DNA from: Sulfobacillus benefaciens
GTDB taxonomy: Bacteria > Bacillota > Sulfobacillia > Sulfobacillales > Sulfobacillaceae
Direction: 5' to 3'
Length of the DNA: 58,415 nucleotides
Assembly (NCBI GenBank): GCA_003023725.1
Contig: PXYT01000019.1
Coordinates: 20,245 to 78,659 of the forward strand
A program made the position numbers and the translations under genes. Positions 1 through 58,415 of this stretch are shown piece by piece. Under the pieces are notes generated by a model. That model was not told where the DNA came from. It made no database searches and saw only the letters and a program-made list of their open reading frames with translations. How positions within the stretch are numbered: the first letter of the stretch is position 1; every line of letters starts with the position of its first letter.

Positions 1-73
1 CGGTGCCACAACCGGCAATTAACAAGGCGCTGAGACTCATGAGGAACCATGGGGTTTGGGACGACACACGCAT
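1..73 (-). CDS. Lipoprotein, N-terminal part only (runs off the left edge)
   Basis: Reading the minus strand from an ATG at 71-73 gives about 24 residues before the window ends: a short start (MRVSSQ), a hydrophobic stretch and a lipobox-like LIAGC, as expected for a lipoprotein that would be lipidated on the cysteine and anchored outside the membrane. An AGGGAG ribosome site lies five bases before the ATG, which decides the start. It follows the SurA_N-like gene on the same strand by about 70 bases, so the two are probably co-transcribed. Nothing of the mature domain is visible, so the function is unknown. Confidence 0.5.
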   Translation of the reverse strand, partial: MRVSSQTPWFLMSLSALLIAGCGT

Positions 74-142
74 AAATTCTCCCTTCGTTATGATCCGAAA
101 TTGATGAATGATCATGCCATAATATCAAAACAAATGGACGGA

Positions 143-739
143 TTACGGTGAAATCTCGAAGGTAATGGCAGCTTGAGAGCGCAAGTGGTGTATGATGTTT
201 TGCAACGCCTGTTGTTGTAGGTTCGGGGGTAGCTGCGCTAACATTTTTTGTTCATAGCGTGTGCGTCCAAAGGTGAGCTGATAGGCGTGAATCAAATGAC
301 CGGAAATCTTGTTGGTCATCCCAAATGCGGTGAGCGATTGTTGAAGGGCCGAGGACGGGTGAGCGAACTGGGCTTGCAAGAACTTTTTGGCTTGGCTCGT
401 CGTTGGATCCAAGCCCGCTTTCTTCCCCGCCGCATTCAACAGCATCATGTTGATGACATCATTAGTCGCCGCCCATTCCCGAGCTTTGGCGGGGGTTGGA
501 GCATGGGGCTCGTGGGCTAATTCCACCGCAATTTGGGCCACGGGTTTGGCATAAATAGGCTGTCCATTCACGTGCGCCACAATAGGCGGCAAATGGGGAT
601 CATGCGCCCCTGACAAAGAATTCGGACCTAAAGAAGCCGTGTGGACACTCACATGAGTTGATGGTGCAGGAGAATGACTCATTCCCCCCACAGCCACAGC
701 ACCCACAAGAGACAATCCGATTTTCCATAACACCTGCAA
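143..739 (-). CDS. Secreted SurA_N/PrsA-like protein (chaperone N-domain)
   Basis: About 198 residues. A hydrophobic N-terminal segment (WKIGLSLVGAVAVGG) looks like a signal peptide or anchor. It is followed by a low-complexity linker and then by IVAHVNGQPIYAKPVAQ near residue 75, which resembles the opening of SurA/PrsA N-terminal domains (a Val-Asn-Gly-x-x-Ile pattern). The rest is helical and Gln/Ala-rich. No peptidyl-prolyl isomerase domain follows, so it is shorter than a full PrsA. The longest frame begins at 814, but a GGAAGGGGAG ribosome site at 746-757 points to a TTG start at 739. A role in folding of secreted proteins is inferred from the family resemblance only. Confidence 0.5.
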   Translation of the reverse strand: MQVLWKIGLSLVGAVAVGGMSHSPAPSTHVSVHTASLGPNSLSGAHDPHLPPIVAHVNGQPIYAKPVAQIAVELAHEPHAPTPAKAREWAATNDVINMMLLNAAGKKAGLDPTTSQAKKFLQAQFAHPSSALQQSLTAFGMTNKISGHLIHAYQLTFGRTRYEQKMLAQLPPNLQQQALQNIIHHLRSQAAITFEISP

Positions 740-920
740 GAGTAACTCTCCCCTTCCTAAGATGACCCAGTATACGTCACGGTTTGTGATGACGTGCATG
801 AGGCTCCAGCGCAATTGACATAGAATTTCCCCGTTGCCGTTGTTAAGGGATACACAAAATATTGATTGGGATATGAATTTCCTTCCCGGATAATCCAGGA
901 CGGACTTGTCAAAAAACAGC

Positions 921-1327
921 TCACATTAGGACTGGCGATACCGCCCGCTTACGAATAATAGGGGGGTCCGAATACGCTACTGAGGGGGTAATATTCATTG
1001 GAGCAAGAACAGGAGGGTGACCATCCCAATAAGCCGTGCCATTATCAATCACGCCCAGTCGGCAGACCTTAGTCAGGGTGGCTCCATTTGACGGATCCCC
1101 TGTCCAGTTTTCTTGCCATGAGGCACCGACATACGCGGTAAACGACCCCACCGGGGCGCATCCTTTAGGACCGCAGTTGTGGGCAACAAATGTAAAGAGA
1201 GTGATTTGGGCCGTTCAAGGTGTGCGTCCAGGACAATGCTGCCGCTACCCCACGAGAAACAGCCATTACGCCACTCACAATGAGGGGAACTAACATCCAG
1301 CGTAAACGTGATAAGCATAACACTCAA
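921..1327 (-). pseudogene. Frameshifted small secreted protein
   Basis: The minus strand reads as one protein only if frames are switched. A signal-like start (LSVMLITFTL) after a GGGAGG site continues, in the next frame, as MLVPLIVSGVMAVSRGVAAA. It then passes by another shift to ITLFTFVAHNCGPKGCAP and runs to a stop at 921. The composite looks like a signal peptide plus a roughly 90-residue cysteine-containing extracellular domain. At least two frameshifts are needed, so it is either a pseudogene or carries sequence errors. No family recognised. Confidence 0.4.
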
Positions 1328-1344
1328 AAACCTCCCAAATTGCA

Positions 1345-1617
1345 TTAGTTCCTGGGATCTACTGTAATCACCCCAACACCCCATAAATCGGTGACATTAA
1401 CACGATACGCCTCCGCTGAAGGTGAGAATACCAGCCACCGGAATCGTACGGATAGCCAATCCTAACACCCGTTCCTTGCGTTGATCAAACAAAAGACGTT
1501 CCACTTCCTCTTCTTTTTTCTTCACGGGAATAGGACGAGGAATTTGCCACAAGATATCTTGTCGCGAGAAAGAAGCTACCAATAAATCATATGGGAGTCA
1601 GGCCACATCACAATCAC
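1345..1617 (-). pseudogene. Frameshifted small gene of unknown function
   Basis: A GTG start at 1617 directly abuts the TAG of the upstream minus-strand remnant and has a GGAGAAAGG site before it. The product reads VIVMWPDSHMIYW, then needs a shift to VASFSRQDILWQIPRPIPV with a Lys/Glu-rich helix (KKKEEEVERLL). Near the C-terminus it shifts again to EAYRVNVTDLWGVGVITVDP before a stop at 1345. The tight start/stop coupling shows this was once an operon gene. I do not recognise the family. Confidence 0.4.
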
Positions 1618-2327
1618 CTAAACCTTTCTCCGAAACTCATTGTAGGGGTCGACGCGTGAAGAGGTAAAGGGATATTTCGGCGTAAGTTTCGACAAATTAT
1701 GATATCTCGTGCGAGTTCGTCACGGACGGCGGATCTGGTTTCCCAGTGTCTCCAAGACATGCCGAAGTGTGGGGGGGGCAGTTTGATCCCAGTTCTGGCG
1801 ATGCTGTGCCCTCAGGCGTGCTGTTGCATAAAAACGCTGAAAATGGGTGTAATCCGCTTCCGGATTGGTGGACGGACACTGATTCTGCCGGCCTAGGACG
1901 TCCACCGGTTGGGCAATGGCCGGCTGGCTCCAAGTCGGGTGGCGATGGTAGCCGACCGTACGAATGGTATGCCGGACTTCAGCCTAGGCTCTAACTGATC
2001 CCCAGTTTATGGTAATTCCGATGATTCAACGGCTGTGGGGTCAGAGTTTTTTGCGTTCACCAGCGGCTACGGTTGTGGCCGACCGGCAGGTCGCAGTTCT
2101 TCATCGCGTGAGTGACCCGTCCAGCCCCAACACAGTGGGACGGGCCATATACAGTAATGATCTGAGCGAACTTTCGCGGCAAACGTACGCGGTTTGCCGA
2201 GTCGATAGGCATCTTGCAAAACCGGAGAGATGACGGCAGTCCAAACCCAAGTTTTTTGAGACTCCTGCTCAAGGATTTGTGGGCGCCGAGTGATTTCCGT
2301 CACGGTATCATGGTGTTCCGGTTCCAC
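1618..2327 (-). pseudogene. Degenerate gene, several frameshifts, unknown family
   Basis: Coding-like minus-strand segments appear in successive frames: QTWVWTAVISP-type and AYRLGKPR around 2.2 kb, a frame-shifted continuation RVRLPRKFAQIITVYGPSH, a gap, then PEADYTHFQRFYATARLRAQ and APPTLRHVLETLGNQIRRP around 1.8 kb. A further shifted tail (LSKLTPKYPFTSSRVDPY) ends in TAG at 1618. The order and strand fit one decayed gene of roughly 230 residues upstream of the next remnant. The exact ends and the family are not determinable by eye. Confidence 0.35.
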
Positions 2328-2438
2328 CCGGTTTGATTATGACCAAGATTGGGTACCGGAATCTCGAACAGAGCGGTTTGATGGCAAAACTTGCCACGCC
2401 ATCACCAGTGCCCATATCCTAGACGTGGGAAGTGAAAA

Positions 2439-2783
2439 TTAATGAAAAAAGTGTATCGTCATCGGGAAACGGTAATTTTCATTATTTGCGACTTTTATGG
2501 CCGCGACGATCGTGATCACCAGATGAAAAATACCGACTGCTAACAACAGGAGGAATCCCACTAAAATTACCGTCAGCACGGCGCTGACAAATCCAGCCAA
2601 GAGTATCGTCAGCTGAAAATTAAGGATGTCTTTAGCCCTGGCCGATACAGCCGGACTGTCTTTATAGAGAATCCACATGACAAGACTGGGAATAAAGGCG
2701 AAAAAGATCGTTAAGACATAAACCAGTACAATGACGTTTCGCTGACTGGGTTCCAAAGGAACATCCATAGAGTTTGTATTCAA
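2439..2783 (-). CDS. DUF4870-like small membrane protein
   Basis: 114 residues. The polar N-terminus (PLEPSQRN) is followed by three hydrophobic segments at about 20-40, 52-80 and 80-100. The pattern ARAKDILNFQLT between the first and second segments is characteristic of the DUF4870/Tic20-like family, small integral membrane proteins of unknown function. The TTG start at 2783 is preceded by AGGAAAGGACG at good spacing; a second possible start is the ATG five codons in. It stands alone among decayed genes, with no operon partner. Family assignment is fairly safe; the role is not known. Confidence 0.6.
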   Translation of the reverse strand: MNTNSMDVPLEPSQRNVIVLVYVLTIFFAFIPSLVMWILYKDSPAVSARAKDILNFQLTILLAGFVSAVLTVILVGFLLLLAVGIFHLVITIVAAIKVANNENYRFPMTIHFFH

Positions 2784-3325
2784 GGGACAACGTCCTTTCC
2801 TAACTGTAATTTTTTGGAGTGTTACCTAAAAGGTATTTGCCATTGGATCGACATCTACCTGCTTTTCTCGTCAAATAGTTGAGAGACTCAAGAATTAAGA
2901 TCACATCGGGAGATGCTGAGGCCCATGCATTGGTTAAGTGCCGGTGGTGCCCTGCAGAAAACTCATTAGGCGGGCGTGGGGGATCACCGGGGCCAGGAGG
3001 GCTATCTTGAGGCATAACATCTCTACCTCACAGCCGATGGAGGCGGGAGTCACGGATGGCGCAATCGCTTATGAAAAGTCGAGTGACAAGCATCGGCTAA
3101 CCGAACCGGACTCACCATTCACATCAGTCATGTTCCACCCGGCAAATGGATACCGGGGGCAAGGCCGAGGATATGCCGCGAAAGGCCGCGTGAACACAAC
3201 TTATCCTATTGATGGTGGTGTTTGGCAAAATAATCACGGTTAATTCCCCAATTGGCTCGGTCTGTTTGGTGCCTACTCTCATGCATAGTCAGGTTGGTAA
3301 ACGGTAACGAGGCTGGGGTGTTGTA
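2784..3325. other. Gene-free stretch
   Basis: I see no credible gene. Short open frames on both strands lack ribosome sites and recognisable motifs. The interval lies among decayed genes and is probably further eroded sequence. Confidence 0.4.
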
Positions 3326-3578
3326 ATGGAGACGTTTTACCCACAGAGCCCGATGGCTAAAACCCCTCTTTTCAACGGATGAACAGTTCGATACGGTGTA
3401 GTCGCTTTGGGATCGAATCACGGCGTCTGCCGAACAACTTCCGGTTTGCGAGTGGCATAAAACCGTCATCCGGCAATGTCTTCAAGAGCTCAGGGCAGAT
3501 GGTGAGGGCATGGTTAATTGGACTCCGGTGCGTGATAAAATCGCCCGTGATTCACATAAACGGGAAAGGGGGGCATAA
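3326..3578 (+). pseudogene. Decayed small gene of about 85 codons
   Basis: An ATG at 3326 opens METFYPQSPMAKTP. A one-base shift is then needed to continue as LFSTDEQFDT, followed by an in-frame TAG at 3399-3401. After it comes a clearly protein-like stretch (SLWDRITASAEQLPVCEWHK, then helical sequence with QCLQELRADGEG and WTPVRDKIARD) ending at a TAA at 3576-3578. The composition suggests a small helical protein. One frameshift plus one nonsense codon make it a pseudogene. Family unknown. Confidence 0.35.
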
Positions 3579-3580
3579 GC

Positions 3581-3706
3581 GTGCCGCTTTTTGTTGGGAA
3601 TAGTGCACAACGCAATGTTCAGGAAACGGTGAGATCTGGGATGGAGAGAAACAGGCCGGCCTGGGAAAGCGAACGGATGCTCAGCACCCTTAACTTTTCT
3701 TTTTGA
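3581..3706 (+). CDS. Possible 41-residue protein, unknown
   Basis: A GTG at 3581 has an AAGGGGGG site six bases upstream and opens a 41-residue frame (VPLFVGNSAQRNVQETVRSG to FSF, stop 3704-3706). The ribosome site is the main support. The peptide resembles nothing I recognise and could equally be the remnant of a longer gene following the pseudogene just upstream. Confidence 0.2.
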   Translation: MPLFVGNSAQRNVQETVRSGMERNRPAWESERMLSTLNFSF

Positions 3707-3875
3707 CTAGCAGAAGCTGATGAGTAACTCCGTCAGATTACAGTAGGGGGCATAACGTCGGGCTGTCGTAGGAGAGAACGATCGCCGAAGCATCCGACAA
3801 GTCGGCGAATCACGTGGCATACCGTACCCGACATTACCATCAGAATGACTAATGAAAAAGGGACGATGAATTGCG

Positions 3876-4670
3876 ATGGAGCGGCCCAAATTTTTCCAAG
3901 CCCATGATCGACTGCAGAATCAAACACTCGCCCTCTATTCTCCAGACGACTGGGATAATCTTTTGGCATACAATGCGTGGTGGAATGCGCTCATTCACTA
4001 TCTTTTAGAAGAGTACTCCGAAAAAACCTATCCCTTGATAGAAGCTCCTGTCACGGGCACCGCAACCTTATGGTTGGCTTCTTCTGGATATTACCGCCAG
4101 GCTATGGCATTGTTGCGTGATATGATCGATCTTGTTTTGTGGACGTGGAAAATCCGCAATGACGACAACCCACGCTCCCATCACAATAGTGCTGCCGGGA
4201 ATCAGCGACTCCAATGGGGAATACAAAATAAAGAAATTCCCCATATTATTCACGGCCCACTGGTCGAACATTATCGAACCTTTATTCACGATAACGTGGC
4301 AGAGACTTTGCACCACAAACTGTTAAGCCCAGTAGACCCTAAAGCCGTTCAGGATTTTCGTCAGGACTTACATGGGCATGTTCACGCCGATCCAGCTCGG
4401 TGGAACGTTGTGTCCTATTCTAATCATCTGCCCATTGTTCAATTCAACAGTCTCCAGTGGAAACAGTGGGCAGAGAATTATATAACTGTGCAATTTTGGT
4501 GTGCCACTTGGAGTTTATTGATGTTTCCTGACCTCATGACGTGGAGTACCAACACGCCGCTAGAGACCGTGTACGAGATGCCCAATGCGTGCCATGACAT
4601 TTGGTGGCTTCCGGCCCTGCCCACCGAAACCATGTATTTTTTTCACGAAATATTAGGGTCGGATTCTTGA
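3876..4670 (+). CDS. Hypothetical protein, 264 residues
   Basis: An uninterrupted frame rich in Trp, His and Leu, with many aromatic pairs such as AYNAWWNALIHYLLEEY near the start and MPNACHDIWWLPALP near the end. Predicted mostly helical and soluble; no signal peptide or clear membrane segment. A GGGAC box lies about 12 bases before the ATG. The segment ALLRDMIDLVLWTWKIRNDD recalls regions of uncharacterised abortive-infection-like or HEPN-like helical proteins, but I see no diagnostic motif and do not assign it. Intact in a neighbourhood where most genes are broken, so probably under selection or recently acquired. Confidence 0.55.
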   Translation: MERPKFFQAHDRLQNQTLALYSPDDWDNLLAYNAWWNALIHYLLEEYSEKTYPLIEAPVTGTATLWLASSGYYRQAMALLRDMIDLVLWTWKIRNDDNPRSHHNSAAGNQRLQWGIQNKEIPHIIHGPLVEHYRTFIHDNVAETLHHKLLSPVDPKAVQDFRQDLHGHVHADPARWNVVSYSNHLPIVQFNSLQWKQWAENYITVQFWCATWSLLMFPDLMTWSTNTPLETVYEMPNACHDIWWLPALPTETMYFFHEILGSDS

Positions 4671-4923
4671 GCCCATTGGGGGTCAAAAATTGATAAACGA
4701 GATCGAAGGATCCCGAGTCACAACACCACCCGTTCAACGGGTGGCCTGAATTTGGCCCGATAAGGGCATGACGCTGCACCTGATGGCGCGTTGCGCCGGC
4801 CGTTTTTCTGGCTACCCTCCTAAAGGGGTTGATTGACTGACCTTGTCCTGGGTGATATTCGCTGAGTGGATGAAATAGGCTAAAATACGTACAAAATTCG
4901 GGGAAGAGTGGAAGGAACGGCCG

Positions 4924-5204
4924 ATGAACCTGCTTAGCTGGACGCAAAAATTTGGAACGGATGCCGCGTGTCGCGAGTATTGGTTTGATCAGTGATAGCC
5001 GCACGGGTTTGTCGATTTGTCCACCAACAGCATCAGCGTCGACAAGCCGCCATCAATAGCCCCCAGACGGCCTACTGGGACTCAAATCTCGCATTACCTG
5101 AACGGTGACCCTATCCCCAGCAACTCCTGGATGAAAGAATTCCGCCCAATGGTCATGATTCACATCACATCGGGCGTTCTGAAAGAAAGTCCTTGGTGGT
5201 CATG
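4924..5204 (+). pseudogene. IS1595-type transposase remnant (N-terminal part)
   Basis: The start MNLLSWTQKFGTDAACREYW followed by a PHGF segment matches the beginning of IS1595-family transposases, where this region precedes a Cys-rich zinc ribbon. Two consecutive stop codons (TGA TAG) interrupt it right after the FDQ triplet. The continuation, readable only with frame changes, loses the cysteines and the catalytic DDN/D domain. No terminal inverted repeats were identified. It abuts the decayed TadE copy on the other strand. Confidence 0.45.
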
Positions 5205-5226
5205 AGAATGGCACCGTTCATCCCGA

Positions 5227-5754
5227 ACAGCCTCCCGGTTGTGTGAGATACATGATCCCTGTGGGTCGGAGGGGACGGCTGCGTCCATTGCGGCGTTTTC
5301 ACCATCATTTTGATAGATTTGGGCAATTTGCACCGTCGAAGAGAGTAATCCGGGAATGGGAATCAGCGGATGATAGGCATAGACCACTGTCATCACCACG
5401 TCATGTTGCTGCGGATTGGTGTCACTGCCTATGATTGCGGCATAGGTGATGACGGGCTTGGCTTGGGATCCCGTGCCGGTTGTCAACCAGGGGTGATTGC
5501 TGTTTAGTTGATCGTCCACGGCGCCATAGGCAGTCGGTGTCGTGCCAGCGGCCAGCTCTTTCGCCGAGTCTCCGGGACAACCCAGTGTATTCCCGATGGC
5601 GACTGTGCACACCTACTCGTACAGCCTGTTGCACCGCATCCACGGCATTGATATAAAAGCCGTAAATGATGGCAAAGAGCCGCAACACGACCGGCAAAAC
5701 TAATGCGGTTTCGATGAGAGCTTGGCCGGTGTTATGACTCCGATGCCGGGTCAT
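5227..5754 (-). pseudogene. Decayed TadE-like pseudopilin (paralogue of the gene at 21588)
   Basis: The minus strand carries a TadE start (HNTGQALIETALVLPVVLR, hydrophobic helix, INAVDAVQQAVRVG). After a frameshift near 5610 comes GNTLGCPGDSAKEL, followed by YGAVDDQLN, YAAIIGSDTNPQQ and YHPLIPIPGLL. Each piece aligns closely with the intact protein at 21588-22208. A second shift gives QMMVKTPQWTQPSPPT with an internal deletion relative to the intact copy. The ATG overlaps the stop of the TadG-like remnant (ATGA), the same junction as in the intact pair, so the duplication covered both genes. Confidence 0.75.
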
Positions 5755-6158
5755 TGGACGAGCGCCACCTGACGCGGCGGGACGGTAGCCAACTGAGTCG
5801 GATCATAATCGATAAGGCCAGGGCCTCCGAGATTCACCTTACCTCCAATCACCGACCTCTGCACACTGTCCGCCCCCTCTCTAACGTAATGGCTCGCGTC
5901 GGGAGCATAGAGCACTCCCGTCATGGTATGGGCCCCTGGAATGATTCTCCGTGTGATTACCAGAGGTGGCGTAGCCGCGGCCATTGACCTGGGCCTATAC
6001 GTCGTAGAAATGGTTGACAGATCTTGCCACCGCGCAAAAAGTGCAACAGCCTATGGACTATCCGTATTATCAACCCAGTATGATCCAGTCGGATTATATG
6101 AGGGCTTAACCATAAAGAGGTCGTCAATAGCTGTCGCCCCGGATGAACTCTCATCCAT
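5751..6158 (-). pseudogene. Decayed TadG-like C-terminal part (paralogue of the gene at 20374)
   Basis: The readable end MTGVLYAPDASHYV to PPRQVALVQ matches the C-terminus of the intact TadG-like protein at 20374-21591 (ILYAPDSYIDL to PVRQVALIQ). Upstream in the same frame, SSGATAIDDLFMVKPSYNP is interrupted by a TAG within DSP-stop-AVALF. The TadG N-terminal membrane helix and the NGN repeats are missing. It overlaps the TadE remnant by four bases, as in the intact operon. Confidence 0.6.
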
Positions 6159-6907
6159 AGGTCAACTGGGCGTTAAAGCAATCATCCATGACGCGTATTA
6201 CAGCCGGGTGCCTCCTCGATAACTGGGCATTCAAATGGAGCACCGTGTCGGCGAGCCGCCCTTAAGTCTGGTACATAAGCTCTATCAACGCGTCGATATC
6301 ACGCCTGACCGGAACAGACGTAAAAGGCGTGTTTGCCGACCGCTAGGTCTCCCCTCGGCACGCCGCGGCGCATGGCCTCCTGCTGACAGGGTGGTCATTT
6401 CGGTCACCTACAGCAATGCCTCACAATCGCACGTCCCGCAATAACTTCTCACGGCAACGTCACTCCGCCTGTTTTGTCCAATTAAAAGACGAACCGGAGA
6501 ACTGATGAGGGTTCTTTTGGTCCGTGGGATTGGCGCCATTCTGCCACTTCACGGCATTGAGGATACTCGCTGTCATTGGCATTGAACCGGCTCCTTCTTT
6601 AAATCTTTCCGTGGATGTCGAGGAAAAATCTCGGCAAGTAGCGGATATCCTAAAAATTCTGCAACAAGAAGTCAATGAAGTGTATTGTACTGGGTATACA
6701 GGGCGCCTGAATATGAGCCGGGCTTTGGAGGGAGATCCATATCGTCCCCCTTAATCTCCGTAAAGGATCGCTGGCGATCTCACCATCGGCACCTGGGGGT
6801 CACGGCCTGGCCCCCGTTTTGGCCTGGGAGGAAAAACCTACCTGAGCAGTCTCCATCTTTTTTGCCAACTAAGTAGAAACCAATTATCGGGTTACTTCCA
6901 CGGCAAG
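6159..6907. other. Gene-free stretch
   Basis: No supportable gene. A plus-strand segment near 6.57-6.70 kb (LNLSVDVEEKSRQVADILKI and following) is protein-like and helical but has no credible start or end, so it may be a fragment of another decayed gene. Confidence 0.35.
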
Positions 6908-7783
6908 TTAAGGTAATTGGTGTCGACTTGTAACGTTGAATTTTACGCAAATATTGCGAACATGCGTTTTGACGGTGTTGTATTCAATGTGACAATGCGA
7001 GGCAATTTCTGTCAGCGCTAAGCCCTCCTTTAAAAGACGATAAATTTCCTGTTCCCTTTTGGTTAATGCGCTTACCACAGATGTCACGCTATCGCGGTCA
7101 ATCTCGTCGGAAGTGTTAGGTGATTCGGAAGAGACCGTAAAATCCATGTAGTTGGTGCCAATAGCTTTTTCTTTTTTGGTTCCTGTCAAAAGACGTTCAG
7201 ACCAAAGATGATAAATCGGTAAACAGGCTACGAGTGCGACAATAATCATCCAAAATGATAATTCGGCAGGAGAAAAGGCAACATGTCTAACGGTTTTCTG
7301 ATACACCCACATATTCAGCAACAATAGTTCAGCAGCACCTAATCCAACTACTCCCCCCAAAACATCCCAATATAGAAGCCCTTCAAACGATAAAGCAGGC
7401 AACAAAGCAGGAGCGTTCGTGCTGAGGTTTGACGAAAATTGGATCAGCAGTAATCCCCACGTTAACGTATCGATAATCAACGTGCTGGCTAAAAGGATTT
7501 GGAAATATCGCCATTTTTTAATATATAAACCCAGCAGAAATAATGTGACCGTATACAGGCCGCCAAAGACTAATATCGGCCACGCCATAGAGGAATGAGA
7601 CTCGGGAAATTGCTCCGTGACCCATATGGCAAACAGCAAAATTGCTCCGCGGTAAAAGCCGACCGTAAAAAATCTTTGACGTTGGCGCATTAATGTTTGA
7701 ATAACAGACCATCTCCTCTTAGTTCTTGGTCTATGACGTACCGATCGCCATCCAAATTCAAGAATGCAAGGGGTTATCCCCAT
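6908..7783 (-). CDS. Membrane-anchored LuxR-type transcription regulator
   Basis: 291 residues. The N-terminal ~200 residues contain about six hydrophobic helices (for example FFTVGFYRGAILLFAIWV, VFGGLYTVTLFLLGLY, FWMIIVALVACLPIYHL). After a short acidic linker a classic LuxR-type HTH follows at about 240-291 (LTKREQEIYRLLKEGLALTE, then NTVKTHVRNICVKFNV). There is no receiver domain, so activity is probably set by the membrane domain, as in other membrane-bound one-component regulators. The start at 7783 lacks a good ribosome site and an internal start is possible. It diverges from the biosynthetic cluster starting at 8042, making it the likely cluster regulator (inference). Confidence 0.8.
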   Translation of the reverse strand: MGITPCILEFGWRSVRHRPRTKRRWSVIQTLMRQRQRFFTVGFYRGAILLFAIWVTEQFPESHSSMAWPILVFGGLYTVTLFLLGLYIKKWRYFQILLASTLIIDTLTWGLLLIQFSSNLSTNAPALLPALSFEGLLYWDVLGGVVGLGAAELLLLNMWVYQKTVRHVAFSPAELSFWMIIVALVACLPIYHLWSERLLTGTKKEKAIGTNYMDFTVSSESPNTSDEIDRDSVTSVVSALTKREQEIYRLLKEGLALTEIASHCHIEYNTVKTHVRNICVKFNVTSRHQLP

Positions 7784-8041
7784 GCATAATTAAGGATTAG
7801 TTCTGTGGAGCCACGATGAATTATGGTTTTTGTGGTCGCTTCTCTACTTAATCGCAAGCAAGGTCCATTCATATTTTACAAGAAAATTCTAGCTGTATCT
7901 GGAACATTTAGGAGATTAATCCCAAAAATCATCTCGGTTAGATGGAAAATCCTCCTTTCTAATTGGATATGTAAACCACTATGATTCGGGGCGAAAGCTG
8001 AAACAGACAATAGATGACAAAGAGGGGGTTCAAGAAATTTA
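7784..8041. promoter_or_regulatory. Divergent control region between regulator and biosynthetic cluster
   Basis: 258 AT-rich bases separate the LuxR-type gene from the acyl carrier protein gene; both transcription units must start here. An AGAGGGGG ribosome site lies before the ATG at 8042. I did not find an unambiguous -35/-10 pair or a clear symmetric operator. Confidence 0.45.
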
Positions 8042-8368
8042 ATGATGCCAAGTCAAGCGCAATTGGCAGAATCTCTGCTAGAAACATTAAGGCGGATGAA
8101 GCCCGAACAACAGAGTTTATCCGGCTGTACGCTTCTTCGTGATTTACAACTCGATTCTCTAGATTCGCTCGAATTGTTCTATTTGATGGAACGCTATATT
8201 CCGGAAGTGCGGGACAATGCGTTCAATGTTACTATTCCCCGTGATTGCAAGGTTCTCGAAACCGGTGTTGAAGCGACCAATTTACAAGATGTGTTCAACA
8301 AGGGGACGGTCAATGACCTTGTTAAGGTCATTGCCACGTTCACGATGCAACAACACCATGCTTCATGA
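8042..8368 (+). CDS. Acyl carrier protein, atypical
   Basis: 108 residues, longer than a typical 75-80-residue AcpP. The phosphopantetheine site is clear: LQLDSLDSLELF around residues 36-46, with Ser39 as the attachment residue. The surrounding helix II pattern (LELFYLMERYIPE) is that of carrier proteins. After an insertion-like middle part, the C-terminal helix (TVNDLVKVIATF) matches ACP helix IV. It overlaps the ketoacyl synthase gene by 11 bases and belongs to the cluster that ends with its own holo-ACP synthase at 15714. It presumably carries an acyl chain for that synthase rather than serving housekeeping fatty acid synthesis (inference). Confidence 0.85.
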   Translation: MMPSQAQLAESLLETLRRMKPEQQSLSGCTLLRDLQLDSLDSLELFYLMERYIPEVRDNAFNVTIPRDCKVLETGVEATNLQDVFNKGTVNDLVKVIATFTMQQHHAS

Positions 8369-9587
8369 AAGAAGCCCAAGAGCGGTTGTTATTACTGGCA
8401 TGGGAGCCATAACGGGCAGTGGATTGGGTGTCAAACCGTTGTGGCAGGACGTGATTAACGCTCGTTCGCGAATTACACGCGTGACGTTGGAAAAGCGTAC
8501 CTACTTGGGAGTACCCGCCTCATTGGACGACGAGTGTGTAGAGTGGTTTCGCAAAATTGGGCACTATGACCGTTATGCCGTCATGGGTTTTATTGCAGCC
8601 CAACTAGCTCTTCGTGATGCTGAATGGACGCAATGTTCTGAATCCACCGCATCTGCCGGCATCGTTATGGGTACTGGATTCGGCGCAATGGGGACTATTG
8701 AAAATACGCACCGAACTTTGTTCGAAGCCAAGCGCGATCGCGTTCGCCCTATGACCTTACCGTTAGCCATGTCAAATAGTGTTGGAGCGCTTATGGCCCA
8801 GTCTTTTCAATTTCACGGGCCGAATTTGATAATTTCTACGGCATGTTCATCATCTGCTCATGCAGTCGGCATTGGATCTCGTCTTATCGAACAGGGAATT
8901 TGCGATGCGGTGGTTGTGGGTGGCACTGACGCTCCGCTATTACAAGGAGTGTTCGCTAGTTGGGATGCACTGGGAGTTTTAGCCCCCGACCAAGAGCCAC
9001 CAACAGAAGGACTCCGACCCTTTGACCGCGACCGGCAAGGGGTGGTTCTGGGAGAAGGCGCCGGGGTAGTGGTATTGGAGGCATGGTCACATGCTCGCAA
9101 GCGCAATCGTTCTCCTTATGCCCTCATATGCGGATATGGTGCTTCGGCCGACGGCAAACACCTAACGCGTCCGGATTCTGCGGGCATGGCTTTAGCCATG
9201 ACGCGATGTTTGGCCAATGCACAGTGTCCACCTGACTTCGTCGATTATATTCAAGCTCATGGTACCGGCACTGTGGCCAATGACACTGTGGAATGCGAAG
9301 CGCTTGAGAGTGTTTTTGATGGGAGAACACCGCCCGTATCTTCATCAAAGCCCATCACGGGTCATACCATGGGTGCAGCGGGAATATTAGGGCTGATCAT
9401 AGCGATAATGAGCCTGGAGAAAAAGACTATCCCTCCCACAGCCAATCTTCGTTCGGTCGACCCTCAATGTCAAGGTGTGACACATGTTGTCAACCCGGTA
9501 GCAACTCCACTAAATAAAATTCTCGTGAATGCTTTTGGATTCGGCGGGAACAATGCCTCGTTGTTAATTGAATCGATACACAATTAA
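8358..9587 (+). CDS. Beta-ketoacyl-ACP synthase (FabF-like)
   Basis: 409 residues, usual FabF length. The Cys-His-His triad of decarboxylating condensing enzymes is present: TACSSSAHAVG (Cys163), YIQAHGTGTVANDT (His301) and KPITGHTMGAAG (His336), with the C-terminal NAFGFGGNNASLL loop. The start is the ATG at 8358 (MLHERSPRAVVITGMG), overlapping the ACP stop; the open frame extends further upstream only inside the ACP gene. It would condense malonyl-ACP with an acyl group. No ketoreductase, dehydratase or malonyltransferase lies nearby, so these steps must come from primary metabolism or be skipped. Chemistry is confident; pathway role is inferred. Confidence 0.9.
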   Translation: MLHERSPRAVVITGMGAITGSGLGVKPLWQDVINARSRITRVTLEKRTYLGVPASLDDECVEWFRKIGHYDRYAVMGFIAAQLALRDAEWTQCSESTASAGIVMGTGFGAMGTIENTHRTLFEAKRDRVRPMTLPLAMSNSVGALMAQSFQFHGPNLIISTACSSSAHAVGIGSRLIEQGICDAVVVGGTDAPLLQGVFASWDALGVLAPDQEPPTEGLRPFDRDRQGVVLGEGAGVVVLEAWSHARKRNRSPYALICGYGASADGKHLTRPDSAGMALAMTRCLANAQCPPDFVDYIQAHGTGTVANDTVECEALESVFDGRTPPVSSSKPITGHTMGAAGILGLIIAIMSLEKKTIPPTANLRSVDPQCQGVTHVVNPVATPLNKILVNAFGFGGNNASLLIESIHN

Positions 9588-9610
9588 CCGCAGCGAAAGG
9601 AGGTGAAGTC

Positions 9611-9670
9611 ATGGTGATAGAAGTGATTTCTGTAACCCACCGCAGCGAATTAGCGGATAAGTGTTGCTAA
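9611..9670 (+). CDS. 19-residue peptide ending in Cys-Cys, candidate precursor peptide
   Basis: The frame MVIEVISVTHRSELADKCC, 19 residues, starts at an ATG seven bases after AAAGGAGGTGA, one of the strongest ribosome sites in the window, and stops at TAA (9668-9670). It sits between the ketoacyl synthase and an E1-type adenylating enzyme, the place taken by mccA in microcin C operons. A perfect 10-bp hairpin follows it. The hydrophobic/acidic N-terminal half and the C-terminal pair of cysteines suit a leader and a modified end, but this is inference. Alternatives: a regulatory leader peptide or translational-coupling ORF. Too short for ordinary gene finders. Confidence 0.55.
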   Translation: MVIEVISVTHRSELADKCC

Positions 9671-9686
9671 GACTGTAAGTCGACGT

Positions 9687-9722
9687 GGAAGAGTGGCGGA
9701 TTTGTCCATCGTCCACTCTTCC
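9687..9722 (+). promoter_or_regulatory. Hairpin between peptide gene and E1 gene (attenuator-like)
   Basis: Arms GGAAGAGTGG (9687-9696) and CCACTCTTCC (9713-9722) pair perfectly over 10 bp around a 16-base loop. There is no long T-run, only CGTTCTTAATCTC after it, so it is better read as a partial terminator or RNA-stabilising hairpin. Such an element would raise peptide mRNA over enzyme mRNA. Confidence 0.55.
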
Positions 9723-9756
9723 CGTTCTTAATCTCAGAACAAAGGAGAGCAAACGG

Positions 9757-10851
9757 ATGGAACGGGTGAGTCTCCAGATGGGTACCAAGGTTTATCTTGA
9801 TGAATATAATGATCTTCACACCATTTCGTCTGCCATGGGCACGGTTAAACATCTCCGATGTTCTCCGGAGGTCGTAACATTGCTGCAACATGTTGACACA
9901 CCTCAAACGGCAAGGCATCTTTACACGATCTTACACTCTTATTACCCATTGCTATGTTTCGATGAGTTTATGACTCTTTTATCCCGACTGGCGGAAGAAG
10001 GTATTATCCGGTTAAATGACTTGCCTCCCGAACTGGCTCACAGTAGCTTCGCCCTCTTTCTCGAGGAACTGGCGCCTGCACAAGCAGAACACATTGTGCA
10101 CACACTACAAACAAGTACCGCCATCGTGATTGGTGTGGGAACTATTGGCGCAGCGGTTGCCACTCAACTTGCCCAATGCCGAGTTGGTCAACTGATCCTT
10201 ATTGACCCGGATCATGTTGAGGAAGGCAATTTAGAACGCCAATTTACCTATACTCGCAATGATATAGGCGTTCCCAAGGCTCTTGCTCTACAAAATTTTT
10301 TGCAGCGCCGAACCCCAACCCAAATTGTGCCTGTCCTAAAGAAGATTGAATCCAGCGCAGACCTCAAATCGATCCTACAACGTCTCGAAACTCTAGCGGT
10401 GATTGTCAATTGTGCAGATAGTCCGTCCGTTGATTATGTCGCGGGATGTATTGCTGAAGCCGTACATTGCACCACTCCTATTCCTTTTATTGCCGGTGGT
10501 GGTTATTCTGGACATTTGGGTTCTGTCGGCCCCACCTTTATCCCGGGTCAATCTATTTGCTGGCTGTGTTATCAACAACAAACACAGAACGCTCGACAAA
10601 TCCAGGACATGAGTCAGTGGCAATTGATTGCGTCTCGTCCGTTTACATCGACGTCCACGCATCCAGCTTTCGGGCCACTGGGAATTTTTATCTCCAGTCT
10701 TATGGCCAGCGAAGCGATATGGATTCTGACTGGATTAAAAGAACCCTTATTTTTGAATCGTCATGGAGAATGGGATTTATCTCAGGGCGCCATGATCTGG
10801 CGTGAGGTGAAAGCCAGTACTACCTGTCCACAGTGTCAGTCATTAATTTAA
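9757..10851 (+). CDS. E1-like (ThiF/MccB-type) adenylating enzyme
   Basis: 364 residues. Residues 1-115 form a small winged-helix-like domain of the kind that binds peptides in RiPP enzymes (inferred from position and pattern). The E1/ThiF Rossmann fold begins with IVIGVGTIGAAVA (122-134, GxGxxG at 126-131). It continues with LILIDPDHVEEGNLERQ (146-162) and VIVNCADSP (216-223), all standard ATP-binding and adenylation elements. Two CxxC pairs, CWLC (268-271) and CPQC (357-360), form the structural zinc site. There is no long Ubl-accepting catalytic domain, as in MccB. The ATG at 9757 has AAAGGAGA eight bases before it. It probably adenylates the C-terminal carboxylate of a peptide, plausibly the 19-mer just upstream. 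Stand-alone ThiF/MoeB sulfurylation is the alternative. Confidence 0.85.
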   Translation: MERVSLQMGTKVYLDEYNDLHTISSAMGTVKHLRCSPEVVTLLQHVDTPQTARHLYTILHSYYPLLCFDEFMTLLSRLAEEGIIRLNDLPPELAHSSFALFLEELAPAQAEHIVHTLQTSTAIVIGVGTIGAAVATQLAQCRVGQLILIDPDHVEEGNLERQFTYTRNDIGVPKALALQNFLQRRTPTQIVPVLKKIESSADLKSILQRLETLAVIVNCADSPSVDYVAGCIAEAVHCTTPIPFIAGGGYSGHLGSVGPTFIPGQSICWLCYQQQTQNARQIQDMSQWQLIASRPFTSTSTHPAFGPLGIFISSLMASEAIWILTGLKEPLFLNRHGEWDLSQGAMIWREVKASTTCPQCQSLI

Positions 10852-11160
10852 CGACAGACAGTATTAAGGGTATGTGTTCTCGGCAATTCTGTTCTTGGGT
10901 CGGTGAATTGCATGTGTTTCCCAGCCAATCGAACGGAGAAAAAGATGGTGGTTTCGGAACCGTGATGTTTTTAATCGTTTTACAGGATCGCAGAATTCCG
11001 GTCTGTGTCCCGATCGCAATGGATCTCGTTCGTCTGCCGACAATGTAGTTCCTTGATCTGCGAGTCCAGGTTCGCATATTTGGTGAACCTATCTGCATAC
11101 AAACAAAACGATAAATTGCTTGCACTCAAGATTGTGACCATCTCGTATGGAGGAGAGTAC
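10852..11160. other. Internal cluster gap with a weak small frame
   Basis: 309 bases between the E1 and GNAT genes, the only large gap in the cluster. A 71-codon frame from a GTG at 10833 to a TAG at 11048 overlaps the E1 end (internal MCSRQFCSWVGELHVF, late RIPVCVPIAMDLV). It has no convincing ribosome site and I do not call it. An AGGTTC...GAACCT inverted repeat at about 11069-11091 may be a regulatory site. Confidence 0.35.
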
Positions 11161-11727
11161 ATGATGATAGGGCGATTAGTGAGACTTTCTAGTTGGGAAA
11201 TCCCAGATGTTGATACGTATGTGAAATGGATTCAAAATCCCGAGATTGCGCGATTGACCCATATGGTAGGACGCCCGATATCACGACGAGAAATAGATGA
11301 AGAGTTCTCCCCATATTTTCGTGGACAATCAACCGTTCAACACTGGGCTATAATCGATCGCAAAACGAATGAACTCATTGGCAAAATACATTGGGAGGAA
11401 TGTTTGAAGGGACCCGATGTCTATGAATTGGGTATCGTCATCGGGGATTCCGAGCGCTGGCGCATTGGGTATGGAGCAGAAGCGTGCTTGTTGGCCGGAG
11501 AACTTCTATTCCGGGAACTCAAGGCGCACAAAGTGATGTATTTATGTGCAGAATACAATACCCCGATGATTGAATTGGGAATTCGAGGCGGCTTCAAGGA
11601 AGAAGGGCGTATCCGCGATCGTTTTTACGTAAATGGTCGCTACTGGGATGGAATTTGGTTGGGTTTGCTGAAAACTGAATATGACAGTTTTACCGAATAT
11701 CTCACTGCGCAATTAGGGAGGACCTAA
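11161..11727 (+). CDS. GNAT acyltransferase (RimJ/RimL-like)
   Basis: 188 residues from the ATG at 11161, chosen because GGAGGAGA lies just upstream; the frame stays open to 11005 but without a ribosome site. The order of elements is that of RimJ/RimL-type N-acetyltransferases: MIGRLVRLSSWEIPDVDTYV, HWAIIDRKTNELIGKI, YELGIVIGDSERWRIGYGAE (the acyl-CoA pyrophosphate loop, degenerate Q/RxxGxG/A), then YNTPMIELGIRGGFKEEG and a C-terminal RDRFYVNGRYWD. In microcin C clusters a GNAT domain (MccE) acylates the toxic moiety. Here it could transfer an acetyl or a longer acyl group to peptide or product (inference). The MMPL gene follows two bases later. Confidence 0.85.
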   Translation: MMIGRLVRLSSWEIPDVDTYVKWIQNPEIARLTHMVGRPISRREIDEEFSPYFRGQSTVQHWAIIDRKTNELIGKIHWEECLKGPDVYELGIVIGDSERWRIGYGAEACLLAGELLFRELKAHKVMYLCAEYNTPMIELGIRGGFKEEGRIRDRFYVNGRYWDGIWLGLLKTEYDSFTEYLTAQLGRT

Positions 11728-11729
11728 GG

Positions 11730-13883
11730 GTGGAATCATCAAATCTAACTGCGAGATGGCGTAGTGTGATGGCCATTCTTACGGTCATCGCATGGATTGT
11801 GGTTACGGGGTTCGGAGTGTTGGGATTCCAGACACTGAGTCAGAGCATTAACACCACTGGTCTCAATACCCCGGGCAGTGAGTCCGCCGCCTTCCAACAA
11901 ACCCTTCAGCGTGATTATCCCAAGGCGTCCGCGTTAGGCTTTGATGTCTTAGTCCATCACCATAACTCCCCCGTGACGCGATCAGCGATCAATGGCTTGA
12001 CAGAGGCCATCAGACATCAATTTTCTCAACTTATGAATATGGGAGTGCAAAATCACGGGAATTGGACGGTGAGTGCATGGTCGGAAAAGACGCATCATTT
12101 CGTGACGGCCCTGAAGACCTACAGCAGCATTTCGACATCGCTCCATAAAATCGTAGCGCATTTCGCTTCCGTAACCCATAGCCAGGTGTTCATTACTGGA
12201 ACTGTGCCCATGCAGTCCGCGTTTTCTCAGTTGGCCCTGCAAGACTTAATCCGCGCTGCCCGTTTTACGCTTCCACTGACACTCATTTTACTGCTTCTGG
12301 TCTTTCGATCACTATATAAAAGTTTTGCCGTGATTTTCAGTGCCACTACCGGCGCTCTCGTGGGTCTAGCTGGTTTGACACTATGGCCTGGAACCGTACC
12401 CATCACAAGTTTCACAGAACAAGCCGGTCTCATGATTGGACTCAGTGTCGGAATCGATTACGGTATGATGTGGCTGGCCTCACTCGCACGTCAAAGTCAA
12501 TCTGAACCCGTCGCGAACCGGTTTCGCCAAGCGAGAAAACGTGCGGTGCGCATGATCTTGCCAGCCGCTGCAATTGTCATCTTGGCTTTACTGACATTGA
12601 TGGAGTTTCATCAACCTTTGATCACGTCGATTGCATTGGGAATCGTTTTCTCGGTGGCGGGAAGTGCGCTAGCGAGTCTGAGTATATTACCGGCCATTTT
12701 ATGGTTGGGACGATCCCGATTGAGGACCGCAACAGCGGATCGCTCCACAAAAGTATTAACCACTGTACAAACGTTCCTATTGCGACGCCAGCGGACCGTG
12801 GGGGTAGCGCTTGTAGCGGTTCTCATAGGCATCGGCAGTTTGGTACCTGCAATTACTTTGTGGGAACCCGGCATCTCGACCCTACCGAAGAATTTGCCAG
12901 CCGTTCAAGGATTTCGTTCACTCCAGAGGCACTTTCCTTCTTATGCCGGCGCTCCCATCCAAATAGCTCTTTTTCCGCCAACCGGTGGCTGGGGTGGACA
13001 GATCTTGGCGTTCAAGCATACGGTCCAATGGATTACGAACATGCCGGCTGTGCAGCGTATTCAAGATCCGTTACCGCTCAATGAGTTATTGGGGAAATCC
13101 CGTACCGAACAGAATGCATGGATCCGTCATATTTTGGGATCGTCCACTCACCCGGTTATTTTAAATCTTTGGTCCATCGATGCAAACAGTAGTCCCCACA
13201 ATCTCAATCTCGTGCACCAATTGCGATCCCGGATTCGGGCCACACCTACTCCGTTTAGAATGCAAATTGGTGGAGGTGCGGCACAAGCGCACGATGCCGT
13301 GCGGCGTATATCAACATCGTTTTTAGGCGTGTTGGCCGCTGTGGCCATGATTACCATGATCGGACTGTTATGGCGTTTCCGTTCCGCGGTGATTGCTATT
13401 TCCTCCATTGTATTGAATGGGCTATCTACACTCGTTAGTCTGGGAGTCCTCGTAGCACTCTTTCAATTTCAGTGGGGACGTTGGATAGGCCTCCACACGG
13501 CTGGCGCCTTGCAATGGACAACACCCGTGTTGATATTTGCCATTCTCTTTGCTGTCGGAACGGATTATGAAATATTCTACGTGGAAGCTATTCAACACCA
13601 CCAACAACAAGAGAAACCGATGAAAACGGCGATTTTGCTAGCAACCAGAGAAACAGGAACACTGTTAAGCGGCGCCGCGATAATCATGGCCTCTGTGTTT
13701 ATGGCTTTTGGTCTCTCGGGTCTGGAATTTATGCAAGAACTAGGAATCGGACTGGCCATTGCCGTGCTCATTGATGCGACCATTATGCGCATGATGCTCG
13801 TGCCTAGTCTTCTTATGTTGTTTCAAGACCGAACCTGGTGGCCAGGGCGGCGCTCACACACTGACAGAGAGGTGATCAAATGA
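11730..13883 (+). CDS. MMPL/RND-family exporter
   Basis: 717 residues. Layout is typical of MMPL proteins: one N-terminal helix (MAILTVIAWIVVTGFGVLGF), a large external loop to about 180, and a block of five helices from 190. The block includes the signature GLSVGIDYGMMW (about 238-249). A central helix and second external loop follow, then a second block with the duplicate FAVGTDYEIFYVEA (about 608-621). MMPL exporters move lipids, siderophores and lipidated metabolites using the proton gradient, which suits an acylated product. GTG start, with GGGAGGA upstream spanning the GNAT stop; overlaps the next gene by four bases. Confidence 0.9.
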   Translation: MESSNLTARWRSVMAILTVIAWIVVTGFGVLGFQTLSQSINTTGLNTPGSESAAFQQTLQRDYPKASALGFDVLVHHHNSPVTRSAINGLTEAIRHQFSQLMNMGVQNHGNWTVSAWSEKTHHFVTALKTYSSISTSLHKIVAHFASVTHSQVFITGTVPMQSAFSQLALQDLIRAARFTLPLTLILLLLVFRSLYKSFAVIFSATTGALVGLAGLTLWPGTVPITSFTEQAGLMIGLSVGIDYGMMWLASLARQSQSEPVANRFRQARKRAVRMILPAAAIVILALLTLMEFHQPLITSIALGIVFSVAGSALASLSILPAILWLGRSRLRTATADRSTKVLTTVQTFLLRRQRTVGVALVAVLIGIGSLVPAITLWEPGISTLPKNLPAVQGFRSLQRHFPSYAGAPIQIALFPPTGGWGGQILAFKHTVQWITNMPAVQRIQDPLPLNELLGKSRTEQNAWIRHILGSSTHPVILNLWSIDANSSPHNLNLVHQLRSRIRATPTPFRMQIGGGAAQAHDAVRRISTSFLGVLAAVAMITMIGLLWRFRSAVIAISSIVLNGLSTLVSLGVLVALFQFQWGRWIGLHTAGALQWTTPVLIFAILFAVGTDYEIFYVEAIQHHQQQEKPMKTAILLATRETGTLLSGAAIIMASVFMAFGLSGLEFMQELGIGLAIAVLIDATIMRMMLVPSLLMLFQDRTWWPGRRSHTDREVIK

Positions 13884-14347
13884 ATATCCATCCTCTTACA
13901 TTCGTGATTTTAGGAATCGCATGTTTTCGCCTAACCCATTTATTGGTAGCAGAAGAGATTACCACCTTTCTCCGATCACCATTGGTGGATGCCGTTAATG
14001 AACCCGATGCTGCGGGACGTTGGATAAAGTTGCAGTATCCTAAACCCTCTCGTTTGCGTGGATTTCTGGGCGCGCTCATTAGCTGTCCATGGTGTACCGG
14101 GATTTGGGTGAGTACGGCATTTGTCGTGGGATGGGGCTTATTTCCCCACGTCGTTTTTCCGATTGCGGTCGTTTTTGCTGTGGCAGGGCTAGGGATATTC
14201 CTAGAAATGGCAACGCAATATTGGAGCCGAAATAGTTTTAGCCCCACGCCAAAACAAGTAGCCCGAATTAACACCATAAACAACCTACTAACTCAAACGA
14301 CGCCTGGTCAGCGGACCGACGAGAGGGACCAAGGTAGGATCTTATGA
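13880..14347 (+). CDS. DUF1360 membrane protein
   Basis: 155 residues. The N-terminal helix with FRLTHLLVAEEI, the middle segment SRLRGFLGALISCPWCTGIW (the CxWC motif that marks DUF1360) and a following hydrophobic helix pair identify the family. DUF1360 proteins are small membrane proteins known mainly from spore-forming Firmicutes, with no established biochemical role. Start and stop overlap its neighbours by four bases on each side (ATGA), so it is translationally coupled with both exporters. The CPWC pair could be redox-active or metal-binding (inference). Confidence 0.8.
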   Translation: MNIHPLTFVILGIACFRLTHLLVAEEITTFLRSPLVDAVNEPDAAGRWIKLQYPKPSRLRGFLGALISCPWCTGIWVSTAFVVGWGLFPHVVFPIAVVFAVAGLGIFLEMATQYWSRNSFSPTPKQVARINTINNLLTQTTPGQRTDERDQGRIL

Positions 14348-15699
14348 ACGATCGAAATACGGCCCTTATTGTAACGGGAGCCACGATTAGTGTAGCCCTC
14401 TCCGCGTTGGATGTGTCTATTACTACGATTGCCACCCCAACGATTATCAAAACTCTGCATGGTTCCCTCTCTCAAGTTTCGTGGGTATTTCTGGCTTATC
14501 TCGGGGCCGCGTTATTAGCATTGCCATGGAGTGGCATCTTCGCAGATCGCATACCCAGTCATCGCGTGCTAAGCATCGGATTGCTCACTTTCGGAGTAGG
14601 ATCCATTGGCTGTGCAGTTGCAGCATCCATGCCGATTTTCTTGATGTTTCGAGTAATTCAAGGAGTCGGCGGCGGCTGCCTAATGGCCTTGCCTATTATT
14701 ATCGTAGGTAAATTTTTTAAGCCATCAGAGCGTGCACGGTGGCAGGGAGTTCTGGCAGCGGGATACGGTATTGCAACATTAGTAGGACCTCCTTTGGGAG
14801 GATTTGTTACGGCAACTGCAGGATGGCCTTTCATTTTTGTGCTGAACATCCCTTTTGTTTTCATGGCCCTGTTAATGCTTAACCGTATTCATCTTCCTTT
14901 TCGGCCGACCACCTCAGAAGGACAATGGGTCAATATTCTCTTGTTTAATGCGGTGATTGGTTTGGTTCTCGTAGCCATTTACGAGTGGACTATCCGCTAT
15001 GGTCTAGCAGAAATAATCTTGGCTCTAGGATGCGCCCTGATATTTATCCGGCAGGCGCGAGACGGTCATAGTATGTTATGGCCTACTGGGGTCACTCAAA
15101 ATGTCGTTATTGTGAGTTTGGGTGTGATGGTGTTAATGGCAGCCGGTATAGAATCCGGTGCGATCTATGCCCCAATAATCTTTCAGCACGTGTTTCATGT
15201 AACACCGGTGGTAACGGGCCTCTTGTTAATCCCCATGTCATTAATTTCGATACTTGCCAGCTTGTGGAGTGGCAAGATCATGAGCAAAACCGGTATTTAC
15301 CGGCGGCTCTTGCTTTGGGCCGAAGTGAACATGGGCTTAGGATTTGGACTGGTCATGGTAGGATTGCAATTTCATACATTGACCATTGTGCTCTTGAGCA
15401 CAGTGGTCTTCGGGCTGGGACTAGGCTTACAACAACCCATTATTGCCGTAGTCGTCCAAGCGGTAACGCCCAAGGAATCTTTAGGGGCGATCTCATCCCT
15501 GTTACCGCTACTATGGAATGTCGGTGCATGGGTTGGTTTGTTGTTAACGACTATCGAATTCCGGGTATTTCCGGAGTCTCTAAGTTGGACCGTCGTATAT
15601 GGAGTAGCCCTATTAATGATCGTGATCGCCGCATGGATTTCGCTTCGATTACCACCACGGCGTTTACAAGAGTTTCAAGGTCTCGGAGTTTCCGAGTAG
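14344..15699 (+). CDS. MFS drug-type exporter (DHA2-like)
   Basis: 451 residues, many hydrophobic helices. SQVSWVFLAYLGAALLALPW in the first segments and the motif-A region GIFADRIPSHRV are typical, as is motif C in GYGIATLVGPPLGGFVTATA (antiporter motif). This places it with EmrB/QacA-type exporters; the length suggests 12-14 helices. Microcin C operons also carry an MFS exporter (MccC), so this gene may give export and self-immunity. Overlaps the DUF1360 gene by four bases; acpS follows after 14 bases with a strong ribosome site. Confidence 0.88.
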   Translation: MNDRNTALIVTGATISVALSALDVSITTIATPTIIKTLHGSLSQVSWVFLAYLGAALLALPWSGIFADRIPSHRVLSIGLLTFGVGSIGCAVAASMPIFLMFRVIQGVGGGCLMALPIIIVGKFFKPSERARWQGVLAAGYGIATLVGPPLGGFVTATAGWPFIFVLNIPFVFMALLMLNRIHLPFRPTTSEGQWVNILLFNAVIGLVLVAIYEWTIRYGLAEIILALGCALIFIRQARDGHSMLWPTGVTQNVVIVSLGVMVLMAAGIESGAIYAPIIFQHVFHVTPVVTGLLLIPMSLISILASLWSGKIMSKTGIYRRLLLWAEVNMGLGFGLVMVGLQFHTLTIVLLSTVVFGLGLGLQQPIIAVVVQAVTPKESLGAISSLLPLLWNVGAWVGLLLTTIEFRVFPESLSWTVVYGVALLMIVIAAWISLRLPPRRLQEFQGLGVSE

Positions 15700-15713
15700 G
15701 AAGGAGCATAATT

Positions 15714-16058
15714 ATGATCGGCATTGATGTCGTCGATATTGCCCGATTTCAACGTATATACCAAGACAAAGCCCTATTATTCGCCTTGTTTACCGATGAC
15801 GAAATTATTTACCTTCGTTCGCGTCAATTCCCTGAAGCCAGCGCTGCAGGAATGTTTGCCGCCAAAGAAGCTTATTGTAAGGCCATTCAACGCCCATTAA
15901 CGTTATCCGCAATCAAGAACATTGAAATTGAGCATGCCTCAGATGGACGCCCCATACTGCAAGCGGATCAGACTTCAACGTGCTTTTCAACCAAGCACCC
16001 ACATCTGTCCATCTCTCATACACAAGGGGTTGCCCTAGCCGTTGTGGCACTTCAATAG
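15714..16058 (+). CDS. acpS: Holo-ACP synthase (AcpS-type phosphopantetheinyl transferase)
   Basis: 114 residues, usual AcpS size. MIGIDVVDIARFQRIY at the N-terminus carries the Mg-binding Asp, FAAKEAYCKAI the Glu/Lys motif, and HLSISHTQGVALAVVAL the C-terminal motif. It transfers the phosphopantetheine arm of CoA to a carrier-protein serine, here most likely Ser39 of the cluster ACP. The ATG at 15714 has GGAAGGAG nine bases upstream; longer readings run back into the MFS gene. As the last cluster gene it may be a second, dedicated copy (whether the genome has another cannot be seen). Confidence 0.92.
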   Translation: MIGIDVVDIARFQRIYQDKALLFALFTDDEIIYLRSRQFPEASAAGMFAAKEAYCKAIQRPLTLSAIKNIEIEHASDGRPILQADQTSTCFSTKHPHLSISHTQGVALAVVALQ

Positions 16059-16362
16059 ATACTATGATGATCAGCCCCAACAGTCACATCCTCGTGGGAT
16101 ATACTCGAAACAAGCGTAGCACATACGAAGGAGCTGATCTATTGGTGTCACATTTCACTAGCGGACGTTTCCTAGTTAAGAGGCAAAATTGGCCTCAAAG
16201 GCTTGCACCGCCTCAAATTTGTGTTTATACAACAAAATTTGGGTTGCAGACGGGTTAGGTCAAAAAAATATTCCTTAAATTATCCCCCAAAAATGCCAAG
16301 GATTGTTGAGGGTTGATCGCGCACTACTGTTTATCAACCCATGGGACAGGAGGTGCGTCGAT
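16059..16362. other. Post-cluster intergenic region with weak hairpins
   Basis: No gene seen. A near-palindrome around 16216-16243 (CAAATTT...AAATTTG) could act as a weak terminator after acpS but has no T-run. Confidence 0.35.
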
Positions 16363-16540
16363 GGCAACCATGACCCCCGCGCAAAGTGAAAGGGCACGTC
16401 TACTCCTATTGGGTCGAAAGAAAACGAGTCGATGGGAAATCACGACGCGTGAAACAACAAGACTTGGGGCGGGCTGATCCGGTCGTCGCTCGATGGGAGC
16501 GAACGTTACAGCGAGCACAGGGGAATTTTCGCCGACACAT
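16363..16540 (+). pseudogene. Transposase N-terminal remnant (IS1634/IS4-like)
   Basis: One frame reads KGHVYSYWVERKRVDGKSRR then QQDLGRADPVVARWER, the typical start of IS1634-like transposases in which a KxxYYYLxEs strand precedes a YLGR motif. Nothing of the DDE domain follows and the upstream start is in another frame (MATMTPAQSE). It is therefore a truncated remnant. Confidence 0.4.
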
Positions 16541-17228
16541 TGTCCTCATTCTCGGCACCCTCCCCGTCATAGCGAATCCCGCAGTCTGTCCCATCTGGAC
16601 TATTGTCTGCGCACAGCGGATGATCCCTCAAGGTTTGGACCCGGGATGTGGCGAGCGAAAAAGAGACCCGATCGCATCCCGGGCATCCCTTGGTCCGGAA
16701 CGCGCAGGCTGGACCCGATTCCGGGTCCAGCCCTGGTATCGGGCGCCTGGCACGGTCGACCGCCCCAATCGGGGCGGCGTGTCGCGGGCAAAAATTTTTG
16801 CTCAGTGACCGTCGCGTTGGTTAAATTACCAAAAACTGGGGAGTGCTTAGGGTTGTGAGTCATCTCATTCGTCAACACAGAGTCACCGCGAAGCCACGTA
16901 ACGGGTATTTAGGTACCCACATGATCGGTGAAGTGAGGTGATAGGGAATGGAGTTTAAGAATCAACAAGGTTATGCACCTTTCGGTGGGCTATCGTGATC
17001 ATAAATCCTTAAACTTGTCCCTCTATTCTCTATATACGAGATCCAACCTGACTATTTGGGAATGAATGTTGAGATAGCACGGCCCAGACGGTAAGAAACC
17101 GTGGACACGCTGTTGCGTTCCTTCGAATCCTCGAATCGCAGGTTGGAATGCTGACGGGGACACCATCTCAAAATACTCTGATGGGTGAGGTCGTTTAGAA
17201 CAATCAATTGACGATGCTAGTAAAATTA
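16541..17228. other. Gene-free GC-rich stretch with inverted repeats
   Basis: No supportable gene. Three compact palindromic elements stand out: GGACCCG/CGGGTCC (16711-16728, 4-base loop), CCGCCCC/GGGGCGG (16760-16777, 4-base loop) and the perfect palindrome GCAAAAATTTTTGC at about 16789-16802. They may be insertion-sequence end or terminator-like structures. Confidence 0.4.
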
Positions 17229-17264
17229 TTTGTCCGCCAAATGTTGCGAAAAAATCATGGTAAT

Positions 17265-17274
17265 GTTGCGCAAC
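17265..17274. promoter_or_regulatory. Perfect palindrome GTTGCGCAAC, LacI-type operator candidate
   Basis: A 10-base perfect palindrome with central CG lies about 70 bases before the sugar-binding-protein start, with a second TGTTGCG half-site about 25 bases further upstream (ATGTTGCGAA). This is the usual form of LacI-family operators before sugar-transport genes. Confidence 0.4.
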
Positions 17275-17341
17275 GTTTGGTATCATAATGGTCCAATCAT
17301 CTCAGTGAGAATTATACACACACTAGAAAGGATGGAGCACG

Positions 17342-18156
17342 ATGCGAAAGTCTTCGACGGCACTAGTGGCCGCAGCAGCCACTGCGATGCTAGCACTTCT
17401 AGCGAGTGGATGCGGTGCCAGCACTTCACCGACGGCAGCAGCCCCCCACGTGTCGCTTTTATACCCCAACTTATTGGCATTCCCTACTTCACCGCAATGG
17501 AGCATGGAGGGCAGGCAGCTGCAAAGCGGTTTCATGTAGATTTTAACTACGATGGCCCGACAACAGCGAGTGCTGCCTCACAATTGAGCATTTATGACAG
17601 TTTAATTGCGCAACATTATAACGCTATTTCCATTTCGGTCTTAGATCCGAATACGATTGATGGTGCCATTGCCCGCGCTCGCAAGGAGGGTATTGTCGCA
17701 TTAACCACGGATAGCGACTCGCCAAATAGCGTGCGTCAAGCGTTTGTATCGGAAGCGTCCAACAAAGCGTTAGGATACACACTAGCGGACCAACTGGCGA
17801 AGGAATTGCATGGACAGGGACAAGTAGGCATTGTTTCCGGCAGTCCAACCGCAACCAATCTCAACGCATGGATTGGCTACATTAAGCAACGATTAACGTC
17901 GACCTACCCCCACATGTCGATTGTCGATACTCTCTATGCAGGGGGATCGTCTTCTACCTCGTTGCAAGATGCTCAAAATATTATGGCGGCCTATCCGCAC
18001 GTGCGGGCACTTATCGCTGTTGCCTCGAGCAATATCCCGGGAGTGTGTCAAGCCGTCGAAGATGCGCACAAAGTTGGGAGTGTCACCGTGACCGGTTATG
18101 GATCACCGATGACGGTAAAACCCTATATGCAGGCCGGGGTAATGAAAGATTTTTAA
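17342..18156 (+). pseudogene. Sugar ABC-transporter substrate-binding lipoprotein, frameshifted and truncated
   Basis: An ATG at 17342 after AAGGATGGAG encodes a lipoprotein signal (LVAAAATAMLALLASGCGAS). Around 17440-17470 the frame must shift to continue as VAFIPQLIGIPYFTAMEHGG, then IYDSLIAQHYNAISISVLDP and GQVGIVSGSPTATNLNAWI. This is the fold of RhaS/LsrB-type periplasmic sugar-binding proteins. The protein stops after MKDF at 18156, short of the family's C-terminal lobe (about 60-80 residues missing). No permease or ATPase genes follow. A dead remnant of a sugar uptake operon. Confidence 0.75.
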
Positions 18157-18478
18157 TTTATATTTTAATTTACCGTCTGAGCAACACAAATCCTCGGTAT
18201 CTTGCCCATTCGGTCTGAGCATGCGGGTCCAGTCTAAAATGCAAGTTCATTTTTGCCGAATATATAGATCACTCATAACGAGACACCAACATGGTTTTGC
18301 GACAGAATTCCTGTTGTGCTCCGGCCTTAGTGTGGCAACAGATGATCCAGCGTGTGTCGACACGTGTTTCCCGTTTGTGGAGGGACCAGGTGAGCAGGAA
18401 TTTTTGTATTTTTGTCGAATGCGTTATGGACCCAAAAACCGAGTGATCAGAAAGAAGGGCGGACGAATTAACGACACA
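18157..18478. other. Upstream region of the diguanylate cyclase
   Basis: The cyclase frame is open back to 18221 but this part has no credible start or coding character. No other gene seen. Confidence 0.3.
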
Positions 18479-19198
18479 ATGCGCCACTGGCGCTGGCAAC
18501 AAACCCGGCGTAGCCGGTGGAAAATGACAGCAGGCATTGCGAGCGTCAGCATCGTGGCCTGGGGGATAGCCATCGCGGCTATTTTGGCAACACCCACGAC
18601 CACGCGGGTCTGGTTATGGGAAGCGTTACTCGCGGACACCATCTTACTGGGAACCCTGGTGATTGGGGTCCGTTGGGTCGTGTACCATCGTGTGCTGGCT
18701 TTTTGGCAGCATCGGGCGGCCGTGGATGACCTTATGCAATTACTCCGACCCGGCTCCTTCTGGGAATGGACAGAAGAGCGGGCCGGTATCCGGGGTTCCT
18801 GGCCCTGGGTCATCGTCTATTGCGACGTGGACGATTTCAAGCAGTGCAACGACCAGTGGGGTCATGCGACGGGTGATGCGATTCTACAGCAGTGGGGCCA
18901 AATTTTGCGCCAGCAATCGCGGCAGGACGATATTCTGAGCCGTTTAGGCGGTGAAGAGGTGGGATGGTGGCTGCCTCACACGACTCTGGCCGAAGCCCGG
19001 ATGGCCGTTGAGCGGGTCTTGCGGATCTGTCAGAATACCGCCCTCGATTCCTTGTCGGGATTTTCTTTTTCTGCCGGCATTGCCCAAGGCCGTCCGGGCG
19101 AGAGTGTGGGGAATGCCGCCCGGCGGGCGGATCACGCCCTGTATCGGGCCAAACAAGCCGGGAAAGGACGGGTAGTCGACGCAGACGAAGAGGGGTAA
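18479..19198 (+). CDS. Membrane-bound GGDEF-domain diguanylate cyclase
   Basis: 239 residues. Two hydrophobic helices (about 16-38 and 47-68) anchor a cytoplasmic GGDEF domain from about 105 to 235. It has VIVYCDVDDFKQCND (metal and substrate residues), SRLGGEEVGWWL (active site 157-161, GGEEV in place of GGEEF) and ADHALYRAKQAGKGRV. An RQDD inhibitory site lies exactly five residues before the active-site motif, so product inhibition is likely. It would make cyclic di-GMP from GTP; the Val instead of Phe may lower activity. The start at 18479 is the last one before the membrane helices, but no strong ribosome site supports it; an ATG 20 codons upstream is possible. Confidence 0.85.
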   Translation: MRHWRWQQTRRSRWKMTAGIASVSIVAWGIAIAAILATPTTTRVWLWEALLADTILLGTLVIGVRWVVYHRVLAFWQHRAAVDDLMQLLRPGSFWEWTEERAGIRGSWPWVIVYCDVDDFKQCNDQWGHATGDAILQQWGQILRQQSRQDDILSRLGGEEVGWWLPHTTLAEARMAVERVLRICQNTALDSLSGFSFSAGIAQGRPGESVGNAARRADHALYRAKQAGKGRVVDADEEG

Positions 19199-19316
19199 AC
19201 CGGACCGATGACAATTGGAGGAGGCGGAATGCAGGACAGGGCGATCACGCTGTCGAACGCAGTTAGAGTGTGACAGCGTCGTCGCACGGACTCTGGATGA
19301 CAGGATGTGAAGCGAA

Positions 19317-19499
19317 GTGAAACACCAGGCATTTCCGATTAATGAATATGCGGTGTGGATGTTATTACACGAATATTATCCACAATGTGCCGAGGATTCT
19401 TTGGTTTTCGAAGCGCACCAAATCGCTCAAGAATTGGAACTGGCACTGTTTGACCGTATTCGCTGCCGAAACCGTCATGCCCATATTATCGTGTCTTGA
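19317..19499 (+). CDS. Possible small protein, 60 residues, unknown
   Basis: A GTG at 19317 opens a frame with protein-like composition (VKHQAFPINEYAVWMLLHEY, then helical EAHQIAQELELALFDRIR). The reading after 19499 looks coding in another frame (CLEDFDPEAVDRGSLILRP), hinting that the original protein was longer and is frameshifted. No family recognised. Confidence 0.25.
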   Translation: MKHQAFPINEYAVWMLLHEYYPQCAEDSLVFEAHQIAQELELALFDRIRCRNRHAHIIVS

Positions 19500-19579
19500 G
19501 GATTTCGATCCGGAAGCAGTGGACCGTGGTTCTCTCATTTTGCGACCCACACGACTAACCGGTCAATGAAGCGAACAAT

Positions 19580-19607
19580 GCCGGAATGATGCAGAGATCG
19601 TTCCGGC
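19580..19607 (+). terminator. Terminator-like hairpin
   Basis: GCCGGAATGAT (19580-19590) pairs with ATCGTTCCGGC (19597-19607): 11 bp with one T-G wobble, 6-base loop, followed by TTAATTTAT. It would end transcription from the cyclase/small-ORF side. Confidence 0.55.
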
Positions 19608-19883
19608 TTAATTTATGGGGGGTGAATCGATCATGAAAGCCACGGCGATGATAGCGGAAGCCGCATGAACCGAAAACCAACCATAGCGCGGTTGCCAATC
19701 TGACGCGATGAGCCCGTGAAACGGACCCTCCTTAAACACAGAGGAGATCTGGACCCATGTTTTGAGGATCGTAACTGGGGGCCAATTGAATCATGTTGGC
19801 TTCGGGACGCGTTCGCCCTCCGCCGCAAAAGTCTGACTGACTGAGCAATCTTCCTAGAATAAGGACATCTTTCCGCTCCTTTC

Positions 19884-19946
19884 GAGCCTTTTCCACTGTC
19901 CCGGAAGCCTTGAGGAACAAAGCCTTAAGGACAGCGGAAAAGGCTC
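19884..19946. repeat. Long imperfect inverted repeat, 18-bp arms
   Basis: GAGCCTTTTCCACTGTCC (19884-19901) and GGACAGCGGAAAAGGCTC (19929-19946) are complementary at 17 of 18 positions. A second pairing lies inside (CCTTGAGG with CCTTAAGG). It lies in a 440-base stretch without a credible gene (19570-20014), upstream of the Tad-like operon. Confidence 0.6.
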
Positions 19947-20014
19947 AAAAACTTTGAAGGAAAAAGTCTGGGGTCATAGCAGGAATTTGCGGTGAGCATG
20001 GCGAATGCATTTTC

Positions 20015-20377
20015 ATGTTATGGATTATTATTGGAGTTTCTGTCGTAATGCATGAAGGGGCTCATATGGTCGCCGGCCGATGGTTCGGAGGACGTTGGTT
20101 GGGGATCCGAGTTCGGTGGACCCGGATTTCGGTCGTGATGAATCTGACGGGAGTGTCCGTCCGTTCTCGTCGTTGCATTGCCATTGCAGGATTAGCAGTC
20201 GATGGAGGATTTTGGCTCGGGTTTCTCATAGGAAGCCTTTTGAAAAAGTTTTCCTCCCCCATAATGAATGTCGGATTGATTTGGTTTACGCTCATACTGT
20301 TAGTCAATGCTACGCCTTGGATTCCCGGAAGCGACGGATGGAAGGTTTGGCATCATAGGAAGGGAGGTGCCGAATGA
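20015..20377 (+). CDS. Mini M50-type (site-2-protease-like) membrane metalloprotease
   Basis: 120 residues with three hydrophobic segments. VVMHEGAHMVAGRWFGG contains a HExxH zinc motif (HEGAH, about residues 13-17) inside the first helix. The late NATPWIPGSDGW resembles the NxxPxPxxDG third-ligand motif of M50/site-2 proteases. At 120 residues it is only the catalytic core, comparable to the smallest M50 members. It overlaps the TadG-like gene by four bases (ATGA) and so is translated with it; a role in processing or turnover of the surface proteins of this operon is inference. Confidence 0.7.
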   Translation: MLWIIIGVSVVMHEGAHMVAGRWFGGRWLGIRVRWTRISVVMNLTGVSVRSRRCIAIAGLAVDGGFWLGFLIGSLLKKFSSPIMNVGLIWFTLILLVNATPWIPGSDGWKVWHHRKGGAE

Positions 20378-21591
20378 AACGGAAAAAATGGCCGCAGCGC
20401 ACCCGGAAGGCGTGGCAGCAAGGACAAGTGTTGCCGTTAGTCGCCTTGTTTCTCCCTCTGCTTATCGGAATGGCTGGGTTGGCTCTCACGGTGGGCACGG
20501 TGTATTTTGGTCAGGCTAAATTGCAAAATGCCGTAGATGCGGCGGCATTAGCGGGCGCTCAGGAGATGAATACCTCGGATCCGAATGCACCCGGGGATCA
20601 AGCAACCTTAGTGACACAAGATGATGCGAGTGCGACCCATGTTGTGGTGCAAACACAAACCGCTCCTCCGAACACGGTGCTGGCCCAAGCACAGGCCCAA
20701 GTGCCGGGAACGTTTGCCACCTTGTTCGGCATCAAAACTTTTACCGTCAAAGCTCGGGCCGTGGCTTCCTATGGGGCCGGCCAACCTTTTAATTACGCCG
20801 TCTTTCAGGGGGATCCCCGTGCAAGCGATCCTAAACTCCTCCTCAACGGTTCTACTGACGTTACTTCGTCTAGCGGTTCCGGCGCGAACGTGCATTCTAA
20901 CAACAAGGTTTATCTCAACGGCAATACAACGGTTGAAGGGTCGTGCGGCGGCAATCCGTCAGCGACATTGAACGGAAACGGCAGTTGTCGACAGGGGCTG
21001 ATTCAGAACGCCTCTGAAATCGCCATGCCGCAGTGGACGATTCCGCAGGCTACGCCTTCCGGTGCCACCATTATCGGATCTTCGTCCAATCCCAAAGGAC
21101 TGACGGTCAATGGCAACAATACCGTGAGCGGCAATTATGTCATTTACGGTACCTTGATTATTAATGGCAACTCCACGGTCACGGGTCATTATTTGGTGGA
21201 AGACGGCAGCGTCATTATCAACGGGAATGCCACGGTTCAAGGGTCGATTACGGTCTTCGGCGGCGGCATCTATTGTGGGGGAAACATCACCCAGTCCGGT
21301 GGGGGAACTCTGGCACTGGCCGCCTTCACGGCGAACCGGCAAACTGCTTCCGACGCGACCGCCGCGCAACCCGCCAATCCTCCGACGCCGGGCTCCATTG
21401 TCATGAATGGCAATGTGACCGTCAACAGCATTCTTTATGCGCCCGACAGTTATATTGACCTCAATGGCAACGTCACGGTGAACGGGGCCGTCGTGGGATA
21501 TCAGGACTGTCTTAATGGCAATGTGACCGTGGCGTACAACGCAGCCGAGACCACTGCCGTTCCGGTCAGACAGGTGGCGCTTATCCAATGA
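20374..21591 (+). CDS. TadG-like surface protein with NGN-repeat beta-helix-like domain
   Basis: 405 residues. A basic N-terminus (MKRKKWPQRTRKAW) and QGQVLPLVALFLPLLIGMAG with a Gly/Ala-rich helix (about 18-50), then KLQNAVDAAALAGAQE, are typical of TadG/Flp pilus-assembly proteins. From about 150 to 385 the external part is built from repeated x-N-G-N-(x)-T-V units (LNGNTTV, VNGNNTV, INGNSTV, INGNATV, MNGNVTV, LNGNVTV), spaced like turns of a parallel beta-helix or polymer-forming fold. It ends PVRQVALIQ. Translationally coupled to the M50-like gene before it and the TadE gene after it. A decayed copy of its C-terminus lies at 5751-6158. Confidence 0.8.
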   Translation: MKRKKWPQRTRKAWQQGQVLPLVALFLPLLIGMAGLALTVGTVYFGQAKLQNAVDAAALAGAQEMNTSDPNAPGDQATLVTQDDASATHVVVQTQTAPPNTVLAQAQAQVPGTFATLFGIKTFTVKARAVASYGAGQPFNYAVFQGDPRASDPKLLLNGSTDVTSSSGSGANVHSNNKVYLNGNTTVEGSCGGNPSATLNGNGSCRQGLIQNASEIAMPQWTIPQATPSGATIIGSSSNPKGLTVNGNNTVSGNYVIYGTLIINGNSTVTGHYLVEDGSVIINGNATVQGSITVFGGGIYCGGNITQSGGGTLALAAFTANRQTASDATAAQPANPPTPGSIVMNGNVTVNSILYAPDSYIDLNGNVTVNGAVVGYQDCLNGNVTVAYNAAETTAVPVRQVALIQ

Positions 21592-22208
21592 GAAATAACA
21601 CATGCACCAAGCGACTAAAATTCCGCGGAATAGGCGGCCAAGCCCTGGTCGAAACCGCCCTGGTATTGCCTTTGGTTTTGTTATTGCTGTTTGCCATTGT
21701 TTCCTACGGACTATACATTAATGCCGTCGATACCATCCAGCAGGCGGTTCGCGTGGGGGCCCGAACCGCAGCTATCGGAGACACCTTGGGATGCCCCGGA
21801 GACTCCGCCGCGACGCAATTATCTCAGGGTCACCATCCTACGGTGTACGGGGCCGTGGACGATCAGCTCAATCATGATAAACCGTGGCTGAGTACCGGGA
21901 GCGGAAGCACAGCCATCCCCGTGATTAGCTATGCCGCCATCATTGGCAACGACGCGAATCCCCAACAAAATAATGTGATTGTCACGGTCGCTTATTCCTA
22001 TCATCCGGTCATCCCTATTCCCGGCTTGCTGCCCAATCCCGTGGAGGTTGCGCAGACCTATCAAATGATGGTGGAAACGCCTCAGCCTTCCAATGGCACC
22101 ACGCCGACCATGCCCACCGGATCGCCCTATGAGGAAACGGCGCAATGGACTCAACCACCGCCTCCCACTGCAGGGGTAACCTATCTCATCCAGCCGGGAG
22201 GTTGCTGA
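21588..22208 (+). CDS. TadE-like pseudopilin
   Basis: 206 residues. GGQALVETALVLPLVLLLLF (about 14-33) is the TadE signature: a Glu-containing hydrophobic helix at the N-terminus. It is followed by INAVDTIQQAVRVGARTAA and an external domain with GDTLGCPGDSAATQLSQG, YAAIIGNDANPQQNN and a Pro-rich tail ending QPGGC. The start overlaps the TadG stop (ATGA). A frameshifted relative lies at 5227-5754. Expected in assembly of Tad-type pili or related secreted structures; the motor genes (tadA, tadB, tadC) are not in this window. Confidence 0.85.
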   Translation: MRNNTCTKRLKFRGIGGQALVETALVLPLVLLLLFAIVSYGLYINAVDTIQQAVRVGARTAAIGDTLGCPGDSAATQLSQGHHPTVYGAVDDQLNHDKPWLSTGSGSTAIPVISYAAIIGNDANPQQNNVIVTVAYSYHPVIPIPGLLPNPVEVAQTYQMMVETPQPSNGTTPTMPTGSPYEETAQWTQPPPPTAGVTYLIQPGGC

Positions 22209-22421
22209 GGAAATGGTGCTTCATCCCTGGGTCTGAGGAATGGTCGTTCTCTGTGCTACGGGTCTGGCCATTCTCGGGTCACATCAAGAATGTTCCCGGT
22301 CATGTCATTTCAAGAACTGGGGGCGGTGTATCACGGCCTTGTGGAAAGATCACCCTGGTGATGGATGCGGTGAGAACAGGCTGTACGCCACCGGCCCGTT
22401 TCTTGGCGATCCGCGAAACCC

Positions 22422-22574
22422 ATGTCAGGCTTAGATTTTTTCTTACGCGATCAGACGATGATACTCTGGATAATCATCGTGGTGCTCGCAATGATATTGC
22501 CTATCGAGGCTCTTCGCAACGCTCTCGTCAAAGCCTTCAATCAGATAACCAGCAATCTCAACTCTATTCCTTAA
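22422..22574 (+). CDS. 50-residue single-helix protein, Flp-like or small accessory
   Basis: The frame MSGLDFFLRDQTMILWIIIV continues hydrophobic to about residue 28, then an amphipathic helix (EALRNALVKAFNQITSNLN). Size and single N-terminal helix fit a small pilin-like or accessory membrane protein in a Tad operon. It sits between two TadE-like genes on the same strand, but no clear ribosome site precedes the ATG. Confidence 0.4.
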   Translation: MSGLDFFLRDQTMILWIIIVVLAMILPIEALRNALVKAFNQITSNLNSIP

Positions 22575-22972
22575 TACATCAATTCGGTGCGGGAATAAGG
22601 GGAAATAGCTTTATCGAAATCCTATTGGTTTTACCGGTTTTTCTCACAATTGTGTTCGGGAGTCTGGGGATATTTTTGTGGGCCCAAGAGAGTTATGCAG
22701 CGGGTCAAGCAGCCCAAATCGGTGTGAGTGAATGGGCGTCCACCGGTAGTCTCGTGACAGCCCAAGATGATATGAACGAGACCCTGAACGCCGACGGATA
22801 TAGTCCTCAAATGGTTAGAACCAGTTATATTCACCAAGGATCATTAGATATGGTTACGGTATCCTTACCCTTTCGGGCAGAATTCTGGAAGAAAAATGTG
22901 TCCATTACTGCGTCACGAAGTGCGGTGGAAGAAACGGGGACGGCTGGCAGTGGTACACAATCGTGGTGGTAA
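22574..22972 (+). CDS. Second TadE-like protein (start uncertain)
   Basis: About 130 residues with GNSFIEILLVLPVFLTIVFG as the TadE-type helix and a short external domain (ESYAAGQAAQIGVSEWASTG, then VTVSLPFRAEFWKKNVSITA). The frame is open far upstream, but no standard start with a ribosome site precedes the helix; AAGGGGAAATAG lies just before an ATC codon, so a rare start is possible. It follows the 50-residue gene directly and overlaps the next gene. Confidence 0.65.
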   Translation: MHQFGAGIRGNSFIEILLVLPVFLTIVFGSLGIFLWAQESYAAGQAAQIGVSEWASTGSLVTAQDDMNETLNADGYSPQMVRTSYIHQGSLDMVTVSLPFRAEFWKKNVSITASRSAVEETGTAGSGTQSWW

Positions 22973-23312
22973 TATTTTCATTTGGACCTTGTTGTGGCTC
23001 GTACTGGTTGCAGGCGTATTACCTGTTTTTGTGAACGTGTCAGCCATGCTTGTTGTTCAGCAACAATTTGAAGATGACGGCCAGAACGCTTTGGTTGCAG
23101 CCGTTCGTACTTTTCCTAATGCTCCCTGGCTGATACGCCGTCAGTTAACTACGACCTTGCGGGAGGAGATGCCAGGAGCGGCGATCGCCGTTGTTGCGTT
23201 TTCTGAACGTCACGGTATTTCAACGGCCACAGTGTCGATGGTGATGAGCCTTCCTTTTCCCGTAGCGGGATGGTCACGGTGGAGGGCAAGGATGACCTTT
23301 CAGGCGAATTAA
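22950..23312 (+). CDS. Third TadE/TadG-like membrane-anchored protein
   Basis: About 120 residues from a GTG at 22950 (GGGGACGG upstream); an ATG at 22896 in the same frame is the alternative. GGNIFIWTLLWLVLVAGVLP forms one N-terminal helix, followed by VNVSAMLVVQQQFEDDGQNA and a short external part (AAIAVVAFSERHGISTATVS). Architecture matches pseudopilin-type proteins, with Thr rather than Glu in the helix. Last gene before the terminator at 23318. Confidence 0.6.
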   Translation: MVHNRGGNIFIWTLLWLVLVAGVLPVFVNVSAMLVVQQQFEDDGQNALVAAVRTFPNAPWLIRRQLTTTLREEMPGAAIAVVAFSERHGISTATVSMVMSLPFPVAGWSRWRARMTFQAN

Positions 23313-23317
23313 AAATT

Positions 23318-23350
23318 CCGGAGTGGGGAAACATCGACTCCTCACTCCGG
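23318..23350. terminator. Bidirectional terminator between the Tad-like and pentose-phosphate operons
   Basis: CCGGAGTGGGGA (23318-23329) pairs with TCCTCACTCCGG (23339-23350), 12 bp with one G-T pair and a 9-base loop. On the minus strand it is followed by GGAATTTTTAATT; on the plus strand by TTGTATACT. It lies between two convergent operons. Confidence 0.7.
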
Positions 23351-23552
23351 TTGTATACTCGGTGTCGTGCCGACGATCGTGGCGAAGATGCTACAAATAC
23401 CACCGGGGGTTTCACGAGTTGGCGATCGAAAAATCTTGGACAGTGGCGCCATCACATACCGTGTTGCGCGAGTATAAAAAGATTTCCGCGACCATTCCCC
23501 TTGAGATTGAGATGTTCGAGGGGATTTAATTTTCGTGCGATATCGAAGTGAT

Positions 23553-24284
23553 CTACTTTCTGGTTGAGATATTTGCTGCGCTTTGTTCGTCGAGAAACCA
23601 ATGCGTATCACCGGCAACGGGGCGAACGCGAGCGGCTGGCACATCCAGATGGTGGAGAAAGATGTGGGAGACAATGTCACGTTTGGTCTCCCCGGTTACT
23701 AGGAAGGCAATATGGCGTGCCTGGTTTATTAGGGGAAGTGTGAATGTGTAACGCCAAGACTGATGACTGGGAACAAAGACATGGGCAACGAGATCCGGAG
23801 AATTGAGTACAGGCTGGTCCGGGAACAGTGATGCGGTGTGACCTTCCGGTCCCAATCCGAGGAGAATTAGGTCCAGCGACGGAGGATAGGACTGAGTTCC
23901 GTTTTCCGTCAAATGTGATCGGTAGTCGGCGAGAGCGAGCTCTGGAGAATATTCAGTGTACCATCGGTGCACGGCCAGGGGAGGACGTCGCAAACGCGAG
24001 AACAAGGTTTCATTGGCCATATGGTAGTTACTATCGGGGTGCGTTGGCGGCACGTCACGTTCATCTCCAAAAAAAATTTCTGTGCGTGACCAATCGATTT
24101 GGTCTTGGAATGGTTCTTTGGCGAGAAGTGAATAAAGCGCTTTCGGTGTGCTGCCTCCTGACAGTGCTATCCGAAATTTTCCACGGTCAACACTAGCCTG
24201 TCCAGCAATATCAACAATCCACCCTGCCAAGTCAGCAACTACCGCATCAACCGAAGAGGAAATGTGAATCTCGTTATCTGGCAT
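23553..24284 (-). CDS. pgl: 6-phosphogluconolactonase
   Basis: 243 residues. The family motifs are all present: LSGGSTPKALY (41-51), IFFGDERDVPPTHPDSNYHM (about 70-89) and LILLGLGPEGHTASLFPDQP, as in DevB-type 6-phosphogluconolactonases. It hydrolyses 6-phosphogluconolactone to 6-phosphogluconate between zwf and gnd. It is the last gene of the operon tkt, tal-pgi, gnd, zwf, opcA, pgl, 66 bases after opcA. Confidence 0.95.
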   Translation of the reverse strand: MPDNEIHISSSVDAVVADLAGWIVDIAGQASVDRGKFRIALSGGSTPKALYSLLAKEPFQDQIDWSRTEIFFGDERDVPPTHPDSNYHMANETLFSRLRRPPLAVHRWYTEYSPELALADYRSHLTENGTQSYPPSLDLILLGLGPEGHTASLFPDQPVLNSPDLVAHVFVPSHQSWRYTFTLPLINQARHIAFLVTGETKRDIVSHIFLHHLDVPAARVRPVAGDTHWFLDEQSAANISTRK

Positions 24285-24350
24285 GGAACTAAATCTCCTT
24301 GGAAAAATGTTTTGATTTCTAAATTTACCCCTGTCGTTTTGATGAACAAT

Positions 24351-25400
24351 CTACGCATGCTCATTCAGAATCAGGGCCGATAAGGCTTGGTCGAACAATT
24401 GATCATGGCCCCTGTTTAAAAGTTTGACAATATCCGTCACCGGGTCAGCTTGGTTACACGGATCTGCCATGGTGTACAATTCCTCCGTACTTTTGACAAT
24501 CCGAGATTGCAATTGCTTGTTGGCACGTTGGGAAGATAAGACATAGTCACCATGATAAAACGAGAACGAGGGTTCGTCCGCTTCACGAATTTCTACTGGT
24601 ATGGTCTGTCCATAGTCGTCAATAAGCGAGACATGGGTGGGTTCGAGATCGGAGACACTCCAATTCAACCGATCGATTAACCATCCCAACAGTAACCGCC
24701 ATCCCCAGGGTCTGGGGCCTGGCCACGCAATCACGATCTTTTCCGGATTAGTTATAGTCAAGAGACCTTCCGGATAATCTGTAAGCGTAGCCCAGTGCGC
24801 TCTCCATAAGCCGAGGCGTTGCCAGTATAAATCATCTACCATCATTCCCTGAGGCTTTCCGGCAAGTATTGCCGATTTCCACGGACCTAAACCAGCCTGT
24901 TCACTGTCAATGACAAGGTGCGTGAATCCTGTGCTCAACAGGTCCCAGCGAAAGCCGGGAAGGGGAGGGGCACCCAGCCAAAGCAAATACGCCGGAAGAT
25001 CAGACTTAATAAGAGATTGGACTAGATCGATCCAGTGATTGGCCAGGCCGCCCCCGAGATTCATTTGAACACATTCCGAGAACAGAGTCGGGGGTTCCCC
25101 AGGGCGCCGATAGGTGACGGTGGCGGAAATCTGTGCATCAACATGAGTCGCCGTATCCTCTGGGGCTCCAGTTATCGGATTAATAATCAAGACGCGGGAG
25201 GGGTGCACATGGGAAATCTTTTCAGCCAGTTCCATCCAGTCTGTTTCCGGAATTCCCTTGACATACAATCCCAGCGTTAAGACTGTCGCGGTGACCGGGA
25301 CGACACCTCCCAAAGCTTGCGGTACTTCCGTTCTTAAGAGTTGAAGAAGTTCCGGGCCTTTAATGTTGGGATGTTCCCAGTGCAATGTTTGACTATCCAC
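24351..25400 (-). CDS. opcA: Glucose-6-phosphate dehydrogenase assembly protein OpcA
   Basis: 349 residues. The N-terminal VVPVTATVLTLGLYVKG, the central RVLIINPITGAPEDTATHVD, then LLWLGAPPLPGFRWDLLSTG and the C-terminal Leu-rich region correspond to OpcA, known from cyanobacteria and actinobacteria as an activator/assembly factor of glucose-6-phosphate dehydrogenase. It lies directly after zwf, its expected partner, with 34 bases between them. OpcA is uncommon in Firmicutes, which makes this operon composition notable. Confidence 0.88.
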   Translation of the reverse strand: MDSQTLHWEHPNIKGPELLQLLRTEVPQALGGVVPVTATVLTLGLYVKGIPETDWMELAEKISHVHPSRVLIINPITGAPEDTATHVDAQISATVTYRRPGEPPTLFSECVQMNLGGGLANHWIDLVQSLIKSDLPAYLLWLGAPPLPGFRWDLLSTGFTHLVIDSEQAGLGPWKSAILAGKPQGMMVDDLYWQRLGLWRAHWATLTDYPEGLLTITNPEKIVIAWPGPRPWGWRLLLGWLIDRLNWSVSDLEPTHVSLIDDYGQTIPVEIREADEPSFSFYHGDYVLSSQRANKQLQSRIVKSTEELYTMADPCNQADPVTDIVKLLNRGHDQLFDQALSALILNEHA

Positions 25401-25434
25401 AATTCTACCCTCCTAAACAGTAACCTTTTGTGCC

Positions 25435-26976
25435 TTAGGGACGCCGCCACCGGAACCCGTCACGAGCAATTAATTCGTCGGCCTCCGCAGGGCCCCACGT
25501 GCCCGCTTCATAACTTGGGATGGGGCCTTTCGACCGCGCCCAACCCTTTAAGATGGAATCGACCAGGGCCCAAGCCGATTCCACCTCGTCTTTTCGGGTA
25601 AAGAGGGTTGAGTCTCCTATCATGGCATCCAGTAAAAGCCGCTCGTAAGCCTCGGGGGCCTGGTCGGCAAAGGAGGTTCCGTAAAGGAAGTCCATGTTGA
25701 CAGTGCGGATGCGAACAATCGGTCCCGGAACCTTGGCGCCAAAACGCAGAGCAATGCCTTCATCCGGCTGGATCTTTAGAGTGAGCAAATTCGGCTCCAA
25801 ATCCGGAGTGGCTGTTTGACTAAAGAATCGGTGCGGCGCTTTTTTAAACTGAATGGCAATTTCGGTGGCCCTCTTTGCCAGCCTCTTGCCGGTGCGAAGA
25901 TAAAAGGGAACCCCGGCCCATCGCCAGTTGTCGATTAGTAAACGCATGGCGACATAGGCTTCGGTCCGGCTGTCGGAGGGAATGTCCGGCTCATCTAGAA
26001 ATCCGGGAACTTTTTGACCCTCGATATACCCCTCATCATACTGGCCGCGAACCGTGTGCATGGCAATATCCCGCGTGGAAAGAGGACGAATAGCTCGAAG
26101 AACTTTGACCTTTTCATCACGCACTGCGTCGGCCTCGAACGCTACAGGAGGTTCCATGGCAATCATCGCCAGTAGTTGCATCATGTGGTTCTGAACGATG
26201 TCGCGCAGGGCTCCTGCATTGTCATAATAAGTTCCCCGTCCTTCGATGCCCAACGATTCAGCCACTGTAATTTGTACGTGGTCAATATATTGACGGTTCC
26301 AAAGAGGTTCAAAAATTCCGTTGGCAAAACGGAAGACCAAAATATTTTGGACAGTTTCTTTGCCCAAGTAATGGTCGATACGGAAAATCTGGGTTTCGTC
26401 AAAGACTTGGTGCAACTGCCCGTTTAACGCCATGGCCGAGTCGAGGTCATGGCCGAACGGTTTTTCAACAATAAGACGCACCCAGCCCTGTGGATTGGGG
26501 GAAGCGTTCAGGCCAACTGCACCCAATTGTTCGGCAATAACCGGGTAAAAAGACGGGGGGGTTGCCAGATAGAAAAGATAATTTCCGGGCACATGCTGTT
26601 CTTGTGTCAGTGACGTTAACAAATCTCGGAGGCGGCCATAAGCCTCACGATCATTAAAGTTGGCCGTCAGATAATGCATGCCTGCCACAAATTGCTCAAA
26701 CAGTTTTGCATCAAGCGGCTGACGGGAAAACTGCCGGATGGACTGTTCAACTTCCCGGCGGAAAGCCTCGTCATCAAATGGTTGACGGGAGAACCCTATC
26801 ACATTGATTTGGTGAGGCAGCCAGTGGTCCACCATGAGATTATACAAGGCCGGAAATAGTTTACGGTGTGCCAGATCGCCTGCGGCGCCGAAGATAATCA
26901 TGGTAAAGGGTTGAGGGCGACGGCTTTCAACCAGGCCCTCGCGCAGGGGATTTGACAAACTTTGAGTCTCGATCAT
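25435..26976 (-). CDS. zwf: Glucose-6-phosphate 1-dehydrogenase
   Basis: 513 residues, normal length. The coenzyme-binding IIFGAAGDLAHRKLFPALYN (27-46), substrate-binding RIDHYLGKE (199-207) and VEKPFGHDLDSA (170-181) are all intact. It oxidises glucose 6-phosphate to the lactone with NAD(P). Third enzyme step of the operon, just before opcA and pgl, 28 bases after gnd. Confidence 0.96.
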   Translation of the reverse strand: MIETQSLSNPLREGLVESRRPQPFTMIIFGAAGDLAHRKLFPALYNLMVDHWLPHQINVIGFSRQPFDDEAFRREVEQSIRQFSRQPLDAKLFEQFVAGMHYLTANFNDREAYGRLRDLLTSLTQEQHVPGNYLFYLATPPSFYPVIAEQLGAVGLNASPNPQGWVRLIVEKPFGHDLDSAMALNGQLHQVFDETQIFRIDHYLGKETVQNILVFRFANGIFEPLWNRQYIDHVQITVAESLGIEGRGTYYDNAGALRDIVQNHMMQLLAMIAMEPPVAFEADAVRDEKVKVLRAIRPLSTRDIAMHTVRGQYDEGYIEGQKVPGFLDEPDIPSDSRTEAYVAMRLLIDNWRWAGVPFYLRTGKRLAKRATEIAIQFKKAPHRFFSQTATPDLEPNLLTLKIQPDEGIALRFGAKVPGPIVRIRTVNMDFLYGTSFADQAPEAYERLLLDAMIGDSTLFTRKDEVESAWALVDSILKGWARSKGPIPSYEAGTWGPAEADELIARDGFRWRRP

Positions 26977-27004
26977 GATGCGATCCTATCCTTTCGCATT
27001 GCTG

Positions 27005-27907
27005 TTATTCGGGTTTGATAGCATGACCGCCGAACGCGTTGCGCAAGGCGGCAATGACTTTCGCACTATAAGATTCGTCCTGCCGGGAGGAAAATCGGGC
27101 AAAAAGCGATGCCGTAATTACGGGTGCCGGCACATTTTCGGCAATGGCTTCCTGAACCGTCCACCGCCCCTCACCCGAGTCCTCAACATAGCCGCGAATA
27201 TTGTGAAGGTCGGGGTTTTGGTGATATGCCTGTTCAAGCAGCTCCAAAAGCCATGAACGCACTACACTGCCGTGATTCCACAGTTCCGCTATAGCTGGCA
27301 GGTCCAGAGAAAACTGACTTTCTTTAAGAATTTCAAATCCTTCTCCGTAGGCTTGCAACAATCCATATTCAATGCCATTATGCACCATTTTGACAAAGTG
27401 CCCTGAACCGGCCGGACCTGTGTGCAAATAGCCGTCCGGGGGAGCCAATGTCTTGAAGATGGACTCGCAATGTTTCACGGCCTCATTGCTTCCGCCAACC
27501 ATCAGACAGTAGCCATTGGCCAAACCCCAGATTCCGCCACTGGTTCCCGAGTCAATAAATTCGACTTGCTGGACCTGGCACAGCTTAGCTCTGCGCATTG
27601 AGTCCCGAAAATTCGAATTGCCGCCGTCTATGATAATGTCTCCCGGAGACAGTAAACTTAAGAGCGTTTCCAGAGTTTGCTCGGTCGCATCGCCCGCCGG
27701 AACCATCATCCAAATTACCCGGGGGGCATGTAAAGCGTTGACGAGATCAGGAATTGACGCCGCCCCTTCTACACGGGGTTGCGTCAATTCCTTCACAGCG
27801 TCCGGACTACGGTCATAGGCGACCACTTCATGGCCGCCTTGTATTAGCCGTTTTACCATGTTACCACCCATACGTCCCAAACCGATCATCCCAAGTTGCA
27901 TATCCAT
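27005..27907 (-). CDS. gnd: 6-phosphogluconate dehydrogenase, short decarboxylating (GndA/YqeC) type
   Basis: 300 residues, the short form rather than the 470-residue Gnd. N-terminal MQLGMIGLGRMGGNMVKRLI gives the NAD(P) site; IDSGTSGGIWGLANGYCLMV and the catalytic HFVKMVHNGIEYG follow. It converts 6-phosphogluconate to ribulose 5-phosphate and CO2. Four bases separate it from the tal-pgi stop, so translation is coupled. Confidence 0.93.
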   Translation of the reverse strand: MDMQLGMIGLGRMGGNMVKRLIQGGHEVVAYDRSPDAVKELTQPRVEGAASIPDLVNALHAPRVIWMMVPAGDATEQTLETLLSLLSPGDIIIDGGNSNFRDSMRRAKLCQVQQVEFIDSGTSGGIWGLANGYCLMVGGSNEAVKHCESIFKTLAPPDGYLHTGPAGSGHFVKMVHNGIEYGLLQAYGEGFEILKESQFSLDLPAIAELWNHGSVVRSWLLELLEQAYHQNPDLHNIRGYVEDSGEGRWTVQEAIAENVPAPVITASLFARFSSRQDESYSAKVIAALRNAFGGHAIKPE

Positions 27908-27911
27908 CGCC

Positions 27912-30713
27912 TCACTTTATGCTGATAGTCTGAAGAAATTCCGATAACTGTGATAATGCCTGCACAGGCTGGCCGTCGAATAAAATCCTTACAACTCGTC
28001 GTCCATGGGCTTTGAGTGCCTCATAGTCGCCAATTGCCTGCGCCTGAATGAGAGTTAAAAAGTCGAAAGGTTCTCCGGGAATAGGGACCGATGCACCTGT
28101 TGCCGCTACGAGTTGAATGAACAGCCCATGATTGCTGCCTCCTTTGTGCAGCTGGCCCGTACTGTGAAGGAATCGCGGTCCAAACCCTAGTGTGGTGGGA
28201 ATTCTCCAGTTGCTTCCAATAACGGCACGGATATTTTGGAGGTGTTGCCACATCTCGCCAGTGGGATTGACATAGGCCATGATGGCGACATAATCAGCGT
28301 GTTGACGGGTATTGAGAAGGGATTTTAGTACATCGCTGACGGAAGATCCCGAAGTGATAAAGTGGGCGGCTGACCAGTGGATATGATCCATGTGACCCAA
28401 TTCCACAATCTCAGGGAGAGCCTTATTGGCTTCAAACTGTTTCAAAACCCCTTTGGTATTATCTTTGCTTTCTTGCACATTAGGCTGATCAAACGCGTTA
28501 ATGCCCAGCACAGATCCTGCCACCGCAACGGCAAATTCCCAGCGGAACAGTTCGCCGCCCAGCGAGATTGGATTCGTCATCGGCAAAATGATCACCGGGT
28601 GACCCTGATGGCGCAATGCCTTAATTCTTTCGGTCAATTCCGAGTCCGGTTCGGCCGAGTATTGATAGGCCACAAAGAGCCGGTCATCCGAATAATCCCC
28701 AATAGGGAGAACGGGCTCGTGTGCGATTGGAAGCAGTCCTTTGCCGTCTTTACCCGTTGATTCCGCTATGAGTTGTTCGATCCAGTCCGAAAATGGGGCG
28801 AGGGACGCAGGCATTAGCAAAGTCAGTTTGTCACGCCCCCGATTGCCAAAGGCACCCATCAAGGCGCCTAATAGGGCTCCCGGATTCTTAGACACGTCGT
28901 CGATCCTGCACATTTGCTGCATGCTCCGCGTGTTGGCTAAAAGGGCTTCAACGTCAACGCCGGACAATGCAGCGGGAACCATACCGAACCATGACAAAGC
29001 CGAGTACCGGCCCCCGATATCCGCCGGATTTAGGAACACTTTTCGGAAGTGATGTTGTTCTGCTTCAGACACGAGCGCCGTACCAGGGTCGGTAATAGCA
29101 ATAAAGTGTTCTCCAGGCTTTGCCGTGATCTCGTTCATACTGTTCCAGAAATAGCGGAAATATTCCTGGGGTTCTGTGGTCGTCCCCGACTTGCTCGCCA
29201 CGATGAACACCGTAGTAGCTAAGGGCAACCGTTGTTTCAACTCAAGCACTGCATCCGGGTTGGTGGAATCCAGGATCTGCAGTCGCAAATACGGGGCCGA
29301 CGCTGGGAAAACATGTCTTAGAACATCCGAAATGAGACTGCTGCCACCCATGCCTAGAACAACGACGTCCGTATATCCTTGGTTAATGAGTTCCTGCGTC
29401 AATGCTTTCAAATTGCCGATGTCATTCGCCACGGCCTCAGGCACCGTTAGCCAACCAAGGGCGTTTTTGATAATGGCTTGGTGTTCCGGCTCTGACTTCC
29501 ACAAGGAGGCGTCGTGCTCCCAAATTCTACGAACGGCATGGTTGCTTGTGAGTTGAGAAATCGTCTCGTCAGCCGTTTTGTGCAGAATATCCTGGTTCCA
29601 GTTGAAAGGTTGAACGTCTCCTGCAATGTCGGACATTTTGCGTGTGAGACCCTCAAACAAAGTCACAAACGAGGCTGAAAAACTTTCGACGCCTTCGCGG
29701 AGCAATTGACTGGTTACGTCCTTCATCAAAATGCCGTGAGATTCCAGTTCCCGAATAGCCTGGCGGGCACTATCGACATCTTTGTCTACGGTTCTGTCGA
29801 CTTTAACATGATCGAGCACCGCTGAAACAGTTTGAGGAGGCAAAGTGTTGACGGTATCCGGGCCGATCAGGTTGTCCACGTATAGCAGATCGGGGTACGC
29901 TGGGTTTTTCGTGCTGGTGGACGCCCACAACGGTCTTTGTACCCGCGCGCCATGACTTTTGAGAGCTTCGAAACGCAGGCTTCCGAAATACTTCAGAAAA
30001 AGCTCATAGGCAAGTTTGGCATTGGCAATGGCAGCTTTTCCGGCCAATGACTGCGGAAGGCCCTTTTCTTTGATTAGCCGGTCCACAAGGGTGTCGACAC
30101 GACTGACAAAAAAACTGGCCACGGATGCCACGTGGCTGATCGGGTGCCCTTGAGACAGACGATCTTCCAACCCCGCCAGGTACGCGTCCATGACTTTCTC
30201 GTAAGCATCGAGACTGAAAATCAGGGTCACATTAATGTTAATGCCGTCCGACAGTAACTGGCGAATAGCGGGAATGCCTTCGGGCGTCGCCGGGACTTTG
30301 ACCATAATATTGGGACGACCCAATGTGTTAAAAAGCCGCCTCGCTTCTTCGATTGTTTTCTGCGTATCCTGTGCCAATGTAGGCGGCACTTCAATGCTAA
30401 TGTAACCATCCGCTCCGCCCGTTCTGTCGTAAACCGGACGCAGCAAATCCGCACCACGAGCTATGTCATCAAGCACAAGCGCGTCGTAAATCTCCTCAAT
30501 AGACTTATTTGCCGCCACGAGTTGCGCGAACTGGGCGTCATAATCCGAAGATCCATTTATGGCCTTTTCAAAGATCGTGGGATTGGATGTTACACCTGAG
30601 ATGCCTTGTTCAATGAGTGTGGCTAACTCTCCGGAATCGATAATGCCACGGCGAATATTGTCATACCAAATGCTCTGACCTAGTTCGTTGAGACGATGAA
30701 TCGCTGTCGTCAT
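27912..30713 (-). CDS. tal-pgi: Bifunctional transaldolase/glucose-6-phosphate isomerase
   Basis: 933 residues, a genuine two-domain fusion with no stop between. Residues 1-365 are transaldolase: GVTSNPTIFEKAI (40-52), RPNIMVKVPATPEG with the Schiff-base Lys139, and ASVASFFVSRVDTLVDR. About 400-933 is glucose-6-phosphate isomerase: VVVLGMGGSSLISDVLRHVF, IVASKSGTTTEPQEYFRYFW and a C-terminal NPTGEMWQHLQNIRAVI. Such fusions are known in some bacteria. It links non-oxidative pentose-phosphate flux to hexose phosphate. GGGAGG upstream; 21 bases after tkt. Confidence 0.96.
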   Translation of the reverse strand: MTTAIHRLNELGQSIWYDNIRRGIIDSGELATLIEQGISGVTSNPTIFEKAINGSSDYDAQFAQLVAANKSIEEIYDALVLDDIARGADLLRPVYDRTGGADGYISIEVPPTLAQDTQKTIEEARRLFNTLGRPNIMVKVPATPEGIPAIRQLLSDGININVTLIFSLDAYEKVMDAYLAGLEDRLSQGHPISHVASVASFFVSRVDTLVDRLIKEKGLPQSLAGKAAIANAKLAYELFLKYFGSLRFEALKSHGARVQRPLWASTSTKNPAYPDLLYVDNLIGPDTVNTLPPQTVSAVLDHVKVDRTVDKDVDSARQAIRELESHGILMKDVTSQLLREGVESFSASFVTLFEGLTRKMSDIAGDVQPFNWNQDILHKTADETISQLTSNHAVRRIWEHDASLWKSEPEHQAIIKNALGWLTVPEAVANDIGNLKALTQELINQGYTDVVVLGMGGSSLISDVLRHVFPASAPYLRLQILDSTNPDAVLELKQRLPLATTVFIVASKSGTTTEPQEYFRYFWNSMNEITAKPGEHFIAITDPGTALVSEAEQHHFRKVFLNPADIGGRYSALSWFGMVPAALSGVDVEALLANTRSMQQMCRIDDVSKNPGALLGALMGAFGNRGRDKLTLLMPASLAPFSDWIEQLIAESTGKDGKGLLPIAHEPVLPIGDYSDDRLFVAYQYSAEPDSELTERIKALRHQGHPVIILPMTNPISLGGELFRWEFAVAVAGSVLGINAFDQPNVQESKDNTKGVLKQFEANKALPEIVELGHMDHIHWSAAHFITSGSSVSDVLKSLLNTRQHADYVAIMAYVNPTGEMWQHLQNIRAVIGSNWRIPTTLGFGPRFLHSTGQLHKGGSNHGLFIQLVAATGASVPIPGEPFDFLTLIQAQAIGDYEALKAHGRRVVRILFDGQPVQALSQLSEFLQTISIK

Positions 30714-30734
30714 ATCCAGCCTCCCTTTTTGTCA

Positions 30735-32726
30735 TTAACTCTTGAGCAATTTATGAGCTTCTTCCACGATGTGTTGCGCAGTAAAGCCAAAATGCTCCAT
30801 CAGATCGTCGATCTTACCGGAAGCACCAAAAGTCGTCATGGCAATAACCTTTCCCGAGGGACCTACAAAACGCTCCCAGCCAAAGGATGATGCTGCTTCA
30901 ACGGCAATCCGTTTTGTGACACGGGGGGGTAGAACGGTATCCTGATATTCTTTCGATTGCGCCGAAAATAATTCCCAACACGGCAGGCTGACAACCCTTA
31001 CCGAAATATCTTCCTGAGCGAGAATTTCGTATGCGTCATATGTGACACCGACTTCGGAACCCGTGGCAATAAGAATGAGTTCCGGATGTGGAGAATTTTC
31101 AGCAAGGACGTAGCCTCCCTGCCGCAATCCGACCGCTTTGTCCTGTGGCAACGTCCTGACCTTCTGGCGGGTGAGTGCGAGCGCAATGGGTTTGTTGGTA
31201 GTATTCAGCGCAATTTGCCATGCCTCTTTCGTCTCATTGGCGTCTGCAGGACGGATGACCAGAATGTTGGGTATGGCTCGTAGCGCTGCCAGTTGTTCAA
31301 TCGGTTGATGAGTGGGGCCGTCCTCACCCAAACCAATTGAATCGTGGGTTAAGATGTATATGACAGGCTGATGCATCAGGCTCGATAAGCGGATGGCTGG
31401 CTTCATGTAGTCGCTGAAAATCAGAAAGGTCCCGCCGTATACGCGTAGTCCTCCATGTAACGACATGCCGTTTAACGCAGCGCCCATGGCGTGTTCACGA
31501 ACTCCGAAATGAAGATTTCGCCCTCCGGGATTCTCTCGGGAAAAATCGCCTCCGTCTTTGATGTTTGTATTGTTGGATGGAGCCAAGTCTGCCGAGCCTC
31601 CAATGAGATTGGGGAAGTGAGGTGCCACGGCATTGATGACTTTTCCCGAGGCTGCCCGGGTTTCTACCATGTCTCCGGCATTGAACACCGGCAAGTCAGC
31701 GAAAATGTTTGCTGGAAGGACATGGTCCAAGGATTGCGTCAATTCCCGAGCGAGTTCCGGATAACGCTCCTGATATGCGGAAAACAGCTCGTTCCAGGAG
31801 GTTTCGGCTTGTTGCCCTTTAGGCATCGCTTCCCGGAAATGATTAAGCGCCTCGTCCGGGATGTAAAACGGCCTGTCTACCGGCCACCCATAGGCTTCTT
31901 TTGTTAGTTTCACTTCATCTTCGCCTAGTGGTGATCCGTGTGCGGACGCCTTGTCCTGTTTGTTGGGACTTCCATAGCCAATGTGGGTCCGTACGGCAAT
32001 GAGCGTGGGCCGATCCTGGGTTTGGGCTCTTGTAATGGCCTGTTCAATCGCAGTCACATCATTCCCGTCGTCAACTCGGTCCGTATGCCATCCGTAAGCT
32101 TTAAACCGATCCACAACATTTTCGGAAAAGGCAATGTCGGTTTGCCCTTCGATGGAAATGTGATTATCATCGTACAGATAGATTAATTTACTCAGTTGTA
32201 GGTGTCCCGCTAAGGAAGCAGATTCGGAACTGATCCCTTCCATTAAGTCTCCGTCGGAGACGATGCCGTAGGTGTAATGATCGATAATGGTGAAATCGGG
32301 GCGATTGTACCGTGCAGCAAGATATCTTTCAGCCATGGCCATTCCTACGCCTGTCGCGAAGCCCTGTCCTAGAGGGCCGGTGGTTGTTTCTACTCCGGGA
32401 GTCAGGCCGTATTCGGGATGCCCGGGGGTTTTCGAACCTAATTGCCGGAACTTCTTCAGTTCTTCCAAGGGAAGGTCGTAGCCCGTTAGATGAAGAAGGG
32501 AATATAGCAACATAGAACCATGGCCTGCGGAAAGAACAAACCGATCGCGGTTTACCCAATGAGGATTGATAGGATTGTGCTTAAGAAATTTAGTCCACAC
32601 GACATAGGCCATAGGGGCTGTGCCCATGGGCAGTCCGGGATGACCGGATTTGGCTTTCTCAACCGCGTCTATCGAGAGGGTACGAATCGTGTTAATAGAT
32701 AATACATCCAACTCCGTGGGGGTCAT
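30735..32726 (-). CDS. tkt: Transketolase
   Basis: 663 residues, full length. N-terminal [38 protein letters not shown] and the thiamine-diphosphate motif starting at [20 protein letters not shown], then [10 protein letters not shown] and, in the second half, [20 protein letters not shown]. It moves two-carbon units between sugar phosphates. First gene of the pentose-phosphate operon, with AAAGGAG before the ATG; the promoter must lie in the 205-base gap to the divergent glucokinase. Confidence 0.97.
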
Positions 32727-32964
32727 GACAACGCTCCTTTTTTTGTGGTCTTGCGATGTGCCTGAACGGGTGAAGAATGGTATTGGTATGTAGGCTGTTC
32801 ATCTTTAAACCATTTTAGTAGTCCTTGCAGGGATTGGCAACTTGGGCCATTATTATGCATATGAAATAGTTAGCCGCTGATGCCGTTTTCCATGAATCCA
32901 GAGCCGCACTATTTCGTCAGGTATTGGGATTTTGAACGTAAATCCCAATGAAGGGGGTTTTCTT
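32727..32964. promoter_or_regulatory. Divergent control region, pentose-phosphate operon and glucokinase
   Basis: All carbohydrate genes on either side start here (tkt leftwards, ROK kinase rightwards). I see AT-rich stretches but no unambiguous promoter pair or operator. Confidence 0.4.
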
Positions 32965-33900
32965 TTGGCATATTATGCAGGCGTTGATATCGGCGGCACC
33001 AAAATTGCTGTAGGAATCGGTCGGGAGACGGGAGACATTCTTGGCGAAGGGCGGTTAATGACCTCGGAGTTCACGGACGGCGACAAGGGTCTGGATGCTA
33101 TTGCCGGAGAAATTAAAGAGCTGTGTGACAAACTTGGCATTTCTATGGACTCCCTTTCTCGGATCGGCGTCGGATCGCCCGGACCGCTTGATGGGGGAAA
33201 ACTTCTGAAGACAGCCAATTTACCCACATGGGAAGGAGTGGACTTGTCTGCGGGGCTCAAATTGCGTACCGGACGGCCGACAGCGGTGGAAAATGATGCG
33301 ACTGCCGCGGCTATTGGGGAATGGCAATTTGGTGCCGGCAAGGGCTTGCAACACTTTGTTTACGTAACCGTGTCCACGGGGGTTGGCTCGGGAATCGTGG
33401 TTAATGGATCACGCTATGCGGGGATTCAGGGCAATGCTGGAGAAATAGGACACATGGTGATGAAACCCCAGGGAAGCGTGTGCCGGTGCGGTCGCCGTGG
33501 CTGCTTGGAAACTCTGGCGTCAGGCACGGCCATTCAGCAACGGGCCATGGAACGTGCTGAAAGCAGTCCATATCTCAAAACAATGGCCACCATAGAGGCT
33601 CAGGATGTATTTGCAGGAGCTGTCAAGGGAGACTTAACGTGCCAGTCCATTATTCGAGAAGCTTCCCAATATCTAGGACTAGGTCTATCATATCTGGTTA
33701 ATCTCTTTAATCCCCAGGCGCTAATTTTGGGAGGGGGCGTCATGGTCAATCAGCCAGAGTGGCTAAATATTATCATTCCGTTTGTGGCTGAGTACAGTAT
33801 GGCCGATCTCTTTCAGCCCGTAAATATCGCTTTGGCACAATTGGGGACAGACTCCGGCTTGTTAGGCGCTATAGCAACAGCCGTAACCAGTCAGATCTAG
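32965..33900 (+). CDS. glcK: ROK-family glucokinase
   Basis: 311 residues from the TTG at 32965, chosen because GAAGGGGG lies upstream; the frame extends 11 codons further without a site. It has the ATP motif GVDIGGTKIAVGIG, the sugar-binding NDATAAAIGEWQFGAGKG and GNAGEIGHMVM, and the ROK zinc motif CRCGRRGCLETLASG (CxCGxxGCxE). Phosphorylates glucose to feed the adjacent pentose-phosphate operon; strict substrate specificity is inferred. Its stop codon overlaps the oppositely oriented proC stop. Confidence 0.9.
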   Translation: MAYYAGVDIGGTKIAVGIGRETGDILGEGRLMTSEFTDGDKGLDAIAGEIKELCDKLGISMDSLSRIGVGSPGPLDGGKLLKTANLPTWEGVDLSAGLKLRTGRPTAVENDATAAAIGEWQFGAGKGLQHFVYVTVSTGVGSGIVVNGSRYAGIQGNAGEIGHMVMKPQGSVCRCGRRGCLETLASGTAIQQRAMERAESSPYLKTMATIEAQDVFAGAVKGDLTCQSIIREASQYLGLGLSYLVNLFNPQALILGGGVMVNQPEWLNIIIPFVAEYSMADLFQPVNIALAQLGTDSGLLGAIATAVTSQI

Positions 33901-34706
33901 ATGCGCGATGGCACGGCACCCAGTTGCGAGGCTTTTTCTCCCGCGGCCTTAAGTGCCTGATGCATAATGTCCTGCCAACCCAACTGGTCCAGTACTCTCA
34001 ACATAGCCTCGGTAGTGCCGCCGGGAGAGACAACCTGGTCGATAAGTTGGTCGAGGCTCTTGTCGTTGTCGATCAAGGCCTTTTGCGAAGCTCCCAGAAC
34101 CATATACGAAGCCAATTCCCGCGAGTGTTCCGGCGGTATCCCCAGATCTTCGGCCGCACGAATAATGGCTTGCAAAAAGACGTAGACGTACGCGGGACCA
34201 CTGCCGTATAGAGCAGTCATTGGGTTTAACAGGTGCTCCGGCATTTCCACGACATGACCGAGCAAGTTCATGAGAGAAAGTATCCATGATTTGTCTTCAT
34301 CGGCTACATTGTCGAAGCTTATCCCCGTTACCGAAGTTCCAATTTCGGAACAGATATTCGGCATAGTCCGGACAATTCGCTGGTTAGGCAATATCTGGCG
34401 AATTTGAGAAATGGTAATACCCGCAGCCACTGACAGGATAATGGATGCAGAAGAAAGCTGCGGCTTCATTTGTTCAAGCGTGGTGAACATGTCCTTGGGT
34501 TTGACGGCAAGCATTACCATGTCGGCGTTCGTGACGGCGTTTTGGTCAAATGTAACCGCTTGTTGCTCCCGCGGGCGCCAACCTTTGGTTAGGTAGGTCT
34601 TCGACCGCGCGAGCACGTAAATCTCAGCGTCAGCCACCTGAAGCCAACGAGAAACAATCGCGTGGGCAATGTTTCCGGGTCCTACAACAACGATTTTCTT
34701 GGACAT
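33897..34706 (-). CDS. proC: Pyrroline-5-carboxylate reductase
   Basis: 269 residues. N-terminal KIVVVGPGNIAHAIVSRWL (dinucleotide site), MVMLAVKPKDM, and near the C-terminus ALYGSGPAYVYVFLQAIIRA and DQVVSPGGTTEAMLRVLD, the family signature. It makes proline from pyrroline-5-carboxylate with NAD(P)H. A T-box leader lies upstream (34804-35046), so expression should rise when tRNA-Pro is uncharged. Converges with the glucokinase, the two stop codons overlapping. Confidence 0.95.
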   Translation of the reverse strand: MSKKIVVVGPGNIAHAIVSRWLQVADAEIYVLARSKTYLTKGWRPREQQAVTFDQNAVTNADMVMLAVKPKDMFTTLEQMKPQLSSASIILSVAAGITISQIRQILPNQRIVRTMPNICSEIGTSVTGISFDNVADEDKSWILSLMNLLGHVVEMPEHLLNPMTALYGSGPAYVYVFLQAIIRAAEDLGIPPEHSRELASYMVLGASQKALIDNDKSLDQLIDQVVSPGGTTEAMLRVLDQLGWQDIMHQALKAAGEKASQLGAVPSRI

Positions 34707-34803
34707 GGGTTTCCCTGCCTTTCAACTTGCATCGCAACGGCTCTGCTAGATTAGTTGGGGGTGTTGACATTGTTGCCTAAGCCAATTCGGACACCAATTG
34801 GCG

Positions 34804-35046
34804 AAATAAAAAAATCCCTTGTCCTAAGGACGAACGGGATTCGCGGTACCACCTTAGTTACATTCTAACTACTGCTCATTGAAGAAAGAATGTATCTCTT
34901 GCCTCGATAACGGGAGGACACCGTCCACTTTCGGAAACTCGTGAGATGGGACAGATTACATTGCGGCGGTCTCCCACCCATCACCGTTCGCTATTCGCAA
35001 GAGGCAATCTTTAATCTCGGTCATCGTTACATATTCTATGAAATTT
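34804..35046 (-). promoter_or_regulatory. T-box riboswitch leader of proC
   Basis: On the minus strand AAGGTGGTACCGCG (34842-34855) is the T-box core. It is followed by a terminator whose AATCCC.../...GGGATT arms enclose a 4-base loop and end in a seven-T run (34808-34814). Upstream lie the elements expected for Stem I: closing stem CGATGAC/GTTATCG, the purine-rich AGATTAAAGATTG and GGTGGGAGACC in the distal part. The 3' side of the specifier loop carries GTGTCCTCCCG, which can supply a proline codon (CCU or CCC). Specifier assignment is tentative; T-box identity is secure. Confidence 0.88.
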
Positions 35047-35053
35047 TATACAA

Positions 35054-35082
35054 AGTTTACGGGGTTGAAGACGTCTTGTCAA
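35054..35082 (-). promoter_or_regulatory. Sigma-A promoter of the proC T-box
   Basis: On the minus strand, TTGACA (35077-35082) and TAAACT (35054-35059) are separated by exactly 17 bases, immediately upstream of the T-box leader. Confidence 0.7.
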
Positions 35083-35354
35083 GGACTCTTTTTGCACGGA
35101 CATTTTTCCGGTGCGTTCTTTCGTACTATCTATTGTCGCGCTGACCCAGTCAAGCCCGGGATTTTGTGGAAAAGCCATGGGCAGACTCCTTCGGCTCATT
35201 AATTTACGGTTATTGTCGAGACTAACGGCGCGCCTTGGCATGCCGAAAACGAAACCGCATACGTGAGTATTAAGGCACAGGTCTTTCAAATTATGCCAAA
35301 AGCAGGGGACAGTCCGTCTTTGGTTTCGCTGGTGAATTTGTTAGCATAGTATTT

Positions 35355-36485
35355 ATGAAAATAACACAATATCCCTATCCCATCTGGCCTTGGCAAGTGA
35401 GCCAGGGGTTTCCGTGGCCACGGTTGCAGTTTTTTCATGCACCCGATCCGTTCTCTTTGGACAATGGTGAAATTTTGCCGGACTTGCTATTTGCGTTCGA
35501 AGAATGGGGACAAATTGGAAAGGGTCTTCCTATCCTTATTTTTCACGCGGTCACAGGGGACTCTCATGTAACGCGCCACACCTATCAGGACAATGCGGGA
35601 TGGTGGGACAGCCTTGTCGGGTACGGTAAACCTCTGGATTTGCATCAGTACCATGTTGTCTCGCTTAACGTATTGGGAGGAGCCATGGGATCGACCGGAC
35701 CACATTCGCCGGCTCCTGATGGACATCCTTACGGGGGAAGATTTCCCCAAATCACAATGTTTGATATGGCTCGGTCCGCCAAGATTCTTATCGACGTGAT
35801 TCTTGACGGGCGTGAAAAACCGCTGGTCGTCGGGGGATCAATGGGCGGGATGATGGCTTTCGCGTACGGGGCATTGTATGGGCAGACCATTCGTGGGATT
35901 TTGACGGTGGGCTCGCCGATTGCGCACTCCCCATGGGCCATTGCTTTCCATACAGTGGGTCGCCAGGCTATTATGACCGACCCGTTTTTTAACGATGGGA
36001 ACTATTATTTGACCGGTAACTACCCGAGTCAGGGATTATCCGTAGCACGAATGGCGGATATGATTTCATATCAGAGCCCCCAGTCAATGGATGCTAAATT
36101 TGGACGCTTGTATCAGACGCCCGACCGCGACGAGTTTCAGATTACTTCGTACTTGCGTTATCAGGGAAAAAAGTTGGTAAAAAGGTTTGATGCCAACACC
36201 TACATTCGCTTAACCGAGGCCATGGACCATTTTGATTTGACCGAAAAGGATCTATCAGCGCTCAAGAGCGTACCGGTGTGGATGGTCGGTATCACAAGTG
36301 ATCAACTTTATCCTTACGGTGAAATCAGGCAACACGCCAGTGCTCTGCGGGAATATGGCGTAAACGTCCGCTTCGAGACTTTACATTCGTCGTGGGGACA
36401 CGATAGTTTTCTGGTGGATTCAGCGGCGATGGGGAAAATATTGCGGCGTTTTCTCTACACCATGGAACAGGCCGTAGTGAGTTAG
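35355..36485 (+). CDS. metX: Homoserine O-acetyltransferase (MetX-like)
   Basis: 376 residues, alpha/beta-hydrolase fold. LILIFHAVTGDSH-type oxyanion region, LNVLGGAMGSTGPHSPAPDG, nucleophile elbow VVGGSMGGMMAF (Ser162), ARMADMISYQSPQSMDAKFG and RFDANTYIRLTEAMDHFD, and the catalytic His in SSWGHDSFLVD. All but the LGGAMG stretch (usually LGGCYG) match MetX. It acylates homoserine for methionine or, in related enzymes, serine, so acyl specificity (acetyl or succinyl) is inferred from family membership only. Monocistronic here. Confidence 0.88.
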   Translation: MKITQYPYPIWPWQVSQGFPWPRLQFFHAPDPFSLDNGEILPDLLFAFEEWGQIGKGLPILIFHAVTGDSHVTRHTYQDNAGWWDSLVGYGKPLDLHQYHVVSLNVLGGAMGSTGPHSPAPDGHPYGGRFPQITMFDMARSAKILIDVILDGREKPLVVGGSMGGMMAFAYGALYGQTIRGILTVGSPIAHSPWAIAFHTVGRQAIMTDPFFNDGNYYLTGNYPSQGLSVARMADMISYQSPQSMDAKFGRLYQTPDRDEFQITSYLRYQGKKLVKRFDANTYIRLTEAMDHFDLTEKDLSALKSVPVWMVGITSDQLYPYGEIRQHASALREYGVNVRFETLHSSWGHDSFLVDSAAMGKILRRFLYTMEQAVVS

Positions 36486-36797
36486 CCGGCATAAATTCTC
36501 ATGCCTTAGATCATGCTGTCGGCATGAAAACCCACTATGTGGTGACGCTCGGAGAGGGCAAACGGTTTTAGTCGAGTCTTGTAATGCGGCTGTTTCATGG
36601 CCTGCGTGTTTGGGGACGCTGGAATGTTCCTGGCCCGGGACGGTGTGATGAATTTCCGCTGACTTGGGTCAAAAGTGTCGAGTATATCGGGGGGCCATGC
36701 GTCGAACTCGTCCCCGACGTCGAAAAAAAAGGAGTTTTTACGGGTAACGACGAAAGCAGTTGGAGAGTCAGAAATCACAAGAGGAGACTTGACACTG
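36486..36797. other. Intergenic region before the GNAT gene
   Basis: No gene. A CATGCC/GGCATG inverted repeat (about 36500-36526) after metX may be a weak terminator. A short reading frame in the same region has no ribosome site. Confidence 0.35.
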
Positions 36798-37331
36798 ATG
36801 TCCGTCGACGTGGCAACATATTATGACCGGGAAAACCATCCTTACGTGGTTCGCGAAGCCGTTCCCGGTGACGCTTCTGATATCGTAGGTTTGATTACCG
36901 AGGTCGGCATGGAAGGGGAGTTCATCGCCAACGAAGGCGAATACTACAGTGTGGAGAAGCAACAGCGTATTTTGGCAGAACGTCCGCAAGGACAGCTTGT
37001 AATAGTCGCGCTGGTCAATAATCGGATTATTGGAACGCTTGAAGCGATAAGGGGAACTTTTCGAAAAAATCGTCATGTGGCTACTATGGGAATGGCTCTC
37101 AGAAAAGAATATCGCGGGTCGACCCGCGGTTCGGGCCTCCTGGCGACACTGGATCAGTGGAGCCGGCAGGAAGACGTAAAGAAAATTGCGATCTCCGTTT
37201 TTGAAAGCAACAAAACAGCCATTCACTTTTATCAGCGCTATGGATTTTTTATCGAGGGAAGCCGACCCAACCAGTTCAATATCGCGGGCAAAATGGTGGC
37301 CGAAGTTTTTATGGCTAAATATCTGTTATGA
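36798..37331 (+). CDS. GNAT-family N-acetyltransferase
   Basis: 177 residues from the ATG at 36798 (AGGAGAC upstream; the frame is open to 36675 but without a site). Sequence order is that of GNAT enzymes: YVVREAVPGDASDIVGLITE, LVIVALVNNRIIGTLEAIRG, then VATMGMALRKEYRGSTRGSG (acyl-CoA loop) and KIAISVFESNKTAIHFYQRYG. Substrate unknown; the closest general relatives are RimI/YdaF-like and phosphinothricin-type acetyltransferases. Its stop lies inside a 14-bp inverted repeat shared with the convergent gene. Confidence 0.85.
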   Translation: MSVDVATYYDRENHPYVVREAVPGDASDIVGLITEVGMEGEFIANEGEYYSVEKQQRILAERPQGQLVIVALVNNRIIGTLEAIRGTFRKNRHVATMGMALRKEYRGSTRGSGLLATLDQWSRQEDVKKIAISVFESNKTAIHFYQRYGFFIEGSRPNQFNIAGKMVAEVFMAKYLL

Positions 37332-37344
37332 CAGATATTTAGCC
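37313..37344. terminator. 14-bp hairpin spanning both convergent stop codons
   Basis: GGCTAAATATCTGT (37313-37326) and ACAGATATTTAGCC (37331-37344) are perfectly complementary around a TATG loop. The GNAT stop (TGA 37329-37331) and the stop of the next, oppositely oriented gene (37339-37341) both lie within it. Probably a bidirectional terminator, though without long T-runs. Confidence 0.55.
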
Positions 37345-37893
37345 GTTTAATGACTCTACGTATACCCAGAAATCGTCGTCCGCTGGCGGTGCGGAAATAC
37401 CGAGAGCCACCGCCTGTTCGGCGGCGTCCCGCATGGAGGCCGTGTAAAAGTAATAGGTCTGTCGGCTCTCCACCATGCGGTCATTGTGGTCGGGGTGTCC
37501 CGTCCAGGCCGCGGCAAAAGCCCAGGCATTCAACAGAATCCGGATTTCGTCCTGTCGTTGTTCCCACATGGAATCGATCAGTTCTTCCAATATGGCATAT
37601 TGGTTTCCTACCCACGGAGTGCCTTGTGGAAGACGATGACTGATGGCGTGAAGAACTTCGTCCCGGTGCTGCGCACTTAAGGAATCCCAGTCTAACGTCG
37701 CCTGCGGGGGTTCCATGACCGGATGATCGCGGTAATCGCGCTTAACCCAACCCAGATTCTCCAAACTCCGGATAAGATCGTCGGAAAGAACCTTTTGGGG
37801 CACCGTTCCAAATAGAGCGCCTTCCGTCAAGTGCTCCGAGTCTATTTGCGCTCTTATCTCACTATCCAATACGTTAATCTCTGCCTTACTCAT
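37339..37893 (-). CDS. Hypothetical protein, 184 residues
   Basis: Soluble, acidic, mostly helical. Notable stretches: PQKVLSDDLIRSLENLGWVK, PWVGNQYAILEELIDSMWEQ and NAWAFAAAWTGHPDHNDRMV. No signal peptide, membrane segment or metal motif. AAAGGTAGGG upstream supports the ATG at 37893. Convergent with the GNAT gene. I do not recognise a family. Confidence 0.6.
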   Translation of the reverse strand: MSKAEINVLDSEIRAQIDSEHLTEGALFGTVPQKVLSDDLIRSLENLGWVKRDYRDHPVMEPPQATLDWDSLSAQHRDEVLHAISHRLPQGTPWVGNQYAILEELIDSMWEQRQDEIRILLNAWAFAAAWTGHPDHNDRMVESRQTYYFYTASMRDAAEQAVALGISAPPADDDFWVYVESLNG

Positions 37894-38233
37894 GAAAACC
37901 CTACCTTTCGTTACCCCCTACTCACTGCTCAATCACCACTCACTGCTGTGGTTGCCTCAAAGGTTTGCCAGTAGCCTGTGAGGGTCATGGAATTCCCGGG
38001 CCTCGGCACACAGAATGGCCATTAATGAGGATGATTATGCATGTCCTCCTGTCCTTGCGAAATAATCCACCATTAAGTTTTGGCCATATTATAACGGATA
38101 TCACCGCCAGATTCGAATACTGCCTACTCTTCGTGCTCTTCCCGGAAATTTAATCCGGCAAATAGTGTTGTGGCGTGTATAAGTGCCAAAATAGGCGGTG
38201 AACCTAACGTGGATGGGTAAAGGGAGTCGATGG

Positions 38234-38491
38234 ATGAAAAGCAGGTTTATAAGGTATATGAGTGAATTCATGGGGATTGCGATCTTGTCCGGTTTTTGGG
38301 GGATGGGCACCAGGGCTCTTCCGGCTTTGATAGAGCATACTGGGAAAAAAGGATACACAGGGTTTGAAAGTTTGACGGACCAGAACAACCCCGTATTATC
38401 TAGCGCCATTCTTTCGGCAGACGGTAAAATTCAACTGCCTTCGCCCTGGCCCCGGGGGGTGCAGCAAACACAGCACTGGACGATACGCTAA
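38234..38491 (+). CDS. Small membrane/secreted protein, 85 residues, unknown
   Basis: The ATG at 38234 has AAAGGGAG seven bases upstream. MKSRFIRYMSEFMGIAILSG continues hydrophobic (FWGMGTRALPALIE) as a signal peptide or anchor, followed by a soluble part GFESLTDQNNPVLSSAILSA and a Pro/Trp-rich tail. No family recognised. A 36-base longer reading exists without a site. Confidence 0.5.
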   Translation: MKSRFIRYMSEFMGIAILSGFWGMGTRALPALIEHTGKKGYTGFESLTDQNNPVLSSAILSADGKIQLPSPWPRGVQQTQHWTIR

Positions 38492-39140
38492 ATAAGCTCC
38501 CCCTTCGTACCGAAAGTGACGGCCCGAGCCTTGGTGTGCAAGCCGTTCACTGTTGGTTGTAGACGGAGGCCCTTTTAACAACAACAGGAGTCCGGACGGG
38601 ATCGTGATCTTCCACATAGGAGGGCATGAATATTTTGGCCGAGGCATACGCCCATCGATTCGTGCGATCTTCAATGCAGGTAATCTCAGCCCGAGTATTT
38701 TGCTAAATGTCATGTGGAGCGATTTCTGTGGTCCCCAAGGCATCATCAACAGGGAATGCAGCAACTGTCCTGGAGAACTCTTCCAGTCATTATCGCTGTT
38801 CAGTATAATACCAAAGAGCATAAAGACGGTTCTGGGGACGCGTTCTTTTAAGTTCTTTTGCAAGTTAAAGGGCGCTGCATGAATGTGAGATACTAAATAC
38901 CATGCTGTATGGGTGAAAACCCAAAGACTCTGTCTCCAATGCGAACTTCCGGGAGTCATAGTGAACGTGACTGGAAGTCCCATGTCCGGGAGCCTGGCCG
39001 GGAGGTCTTCCAAGGCGGGCTCGTGAGATTGGCAAATATTCGCCGTTGATTGGCATTCCATGTCGGAAGGTGGTACTGGTGAATCTCGTCTCTTTCCGAC
39101 TATAATAAAAAAAAAACCGTGTGAAAGATTGGAGTTAATT
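38492..39140. other. Long leader region of the cob operon
   Basis: No gene I would support, although long frames exist on both strands at 38.5-39.2 kb. The part nearest cobU (38890-39060) looks structured, see the riboswitch candidate. Confidence 0.4.
38890..39055 (+). promoter_or_regulatory. Candidate cobalamin-type riboswitch
   Basis: Just upstream of the cob operon the sequence contains a GGGTGAAAACCC hairpin (the GGTGAAAnTCC-type element), a GTCA(9)TGAC hairpin nested in CTTCC/GGAAG and a GAGCCTGGCCGGGAGG stretch where B12 riboswitches have AGCCAGGAGACC. The B12-box consensus GCCACTG is not present in exact form. Assignment rests on position and partial resemblance. Confidence 0.3.
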
Positions 39141-39743
39141 ATGCCCTTGTGGCTCGTGATTGGTGGGGTCAGCTCAGGAAAAAGCGCCTGGGCGGAACAA
39201 TTCATTATGAACACGTTGAACCATCATGAAGTGGAATATATTGCGACGTTGGACGAGTCTGCCGCGTCTTTATCCGATTCGGTTCTCCATCAGAAACTGG
39301 CACAGCACCGAATGAGACGTCCTCTTGCCTGGACATTGTGGCAAGAACCGGATAATCCCATCGGCCGCATCATGGAGTTGCCTGAAACTCACGACGTCCT
39401 GTGGGATGGGGTGGGGCCATATATTTCCCGGTACATGCTGCGGCACGGACGGAGCACCGAACGTAAGGGGTACAATAACCGTGACTTCGCTCAAGGAAGA
39501 CCGAATCCGGACCAGACGATGGAAGAAGTCTGGACTGAGATGTTGTTCCGTATCAGCCAGCGCAAGGCGGATACGGTTATCGTGAGCGAAGAAGCTGGAT
39601 TGGGACTTATCCCCATGGAGAGGGAGACTTATGATTTCGTTCGCATCCTGGGAAAATTTAATCAAATTGCCTCGAATTATGCCAACGGCATGATTTTTGT
39701 TGTTGCAGGATTGCCGCTGTGGCTTAAGGGAGCGCCCCAATGA
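39141..39743 (+). CDS. cobU: Adenosylcobinamide kinase/guanylyltransferase (CobU/CobP)
   Basis: 200 residues from the ATG at 39141 (GGAG six bases before). The P-loop VIGGVSSGKSAWAEQF, YIATLDESAAS, KLAQHRMRRPLAWTLWQEPD and the late VSEEAGLGLIPMERE are those of CobU/CobP. It phosphorylates adenosylcobinamide and adds GMP, preparing the nucleotide loop. LLVDCLT is replaced by VLWDGVGPYIS, a divergent variant. First of a coupled run: its stop overlaps cobQ by four bases. Confidence 0.88.
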   Translation: MPLWLVIGGVSSGKSAWAEQFIMNTLNHHEVEYIATLDESAASLSDSVLHQKLAQHRMRRPLAWTLWQEPDNPIGRIMELPETHDVLWDGVGPYISRYMLRHGRSTERKGYNNRDFAQGRPNPDQTMEEVWTEMLFRISQRKADTVIVSEEAGLGLIPMERETYDFVRILGKFNQIASNYANGMIFVVAGLPLWLKGAPQ

Positions 39744-41200
39744 CTGCCAAGGCTATCAGCATTCTCGGGACGAGTTCGCATGTGGGTAAAACATGGGTCG
39801 TGGCAGGACTATGCGGTTTGTTTGCGGATCGGGGAATTCGGGTTGCTCCCTTTAAGGCGCAAAATATGTCTTTGAATGCCTACATTACCGATGAAGGATT
39901 CGAAATGTCCTATGCTCAAGCACTCCAAGCATGGAGTGCCGGCTTGGAGCCCAGTGTTCTCATGAATCCCGTTCTTCTCAAGCCCGAAACAGGATCCCGT
40001 TCTCAACTGATTGTGAACGGAGTCGTTCATGGCCCTTATGAAAGCGGACATTTTCGCGATAAACGCGACGAGTTGTTTGCCGTTGTCCGTGACTCATATG
40101 ATGAGTTGGCCCGGCAATACGACGTCATTTTAGTGGAAGGGGCGGGCAGCCCGGTAGAACTAAACTTGATGCAGACGGATCTGTCCAATATTCGTCTTGC
40201 GGAATATGCTGACGCTTCTATTGTGTTGGTTGGGGATATTGATCGGGGCGGCATTTTCGCCAGCCTTTACGGAACCACGGCATTGTTGCCTCCCCAGGCG
40301 CGCAACCGGCTTAAGGGAATTCTTGTGAACAAGTTTCGCGGTGACATCACATTGTTCGACGAAGGAATCCGTATGTTACGAGAATTGACCGGCGTACCCG
40401 TTCTGGGGGTAATCCCTTATGTTGAAATGCCGTTTCCGCAAGAGGACAGTTTAGGAGTACCTTGGGGCGGAAAGAAGGAAGGACACATCACAATTTGTGT
40501 CGTTCGCCTTCCCTTCATGAGTAATTTCACTGATTATGACCCATTTTTGTTTGAACCGGAAGTGAACTTGTTCTATTCCGCCACCCCACCCAGTCTCAGA
40601 CCCGCTATGATCATTATTCCCGGCAGCAAGAACACGTTGTCGGATTTGACATGGCTCAAGGCGACGGGATGGGAAGACAGCATTGGACGGTGGGCACAAG
40701 AAGGTACCATGGTAGCAGGGATTTGTGGCGGCTTTCAGATGATGGGGGCCAGTGTGCAGGATCCACTAGGAATGGAAGGCGCTGCGGCCGCAATGTCCGG
40801 ATTGGGACTTTTGCCAATTGACACGGTGCTAAGACCGCGTAAAGTAACGCGTCAGATACACGGCCGGGCCGTGGCGAGGCCGTACCGGGGCCACATCATC
40901 TTAGGGTATGAGCAGCATATGGGAGAAACCCGTCCGGTTTCGGGATCGTCGTTTAATTTTGGCCCATTGATTGTTCTCGACGATCACACCGACGGGCTGA
41001 TCAACGTTGAAGGCAATTTGTGGGGTACTTATATACACGGCATTTTTCACAATACGGAGTTTCGACACGCCGTTATTCGTCAATTAGGAGGCCACGGGAT
41101 AATGACTGAGAACCCCTTTGACCGGGTCATCAGGCAATGGAAAGAGGTGATAGCGAAACATGTTGACCTCGCAACTCTTTTCCGTTTGGTTGGGGGTTAG
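39740..41200 (+). CDS. cobQ: Cobyric acid synthase
   Basis: 486 residues. N-terminal dethiobiotin-synthetase-like ATPase (ILGTSSHVGKTWVVAGLCGL, PFKAQNMSLNAYITDEGFEM), middle SNFTDYDPFLFEPEV, and a C-terminal class-I glutamine amidotransferase domain with GTMVAGICGGFQMMGASVQD (Cys nucleophile) and GTYIHGIFHNTEF (His). It amidates adenosylcobyrinic acid diamide. Overlaps cobU and, by 41 bases, cbiB. Confidence 0.95.
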   Translation: MTAKAISILGTSSHVGKTWVVAGLCGLFADRGIRVAPFKAQNMSLNAYITDEGFEMSYAQALQAWSAGLEPSVLMNPVLLKPETGSRSQLIVNGVVHGPYESGHFRDKRDELFAVVRDSYDELARQYDVILVEGAGSPVELNLMQTDLSNIRLAEYADASIVLVGDIDRGGIFASLYGTTALLPPQARNRLKGILVNKFRGDITLFDEGIRMLRELTGVPVLGVIPYVEMPFPQEDSLGVPWGGKKEGHITICVVRLPFMSNFTDYDPFLFEPEVNLFYSATPPSLRPAMIIIPGSKNTLSDLTWLKATGWEDSIGRWAQEGTMVAGICGGFQMMGASVQDPLGMEGAAAAMSGLGLLPIDTVLRPRKVTRQIHGRAVARPYRGHIILGYEQHMGETRPVSGSSFNFGPLIVLDDHTDGLINVEGNLWGTYIHGIFHNTEFRHAVIRQLGGHGIMTENPFDRVIRQWKEVIAKHVDLATLFRLVGG

Positions 41201-42161
41201 GGAGACCCCGTGGATTCTTTTGGGAGTCGTAATGGATATCTTGTTCAGTGATCCTCCCTGGCGTTACCATCCGGTTCGCTTAATAGGCCATGTTATCAAT
41301 GCTTTTGAGAGTTTATCCCGGCGCTTTGCCCGTAGTCCCCTTCAGTTGCGGATAGCTGGCGTGATGTTGGTCACGGCGGTCCTTCTTGGCGTGAGCGCTT
41401 TGGTGACGGCACTATTGGTTGTGGCCCACATCTTTTCGATTTGGGCATTCCGTATCCTAATTGTGCTGTTGACCTATTGGGGTGTCGCTATTCGCGGTTT
41501 GGCTGAAGCGGCTATAGCTATATACCGCCCGTTGGCCCAAGGGCACTGGGAGGAAGCACGGCTATATTTGTCCATGATTGTAGGACGTGAAACTGAAAAG
41601 TTGGATCCGGCAGAAATCATTCGTGGCACCATAGAATCCGTGGCTGAAAACACATGCGACAGCATTGTGGCCCCGTTGTTTTTTACCTTTTTAGCGGGGC
41701 CTGCGGGTCTGTGGTTATACAAAGCCGCGAATACCATGGATTCCATGATTGGGTATAATAATCCTCAATATCACGACTTGGGATGGGCCGCTGCCAAAGT
41801 GGACGATATATTGAACTGGATTCCGGCCCGTATTTCTGGCGTGGCGATTGCCGTGGCGGCTATTTTGGATGGTCGGTTCCACCAATCCTACGAGATGATG
41901 CGCAAAGACGGCAGGCGACATCCCAGCCCGAACAGCGGGATTTCGGAAGCGGCAATGGCGGGAGCCCTAGATGTGCAACTCGGAGGATTCAATACGTATC
42001 ACGGGGTTGTGTCTCTGCGTCCAAAAATTGGTCAGAGCAACGGTCCGATGACGGTTCCCATGATTATTCATGCTGTGTCCATTGTCATGCGGGTAGCCTT
42101 GCTGGTTTCTTTGACATTCGCTTTTTTGGCGGTGGCCTTAACAGGCAGGTGGTTGCCTTGA
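41160..42161 (+). CDS. cbiB: Adenosylcobinamide-phosphate synthase
   Basis: 333 residues, multi-helix membrane protein. The family signatures are clear: DPPWRYHPVRLIG, GTIESVAENTCDSIVAPLFF, YHDLGWAAAKVDDILNWIPA and HPSPNSGISEAAMAGALDVQ. It joins the aminopropanol phosphate arm to cobyric acid. Start inside the cobQ end after GAAAGAGGTG; its stop overlaps the cobS TTG start. Confidence 0.93.
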   Translation: MLTSQLFSVWLGVRETPWILLGVVMDILFSDPPWRYHPVRLIGHVINAFESLSRRFARSPLQLRIAGVMLVTAVLLGVSALVTALLVVAHIFSIWAFRILIVLLTYWGVAIRGLAEAAIAIYRPLAQGHWEEARLYLSMIVGRETEKLDPAEIIRGTIESVAENTCDSIVAPLFFTFLAGPAGLWLYKAANTMDSMIGYNNPQYHDLGWAAAKVDDILNWIPARISGVAIAVAAILDGRFHQSYEMMRKDGRRHPSPNSGISEAAMAGALDVQLGGFNTYHGVVSLRPKIGQSNGPMTVPMIIHAVSIVMRVALLVSLTFAFLAVALTGRWLP

Positions 42162-42886
42162 CGGGTTTGTTTGATGCTCTGGCCATTCTCACTCGTATAC
42201 CAGTGCCCCAGAGCGGCGAAACGAGGCCACAAAAGAGCTGGGCATTAGCATGGTTTCCCGTTGTGGGAGCCTTATTTGGAGCCTTGTGGATGATTTGGCT
42301 TCAGGATGTGCCGACGCTTTCAGTTACGTTGAGAGCGATAGGGGCACTGGCGACGGAGGTTCTTCTTACGGGAGGGCTACACTGGGACGGATGGGCCGAC
42401 GTGTTTGACGGCTGGGCGGCACCGGCACAGAAACGGGATGAGGCGCGTCGAGACTCCCATATTGGTACGGTGGGAGTTCTGTGGCTGATTTTAGGCGTGG
42501 TGGGATTTGTGGGTTTGTGGAAAGGCGTGGCTTTTGTCTACGGAGATGCTGTCATTGTTTTTATGGCTCCGGTCATTGCCCGGACTGCCATTGCTGCGGG
42601 GTTGGCTTTCATGCCGGTATCGGACAGCAGTCGGCTTGCCGGTTGGTTCAAAGAAACGGCTAATCCCCGGAGCGCGTTTATAGCCGTCGTCATTACCGCT
42701 GTCATCGCCGAGGCCTTGTGGGGGTGGCGGGGTCTTGCCGGTCTGGCCCTGATTGCCGGTTTGGTTGGCATGTTTATGGGATATTGGAGTCATTTTTTCC
42801 GGGGAGTTAACGGGGATGTTCTGGGGGCTACGGTCATTTTCACCGAACTGGCTTCCATGACCATTGGGCTGTGGTTGTGGAGATGA
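42158..42886 (+). CDS. cobS: Cobalamin synthase (adenosylcobinamide-GDP ribazoletransferase)
   Basis: 242 residues from a TTG at 42158, chosen because AGGTGG lies five bases before and it overlaps the cbiB stop. The helical membrane protein carries LLTGGLHWDGWADVFDGWAA (the CobS signature), RDSHIGTVGVLWLILG and MGYWSHFFRGVNGDVLGATV. It attaches the lower ligand nucleotide to adenosylcobinamide-GDP. Confidence 0.9.
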   Translation: MTGLFDALAILTRIPVPQSGETRPQKSWALAWFPVVGALFGALWMIWLQDVPTLSVTLRAIGALATEVLLTGGLHWDGWADVFDGWAAPAQKRDEARRDSHIGTVGVLWLILGVVGFVGLWKGVAFVYGDAVIVFMAPVIARTAIAAGLAFMPVSDSSRLAGWFKETANPRSAFIAVVITAVIAEALWGWRGLAGLALIAGLVGMFMGYWSHFFRGVNGDVLGATVIFTELASMTIGLWLWR

Positions 42887-42893
42887 AACAGGG

Positions 42894-43928
42894 ATGATAC
42901 ACGGAGGAGATTGGGCGTCATTTGATGCCTTTACCCGCTCTCAACAAGATTTGCTGGACTTATCCAGCAGTATTTCTCCTTACGGTCCGGGGCCAAAGGC
43001 CAGGGCCTTATGGCCCTCGTTGGTCGACCGGCTTCACCGTTACCCCGATTGGAGGAAAGGGGAGTTAACCCAGGTCTTGGCCGAACATCTGGGAGTTACG
43101 ACGGATAGTATCCTTGTCACCGCTGGGGCCATGGAAGCAATTGATTTGGTATTGCGGACCTTTCAGCCTCAACGAGTCTCGGTGGAAGTGCCGGCATTCA
43201 GTGAATATGCGGCACGCTCTTTGGTTTATGGAATAGATGTAAGAACTTGGCATCACCCGGCTGAACTCCGTCCGGAACATGGGCTATTGTTTTTGGCCAA
43301 CCCCGGTAATCCCCAAGGGCGCGTACTACAGCCTCGAGAGTGCCGCCAGTATCTGAAGGGAGCGTCTGAATCCCGTCATATTTTAGTGGTCGACGAAGCA
43401 TTTATCGAATTCGTGGATTCGTGGCGTGAATGGAGTCTCGTTCGGGATGCTGCCAAATCCGACCGTCTTGTCGTAATGGGCTCCCTGACAAAATTTTATG
43501 GTTTGGCAGGATTGCGCATCGGATTTCTTGTCTCACATCCACAGATCATTCGGAAACTTGCTGCCTGGACAATTCCCTGGCATGTCTCGTTGGTTGCTCA
43601 GGAAATGGCCTGTGCCAGCCTCCAGGATCAGGATTATTTTGATCTGGCACGCATTCGGCTTAATCAGGAAAGAGGCCGACTTGCAATGTTGTTACGGCCT
43701 TTTGGCCGAGTGGATGAAAGCTCCCGTGCCAACTATTTCCTCTTTTACCCTCATCTGTCTGTGGACGAATTGATTAAGAGTCTTCAAAAACAGGGTATAC
43801 TGGTTCGCGATGCGAGAAATTTTGAAGGCTTAACTTCGTCAGGAGTTCGTATGGCAGTGAAGAAGCCTAAGGATTCGATGCGGTTGGTGCATGCTATGGA
43901 AAATATTTTCCAAGGCGGAAGGCTGTAA
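42894..43928 (+). CDS. cobD: L-threonine-O-3-phosphate decarboxylase (CobD/CobC type)
   Basis: 344 residues, fold-type I PLP enzyme close to histidinol-phosphate aminotransferases. MIHGGDWASF and the DLSSSISPYGP start typical of cobalamin CobD, then NPGNPQGRVLQP, VDEAFIEF and VMGSLTKFYGLAGLRIGF with the PLP lysine Lys200. It makes the aminopropanol phosphate used by cbiB, hence its place in the operon. Start at the ATG at 42894; the frame opens 10 codons upstream inside cobS. Confidence 0.9.
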   Translation: MIHGGDWASFDAFTRSQQDLLDLSSSISPYGPGPKARALWPSLVDRLHRYPDWRKGELTQVLAEHLGVTTDSILVTAGAMEAIDLVLRTFQPQRVSVEVPAFSEYAARSLVYGIDVRTWHHPAELRPEHGLLFLANPGNPQGRVLQPRECRQYLKGASESRHILVVDEAFIEFVDSWREWSLVRDAAKSDRLVVMGSLTKFYGLAGLRIGFLVSHPQIIRKLAAWTIPWHVSLVAQEMACASLQDQDYFDLARIRLNQERGRLAMLLRPFGRVDESSRANYFLFYPHLSVDELIKSLQKQGILVRDARNFEGLTSSGVRMAVKKPKDSMRLVHAMENIFQGGRL

Positions 43929-44130
43929 TGCCGGGAAATAACGAAGTGCGGACAAGTCGAGGCGGGCACGGCACACCGACCTGTGATCCGTGCACGATCT
44001 TTGGTGTTTGGGCGTCGGGTGAACGGGATTCATGATTTGATCGATCAAGGACAAGAACTGGTCGTGGGTTATCCGTCAGTTGACACTGTAAAAACCGGAA
44101 AGACGTATTGGCCGGAACGAAAGGAACTCT
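43929..44130. other. Gap between cobD and the GatD-like gene
   Basis: About 200 bases with only short competing frames (for example from an ATG at 43928, 36 residues, and a second from 43983). It may be a decayed small gene. It is too short for a murT. Confidence 0.3.
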
Positions 44131-44868
44131 GTGGAAATGCAATTAGTTCTTGCCCACTTATATCCCCAGCATATGAATCTGTACGGTGACCGGGGAAACG
44201 TCTTGGCTTTGCAGTACCGTGCCCAAAAACGAGGCATCAATTTTCATGTGGTAGACATTGAAATGGGACAGGATGTGGATTGGCACGAGGTAGATATGGT
44301 CTTTATGGGGGGTGGGGAAGACTCTCATCAGGCCATGATTTATGAGGATTTTCTCAATCGGAAATCCAGGCTGTCGGAATCCTTATCCCTCGGCCTGCCT
44401 ATGCTTGCGATATGTGGTGCTTACCAGTTATTGGGGCATGAATACGTGACCGCGGACGGGAATAGGTTAGAGGGAATTGGCTATTTGGACATTACAACCC
44501 GGGCGGGAAGCGTGCGATCGATAGGGGATGTGGTCTGTGACGGCGTGTTGTCTTTGACCCCGAAAACTCTAGTCGGATTCGAAAACCATGGCGGCCAAAC
44601 CTATTTGGGAGATTTGGCGGGCCCCTTGGCCCATGTGCGTCTTGGGCGCGGCAACAACGGAGAGGACGGCACGGAAGGAGCGGTTCAGGGACATACCATT
44701 GGAACCTACCTTCATGGATCTTTACTGCCAAAAAATCCTCATTTGACCGATTTACTGCTGACATGGGCGATTAAGCGGCGCCTGGGACCTGACGCCAACT
44801 TAGCACCTCTGGATGCGTCATGGGAATTGGCGGCTCACGACGTGATCCTCAGACGGGTTAAAATTTGA
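44131..44868 (+). CDS. gatD: GatD-like class-I glutamine amidotransferase
   Basis: 245 residues. MQLVLAHLYPQHMNLYGDRG is the typical GatD opening; nucleophile region PMLAICGAYQLLG (Cys95), IGYLDITTRAGS, GFENHGGQTYLG and GTYLHGSLLPKNP (His195) complete it. GatD with MurT amidates lipid II isoglutamate, but no murT is adjacent here; CobB/CobQ-like activity is the alternative, given the cob genes directly upstream. The start is a GTG with AAAGGA five bases before. Confidence 0.8.
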   Translation: MEMQLVLAHLYPQHMNLYGDRGNVLALQYRAQKRGINFHVVDIEMGQDVDWHEVDMVFMGGGEDSHQAMIYEDFLNRKSRLSESLSLGLPMLAICGAYQLLGHEYVTADGNRLEGIGYLDITTRAGSVRSIGDVVCDGVLSLTPKTLVGFENHGGQTYLGDLAGPLAHVRLGRGNNGEDGTEGAVQGHTIGTYLHGSLLPKNPHLTDLLLTWAIKRRLGPDANLAPLDASWELAAHDVILRRVKI

Positions 44869-44943
44869 GGAATTCCAAGAGCGTGTTCGTGTTATAATGA
44901 GTCAAACATCATCACAGGATTCGGGTTGAGAAAGGAGACACCG

Positions 44944-45177
44944 ATGGACTTATTATCGCCGATGCATATTATCGTTTTACTCGTGGTTGCGTTGTTAATT
45001 TTCGGGCCAAAGCGACTGCCTGAAATCGGGTCGGGATTAGGAAAAAGTATTCGAGAATTTAAGCAGTCCATGAATAACATGAATAATCCGACTGTACAGG
45101 ATTCCAAGAACCCGCAACCGACAGAATATCCGGTGCAGGCGGTTACCAAAGACGCAGATGCAACACGGGAGCAATAA
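44944..45177 (+). CDS. tatA: Twin-arginine translocase subunit TatA
   Basis: 77 residues from the ATG at 44944 (AAAGGAG five bases before). One N-terminal helix MHIIVLLVVALLIFGPKRLP with the Phe-Gly-Pro hinge, then the amphipathic helix SGLGKSIREFKQSMNN and a charged tail: the complete TatA layout. It forms the pore for export of folded proteins; tatC is not in the window. Followed by the terminator at 45196. Confidence 0.93.
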   Translation: MDLLSPMHIIVLLVVALLIFGPKRLPEIGSGLGKSIREFKQSMNNMNNPTVQDSKNPQPTEYPVQAVTKDADATREQ

Positions 45178-45195
45178 CGGGATGTGAAAACACTG

Positions 45196-45237
45196 GCCTT
45201 CTTCATGGCTTAATATGTCATGAGTGAGGGCTTTTTT
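45196..45237 (+). terminator. Rho-independent terminator of tatA, at the cysteine synthase start
   Basis: GCCTTCTTCATG (45196-45207) pairs with the strand ending CATGAGTGAGGGC (45219-45231) over 12 pairs with one bulged T, followed by six Ts (45232-45237). It ends just before the first possible start of the cysteine synthase gene, an attenuator-like position. Confidence 0.6.
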
Positions 45238-45253
45238 GATGGGAGCGGTTGGT

Positions 45254-46195
45254 GTGGCTGACATTGTGCATTTGATAGGAAATACACCGGTGGTGGAATT
45301 GCCTTCTCTGGGTACATATGGGGGATCGGTTTGGGCCAAGTTGGAATCTTCTAATCCGGGAGGGTCTGTAAAAGATCGTACTGCCTGGTCCTTATTAAAA
45401 GACGCGATGGACCGAGGACGGATACGAGACGACACCGTAATCATCGAGGCGACTTCGGGGAACACCGGAGTTGCTTTGGCCATGGTCTGTGCCGTGATGC
45501 ACCTTCGTCTCGTGGTGTTTATGCCGGAAGGACAAAGCTCGGAACGAAAACAACTCTTTTGGGCTTACGGGGCGACGATCGTTGAGACGCCGAGAGACGA
45601 GAAAACCGGTGGAGCTATCAAGCGGGCAAAAGAATTGGAGCAAGCCTTGCCGAATTCACTGATGCTGCGTCAGCATGAAAATCCAGCCAATCCTAACATC
45701 CATGAGATCACCACCGGGCCGGAAATTTGGGAACAAATGAATCACGATGTGGATGTTCTCGTTTGTGGAGTGGGAACAGGCGGCACCATAACGGGGGTGG
45801 CCCGGTATCTGAAGAAAGTCAATCCGGCAATTGAAATTGTCGCGGTGGAACCGGCTGAATCTGCCGTGTTAAACGGCAAGCCCGCCGGTAATCACAAGAT
45901 CCAGGGTATCGGAGCGGGATTTATTCCGCGGATCCTCGATATGTCCCTACTTACGCGAATTGTGGATGTACCCGATGACGCGGCCATCTCGTCAACGCAA
46001 TTCCTAGCCCGACAAGAAGGCTTAGTGGTTGGCCTTTCCTCCGGTGCAGCTTACTGGGCATGTCGGCATTTACTCGAGCAGGGTCTCTATCACAACCAGC
46101 GCATTATGGTGATTTTTCCTGATTCGGGTGAGAGATATTTATCAACGGGGCTTTATGCCCCGACTTCATCGGACTGGATTCGTCCTTATTTGTAG
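45254..46195 (+). CDS. cysK: Cysteine synthase (O-acetylserine sulfhydrylase family)
   Basis: 313 residues from a GTG at 45254 (GGGAG eight bases before); ATG 45239 is the alternative. GNTPVVELPSLGTYGG and ESSNPGGSVKDRTAW with the PLP lysine Lys40, ATSGNTGVALAMVCAVMHLR, GVGTGGTITGVARYL and the C-terminal SSGAAYWACRHLLEQ identify a CysK/CysM enzyme. It may use O-acetylserine or cystathionine-type substrates; CysK versus CysM cannot be fixed by eye. Confidence 0.92.
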   Translation: MADIVHLIGNTPVVELPSLGTYGGSVWAKLESSNPGGSVKDRTAWSLLKDAMDRGRIRDDTVIIEATSGNTGVALAMVCAVMHLRLVVFMPEGQSSERKQLFWAYGATIVETPRDEKTGGAIKRAKELEQALPNSLMLRQHENPANPNIHEITTGPEIWEQMNHDVDVLVCGVGTGGTITGVARYLKKVNPAIEIVAVEPAESAVLNGKPAGNHKIQGIGAGFIPRILDMSLLTRIVDVPDDAAISSTQFLARQEGLVVGLSSGAAYWACRHLLEQGLYHNQRIMVIFPDSGERYLSTGLYAPTSSDWIRPYL

Positions 46196-46208
46196 GGGCG
46201 TGTTGTAA

Positions 46209-46668
46209 AATGCCGTACTCAATAACCGCCTCTCCCAGGCTTCGGGCTTACCTCGTTTTTTTGATCGACCATCTGGGAATGAATATCGCCATGACATTCT
46301 AGAGCATCGTGCTTTGGACATCCAGGCCGCTCTGGGTGGCGATTGGGAAGGCAGGATGGGGGGGATTCCGGTGGGAGGAGTTAGCCGAACTCTGAGAACC
46401 TCGCGCATAGGCTTCGATTCGCCGAAATTTGTTCCAGCTGATCCGATTCACCGCTTGCAAGGTGGGATACCTGCGGGAGCTGGTACACATCTCGCGGCCA
46501 CGACGATTTTGCAGCGGACTGGCCAAACCAGTATCTGATGAAAATCTGGGTATAAAATTATTCCACAACCCTAATTTTTCGCACAGCGGAAAAACTCGTG
46601 GAGAAACCACCATGAGGTGGCGACGGCACATGCAACACGCGATTGCATGTGCCCGTTCCGACCGATGA
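46209..46668 (+). pseudogene. Degenerate ORF, possible transposase remnant
   Basis: One plus-strand frame reads protein-like through stops: SPRLRAYLVFLIDHLGMNIA, stop, LWTSRPLWVAIGKAGWGGFR, stop near 46410, then FQLIRFTACKVGYLRELVHI. The basic, aromatic composition resembles transposase-type sequence but no signature is left. Two in-frame stops at least. Low certainty. Confidence 0.3.
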
Positions 46669-46826
46669 TGGCTTGCCAACAGTGGCGTCTCGTTTTGGTA
46701 ATAGGGTGGTCTCCGAAAAGAGCGGAGGACAAAGGGCATGATGGACCCGGGACGATATCATCGCCAAGGGAAGGGGGCCCGGGCCACAGTACAGGTTGTC
46801 CTTATCATTTTGGCATTGTGAGCACA

Positions 46827-47834
46827 TCATCGTTTCGGGGCAGGACCAACCGAGTCTCTTTGTATGAGTTCGGTGTCGATGTAAATTTTTTCTCCTGTTG
46901 AGTCGCCGTTATTTATGATTGACATAAGCTTTTTTGCCCCTGTGCTCCCAACTTCGGCGATGGCCCGTCTCACAGTCGAAAGTGACGGCGTTATGAACGA
47001 GCTGAACTGGCTATCATCAAATCCTATGACGGATAGGTCTTCCGGGATCCGAAGTCCGGCCTCGTATAGGGCTTTCATGGCACCCACGGCCATTTCATCG
47101 TTTAAAGCGAAAACGGCCGTGGGAGGATGGGCAGCGCGTAGCAACTGCTTCATCGCTGTGTATCCGCTTTCCATGGTATAGTGCCCCTCTGCGATATACT
47201 CGTCAGGAATTTCAATGTGATTGTCTCTCAATGCGGTCAGAAACCCTTCCTTTCTTTCAATTGTCGCTTGGAACCCCTTTTCACCTTCGATAATGGCGAT
47301 ATGGGTATGCCCATGTTCAATGAGGTGCACGACCGCGTTGTAGGCACCTTGCCTGTCTGCAGATAGCACGTTTACAATGGACGTGTCTGCCACCTTGCGG
47401 TTCAACACAACCAACGGAATTTGTTTCTCCACTGCGTGAGACACTAACGCATCGTCTTTCTCGCTTTGGCTCATCAGAATTATGCCGTCGAACCGTCTCT
47501 TGTCAAGAGTTCGAACGTCTGCATAACGGTCAATCCCATTCACGACCAGGTTATAACTCTCCGTGATCACGCTATTTACACCACGTACGGTTTCGTAGAA
47601 AAATCCGGGGGATGTGACTTGGCTCATCGTCGAGAAAAACAGCCCGATGTTGTACGAGCGGTTTCGCACTAAACTTCGTGCGCTGTAATTCGGAACGTAA
47701 TTTAACTGTTTGGCTGTTTCCAGAATCCGTTTCTTCGTTTCTGGGTTGATAAGCGGACTGTCATTGAGCGCACGCGAAACCGTTGTATGGGATACATGCA
47801 AAATTTTTGCGACATCTTTTATGGTTACGCTCAC
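46827..47834 (-). CDS. LacI-family regulator, likely of glucuronide catabolism
   Basis: 335 residues. N-terminal HTH VTIKDVAKILHVSHTTVSRA and hinge LNYVPNYSARSLV, then a periplasmic-binding-type sugar domain (GIILMSQSEKDDALVSHAVE, VFALNDEMAVGAMKALYEAG, PEDLSVIGFDDSQFSSFITP). It diverges from uxaC, whose promoter region contains a matching operator (47952-47965), as does that of uidA. Probably releases DNA on binding a sugar acid intermediate (inference). GTG start after GAGGATG. Confidence 0.88.
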   Translation of the reverse strand: MSVTIKDVAKILHVSHTTVSRALNDSPLINPETKKRILETAKQLNYVPNYSARSLVRNRSYNIGLFFSTMSQVTSPGFFYETVRGVNSVITESYNLVVNGIDRYADVRTLDKRRFDGIILMSQSEKDDALVSHAVEKQIPLVVLNRKVADTSIVNVLSADRQGAYNAVVHLIEHGHTHIAIIEGEKGFQATIERKEGFLTALRDNHIEIPDEYIAEGHYTMESGYTAMKQLLRAAHPPTAVFALNDEMAVGAMKALYEAGLRIPEDLSVIGFDDSQFSSFITPSLSTVRRAIAEVGSTGAKKLMSIINNGDSTGEKIYIDTELIQRDSVGPAPKR

Positions 47835-47950
47835 GATAACATCCTCGCCTTTCGTCGTTCGGCTAAGTAGTGTTCCGGGCTGACGTTACGTCTACGTCAT
47901 TCTAACACGAGAAGGAGATTACCGACGACGGATGTCCACCATCACAAGGG

Positions 47951-47979
47951 TTGTGAACGTGTGCATTTTGTACTATATT
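47951..47979 (+). promoter_or_regulatory. uxaC promoter with LacI-type operator
   Basis: TTGTGA (47951-47956) and TATATT (47974-47979) are 17 bases apart. The operator TGTGAACGTGTGCA (47952-47965) covers the -35 box and part of the spacer, so a bound regulator would block RNA polymerase. Confidence 0.6.
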
Positions 47980-48008
47980 TCTTTCAGTAGGACAAGATTG
48001 AGAAGTTT

Positions 48009-49319
48009 GTGAGCGAAAAACTGACTTTGACCGCGGGGTGGGAAGATTTGTCGCACTACATTAAAAATTCAACTGAGTTGGCAGACGTTGTTTCCCGAAT
48101 CGTGAACGACACGGCAATTACAGATATGCACACGCATTTGTATGCGCCACCATTCGGCTTGTTACTGCAAGGGATTGACGAGCAACTTCGGTATCATTAT
48201 TTGATTTCGGAAGTCATGAGACATTCGCCGTTGTCTTCAGAGGAATTTTGGGCAATGTCGAATCGAAAGCAGGCTGATCACATTTGGCAGGTCCTATTTC
48301 TTGAGCATTCGCCGTACAGCGAAGCCTGTCGGGGGGTGCTGACAACGCTTGAGCAATTGGGGCTGGATGTGAAGGCTCGTAATCTTGAGAGGTATCGCGA
48401 GTGGTATAGTTCCCGGTCCCAGGACGCTATGGTGGATTTGGTTTTTCACAAGGCCAACGTCAAGGAAGTCGTGATGACAAATGATCCCTTTGATGAGGCA
48501 GAGCGCTCTGTGTGGTTATCGGACACCAGTGAGGCCATCCGGCAAGATGAGCGGTTTCACGCGGCTCTACGCCTGGATCCTCTTTTGAATGATTGGGCTC
48601 ACAGTCACCAGAACCTTCTGAAATGGGGTTACGACGTCAAGGCTAACTTGACGGAGTATGATCGGCGGACGTTTTCTGAAGTCAATCGGTTCCTTAGGGA
48701 ATGGCTAGAGCGGATGAATGCGTTGTACCTATCAGTGTCGCTTCCGAGTACCTTTACGTATCCCTCCGAGGACGAACGGAGCCTGTTGATAACGCACTGT
48801 GTCATACCGACCTGTGCTGAGGCCAATGTGCCCTTAGCTCTGATGATTGGCGTAAAACGTCAGGTCAATCCAAAATTGGGCCCGGCTGGGGACATGGTTG
48901 GCCGTTCAGATGTTGAGGCGGTCGAACACCTATGTCGGGCGTTCCCCAGAAATCGGTTTTTAGTCACCATGTTATCGCGGGAGAATCAACATGAATTAAC
49001 CGTTCTCGCCCGAATGTTCCCAAACCTTATGGTGTTTGGTGCGTGGTGGTTCCTCAATACCCCATCACTCGTCGAGGAAATTACGCAGATGCGCTTTGAA
49101 TTGCTCGGAACCAGCGTCATTCCGCAACACTCTGACGCGCGAATTCTTGAACAGTTGTTGTACAAGTGGAGCCATGCTCGACAAGTTATCGCGTCCGTCT
49201 TGAGTACACAATACCAAAAAATTTTGGATACTGGCTGGCCGTTGGATACACAGGATATTGAGCGCGATGCGGCAGACTTATTGTCGAATAACTTTTGGAG
49301 ATTCGTCAAGAAAAATTAG
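48009..49319 (+). CDS. uxaC: Glucuronate isomerase (uronate isomerase family)
   Basis: 436 residues, an amidohydrolase-superfamily enzyme. [13 protein letters not shown] carries the first metal His pair; [22 protein letters not shown] and, near the C-terminus, [20 protein letters not shown] and [10 protein letters not shown] are family features. It isomerises glucuronate (and galacturonate) to the keto form, first step of the pathway. GTG start, weak ribosome site. First gene of the operon uxaC, uxuA, uxuB-like, eda, kdgK. Confidence 0.9.
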
Positions 49320-49389
49320 GCGACTTGCAACCTTCGACAGTCGTGAATCGTCTCTCAAACGGTATCAAAAAAGCGGGAGGGAATACGTC

Positions 49390-50460
49390 ATGAGAATGGT
49401 TTTTCGATGGTTCGGTCCAGACAATGACCCAATTCCGTTGGATCACATTCGCCAAATTCCGGGTGTGGAAGGGGTTGTCTGGGCATTGCATGATATACCT
49501 GTTGGGGAAGCATGGTCGATGGATAAAATCCTCTCTGTGAAAAGTCAAATTGAGGCGCGCGGGCTCCATTCCCATGTTGTGGAGAGCGTCAACGTGCATG
49601 AAGATATCAAACTCGGGCGCCCCACGAGGGACCACTACATTGCCAACTACCAAAGGACTCTGGAAAATCTGGGGAGGGTCGGTGTGAAGGTCGTTTGCTA
49701 CAATTTTATGCCGATTTTCGACTGGACGCGAACGGATTTGGCTAAAAAGGCGTCGGATGGATCGACGGCCTTGTTTTTTGAGCGGAATCTGATTGAGCAG
49801 ATGGACCCGCAGGAGATGGTCAGCAAAATCTTAGCGGATTCCACCTTAACCATGCCGGGTTGGGAACCGGAACGTTTAACGAATCTGTCTAGGCTGTTTG
49901 AGGACTACACAAACGTGACTGAAGAGGATCTGTGGAATAACCTGACGTACTTTCTGCAACAAATCATTCCCGTTGCCGAGAAGAGCGGCATTAAAATGGC
50001 GATTCATCCAGACGATCCGCCTTGGTCAATTTTTGGATTGCCCCGTATCATCACGAATCGCGACAACATTCGTCGGCTTCTTGATATCGTGGACAGTCCG
50101 AACCATGGGGTGACGCTTTGCAGTGGATCCCTTGGGGCGGATCTCGCGAACGACGTCGCCGCTCTCATCCGAGAGTTCGCCCCGCGGATCCCGTTTGCGC
50201 ATATCCGCAATGTGAAAGTGTACGACAATGGAGACTTTGTAGAGACGTCTCACCGAACTAGTGACGGGTCCGTCGATATTTACGGCGTGGTGAAGGCGTA
50301 TCATGAAAATGGGTTTACGGGGTATGCGAGGCCGGATCATGGACGACATATCTGGGGCGAGCAGTGTCGGCCGGGTTACGGGCTCTACGACAGAGCTCTC
50401 GGGATCATGTACATCTGGGGTATTTGGGATGCTCTCGAACACTCCTGCAAGGAGGGTTAA
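49390..50460 (+). CDS. uxuA: Mannonate dehydratase
   Basis: 356 residues from the ATG at 49390 (GGGAGG upstream; the frame is open to 49258). [20 protein letters not shown] and [20 protein letters not shown] at the N-terminus, [14 protein letters not shown] in the middle and [19 protein letters not shown] near 220 are the family's metal and substrate regions. It dehydrates mannonate to 2-keto-3-deoxygluconate. Directly followed by the SDR gene. Confidence 0.95.
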
Positions 50461-50461
50461 C

Positions 50462-51310
50462 ATGCTACCGATTAACGAGAACCTGCGCGGGAAGGTTGCG
50501 ATTGTCACCGGCGGCAGTGGCAGTCTGGGCGGGGCGATGGCCATGGAACTGGGTAGGCAGGGTGTCCAAGTTGCGATCCTCAATCGAACTGCCAAAGCCG
50601 GGAAAAAAGTCGCTGATCAGATTACCGCGACAGGAGGTCAGGCCATCGCGGTGGTTTGTGATGCTCTAGACGTCGAGAGCGTGATCAGCGCCGAACAGGC
50701 GGTTTCCCGTCATTTTGGCCCATGCGACATTCTCATTAATGGTGTCGGCGGAAACCACCCTAAAGCGATTACGACGAATGAAGTGTTGAGAATGGACGAC
50801 CTTCGGAACCCCGATGTAACCACGTTTTTCGATCTCAGTCTAGAGGGCTTCAACAACGTGTTCGACTTGAATATTCTTGGCACCCTAATTCCGACTCAAG
50901 TGTTCGGACGGACGATGTTGGGGAAAAAAGGGGCCACCATTATCAACATCTCGTCGATGAGCGCTTATTCTCCGCTGACGAAGGTCCCCGCCTATAGTGC
51001 AGCTAAAGCGGGTATCAATAACTTTACGGCTTGGCTGGCAGTATACCTGGCGGAATCCGGAATCCGTGTAAATGCGATTGCGCCTGGGTTCTTCCTGACA
51101 GACCAAAACCGAGAACTCCTTACTAATCAGGACGGTTCCCTCACGGCCCGTGCGGAAAGCATTCTCGCGCATACCCCGATGAAACGACTGGGGTCTCCGG
51201 ACGATCTTCTCGGTACACTCTTGTGGTTGACAGACGAACAGATGTCGGGGTTTATCACCGGGGTGACGATTCCAGTCGATGGGGGATTCATGGCGTATTC
51301 CGGCGTGTAA
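50462..51310 (+). CDS. uxuB: SDR-type fructuronate reductase (D-mannonate oxidoreductase)
   Basis: 282 residues from the ATG at 50462 after CAAGGAGGG. Classical short-chain dehydrogenase: [20 protein letters not shown] (cofactor), [14 protein letters not shown], catalytic Ser with [13 protein letters not shown] (Tyr-x-x-x-Lys) and a C-terminal [13 protein letters not shown]-like end. Context gives its job, reduction of fructuronate to mannonate. It belongs to the SDR type known from Bacillus, not the large enteric UxuB, so the symbol is functional. Confidence 0.85.
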
Positions 51311-51382
51311 TACTGGCGTTATTGATTCCCATGCGGGTTTCGTTGCGGGGGTGGTTAACAGTGATAAAGAGGGGGTCATTTG

Positions 51383-52024
51383 GTGAAAAAATGCGACGTG
51401 ATTCAGTCAATCGCAGAGAGTGGTATTGTCGCGGTGGTTCGCGCTGACAGTGTCGCACGAGCCCAAGAGATTGTGAACGCATGTGTTGAAGGCGGTATTG
51501 GGTCTATTGAAATCACCTTTACCGTTCCCGGGGCCACGGAAGTCATTCGCGCCTTGACAGCGGGAGAGGGGACAAAACCGTTGATGGTTGGTGCCGGGAC
51601 GGTACTCGATCCGGAAACAGCCCGGGTTGCTATTCTCGCTGGCGCGAACTTTGTGGTGGGACCAAATTTCAATGAGCATACAGCCAAACTGTGCAACCGC
51701 TACGGAGTCCCATATCTACCGGGGTGCATGACAATAACCGAGATGATCCGCGCTCTGGAATCGGGATGCGACGTGATCAAACTGTTTCCAGGCAGTGCAT
51801 TTAATCCGTCTTTCGTAAAAGATGTACGCGGGCCCCTTCCTCAGGCGCGTCTGATGCCGACGGGAGGTATCAGCTTGTATGATGTACAAGATTGGATTCG
51901 AAGCGGAGTGGTCGCCGTTGGAGTCGGAGGACAACTCACACGGGGAACACCGGGCCAAATTACAGCAATGGCGCGGCAATTTGTAGAGAAAATCCACGAA
52001 GCACGGGAAGAGGCCCCGCGATGA
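51383..52024 (+). CDS. eda: KDPG/KHG aldolase
   Basis: 213 residues from a GTG at 51383 (AGAGGGGG upstream; a TTG three bases earlier is possible). GGIGSIEITFTVPGA supplies Glu43, and SGCDVIKLFPGSAFNPSFVK the Schiff-base lysine Lys133 at the same position as in the well-known aldolase; LMPTGGIS follows. It splits KDPG into pyruvate and glyceraldehyde 3-phosphate. Overlaps kdgK by four bases. Confidence 0.95.
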   Translation: MKKCDVIQSIAESGIVAVVRADSVARAQEIVNACVEGGIGSIEITFTVPGATEVIRALTAGEGTKPLMVGAGTVLDPETARVAILAGANFVVGPNFNEHTAKLCNRYGVPYLPGCMTITEMIRALESGCDVIKLFPGSAFNPSFVKDVRGPLPQARLMPTGGISLYDVQDWIRSGVVAVGVGGQLTRGTPGQITAMARQFVEKIHEAREEAPR

Positions 52025-53058
52025 TTGGCCGTATTGTAACGTTAGGAGAGGTCCTTCTTCGGTTGTCTCCGCCCAACCGAAACAGGCTTGTAGGCAGTCC
52101 GATTCTCGAAGCCTATTTTGGGGGGAGCGAGGCGAATGTAGCTGTTGCACTGAGCCAATATGGGGTTGCGACTACCTTCGTCACCAAAGTTCCGCATCAT
52201 GAGCTGGGGGATGCGGCCATCCACATGCTTCGGGGATTCGGGGTCGATGTGTCTCATGTGGTAAGAGGTGGGGATCGCCTGGGTGTTTATTACTTGGAAA
52301 ACGGGTATTCGGTTCGGCCCAGTAGGGTGATCTATGATCGCAAGAATTCGTCCATGGCTAATGCTCATGTCGATGAGTTCGCGCTCAATGAAATTTTTTC
52401 GGTATGCGATGTCTTTCATGTTTCGGGCATCACGCTTGGCCTCAGTGAGAACAGTTTTCGGTTGGCAAAAGCATTTATGCAACGGGCAAAGGACAAAGGG
52501 TTGAAAGTGAGCTTCGACTTTAACTACCGAAGCAAACTTTGGTCTCTCGAAGATGCGCAGAAAAAGTTCGAACAAGTATTGGAGTATGTGGATATCGCGT
52601 TTATGACTCCGCGCGATGCCAACGAAATTCTTGGCATCAAGGTAAATGACCCGGTGAAGGGGAATCCCGCTCTTATCGGGGACCATAACCCATGGAAGTC
52701 CTACGATACGTTGTACCGCAAGGTGCTGGATCGGTATACTTTTGATCTTATTGCATCCTCAATACGGACGGTTGAATCTGCGTCAACAAATCGCTATCAA
52801 GGACTGGTGTTCGACGGCAAGGATATGTATGCTTCGCAAACGTATCGAGTAGATATTGTTGATCGAGTTGGGTCGGGAGACGCCTTTGCGGCTGGATTTT
52901 TGTACAGTTATCTGTCTCGGCGAGATCGTCAGTACGCCGTGGAGTTTGCTACCGCGTCAGGAGCCCTCAAGCACACAATGGCGGGGGATGCTTTGGTCGC
53001 TACGCCGCAAGAGGTTGAGTCTCTTTTCCACACCAGAGAATTTCATGTGCAACGTTAG
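52021..53058 (+). CDS. kdgK: 2-keto-3-deoxygluconate kinase (PfkB family)
   Basis: 345 residues. GGSEANVAVALSQYG (34-48) is the substrate region, and RVGSGDAFAAGFLYSYLS carries the GSGDAF anion-hole motif (284-289) with Asp287 as the base. Context fits phosphorylation of 2-keto-3-deoxygluconate between uxuA and eda. The central part (DPVKGNPALIGDHNPWKSYD) is an insertion beyond ordinary KdgK. ATGA overlap with eda. Confidence 0.9.
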   Translation: MIGRIVTLGEVLLRLSPPNRNRLVGSPILEAYFGGSEANVAVALSQYGVATTFVTKVPHHELGDAAIHMLRGFGVDVSHVVRGGDRLGVYYLENGYSVRPSRVIYDRKNSSMANAHVDEFALNEIFSVCDVFHVSGITLGLSENSFRLAKAFMQRAKDKGLKVSFDFNYRSKLWSLEDAQKKFEQVLEYVDIAFMTPRDANEILGIKVNDPVKGNPALIGDHNPWKSYDTLYRKVLDRYTFDLIASSIRTVESASTNRYQGLVFDGKDMYASQTYRVDIVDRVGSGDAFAAGFLYSYLSRRDRQYAVEFATASGALKHTMAGDALVATPQEVESLFHTREFHVQR

Positions 53059-53654
53059 CACTCCCACGTGGGTCTCGTTGCAAAGACGAAGTCGCCACGG
53101 GTAGTCTAGACGAGAAAATCCGACCCTTATTATTGACCGCAGCACTGGCCTGCAGCTACTAACGCACTCAGAGTATTCTTATTGTGTAGTGGGTCTCGAT
53201 ATTTTCCTTGTTTGACCGTTACAAGGCGGAGAGGACGTTCGTTGATGAATCAACGGAGCTGGCCAGGACCTCTCGGATATTTCCATAAACATCGCTACTC
53301 GCATTGTCATGAACGCATCCTTCCTTGATAGAGCCATACCGGACAGGGATCCGTGAGTTCGGTTCAATTGTGGCAGGAATTGATGTATATGACCAAATGT
53401 CGGTGCTTCTATGCCTTGGCACACGAGCGCCCCGATGGATATAGGTTGAAAAAATCATTGTTTACGTGTGCAAAGAAAAATTATATAATTCGTGCATGGG
53501 CGCATTGTTCTCAATATTTATTTTTTTGCCGTCTAATGTTCACGTGTGCAAGGGTTAGACCTGTGATGTGAGGCACACTACGGCGAAGGTGACAAAATTC
53601 TGCTGTCGGGACATCGATCATTGGTCGATTGGTGAATGAAAGGACGTGCTGACC
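53059..53654. other. Gap between kdgK and uidA
   Basis: No gene. It holds a CCCACGTGGG palindrome (53063-53072) after kdgK and, in the right part, the uidA promoter with two operators (separate entry). Confidence 0.45.
53459..53550 (+). promoter_or_regulatory. uidA promoter with two LacI-type operators
   Basis: Operator TGTTTACGTGTGCA (53459-53472) overlaps a TTGTTT -35 with TTATATAAT about 17 bases downstream. A second, TGTTCACGTGTGCA (53537-53550), lies 78 bases further on. Both share ACGTGTGCA with the uxaC operator; paired sites at this distance could support looping. Confidence 0.6.
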
Positions 53655-55460
53655 ATGTTGTATCCAATTACGACAGACTTCAGGGGAGTCGTCGATTTGA
53701 ACGGCGTTTGGAACTTTAAGCTGGATACTGGAAACGGATTCGAAGAAAAGTGGTATGACCATAAGCTAACGAATGCCATCTCTATGGCTGTACCGGCCTC
53801 CTACAACGATTTGGGCGTGAGCGCCGATATCCGCAACCATGTGGGCTGGGTGTGGTATGACCGGGAATTTTCCATCCCAAAAATGTTGTTGTCCGAACGT
53901 GTGGTTTTGCGATTTGGATCCGTGACCCACGTGGCCAAAGTGTATGTAAACGGACAACTGGTCGCCGAACACAAAGGAGGATTCACGCCATTTGAGGCGG
54001 AAATCAATGCATTTCTACAATTCGGGTCTAACCGTTTAACGGTTGCGGTCAACAGCATCGTCGACGAAACGACGCTGCCAGTGGGAACATACACCGAAAA
54101 AGACGTTCCTGGACTTGGCAAGGTGGTTCGCAACAGTCCAAATTTCGATTTCTTCAATTACGTGGGCATTCACAGACCCGTGAAGATTTACACGACACCA
54201 CGGACATACGTGCAGGATGTCACGGTGATTACTGATGTTGTCAACGGAACGGGACACGTCCGTTACGATGTGTTGATTGTTGGAAAGGCCCACATCAGAG
54301 TATCTGTTGTGGACGAATCTGGGACGGTTGTTGGGCAATCAGACGGGGCGCGGGGCACCCTCACCGTCGAGGATGTCAGACTCTGGCAACCGCTTAATGC
54401 CTATCTCTATACCCTGAAAGTGGAGTTGTGGAACGATGATCATGTGATGGATGTCTACGAGCAACCTTTCGGCGTTCGTACCGTGGCGATCCAGGACGGC
54501 AGGTTTCTTATCAATGGCGAACCTTTCTATTTCAAGGGATTTGGAAAGCATGAGGATTCTGCGGTTCACGGCCGCGGTTTTGATGAAGCCCTTAATGTAC
54601 TGGACTTTCGGTTGATGAAATGGATGGGTGCAAACTCGTTTCGCACATCACACTATCCTTATTCAGATGAGCTGATGTGGTTGGCGGACCGCGAGGGCCT
54701 GGTCATCATTGATGAGGTGCCGGGCGTGGGCTTGCATTTGAATTTCGGAACGGATCTATTTGGCGGTCACGCAAAACGGAACACGTGGGAGTCCTTACAG
54801 ACGTTTGACCATCATCGGGATGTGATTCGGGAACTTATTGCTCGGGATAAGAATCACCCCAGTGTCGTCATGTGGTCTATTGCGAATGAGCCAGACTTTG
54901 AAGGACCAGGGGCACACGAGTACTTTAATCCCCTGGTCGCGTTAGCCAAAGCATGTGATCCCGAGAAGCGGCCTGTTACGATTGTCACGCATCAAGGATC
55001 AACCCCTGGTCAATGCCAGCTAGCTGATCTAGTGGATGTACTGGCATTCAATCGCTATTACGGCTGGTACACCGAGGGCGGGGACTTAGAAGTCGCGAAA
55101 GCGAGACTTCGCGAGGAATTTCTCGAATGGCGCCAGCGCTACCCCGAGAAACCCATTGTGATTACCGAGTACGGCGCCGATACTGTCGCCGGATTTCACG
55201 ATGTTGACCCGGTGATGTTTACCGAAGAGTATCAGGCCGCCTTTTTACAAGCGAATCATGAGGTCTTTGACGAATTTGAAAATGTTGTCGGCGAGCAGGT
55301 ATGGAATTTTGCAGACTTCGCCACGAGCCAAGGGGTGTTCCGGGTTCAAGGGAACAAGAAAGGAGTATTTACCCGTGACCGGAAGCCAAAGTTCGCGGCC
55401 CATGAATTGCGGAAGCGATGGCTCGCGATTCCGAATTTCGGCTACAAGTTCCCCGTTTAG
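53655..55460 (+). CDS. uidA: Beta-glucuronidase (GH2)
   Basis: 601 residues, the usual length. N-terminal jelly-roll ([11 protein letters not shown]), middle domain, then TIM barrel with [16 protein letters not shown], the acid/base [13 protein letters not shown] (Glu412) and the nucleophile VITEYGADT (Glu505). FNRYYGWY and [20 protein letters not shown] are also typical of beta-glucuronidases. The ATG at 53655 sits 10 bases after AGGA; a GTG three codons upstream is possible. No signal peptide, so glucuronides must be imported, fitting the transporter that follows. Confidence 0.95.
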
Positions 55461-55696
55461 TAGCGTGGACATCGTGACTAGTTAGCAATTTCGTGGCTGG
55501 AAAGTTCTCGGTGGTCCCTTTAGTGAAGAGGGAAGCGGATGCGGCAAGCTTCGGCAGGTCATGAGAAAAGAAGTGCGTCTTTAAGAGAAAGAGATAGGGA
55601 CGGTTGAGAAACAAATGGCTGAATTATAGAAATATTCGATCTGTAGTGGGGTAGGTGTTGTCGTGTGAAATTTTGGGATTATGAGGGGAGTGTACC

Positions 55697-56971
55697 ATGG
55701 ATAATCAGGTGACGCCGTTTCGGCGACTTGTCAGTGCTTTAACGATCTCTAGTCTTGGCGTGTACATGGCAGTGTTGGTGCCGCAAATTCTATTGCTAAC
55801 GCTACGATTGCGGGTTGTGGACCCGCAGCACTTTGCCGCGATCTTTGGGCAAATCGTCGGTCTTGGAGCGCTCTTTGCGATTGTGGCCAATCCGGTGGCA
55901 GGCGCCATCGCAGACAGAACTCAGTCACGAATGGGACATCGACGCCCATGGATGTTGTTGGGAGCAATATTTTTGGCCGCAGGACTCATCGCGATCGGGA
56001 TCACTACAAGCGTTCTTCTCATTGAGCTGTTGTGGTTTTTGGTTCAAGTGGCCTCAAATTTTGTGTTTGCGACGATACCGGCTTTGATTGCTGATCAAGT
56101 CGAGGTGACCCGTCGTGGCACGATTTCGGGACCCATCGGAATGGCTGCTTTGGTGGCCATTTTATTGGGAGAGGGATTAATAAATCTATTGGCACATCAG
56201 CCTCAGATGGTTCAGTGGACAGTTATGGCAGTGGTTGCCTTAGTGACATCCGTGGTGGCCGTCCTACTTATACGGGAACGCCCATGGGTCAGGGTGAAGA
56301 CTTCGCACGAACGTTTTAGCATATGGAACGTTGTGCCCAACCCCCGCCAGAACCCAAACTTTACTTGGGCGTGGGTCGCACGGTTTGCAGTGATGGTTGG
56401 ATTTGCATCAACCTTGTATAATTCGGTGTTTTTAACACAGCGTTTTCATTACAATGCGACCGAGCTCATCCATCGGTCACTTGAGTTGACCTTAGCACAA
56501 ACGATTTTAACGGTTATTTCCAGCATTTTGGGAGGTATCATATCCGACCGAGTACGCAAGCAGAAACCCTTCGTCATTATTTCGGGAGTCATTGTGGGCC
56601 TTGGGTTGGTCGTCCTCGTAACGGCCTCCTCCTTTCCCATTCTTCTAGCGGCCTACGCACTAATGGGATTAGGGTTTGGATCCTATTATGCTGTGGACAC
56701 AGCGTTGGTGACTCGTGTGTTGCCACGGGCAGTCGATGCCGGGAAGGACCTGGGCGTTATTAATATCGCGAATGCTTTGCCACAATTCATCGCACCGTCG
56801 CTCGCAACATTTGCAATTGGTGTGGGGGGATATAGTCTGTTTTATTTGGGAGCAGCGGCCGTCGCGATTGTTGGAAGTTTTGCTATCTTGCCAATACCCG
56901 AATTGAACAAGGTTTTAGGGTCTTCCGACCCAGTGGGTCAGGAATCGGTGGAAGGACCGGCGAGTTTGTAG
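55697..56971 (+). CDS. MFS sugar/glucuronide transporter
   Basis: 424 residues, about 12 helices. GAIADRTQSRMGHRRPWMLLG is the motif-A loop, and the repeat GGIISDRVRKQKPFVIISGV marks the second half. Similar proteins occur in the GPH/MFS group with oligosaccharide or uronide substrates; a glucuronide substrate is inferred from the position after uidA. GAGGGGAG lies before the ATG. It is 236 bases after uidA, so it may have its own promoter. Confidence 0.85.
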   Translation: MDNQVTPFRRLVSALTISSLGVYMAVLVPQILLLTLRLRVVDPQHFAAIFGQIVGLGALFAIVANPVAGAIADRTQSRMGHRRPWMLLGAIFLAAGLIAIGITTSVLLIELLWFLVQVASNFVFATIPALIADQVEVTRRGTISGPIGMAALVAILLGEGLINLLAHQPQMVQWTVMAVVALVTSVVAVLLIRERPWVRVKTSHERFSIWNVVPNPRQNPNFTWAWVARFAVMVGFASTLYNSVFLTQRFHYNATELIHRSLELTLAQTILTVISSILGGIISDRVRKQKPFVIISGVIVGLGLVVLVTASSFPILLAAYALMGLGFGSYYAVDTALVTRVLPRAVDAGKDLGVINIANALPQFIAPSLATFAIGVGGYSLFYLGAAAVAIVGSFAILPIPELNKVLGSSDPVGQESVEGPASL

Positions 56972-58415
56972 GGGCGGTATTAACAGCCGAGTGCGTGTTG
57001 CGGAATATCCAAATTAAAGTCATTTGGGGGTCACCGAGAGCTTTTCATGAGTAGGGCGCCCCCCTCTTAGCGCCTTCATGTGCGAATACCGAATTAGTTA
57101 GAGGATGAGGGGAGTCAACTGTCGCTGAATGCCTGAAGGACTGACGTTAATTTATAGCTCAATCCGGGACACATCACCGAGGTCAAAAAATTATTGCTAC
57201 TAAGGATTTCAACCCAGGCGGGGTCCTGTGAGGTTCGCCGAGGGTTGGGGAGGTGGGATTGGCTGTTGTGGGCGTTTTCCTGGGTATTTAACGGGTTGAA
57301 TGGGGCCGGGCAGGCCAGGGAAGGAGTGAAGAGAAAGATCGGGGCGGGATGGCCAGTATCACCGACCGCTTGCGTTGTGACATCTAGGGGGGTGAGGACT
57401 CCGAGAGGGTGACGGGAGTACGGCAAACTCCGGCCGTTTACCGTCCTTGAATTCCCTCGCCGAACCGGATCTTGGCGGAGGTGACGGGCGTCATCTCACC
57501 GAAGACACCGAACGGACATGATCCCGATGGCTTGGATCTACTGTTCGACTCTCTTGAACCGCCTTCGTTGTTCCGAAAGACGCACATTCTTTGGCGTATG
57601 ACCGAGGTTTCTATCGTTAACCCAGTCTCCGCGCCGGGCTGGAACCAAAGGGCGGAAATTCGGCGCAAAAACTTCGCCAATAACCGTAGAGTTGTTACCG
57701 CTACCAAAGACCGGAGAACTCTCGGGGGGACTTTTTGACGATCAACGAGCAGCATTCCGTGGTCGTGTTGCACCAAGTTCTGTTAAACGTCTGGATCTTA
57801 ACCCGATAACTGCTCCACAGAGTTGACAACATGATGTCCTAACGGTTGGCCAGACCTCTTTTCTACCGAGCGATCACGTTTTAGGTGTGTCGTTTTTTGA
57901 CCTGCCTGTGGAGAAGAGCATTTCTTGAAATCGTTTTAAAAATGAACGTAGCGTGAACTATCGAAAAGAGAGAGACTGTCCGAGCAGCGCGGTGAGAATC
58001 TCTCCGAGACAAGGCACTCACATAAAGCTCCAGAAGTATCGTTTGCATTCCCGAATTACACAGGCTCGCAGGTGAACAATTCGGGCAATAGGCTATTCCT
58101 TATTAGGGCGCGATGTCTGAGAATCCGAGGGCCAGGTAAATTCTCCGCGCATGACAGACAACTGTTGTCGGTATACCGATTTTGCTTCGACTTCGCGTCG
58201 ACCGACCCTAACGATAGAACTAGCATTTGTTTCACGTAATGGCGGATTACGCGTCGATGACGCGGGTTGACCAAAGTCTTTAAGCGATCCCGGAGACCGT
58301 AAAATCGAATGCGACCATTGTAAGGAGCCATGAAATTTTAACCTACGACCTCTTGGCGATCGGTATTGACATGGGGCCGGATAACATAGTTCCACTGTGA
58401 ATTTTGGTCGTCGGG
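56972..58415. other. Right-edge stretch without a supportable gene
   Basis: Several short frames exist on both strands (57.2-57.7 and 58.05-58.4 kb), but none has a ribosome site or a recognisable motif. It may contain decayed mobile-element sequence. Confidence 0.4.

Follow-up and report, generated by a model that had tools for sequence, protein, structure and literature searches.

What does a compact bacterial gene cluster make when it combines a tiny peptide, an E1-like adenylating enzyme, and a carrier protein with its own ketosynthase? The question is raised by a stretch of 58,415 nucleotides from Sulfobacillus benefaciens (contig PXYT01000019.1), hereafter called the window. ThiF-type enzymes are a busy field of peptide natural-product research at present, and the reactions known for them are few (microcin C, pantocin, GRC, IND, and enterofaecin). 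A sequence-only reading of the locus had proposed a peptide-plus-acyl hybrid and had drawn a parallel with microcin C. Because a peptide, an E1 enzyme expected to activate its end, and a separate acyl module occur in one conserved cluster, we conclude that the product is probably a hybrid lipopeptide that has not been described so far.

A conserved block of genes

All genes named in the sequence-only reading (ACP, KS, Cys-Cys peptide, E1, GNAT, MMPL, DUF1360, MFS, and AcpS) are present. Its tally of nine genes plus a very short ORF on one strand needs revision, as the plus strand holds eight genes and the mini-peptide. A divergent LuxR gene on the minus strand (6908-7783) is a further member of the block that had been overlooked. 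The whole conserved block runs from this regulator gene to the end of the AcpS gene at 16058. Four-base overlaps, previously placed at several junctions, occur exactly at two (13880-13883 and 14344-14347) and not at the others. The start of the KS gene overlaps the ACP gene by 11 bases, and a 309-base gap lies between the E1 and GNAT genes. No protease or reductase is encoded in the block, and a scan for promoters and terminators yielded no more than was obtained with shuffled sequence.

Two complete clusters were found, that of the window and one in a genome from another genus of the same family (G011). The whole block is collinear in G011, with identical gene order and orientation, and protein identities range from 34 to 73%. 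The expectation that the ordered gene set would co-occur in other genomes thus holds for a second genus. Similarity ends at both edges, and the two neighborhoods have nothing in common beyond the LuxR-AcpS interval. Given this collinearity, the lack of sharing outside the interval, and the pattern specificity and codon-position bias described below, the gene set is more than a chance arrangement. Judged from the sequence comparisons, it is a real set that acts as one unit.

The mini-peptide and its stem-loop

The tiny ORF (9611-9670, plus strand) corresponds to a 19-aa precursor mini-peptide, MVIEVISVTHRSELADKCC, that ends in Cys-Cys, and its ribosome-binding site is very strong (AAAGGAGGTGA). 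The G011 counterpart, MVLEMVSIINRIELADKCC, occupies the equivalent position, and 12 of its 19 residues are identical; the last seven (ELADKCC) are invariant despite synonymous changes. Differences between the two ORFs number 5/2/10 at codon positions 1/2/3, and the spacer 3′ of the ORF aligns no better than shuffles do. A DNA pattern for ELADKCC followed by a stop codon matched these two loci only among 154 genomes of the class and a 398-genome sample of the phylum, and the reversed pattern, used as a specificity control, gave zero matches. The Cys-Cys peptide named in the sequence-only reading is therefore borne out by its homologue, its ribosome-binding site, and the specificity of the pattern, and by these comparative measures the tiny ORF is a real coding gene.

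A stem-loop (GGAAGAGTGG...CCACTCTTCC; 9686-9723, plus strand) occupies the spacer between the peptide and E1 genes, and the 93-nt spacer has a folding energy of -31.9 kcal/mol (z -3.0). Related E1 enzymes of the same group are found behind Cys-ended mini-peptides on an L. plantarum plasmid (MEKVSEVKVLAHEEKNGSC, with an MFS gene) and in a genome of the window's own genus (G002; MKIQVKKVEDVQTTCHVDQNC). G011, L. plantarum, and G002 each have an equally strong stem-loop, unrelated in sequence, in the corresponding position, such that this feature separates peptide and E1 in four loci.

Two Cys codons immediately before the stop, with a stem-loop shortly after, could also mark a cysteine-sensing leader in which the ribosome stalls at these codons and thereby tunes E1 and the downstream genes. 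In attenuators, conservation is needed for the sensing codons only, yet ELADK is likewise invariant here, with synonymous changes. Furthermore, the peptides of the related E1s in L. plantarum and G002 carry a single terminal Cys, and no U-tract follows the stem-loop of G011. We judge a leader function to be very unlikely.

An E1 enzyme with an MccB-type adenylation domain

The E1/ThiF-type gene (9757-10851, plus strand; 364 aa) begins with an ATG at 9757 behind AAAGGAGAG, and its product matches Pfam ThiF (3.7e-32). Among solved proteins, the enzyme is closest to MccB (profile match 1e-36; hhalign 99.7% over the adenylation domain, residues 86-361). The motifs that form the ATP site and the zinc cysteines are intact (GVGTIG, NLERQ, K174, NCADSP, and CxxC...CxxC), and the G011 enzyme is 47% identical. 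The extra N-terminal domain noticed earlier is present and spans ~110 residues, and it may be an RRE with a winged-helix, PqqD-like fold. An AlphaFold model built from a shallow alignment (pTM 0.61) shows it as three helices, at low confidence and unreliably so, with no improvement when the domain was modeled in isolation, and Pfam yielded weak winged-helix-type or PaaA-like_N matches only.

We rejected a housekeeping ThiF/MoeB role for this enzyme, which the sequence-only reading had named as a ground for doubt, because separate ThiF-family copies are located on contigs C132 and C24. A scan of genome contigs for E1 relatives returned distant ThiF/MoeB-like proteins only, and none were found in the viral contigs scanned. 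A YcaO (thiazole/oxazole) RiPP was also rejected: there is no YcaO among the nine conserved proteins, the E1 motifs are intact, and the match to a SagC-type profile (3e-6 only) is far below its cut-off. Based on its sequence, the E1 should activate the conserved C-terminal end of the peptide.

The arrangement recalls microcin C, for which the mcc cluster (mccA-mccB-mccC-mccE) of an E. coli ATCC 25922 plasmid served as the reference. In both clusters, the gene for a tiny peptide immediately precedes that for an E1-type enzyme, a stem-loop lies 3′ of the peptide (the anatomy described for mccA-mccB; PMC6495379), and an MFS exporter and a GNAT are encoded. With an E1 adenylation domain nearest MccB and a strong SD before the peptide, these features would suit a Trojan horse in which the E1 puts a nucleotide on the peptide end, the MFS protein exports the conjugate, and the GNAT provides self-immunity as MccE does. 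However, microcin C requires a C-terminal Asn (PMC6495379), and the reference precursor is a heptapeptide ending in this residue (MRTGNAN), whereas the peptide here has 19 residues and ends in KCC in both genomes and so lacks the Asn required to form the N-P bond. BLASTP gave no significant match of the MFS protein to MccC or of the GNAT to MccE of the reference cluster, MccD and MccF are absent, and the additional ACP, KS, AcpS, and MMPL would be left unexplained; DUF1360 is likewise extra. Although an MccB-type E1 does lie beside a precursor, the missing Asn, MccC, and MccE led us to reject membership in the microcin C group. The earlier parallel does not extend beyond the E1 adenylation domain, and a Trojan horse of this kind is highly improbable.

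In RRE-ThiF RiPPs (GRC thiolactone, IND indolylamide, enterofaecin, and pantocin), too, the gene for a short precursor neighbors that for a two-part E1 extended at its N terminus. The block shares with them an intact ThiF/E1 domain (GxGxxG, NLxRQ, K, D, and two CxxC pairs) and a conserved adjacent precursor gene, and, as in GrcA, a Cys stands at the precursor end. Enzymes of the RRE-ThiF class act on their precursors by activating carboxylates, and GrcB makes a Glu-Cys thiolactone at the C-terminal end (PMC12250964, PMC12150305). ATP-dependent carboxylate activation would likewise be expected of the present enzyme. Unlike these systems, the block encodes neither a radical SAM enzyme nor a peptidase nor a separate RRE protein, and it has an ACP-KS-AcpS module of fatty-acid/polyketide type plus an MMPL protein, a combination not reported with the RRE-ThiF E1 class in the literature searched. 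The E1-MFS locus of L. plantarum plasmids (NZ_CP028335, NZ_CP025416) resembles the block in its 19-aa Cys-ended peptides, strong SD, hairpin, and adjacent MFS gene, and in an E1 that is similar including its N-terminal part (28-30% over 99%). It differs in lacking the acyl module, its MFS protein is not detectably homologous, and the peptide sequences are unrelated save for length and terminal Cys.

A dedicated acyl module

The acyl carrier protein (8042-8368, plus strand) has 108 aa, an LDSLDSLEL serine site, and an atypical C-terminal half. Its acyl_carrier match is weak, the nearest solved chain is an ACP (2e-4), and LDSLD is invariant between the window and G011 proteins (34-36% identical); genome-wide, Pfam PP-binding matched the housekeeping ACP alone, which lies on another contig. 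The FabF-like beta-ketoacyl-ACP synthase (8358-9587, plus strand; ATG at 8358) is 53% identical to that of G011, and its Cys-His-His motifs are intact (STACSSS, HGTGT, and KPITGHTMG). The AcpS-type phosphopantetheinyl transferase (15714-16058, plus strand; PF01648 3.7e-14; 48% identical in G011) is a second copy, the housekeeping one being on contig C69.

Assignment of the ACP and KS to primary fatty-acid synthesis, the other doubt raised earlier, was rejected because a complete fab operon (PlsX, FabH, FabD, FabG, ACP, and FabF) resides on contig C68 and in neither genome does the cluster KS reach the fabF cut-off (338 bits in the window against a cut-off of 494; the genome's own FabF scores 616). 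The ACP, KS, and AcpS are, by these comparisons, dedicated extra copies.

Among plasmid proteins, the best matches of the KS are Sinorhizobium/Rhizobium KSs (about 38%), which are probably NodE. In Nod factor synthesis, NodE and NodF provide special acyl groups, and NodA transfers the acyl group from the acyl carrier protein (PMC5080398). A dedicated ACP, a FabF-like KS, and an acyltransferase could serve a special acyl chain here by analogy, but the acceptor would be a peptide. Since the rhizobial enzymes are no closer to the KS than FabF of the same genome is (39%), the likeness is general FabF similarity, and we claim no specific Nod kinship.

The ACP and KS genes lie directly 5′ of the peptide and E1 genes, and the block conserves an MccB-type E1 alongside an intact KS and the dedicated ACP and AcpS. 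This setting could also suit a route in which the E1 loads the peptide C terminus onto the phosphopantetheine thiol of the ACP and the KS extends the peptidyl-ACP by a ketide unit, with the GNAT acetylating the product or giving immunity. The usual substrate of FabF-type KSs is acyl-ACP, however, and we know of no described E1 by which a peptide is loaded onto a carrier protein in this manner. With a non-Asn C terminus, MccB does form peptide thioesters with added thiols, but those captured in its active site were mainly small (PMC13255007). We consider the route unlikely; if true, a C-C bond formed at the end of the peptide would join ribosomal and polyketide assembly.

The GNAT acyl/acetyltransferase (11161-11727, plus strand; Acetyltransf_3 2.4e-16) is the best-conserved protein of the block (73% identical in G011), and no other strong relative occurs among the 154 class genomes. 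Because it resembles small-molecule and RimL/SpeG-type acetyltransferases, it may merely acetylate or confer immunity. The MMPL/RND-type exporter (11730-13883, plus strand; MMPL 2e-40) is 48% identical to that of G011. Lipid movement is common among MMPL proteins, and acyl genes are absent beside the E1, peptides, and MFS of the L. plantarum relative. The cluster might accordingly unite two co-travelling modules, one (E1 and peptide) giving one compound and the other (ACP, KS, AcpS, MMPL, and DUF1360) making and flipping a membrane or secreted lipid. Against this, genes of both supposed modules alternate within a single operon (ACP, KS, peptide, E1, GNAT, MMPL, and so on), with overlaps between gene ends, and conservation extends to the block as a whole. 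When the 154 class genomes were searched with the GNAT and MMPL proteins, no second context for an acyl module alone emerged, and the neighborhoods examined around MMPL paralogues elsewhere (about 30%) hold no other cluster genes. Two independent modules are thus unlikely.

A proposed pathway

The reading we favor, with roughly even confidence, is a self-contained pathway of RiPP type that includes an acyl module: the E1 would activate the C-terminal Cys, the ACP/KS and GNAT would supply an acyl group, and the product would be exported. We infer the following order of chemistry. The anatomy of the locus suggests that the peptide's own strong ribosome-binding site would allow it to be made in excess, with the stem-loop restricting read-through into the E1 gene. 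As expected for its family, the E1 would bind the peptide and use ATP to adenylate a carboxylate at ELADKCC, the likeliest being that of the last Cys. Thiol capture would come next, either by one of the two terminal cysteines, giving a thiolactone-like end, or by an external thiol. The ACP would be armed by AcpS, and the dedicated KS together with housekeeping reductases would build a special acyl chain on it, as NodF/NodE do. The acyl group may then pass to a peptide amine via the GNAT, as in goadvionins and selidamides, and the lipopeptide would leave through the MMPL and/or MFS exporter.

RiPP lipidation by GNATs has been described (PMC13060382), and clusters for lipidated RiPPs (goadvionins, lipolanthines, and selidamides) also encode a precursor with a GNAT and acyl-chain machinery. 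The block differs from these in that it lacks a lanthionine synthetase, uses an E1 to modify the peptide, and has a single ACP and KS in place of a full PKS/FAS; its GNAT matches RimL/SpeG-type enzymes. Of the peptide-plus-acyl hybrid proposed earlier, the co-occurring genes, the non-housekeeping E1, and the extra ACP, KS, and AcpS all stand; the joining of acyl chain and peptide in one molecule is plausible but unproven.

A literature search combining RiPP, ThiF, acyl carrier protein, and ketosynthase returned no paper, and we found no described pathway with the full gene set. Here a dedicated module of carrier protein and ketosynthase is linked to a ThiF-type enzyme and to a 19-residue peptide with a gene of its own. 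Whether the outcome is an acylated E1-RiPP or a peptide passed to a carrier protein, the chemistry would be new, and the parts are all short and amenable to in vitro work with a synthetic 19-mer.

The MFS exporter, the DUF1360 protein, and the regulator

The MFS protein (14344-15699, plus strand; MFS_1 4e-47) belongs to the DHA2-type drug exporter family, is EmrB/SdrM-like, and shares 48% identity with that of G011. The DUF1360 protein (13880-14347, plus strand; PF07098 8.4e-30) carries a CPWC motif, is probably membrane-bound, and is encoded by a single copy in the genome (68% identical in G011); there is almost no literature on this family. The divergent LuxR-type (GerE) regulator at one edge of the block matches Pfam GerE (1.2e-13), and expression of the pathway would be under its control. 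Its hydrophobic N-terminal part is probably located in the membrane, and the orthologue in G011, about 50% identical, occupies the same position.

Conservation of the block as a single unit

The genes at 8042-16058 (forward strand) encode, in order, an acyl carrier protein (ACP), a ketoacyl synthase (KS), a 19-residue peptide, a ThiF-type adenylating enzyme (E1), and GNAT, MMPL, DUF1360, MFS and AcpS proteins, with a divergent LuxR-type regulator gene at 6908-7783 (reverse strand). With its ATG at 8358, the KS gene shares 11 bases with the ACP gene, and the MMPL/DUF1360 and DUF1360/MFS junctions overlap by four bases each. The sequence-only reading proposed that other genomes be searched for the ordered gene set at 8042-16058, and the full block is indeed carried by G011, a genome from another genus of the same family. 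All ten genes there, among them the tiny peptide gene and the divergent regulator, have identical order and orientation. Identities between the window and G011 are 50% (LuxR), 34% (ACP), 53% (KS), 63% (peptide), 47% (E1), 73% (GNAT, the most conserved protein of the block), 48% (MMPL), 68% (DUF1360), 48% (MFS) and 48% (AcpS).

Every ORF of at least 130 amino acids in the 58-kb window was also compared with 34 kb of G011. Matches are confined to LuxR-AcpS, except for a second E1 of G011. No other ORFs of this size are shared beyond these boundaries, and therefore the location of the block differs between the two genomes. The LuxR-AcpS block is a single unit. It is absent from the other genomes of the window's genus and family that were searched, and two complete blocks were found.

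The second E1 of G011 (L049; G011:C1:594410-596170) has an N-terminal extension and lies some 10 kb away from the main cluster. It is apparently broken by, or fused to, transposase-like sequence, and ABC transporter genes are nearby. In the window, a 309-base gap (10852-11160) with no convincing ORF separates E1 from GNAT; G011 lacks this gap, and its E1 and GNAT genes abut or overlap.

The tiny peptide gene

The tiny ORF, whose product is MVIEVISVTHRSELADKCC in the window and MVLEMVSIINRIELADKCC in G011, is a genuine gene on comparative sequence grounds. The C-terminal ELADKCC is identical in both, with synonymous differences at three of its codons, and nucleotide differences across the ORF number 5/2/10 at codon positions 1/2/3. 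Directly 3' of the ORF, the two DNAs align no better than shuffled sequence. The ORF has a ribosome-binding site (AAAGGAGGTGA). Among 154 class genomes and a 398-genome phylum sample, the ELADKCC-stop DNA pattern occurs at these two loci only, and the reversed control pattern gave zero matches in the same searches.

A strong stem-loop separates the peptide from the E1 gene in both blocks. In microcin C, a terminator hairpin lies between mccA and mccB, and monocistronic mccA mRNA is in excess (PMC6495379). Because of this precedent, the peptide-stem-loop-E1 anatomy fits a precursor that would be produced in excess.

The E1 enzyme and its relatives

By profile search and hhalign, the E1 adenylation domain is nearest to MccB, and a Foldseek search with an E1 model of modest quality matched ThiF and MccB. 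The motifs GVGTIG, NLERQ, Lys174, NCADSP and two CxxC pairs are retained. The N-terminal 110 residues may form an RRE; they are modeled as helices at low confidence, with weak Pfam winged-helix-type matches.

A relative on L. plantarum plasmids (about 28% over 99% of the length) is preceded by one or two 19-amino-acid peptides (MEKVSEVKVLAHEEKNGSC) and followed by an MFS gene, and another, in G002 (a genome of the window's genus), is preceded by MKIQVKKVEDVQTTCHVDQNC. Thus, a Cys-ended mini-peptide beside such an E1 recurs. Stem-loops of like strength and unrelated sequence lie 3' of the peptides in an L. plantarum plasmid and in G002. In contrast to this recurring pairing, the acyl module is confined to the complete blocks of the window and G011.

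G002 also carries a different E1-RiPP cluster (L060; G002:C4:220-3837), in which a mini-peptide ending in Cys and an E1 are accompanied by two more genes, one peptidase-like and the other PqqD-like/membrane-protease-like.

The acyl module

The KS had been read as having an intact Cys-His-His triad, and both this and the GFGG loop are kept. A primary fatty-acid operon (PlsX, FabH, FabD, FabG, ACP and FabF, with neighbors named by reading their sequences) lies on C68, another contig of the same genome. The C68 FabF scores 616 bits, above the equivalog cut-off of 494, whereas the cluster KSs of the window and G011 fall below it at 338 and 319 bits. The C68 ACP is the only Pfam ACP match in the genome, and a second AcpS is encoded on contig C69. 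Housekeeping fatty-acid synthesis, which the sequence-only reading had named as an outcome that would count against it, is ruled out as the role of the cluster ACP and KS by the fab operon on C68 and the sub-cut-off KS scores.

NodF is an ACP and NodE is a KS. With NodA, they are a precedent for a lone ACP/KS pair that builds a special acyl chain, which an acyltransferase then uses (PMC5080398, which gives NodF and NodE in swapped roles).

Classification and proposed pathway

The likeness to microcin C proposed from sequence holds in part. Agreement with a real mcc cluster is limited to the MccB-like E1 domain and the general layout, and the block falls short at the Asn end, MccC and MccE, so it would work partly like microcin C biosynthesis yet falls outside that family. 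Its best place is among the E1(ThiF)-RiPP-like pathways, as an unusual one that carries a fatty-acid-type module. Among the papers searched, none combined a RiPP, ThiF, an ACP and a ketosynthase.

In the pathway whose product and order of steps we infer, E1 would by family logic adenylate a peptide carboxylate, with the C-terminal carboxylate as the likeliest target, and a thiol close by would capture it. RRE-ThiF enzymes activate carboxylates for various nucleophiles; GrcB, for one, joins Glu and Cys in a thiolactone close to its precursor's end (PMC12250964, PMC12150305). In a less likely alternative, the activated peptide would instead be handed to the ACP thiol and then lengthened by the KS; in its favor, MccB given a non-Asn end forms thioesters with small thiols (PMC13255007). 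In the main reading, the GNAT would take the special acyl chain off the ACP and attach it to an amine of the peptide, as GNATs carry out acyl transfer in lipidated RiPPs (PMC13060382), and MMPL and MFS would export the product.

Other peptide loci and possibly broken genes

Two further loci (L063, G128:C24; L064, G121:C1:519000-533000) have short ORFs with 11-13 consecutive Cys (e.g., MDELNIKEIVENALKSGNYNNGGGCCCCCCCCCCCCCGENDHRD) just upstream of reverse-strand E1-like (ThiF-like) genes with N-terminal extensions; these ORFs look like poly-Cys RiPP precursors. Moraxella and Acinetobacter plasmids (L047, 7514-9975; L054, 4256-6729) encode a conserved Cys-rich peptide of 63-66 amino acids (CCTR.CTR ... 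AWD.YLE.NAGVLQY). Behind it lie two distinct ThiF-family genes and an ABC transporter, and together these probably form a RiPP cluster with two E1s.

Elsewhere in the window, 17230-18156 together with 17342-17539 looks like a frameshifted substrate-binding gene, in which one frame holds a lipoprotein signal and a second frame the remainder of a sugar-binding-type protein. A TadE-like pilus assembly gene (5160-5754, reverse strand), seemingly split across two frames, is probably a pseudogene or a sequencing error.

Follow-up and report, generated by a model that had tools for sequence, protein, structure and literature searches.

A 19-residue peptide encoded within a gene cluster of Sulfobacillus benefaciens is best explained, at a probability of about 0.5, as a RiPP precursor on which a ThiF-like E1 enzyme would act by thiol capture and whose product would be acylated and exported. 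The peptide, MVIEVISVTHRSELADKCC, is the translation of the open reading frame (ORF) at positions 9611-9670 (forward strand, stop codon included) of the analysed stretch of DNA, which is 58,415 nucleotides long and is referred to here as the window. That it is a precursor for the adjacent E1 enzyme, an adenylating enzyme of the MccB/PaaA type, is very likely, because the peptide is conserved in a second genome of the family (G020) and because a relative of the E1 enzyme in Lactiplantibacillus plantarum follows Cys-ended genes that also encode 19 residues. Putative acylation, which is suggested by the gene content, is somewhat favoured, and thiol capture in the form of a thiolactone or thioester is proposed tentatively, by analogy. 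The product would probably be an unstudied small molecule, cyclised and lipid-bearing.

The peptide gene and its cluster

An earlier note on this DNA had described a 19-residue peptide gene with a Lys-Cys-Cys end and a strong ribosome site, and translation confirms both length and end. The last residue is Cys and acidic residues stand shortly upstream of it (Glu13 and Asp16, followed by Lys17, Cys18 and Cys19). GGAGGTGA followed by ATG, GTG or TTG 0-8 bases downstream occurs a single time on both strands of the 58-kb window, at the peptide gene. The seven bases said to separate ribosome site and start hold for the GGAGG core, and not for the whole AAAGGAGGTGA motif, which ends 4 bases before the ATG. 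The gene had also been placed correctly between a ketoacyl synthase of the KAS II type and a ThiF/E1 protein. It forms part of a same-strand cluster with the order ACP, KAS, peptide, E1, GNAT, MMPL, DUF1360, MFS and PPTase, and a LuxR-type regulator is encoded in the opposite direction. In the following list of features, identities refer to the counterparts in G020, which belongs to the window's family and to a different genus.

6908-7783, reverse strand: divergent regulator, hydrophobic in its N-terminal part and with a LuxR-type HTH at the C-terminus (Pfam GerE 1.2e-13; 50.0% identity, same place)
8042-8368, forward strand: divergent acyl carrier protein (ACP), 108 aa, with the site LDSLDSLELF (TIGR00517 E 0.0034, weak; 37.0% identity, Ser site kept)
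8358-9587, forward strand, start at 8358 inferred: beta-ketoacyl-ACP synthase II-like protein (KAS) with TACSSS, HGTGT and GHTMGAAG motifs (Pfam 2.8e-38 and 2.7e-33; 53.6% identity)
9596-9606, forward strand: Shine-Dalgarno sequence AAAGGAGGTGA (sole GGAGGTGA-plus-start in the window; AAGGAGGTGAAATC at the equivalent place in G020)
9611-9670, forward strand: 19-residue peptide MVIEVISVTHRSELADKCC, very likely a precursor (ORF; conservation in G020; class-wide pattern search)
9682-9726, forward strand: predicted intercistronic RNA hairpin in the peptide-E1 gap (9671-9740 folds at -27.5 kcal/mol, z -3.78)
9757-10851, forward strand: ThiF/E1 adenylating enzyme, 364 aa, MccB/PaaA-like (Pfam ThiF 3.1e-32; profile to MccB 9.5e-37 and to PaaA 1.1e-17; profile-profile alignment over 34-361; about 47.5% identity)
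11161-11727, forward strand: GNAT acyltransferase, 188 aa (Pfam Acetyltransf_3 1.2e-16; 72.7% identity)
11730-13883, forward strand: MMPL/RND-type exporter, 717 aa (Pfam MMPL 2e-40; 48.5% identity)
13880-14347, forward strand: DUF1360 protein, 155 aa (Pfam 8.4e-30; 68.8% identity)
14344-15699, forward strand: MFS exporter, 451 aa (Pfam MFS_1 4e-47; 48.3% identity)
15714-16058, forward strand, start MIGIDVVDIARF at 15714: holo-ACP synthase / 4'-phosphopantetheinyl transferase (PPTase; Pfam ACPS 2.9e-13; 48.2% identity)

The divergent ACP has no Pfam match, and the KAS is best matched by fabF-type fatty-acid models (NCBIfam/Pfam scan); its three motifs presumably contain the catalytic Cys, His and His in the order given. 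The GNAT is the best-conserved cluster protein between the window and G020. The E1 and GNAT genes are separated by 309 bases without an obvious gene (10852-11160), and the same two genes touch in G020. Elsewhere in the window, the reverse-strand ORF at 5160-5612 looks by eye like an incomplete duplicate of the protein encoded at 21588-22208 on the forward strand, with the stretches YGAVDDQLN and PIPGLL common to both.

Conservation and distribution of peptide and enzyme

Among 34 genomes of the family, G020 is the only other one with a full-length relative of the E1 enzyme (5.8e-107), and it carries counterparts of all ten cluster genes in the same order. The equivalent gap between its KAS and E1 genes encodes MVLEMVSIINRIELADKCC behind AAGGAGGTGAAATC (locus L015, 1366-1425). 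The two peptides are identical at 12 of 19 positions (63.2%) and differ at seven; the codons of the 12 unchanged residues have undergone five changes, all of them synonymous, and the score of the pair was equalled by 0 of 100,000 shuffles. In 154 genomes of the class the pattern LADKCC-stop matches only in these two, once each and both times at the peptide locus, with the reversed pattern serving as a control (a match in 1 of 154). The check for conservation in relatives that the earlier note had called for therefore finds the peptide kept beyond its ribosome site, and the presence of a conserved peptide in the equivalent gap supports the proposed pairing of a precursor-peptide gene with an MccB-like E1 enzyme. 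The G020 peptide also ends in Cys-Cys, and the distinction that had been drawn between this end and the Asn end of MccA is upheld as well.

The E1 and peptide-pattern searches found the cluster missing from the other seven genomes of the window's genus (one of them only 61% complete), which makes its distribution patchy and points to transfer or loss. The E1 profile matches 10 of 154 class genomes at E <= 1e-15, the close matches being those of the window's genome and G020, and only these two are matched at 1e-25 in an even sample of 398 genomes of the phylum. A search with the GNAT matched 4 of 154 class genomes, closely only in the same two, and the neighbourhoods of the next relatives (39% and 32%) contain no such cluster as judged from open-frame lists. 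Viral contigs yielded no E1 relative. With the close form in two genomes only, conservation is that of one pair and a distant plasmid relative. A contig scan with E1 alone produced 11 loci that were rejected as close relatives; the ORFs read there look like simple proteins of the ThiF type or have another ThiF fold, and they seem to lack this N-terminal part. In G020 a different E1 gene, accompanied by ABC-transporter-like genes, stands upstream of the syntenic cluster at a distance of about 11 kb from the cluster's own E1 gene (L044, 4411-6171 with 6191-9527).

The best solved relative of the E1 enzyme is MccB (9.5e-37 with a three-sequence profile, followed by ThiF at 1.8e-24 and PaaA at 1.1e-17). 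The GxGxxG motif and four zinc-type Cys (268, 271, 357, 360) are kept, and R161, K174 and D221, which are invariant in three aligned E1s, align with Arg, Lys and Asp of MccB. Their spacing is similar to that of Arg167, Lys180 and Asp225, given as key residues of EnfB in passages of PMC12250964, as a comparison of residue numbers shows. The N-terminal domain is probably a RiPP recognition element, because the profile-profile alignment to eight MccB-type enzymes covers residues 34-361 and runs into their N-terminal region. Residues 1-100 have no meaningful Pfam match, and the structure model, which had the window and contig loci as its only alignment input, is poor in this domain (mean pLDDT 56, block pLDDT about 32-54 there). 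A 19-row tree gives full support to the pair of window and G020, with L. plantarum next nearest by path and weak deeper placing (72/62), and the window E1 does not stand beside E. coli MccB. A supported clade of Cys-ended E1s was sought in this tree and not found (72/62).

The best full-length matches of the window E1 among 72,556 plasmids are on L. plantarum plasmids (27.7% over 99% of the query, 2e-29, tblastn), and the L. plantarum E1 used as query against the 398 phylum genomes returns the window E1 as best match (2.6e-41, residues 8-364) and that of G020 as second. On NZ_CP028335.1 (L060) two Cys-ended 19-residue genes, MEKVSEVKVLAHEEKNGSC and MKKVSEVKVLAHEEKNGSC, precede the E1 gene and an MFS gene follows it; the MFS protein encoded there is not closely similar to that of the window. 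By residue score, the L. plantarum peptides resemble the window peptide no more than chance would allow (51,163 of 100,000 shuffles do equally well), and Met1, Glu13 and Cys19 are the sole residues common to all three 19-mer types in a gap-free alignment. The putative link between these peptides is one of E1 homology, position, length and last residue. On other Lactiplantibacillus plasmids, what is left of this E1 is only its C-terminal part, close to an MFS gene, which gives these copies a decayed look (L099, 5052-5429; L100, 3995-4489).

When 900 bases upstream of 13 E1 loci were surveyed for small ORFs with a ribosome site, a Cys-ended one was found at four (L015, L060 with two copies, L101 and L016), the near-identical L. 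plantarum loci L101 and L060 being counted once. The other nine (L094, L095, L096, L097, L098, L061, L063, L062 and L044) have no Cys-ended or convincing peptide there, and nine further ThiF loci from the search of the 398 phylum genomes, taken without regard to strand, gave no candidate peptide. G014, a genome of the window's genus, encodes the 21-residue Cys-ended peptide MKIQVKKVEDVQTTCHVDQNC behind a strong ribosome site and before a 361-aa E1 (L046); at the position equivalent to Glu13 it has Cys, not Glu. Downstream of this E1 (L046, 1-3837; G014:C4) follow a 419-aa protein that Pfam does not match and a 387-aa protein that weakly matches M50 peptidases. Peptides at other E1 loci end in PR (Sporosarcina and a second G014 locus) or in N (Nonomuraea). 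Both PR-ended peptides are of 19 residues and precede ThiF-like enzymes (L094, 3771-3830, on a Sporosarcina plasmid; L047, 7773-7832, in G014) that pair in the tree with 100/98 support. A ThiF locus of G057 was rejected as the same system since its peptide is poly-Cys and of the heterocycle type: the 51-residue peptide, encoded just before a ThiF-like ORF, has eleven consecutive Cys (L112, reverse complement 3407-3562; G057:C24) and is presumably of the kind seen in heterocycle-containing peptides.

Hairpins were found in all four of the Cys-ended precursor-to-enzyme gaps that were folded, namely in the window, in G020 (z -4.02), in L. plantarum after the second peptide gene (z -7.90) and at L046 of G014 (z -3.75). 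Those of the window, G020 and L. plantarum have different sequences and occupy the same place, and for the stretch separating the two peptide genes of L. plantarum, folding is close to that of its shuffles (z -1.04). A hairpin behind a precursor gene commonly determines how much peptide is made relative to enzyme, and such a layout is usual in RiPP operons. The tandem Cys codons directly before the stop, with a strong hairpin beginning 11 bases past it, also provide an anatomy that would suit a cysteine-responsive attenuator, and this explanation is kept for that reason as a highly improbable one. Ribosomes would stall on the Cys codons when charged tRNA-Cys is low and thereby alter the downstream hairpin and the expression of E1, and cysteine-rich regulatory ORFs, likewise short and upstream of an operon gene, are known in mycobacteria according to passages of PMC9094748 (citing Canestrari 2020). 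However, the window ORF is conserved with synonymous changes at residues distant from its Cys codons, above all ELADK, and lies inside a biosynthetic operon beside a peptide-using enzyme, which would be left without a known substrate gene. In addition, neither the window nor the G020 hairpin has a U run after its stem, no terminator was called at 9682-9726, Rfam gave no match in 6800-16200, and the L. plantarum peptides carry one Cys each, in two copies.

Proposed chemistry at the cysteine end

ThiF-like peptide enzymes adenylate a carboxylate which is then attacked by differing nucleophiles, as described in passages of PMC12150305 and PMC12250964. The best precedent for the window system, by analogy, appears to be the GRC-type RiPP of Streptococcus pneumoniae, in which the ThiF-like GrcB joins the side chain of Glu35 in the 39-residue precursor GrcA to the terminal Cys39 as a thiolactone (passages of PMC12250964). 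The earlier note, which contrasted the Cys-Cys end with the Asn end of known MccB substrates, overlooked this Cys-ended precedent; its alternative idea of a sulfur or amino-acid carrier finds no support here.

With Glu13, Asp16 and two terminal Cys in the window peptide, a ring from side chain to thiol is the simplest reading. In the proposed mechanism, the N-terminal part of E1, as the probable RiPP recognition element, would bind the leader-like first half of the peptide. The enzyme with Mg-ATP would then adenylate a peptide carboxylate, most likely the side chain of Glu13 (or Asp16) and otherwise the C-terminal carboxylate, and the terminal cysteine thiol would capture it to form a thiolactone ring, as GrcB does on GrcA. 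The ACP, activated by the PPTase of the cluster, and the ketosynthase may make or present an acyl chain which the GNAT would attach to Lys17 or the N-terminus, and the product would be exported by the MMPL protein, the MFS protein or both, under control of the operon by the LuxR-type protein. A Pfam scan of the cluster proteins identified no protease for leader removal. That Glu13 and Cys19, the pair needed for a Glu-Cys thiolactone, are common to the three 19-mer types modestly supports such a ring; the i+6 spacing of these residues, as compared with i+4 in GrcA, speaks against a GrcA-like one.

Acylation is suggested by the presence of ACP, KAS, PPTase, GNAT and MMPL in one operon, and the MMPL exporter belongs to a family known for lipids. 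The L. plantarum locus instead has a divergent gene on a Gram-positive plasmid (L060, 5510-6379, reverse strand) with a weak lipid A acyltransferase match that narrowly misses the curated cut-off of 22.3 (score 21.9, E 0.00011); 2 of the 72,556 plasmid records carry this gene. Alternatively, the GNAT could be an acetyltransferase that serves in self-resistance and transfers no lipid.

Three other routes through the same enzyme are considered. Passages of PMC12250964 and PMC12150305 describe EnfB and IndF as activating the C-terminal carboxylate for attack by other nucleophiles, and in the same manner the window E1 might cyclise or amidate the peptide end through its C-terminal carboxylate and a non-thiol nucleophile, leaving the Cys residues to disulfide formation, metal binding or another role and making any acylation independent. 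This is unlikely, as the window peptide has none of the Trp/Ile motifs found in IndA and EnfA and shares only Met1, Glu13 and Cys19 with the L. plantarum 19-mers.

The gene order of microcin C is mccABC, which the L. plantarum order of peptide, E1 and MFS resembles, and together with MccB as best solved relative this would suit a peptide-nucleotide: once E1 had adenylated the C-terminal carboxylate, a nucleotide or phosphoramidate would stay on the Cys end. In MccA, however, the N-P link sits at the C-terminal Asn (passages of PMC12150305), and the precursors of the window, G020 and L. plantarum enzymes all end in Cys; Asn-type microcin C chemistry is therefore unlikely for the window peptide, and a peptide-nucleotide of this kind is rather doubtful altogether.

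A similarly doubtful and slightly less probable alternative takes account of the peptide gene lying between KAS and E1 in one operon with ACP and PPTase genes. E1 enzymes of other systems hand activated carboxylates to thiols, and with this precedent the window E1 could pass the adenylated peptide to the phosphopantetheine thiol of the ACP, after which the ketosynthase would condense it with an extender to give a hybrid of ribosomal peptide and polyketide or fatty acid. A ketosynthase would in that case act on a ribosomal peptide thioester. Against this, the Pfam scan of cluster proteins detected neither a ketoreductase nor an acyl-loading gene, the KAS is best matched by fabF-type models, and no ACP or KAS is annotated at the L. 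plantarum locus, so that a Cys end does not require them.

Relation to known systems

The preferred reading, thiol capture by E1 followed by acylation and export, makes the cluster a variant of the ThiF-like RiPPs. Two of the marks of these are found here, in that the ThiF/E1 domain has its Mg-ATP residues and a short precursor gene conserved between clusters lies beside the enzyme. The likeness to the GRC type consists of a Cys-ended short precursor, an upstream acidic residue, a ThiF-like enzyme and an exporter (passages of PMC12250964), GrcB and the window E1 being likened by description. The window precursor differs from GrcA in its 19 instead of 39 residues, its two Cys and a Glu-Cys spacing of 5-6 instead of 4. 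Pfam and NCBIfam scans of the 10 cluster proteins found no radical SAM enzyme, and the cluster has ACP, KAS, PPTase, GNAT and MMPL instead.

Like microcin C (MccA/MccB/MccC), the cluster combines a homologue of MccB with a short precursor gene directly upstream and an MFS gene, whereas its precursor is no heptapeptide and lacks the Asn end, and acyl machinery is present in addition. Pantocin A (PaaA), enterofaecin (EnfB) and the indolylamide RiPP (IndF) likewise pair a ThiF-like enzyme with a short encoded peptide, but their core motifs (Glu-Glu-Asn for pantocin, WWIVI and NWYFI) are missing from the window peptide. The lipidated RiPPs that depend on GNATs, namely goadvionins, lipolanthines, selidamides and lipoavitides, resemble the cluster in having a GNAT beside the precursor, to which the window adds ACP, KAS and PPTase in the operon. 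Some lipidated-RiPP clusters reportedly carry their own fatty-acid or polyketide genes, as Ren is said to have described in 2024. Lipidation of RiPPs by GNATs is known from passages of PMC9505594 and PMC13060382; the systems concerned are mostly of the lanthipeptide type, whereas the peptide enzyme of the window is ThiF-like and Pfam found no lanthionine synthetase in the cluster.

Searches of the open-access literature yielded neither Cys-Cys precursors nor a peptide cluster of the ThiF type that includes ACP and ketosynthase, and it is in the Cys-Cys end and the complete acyl-carrier set that this variant departs from the systems found there. The bonds that ThiF-like enzymes form on short peptides are of several unrelated kinds, and which one is made seems to depend on the peptide end and a nearby nucleophile. 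A 19-residue substrate with a single E1 constitutes a small and clean system that is amenable to in vitro testing, and it would widen the range of ThiF-like peptide chemistry to include the window's lineage and plasmids of Lactiplantibacillus.
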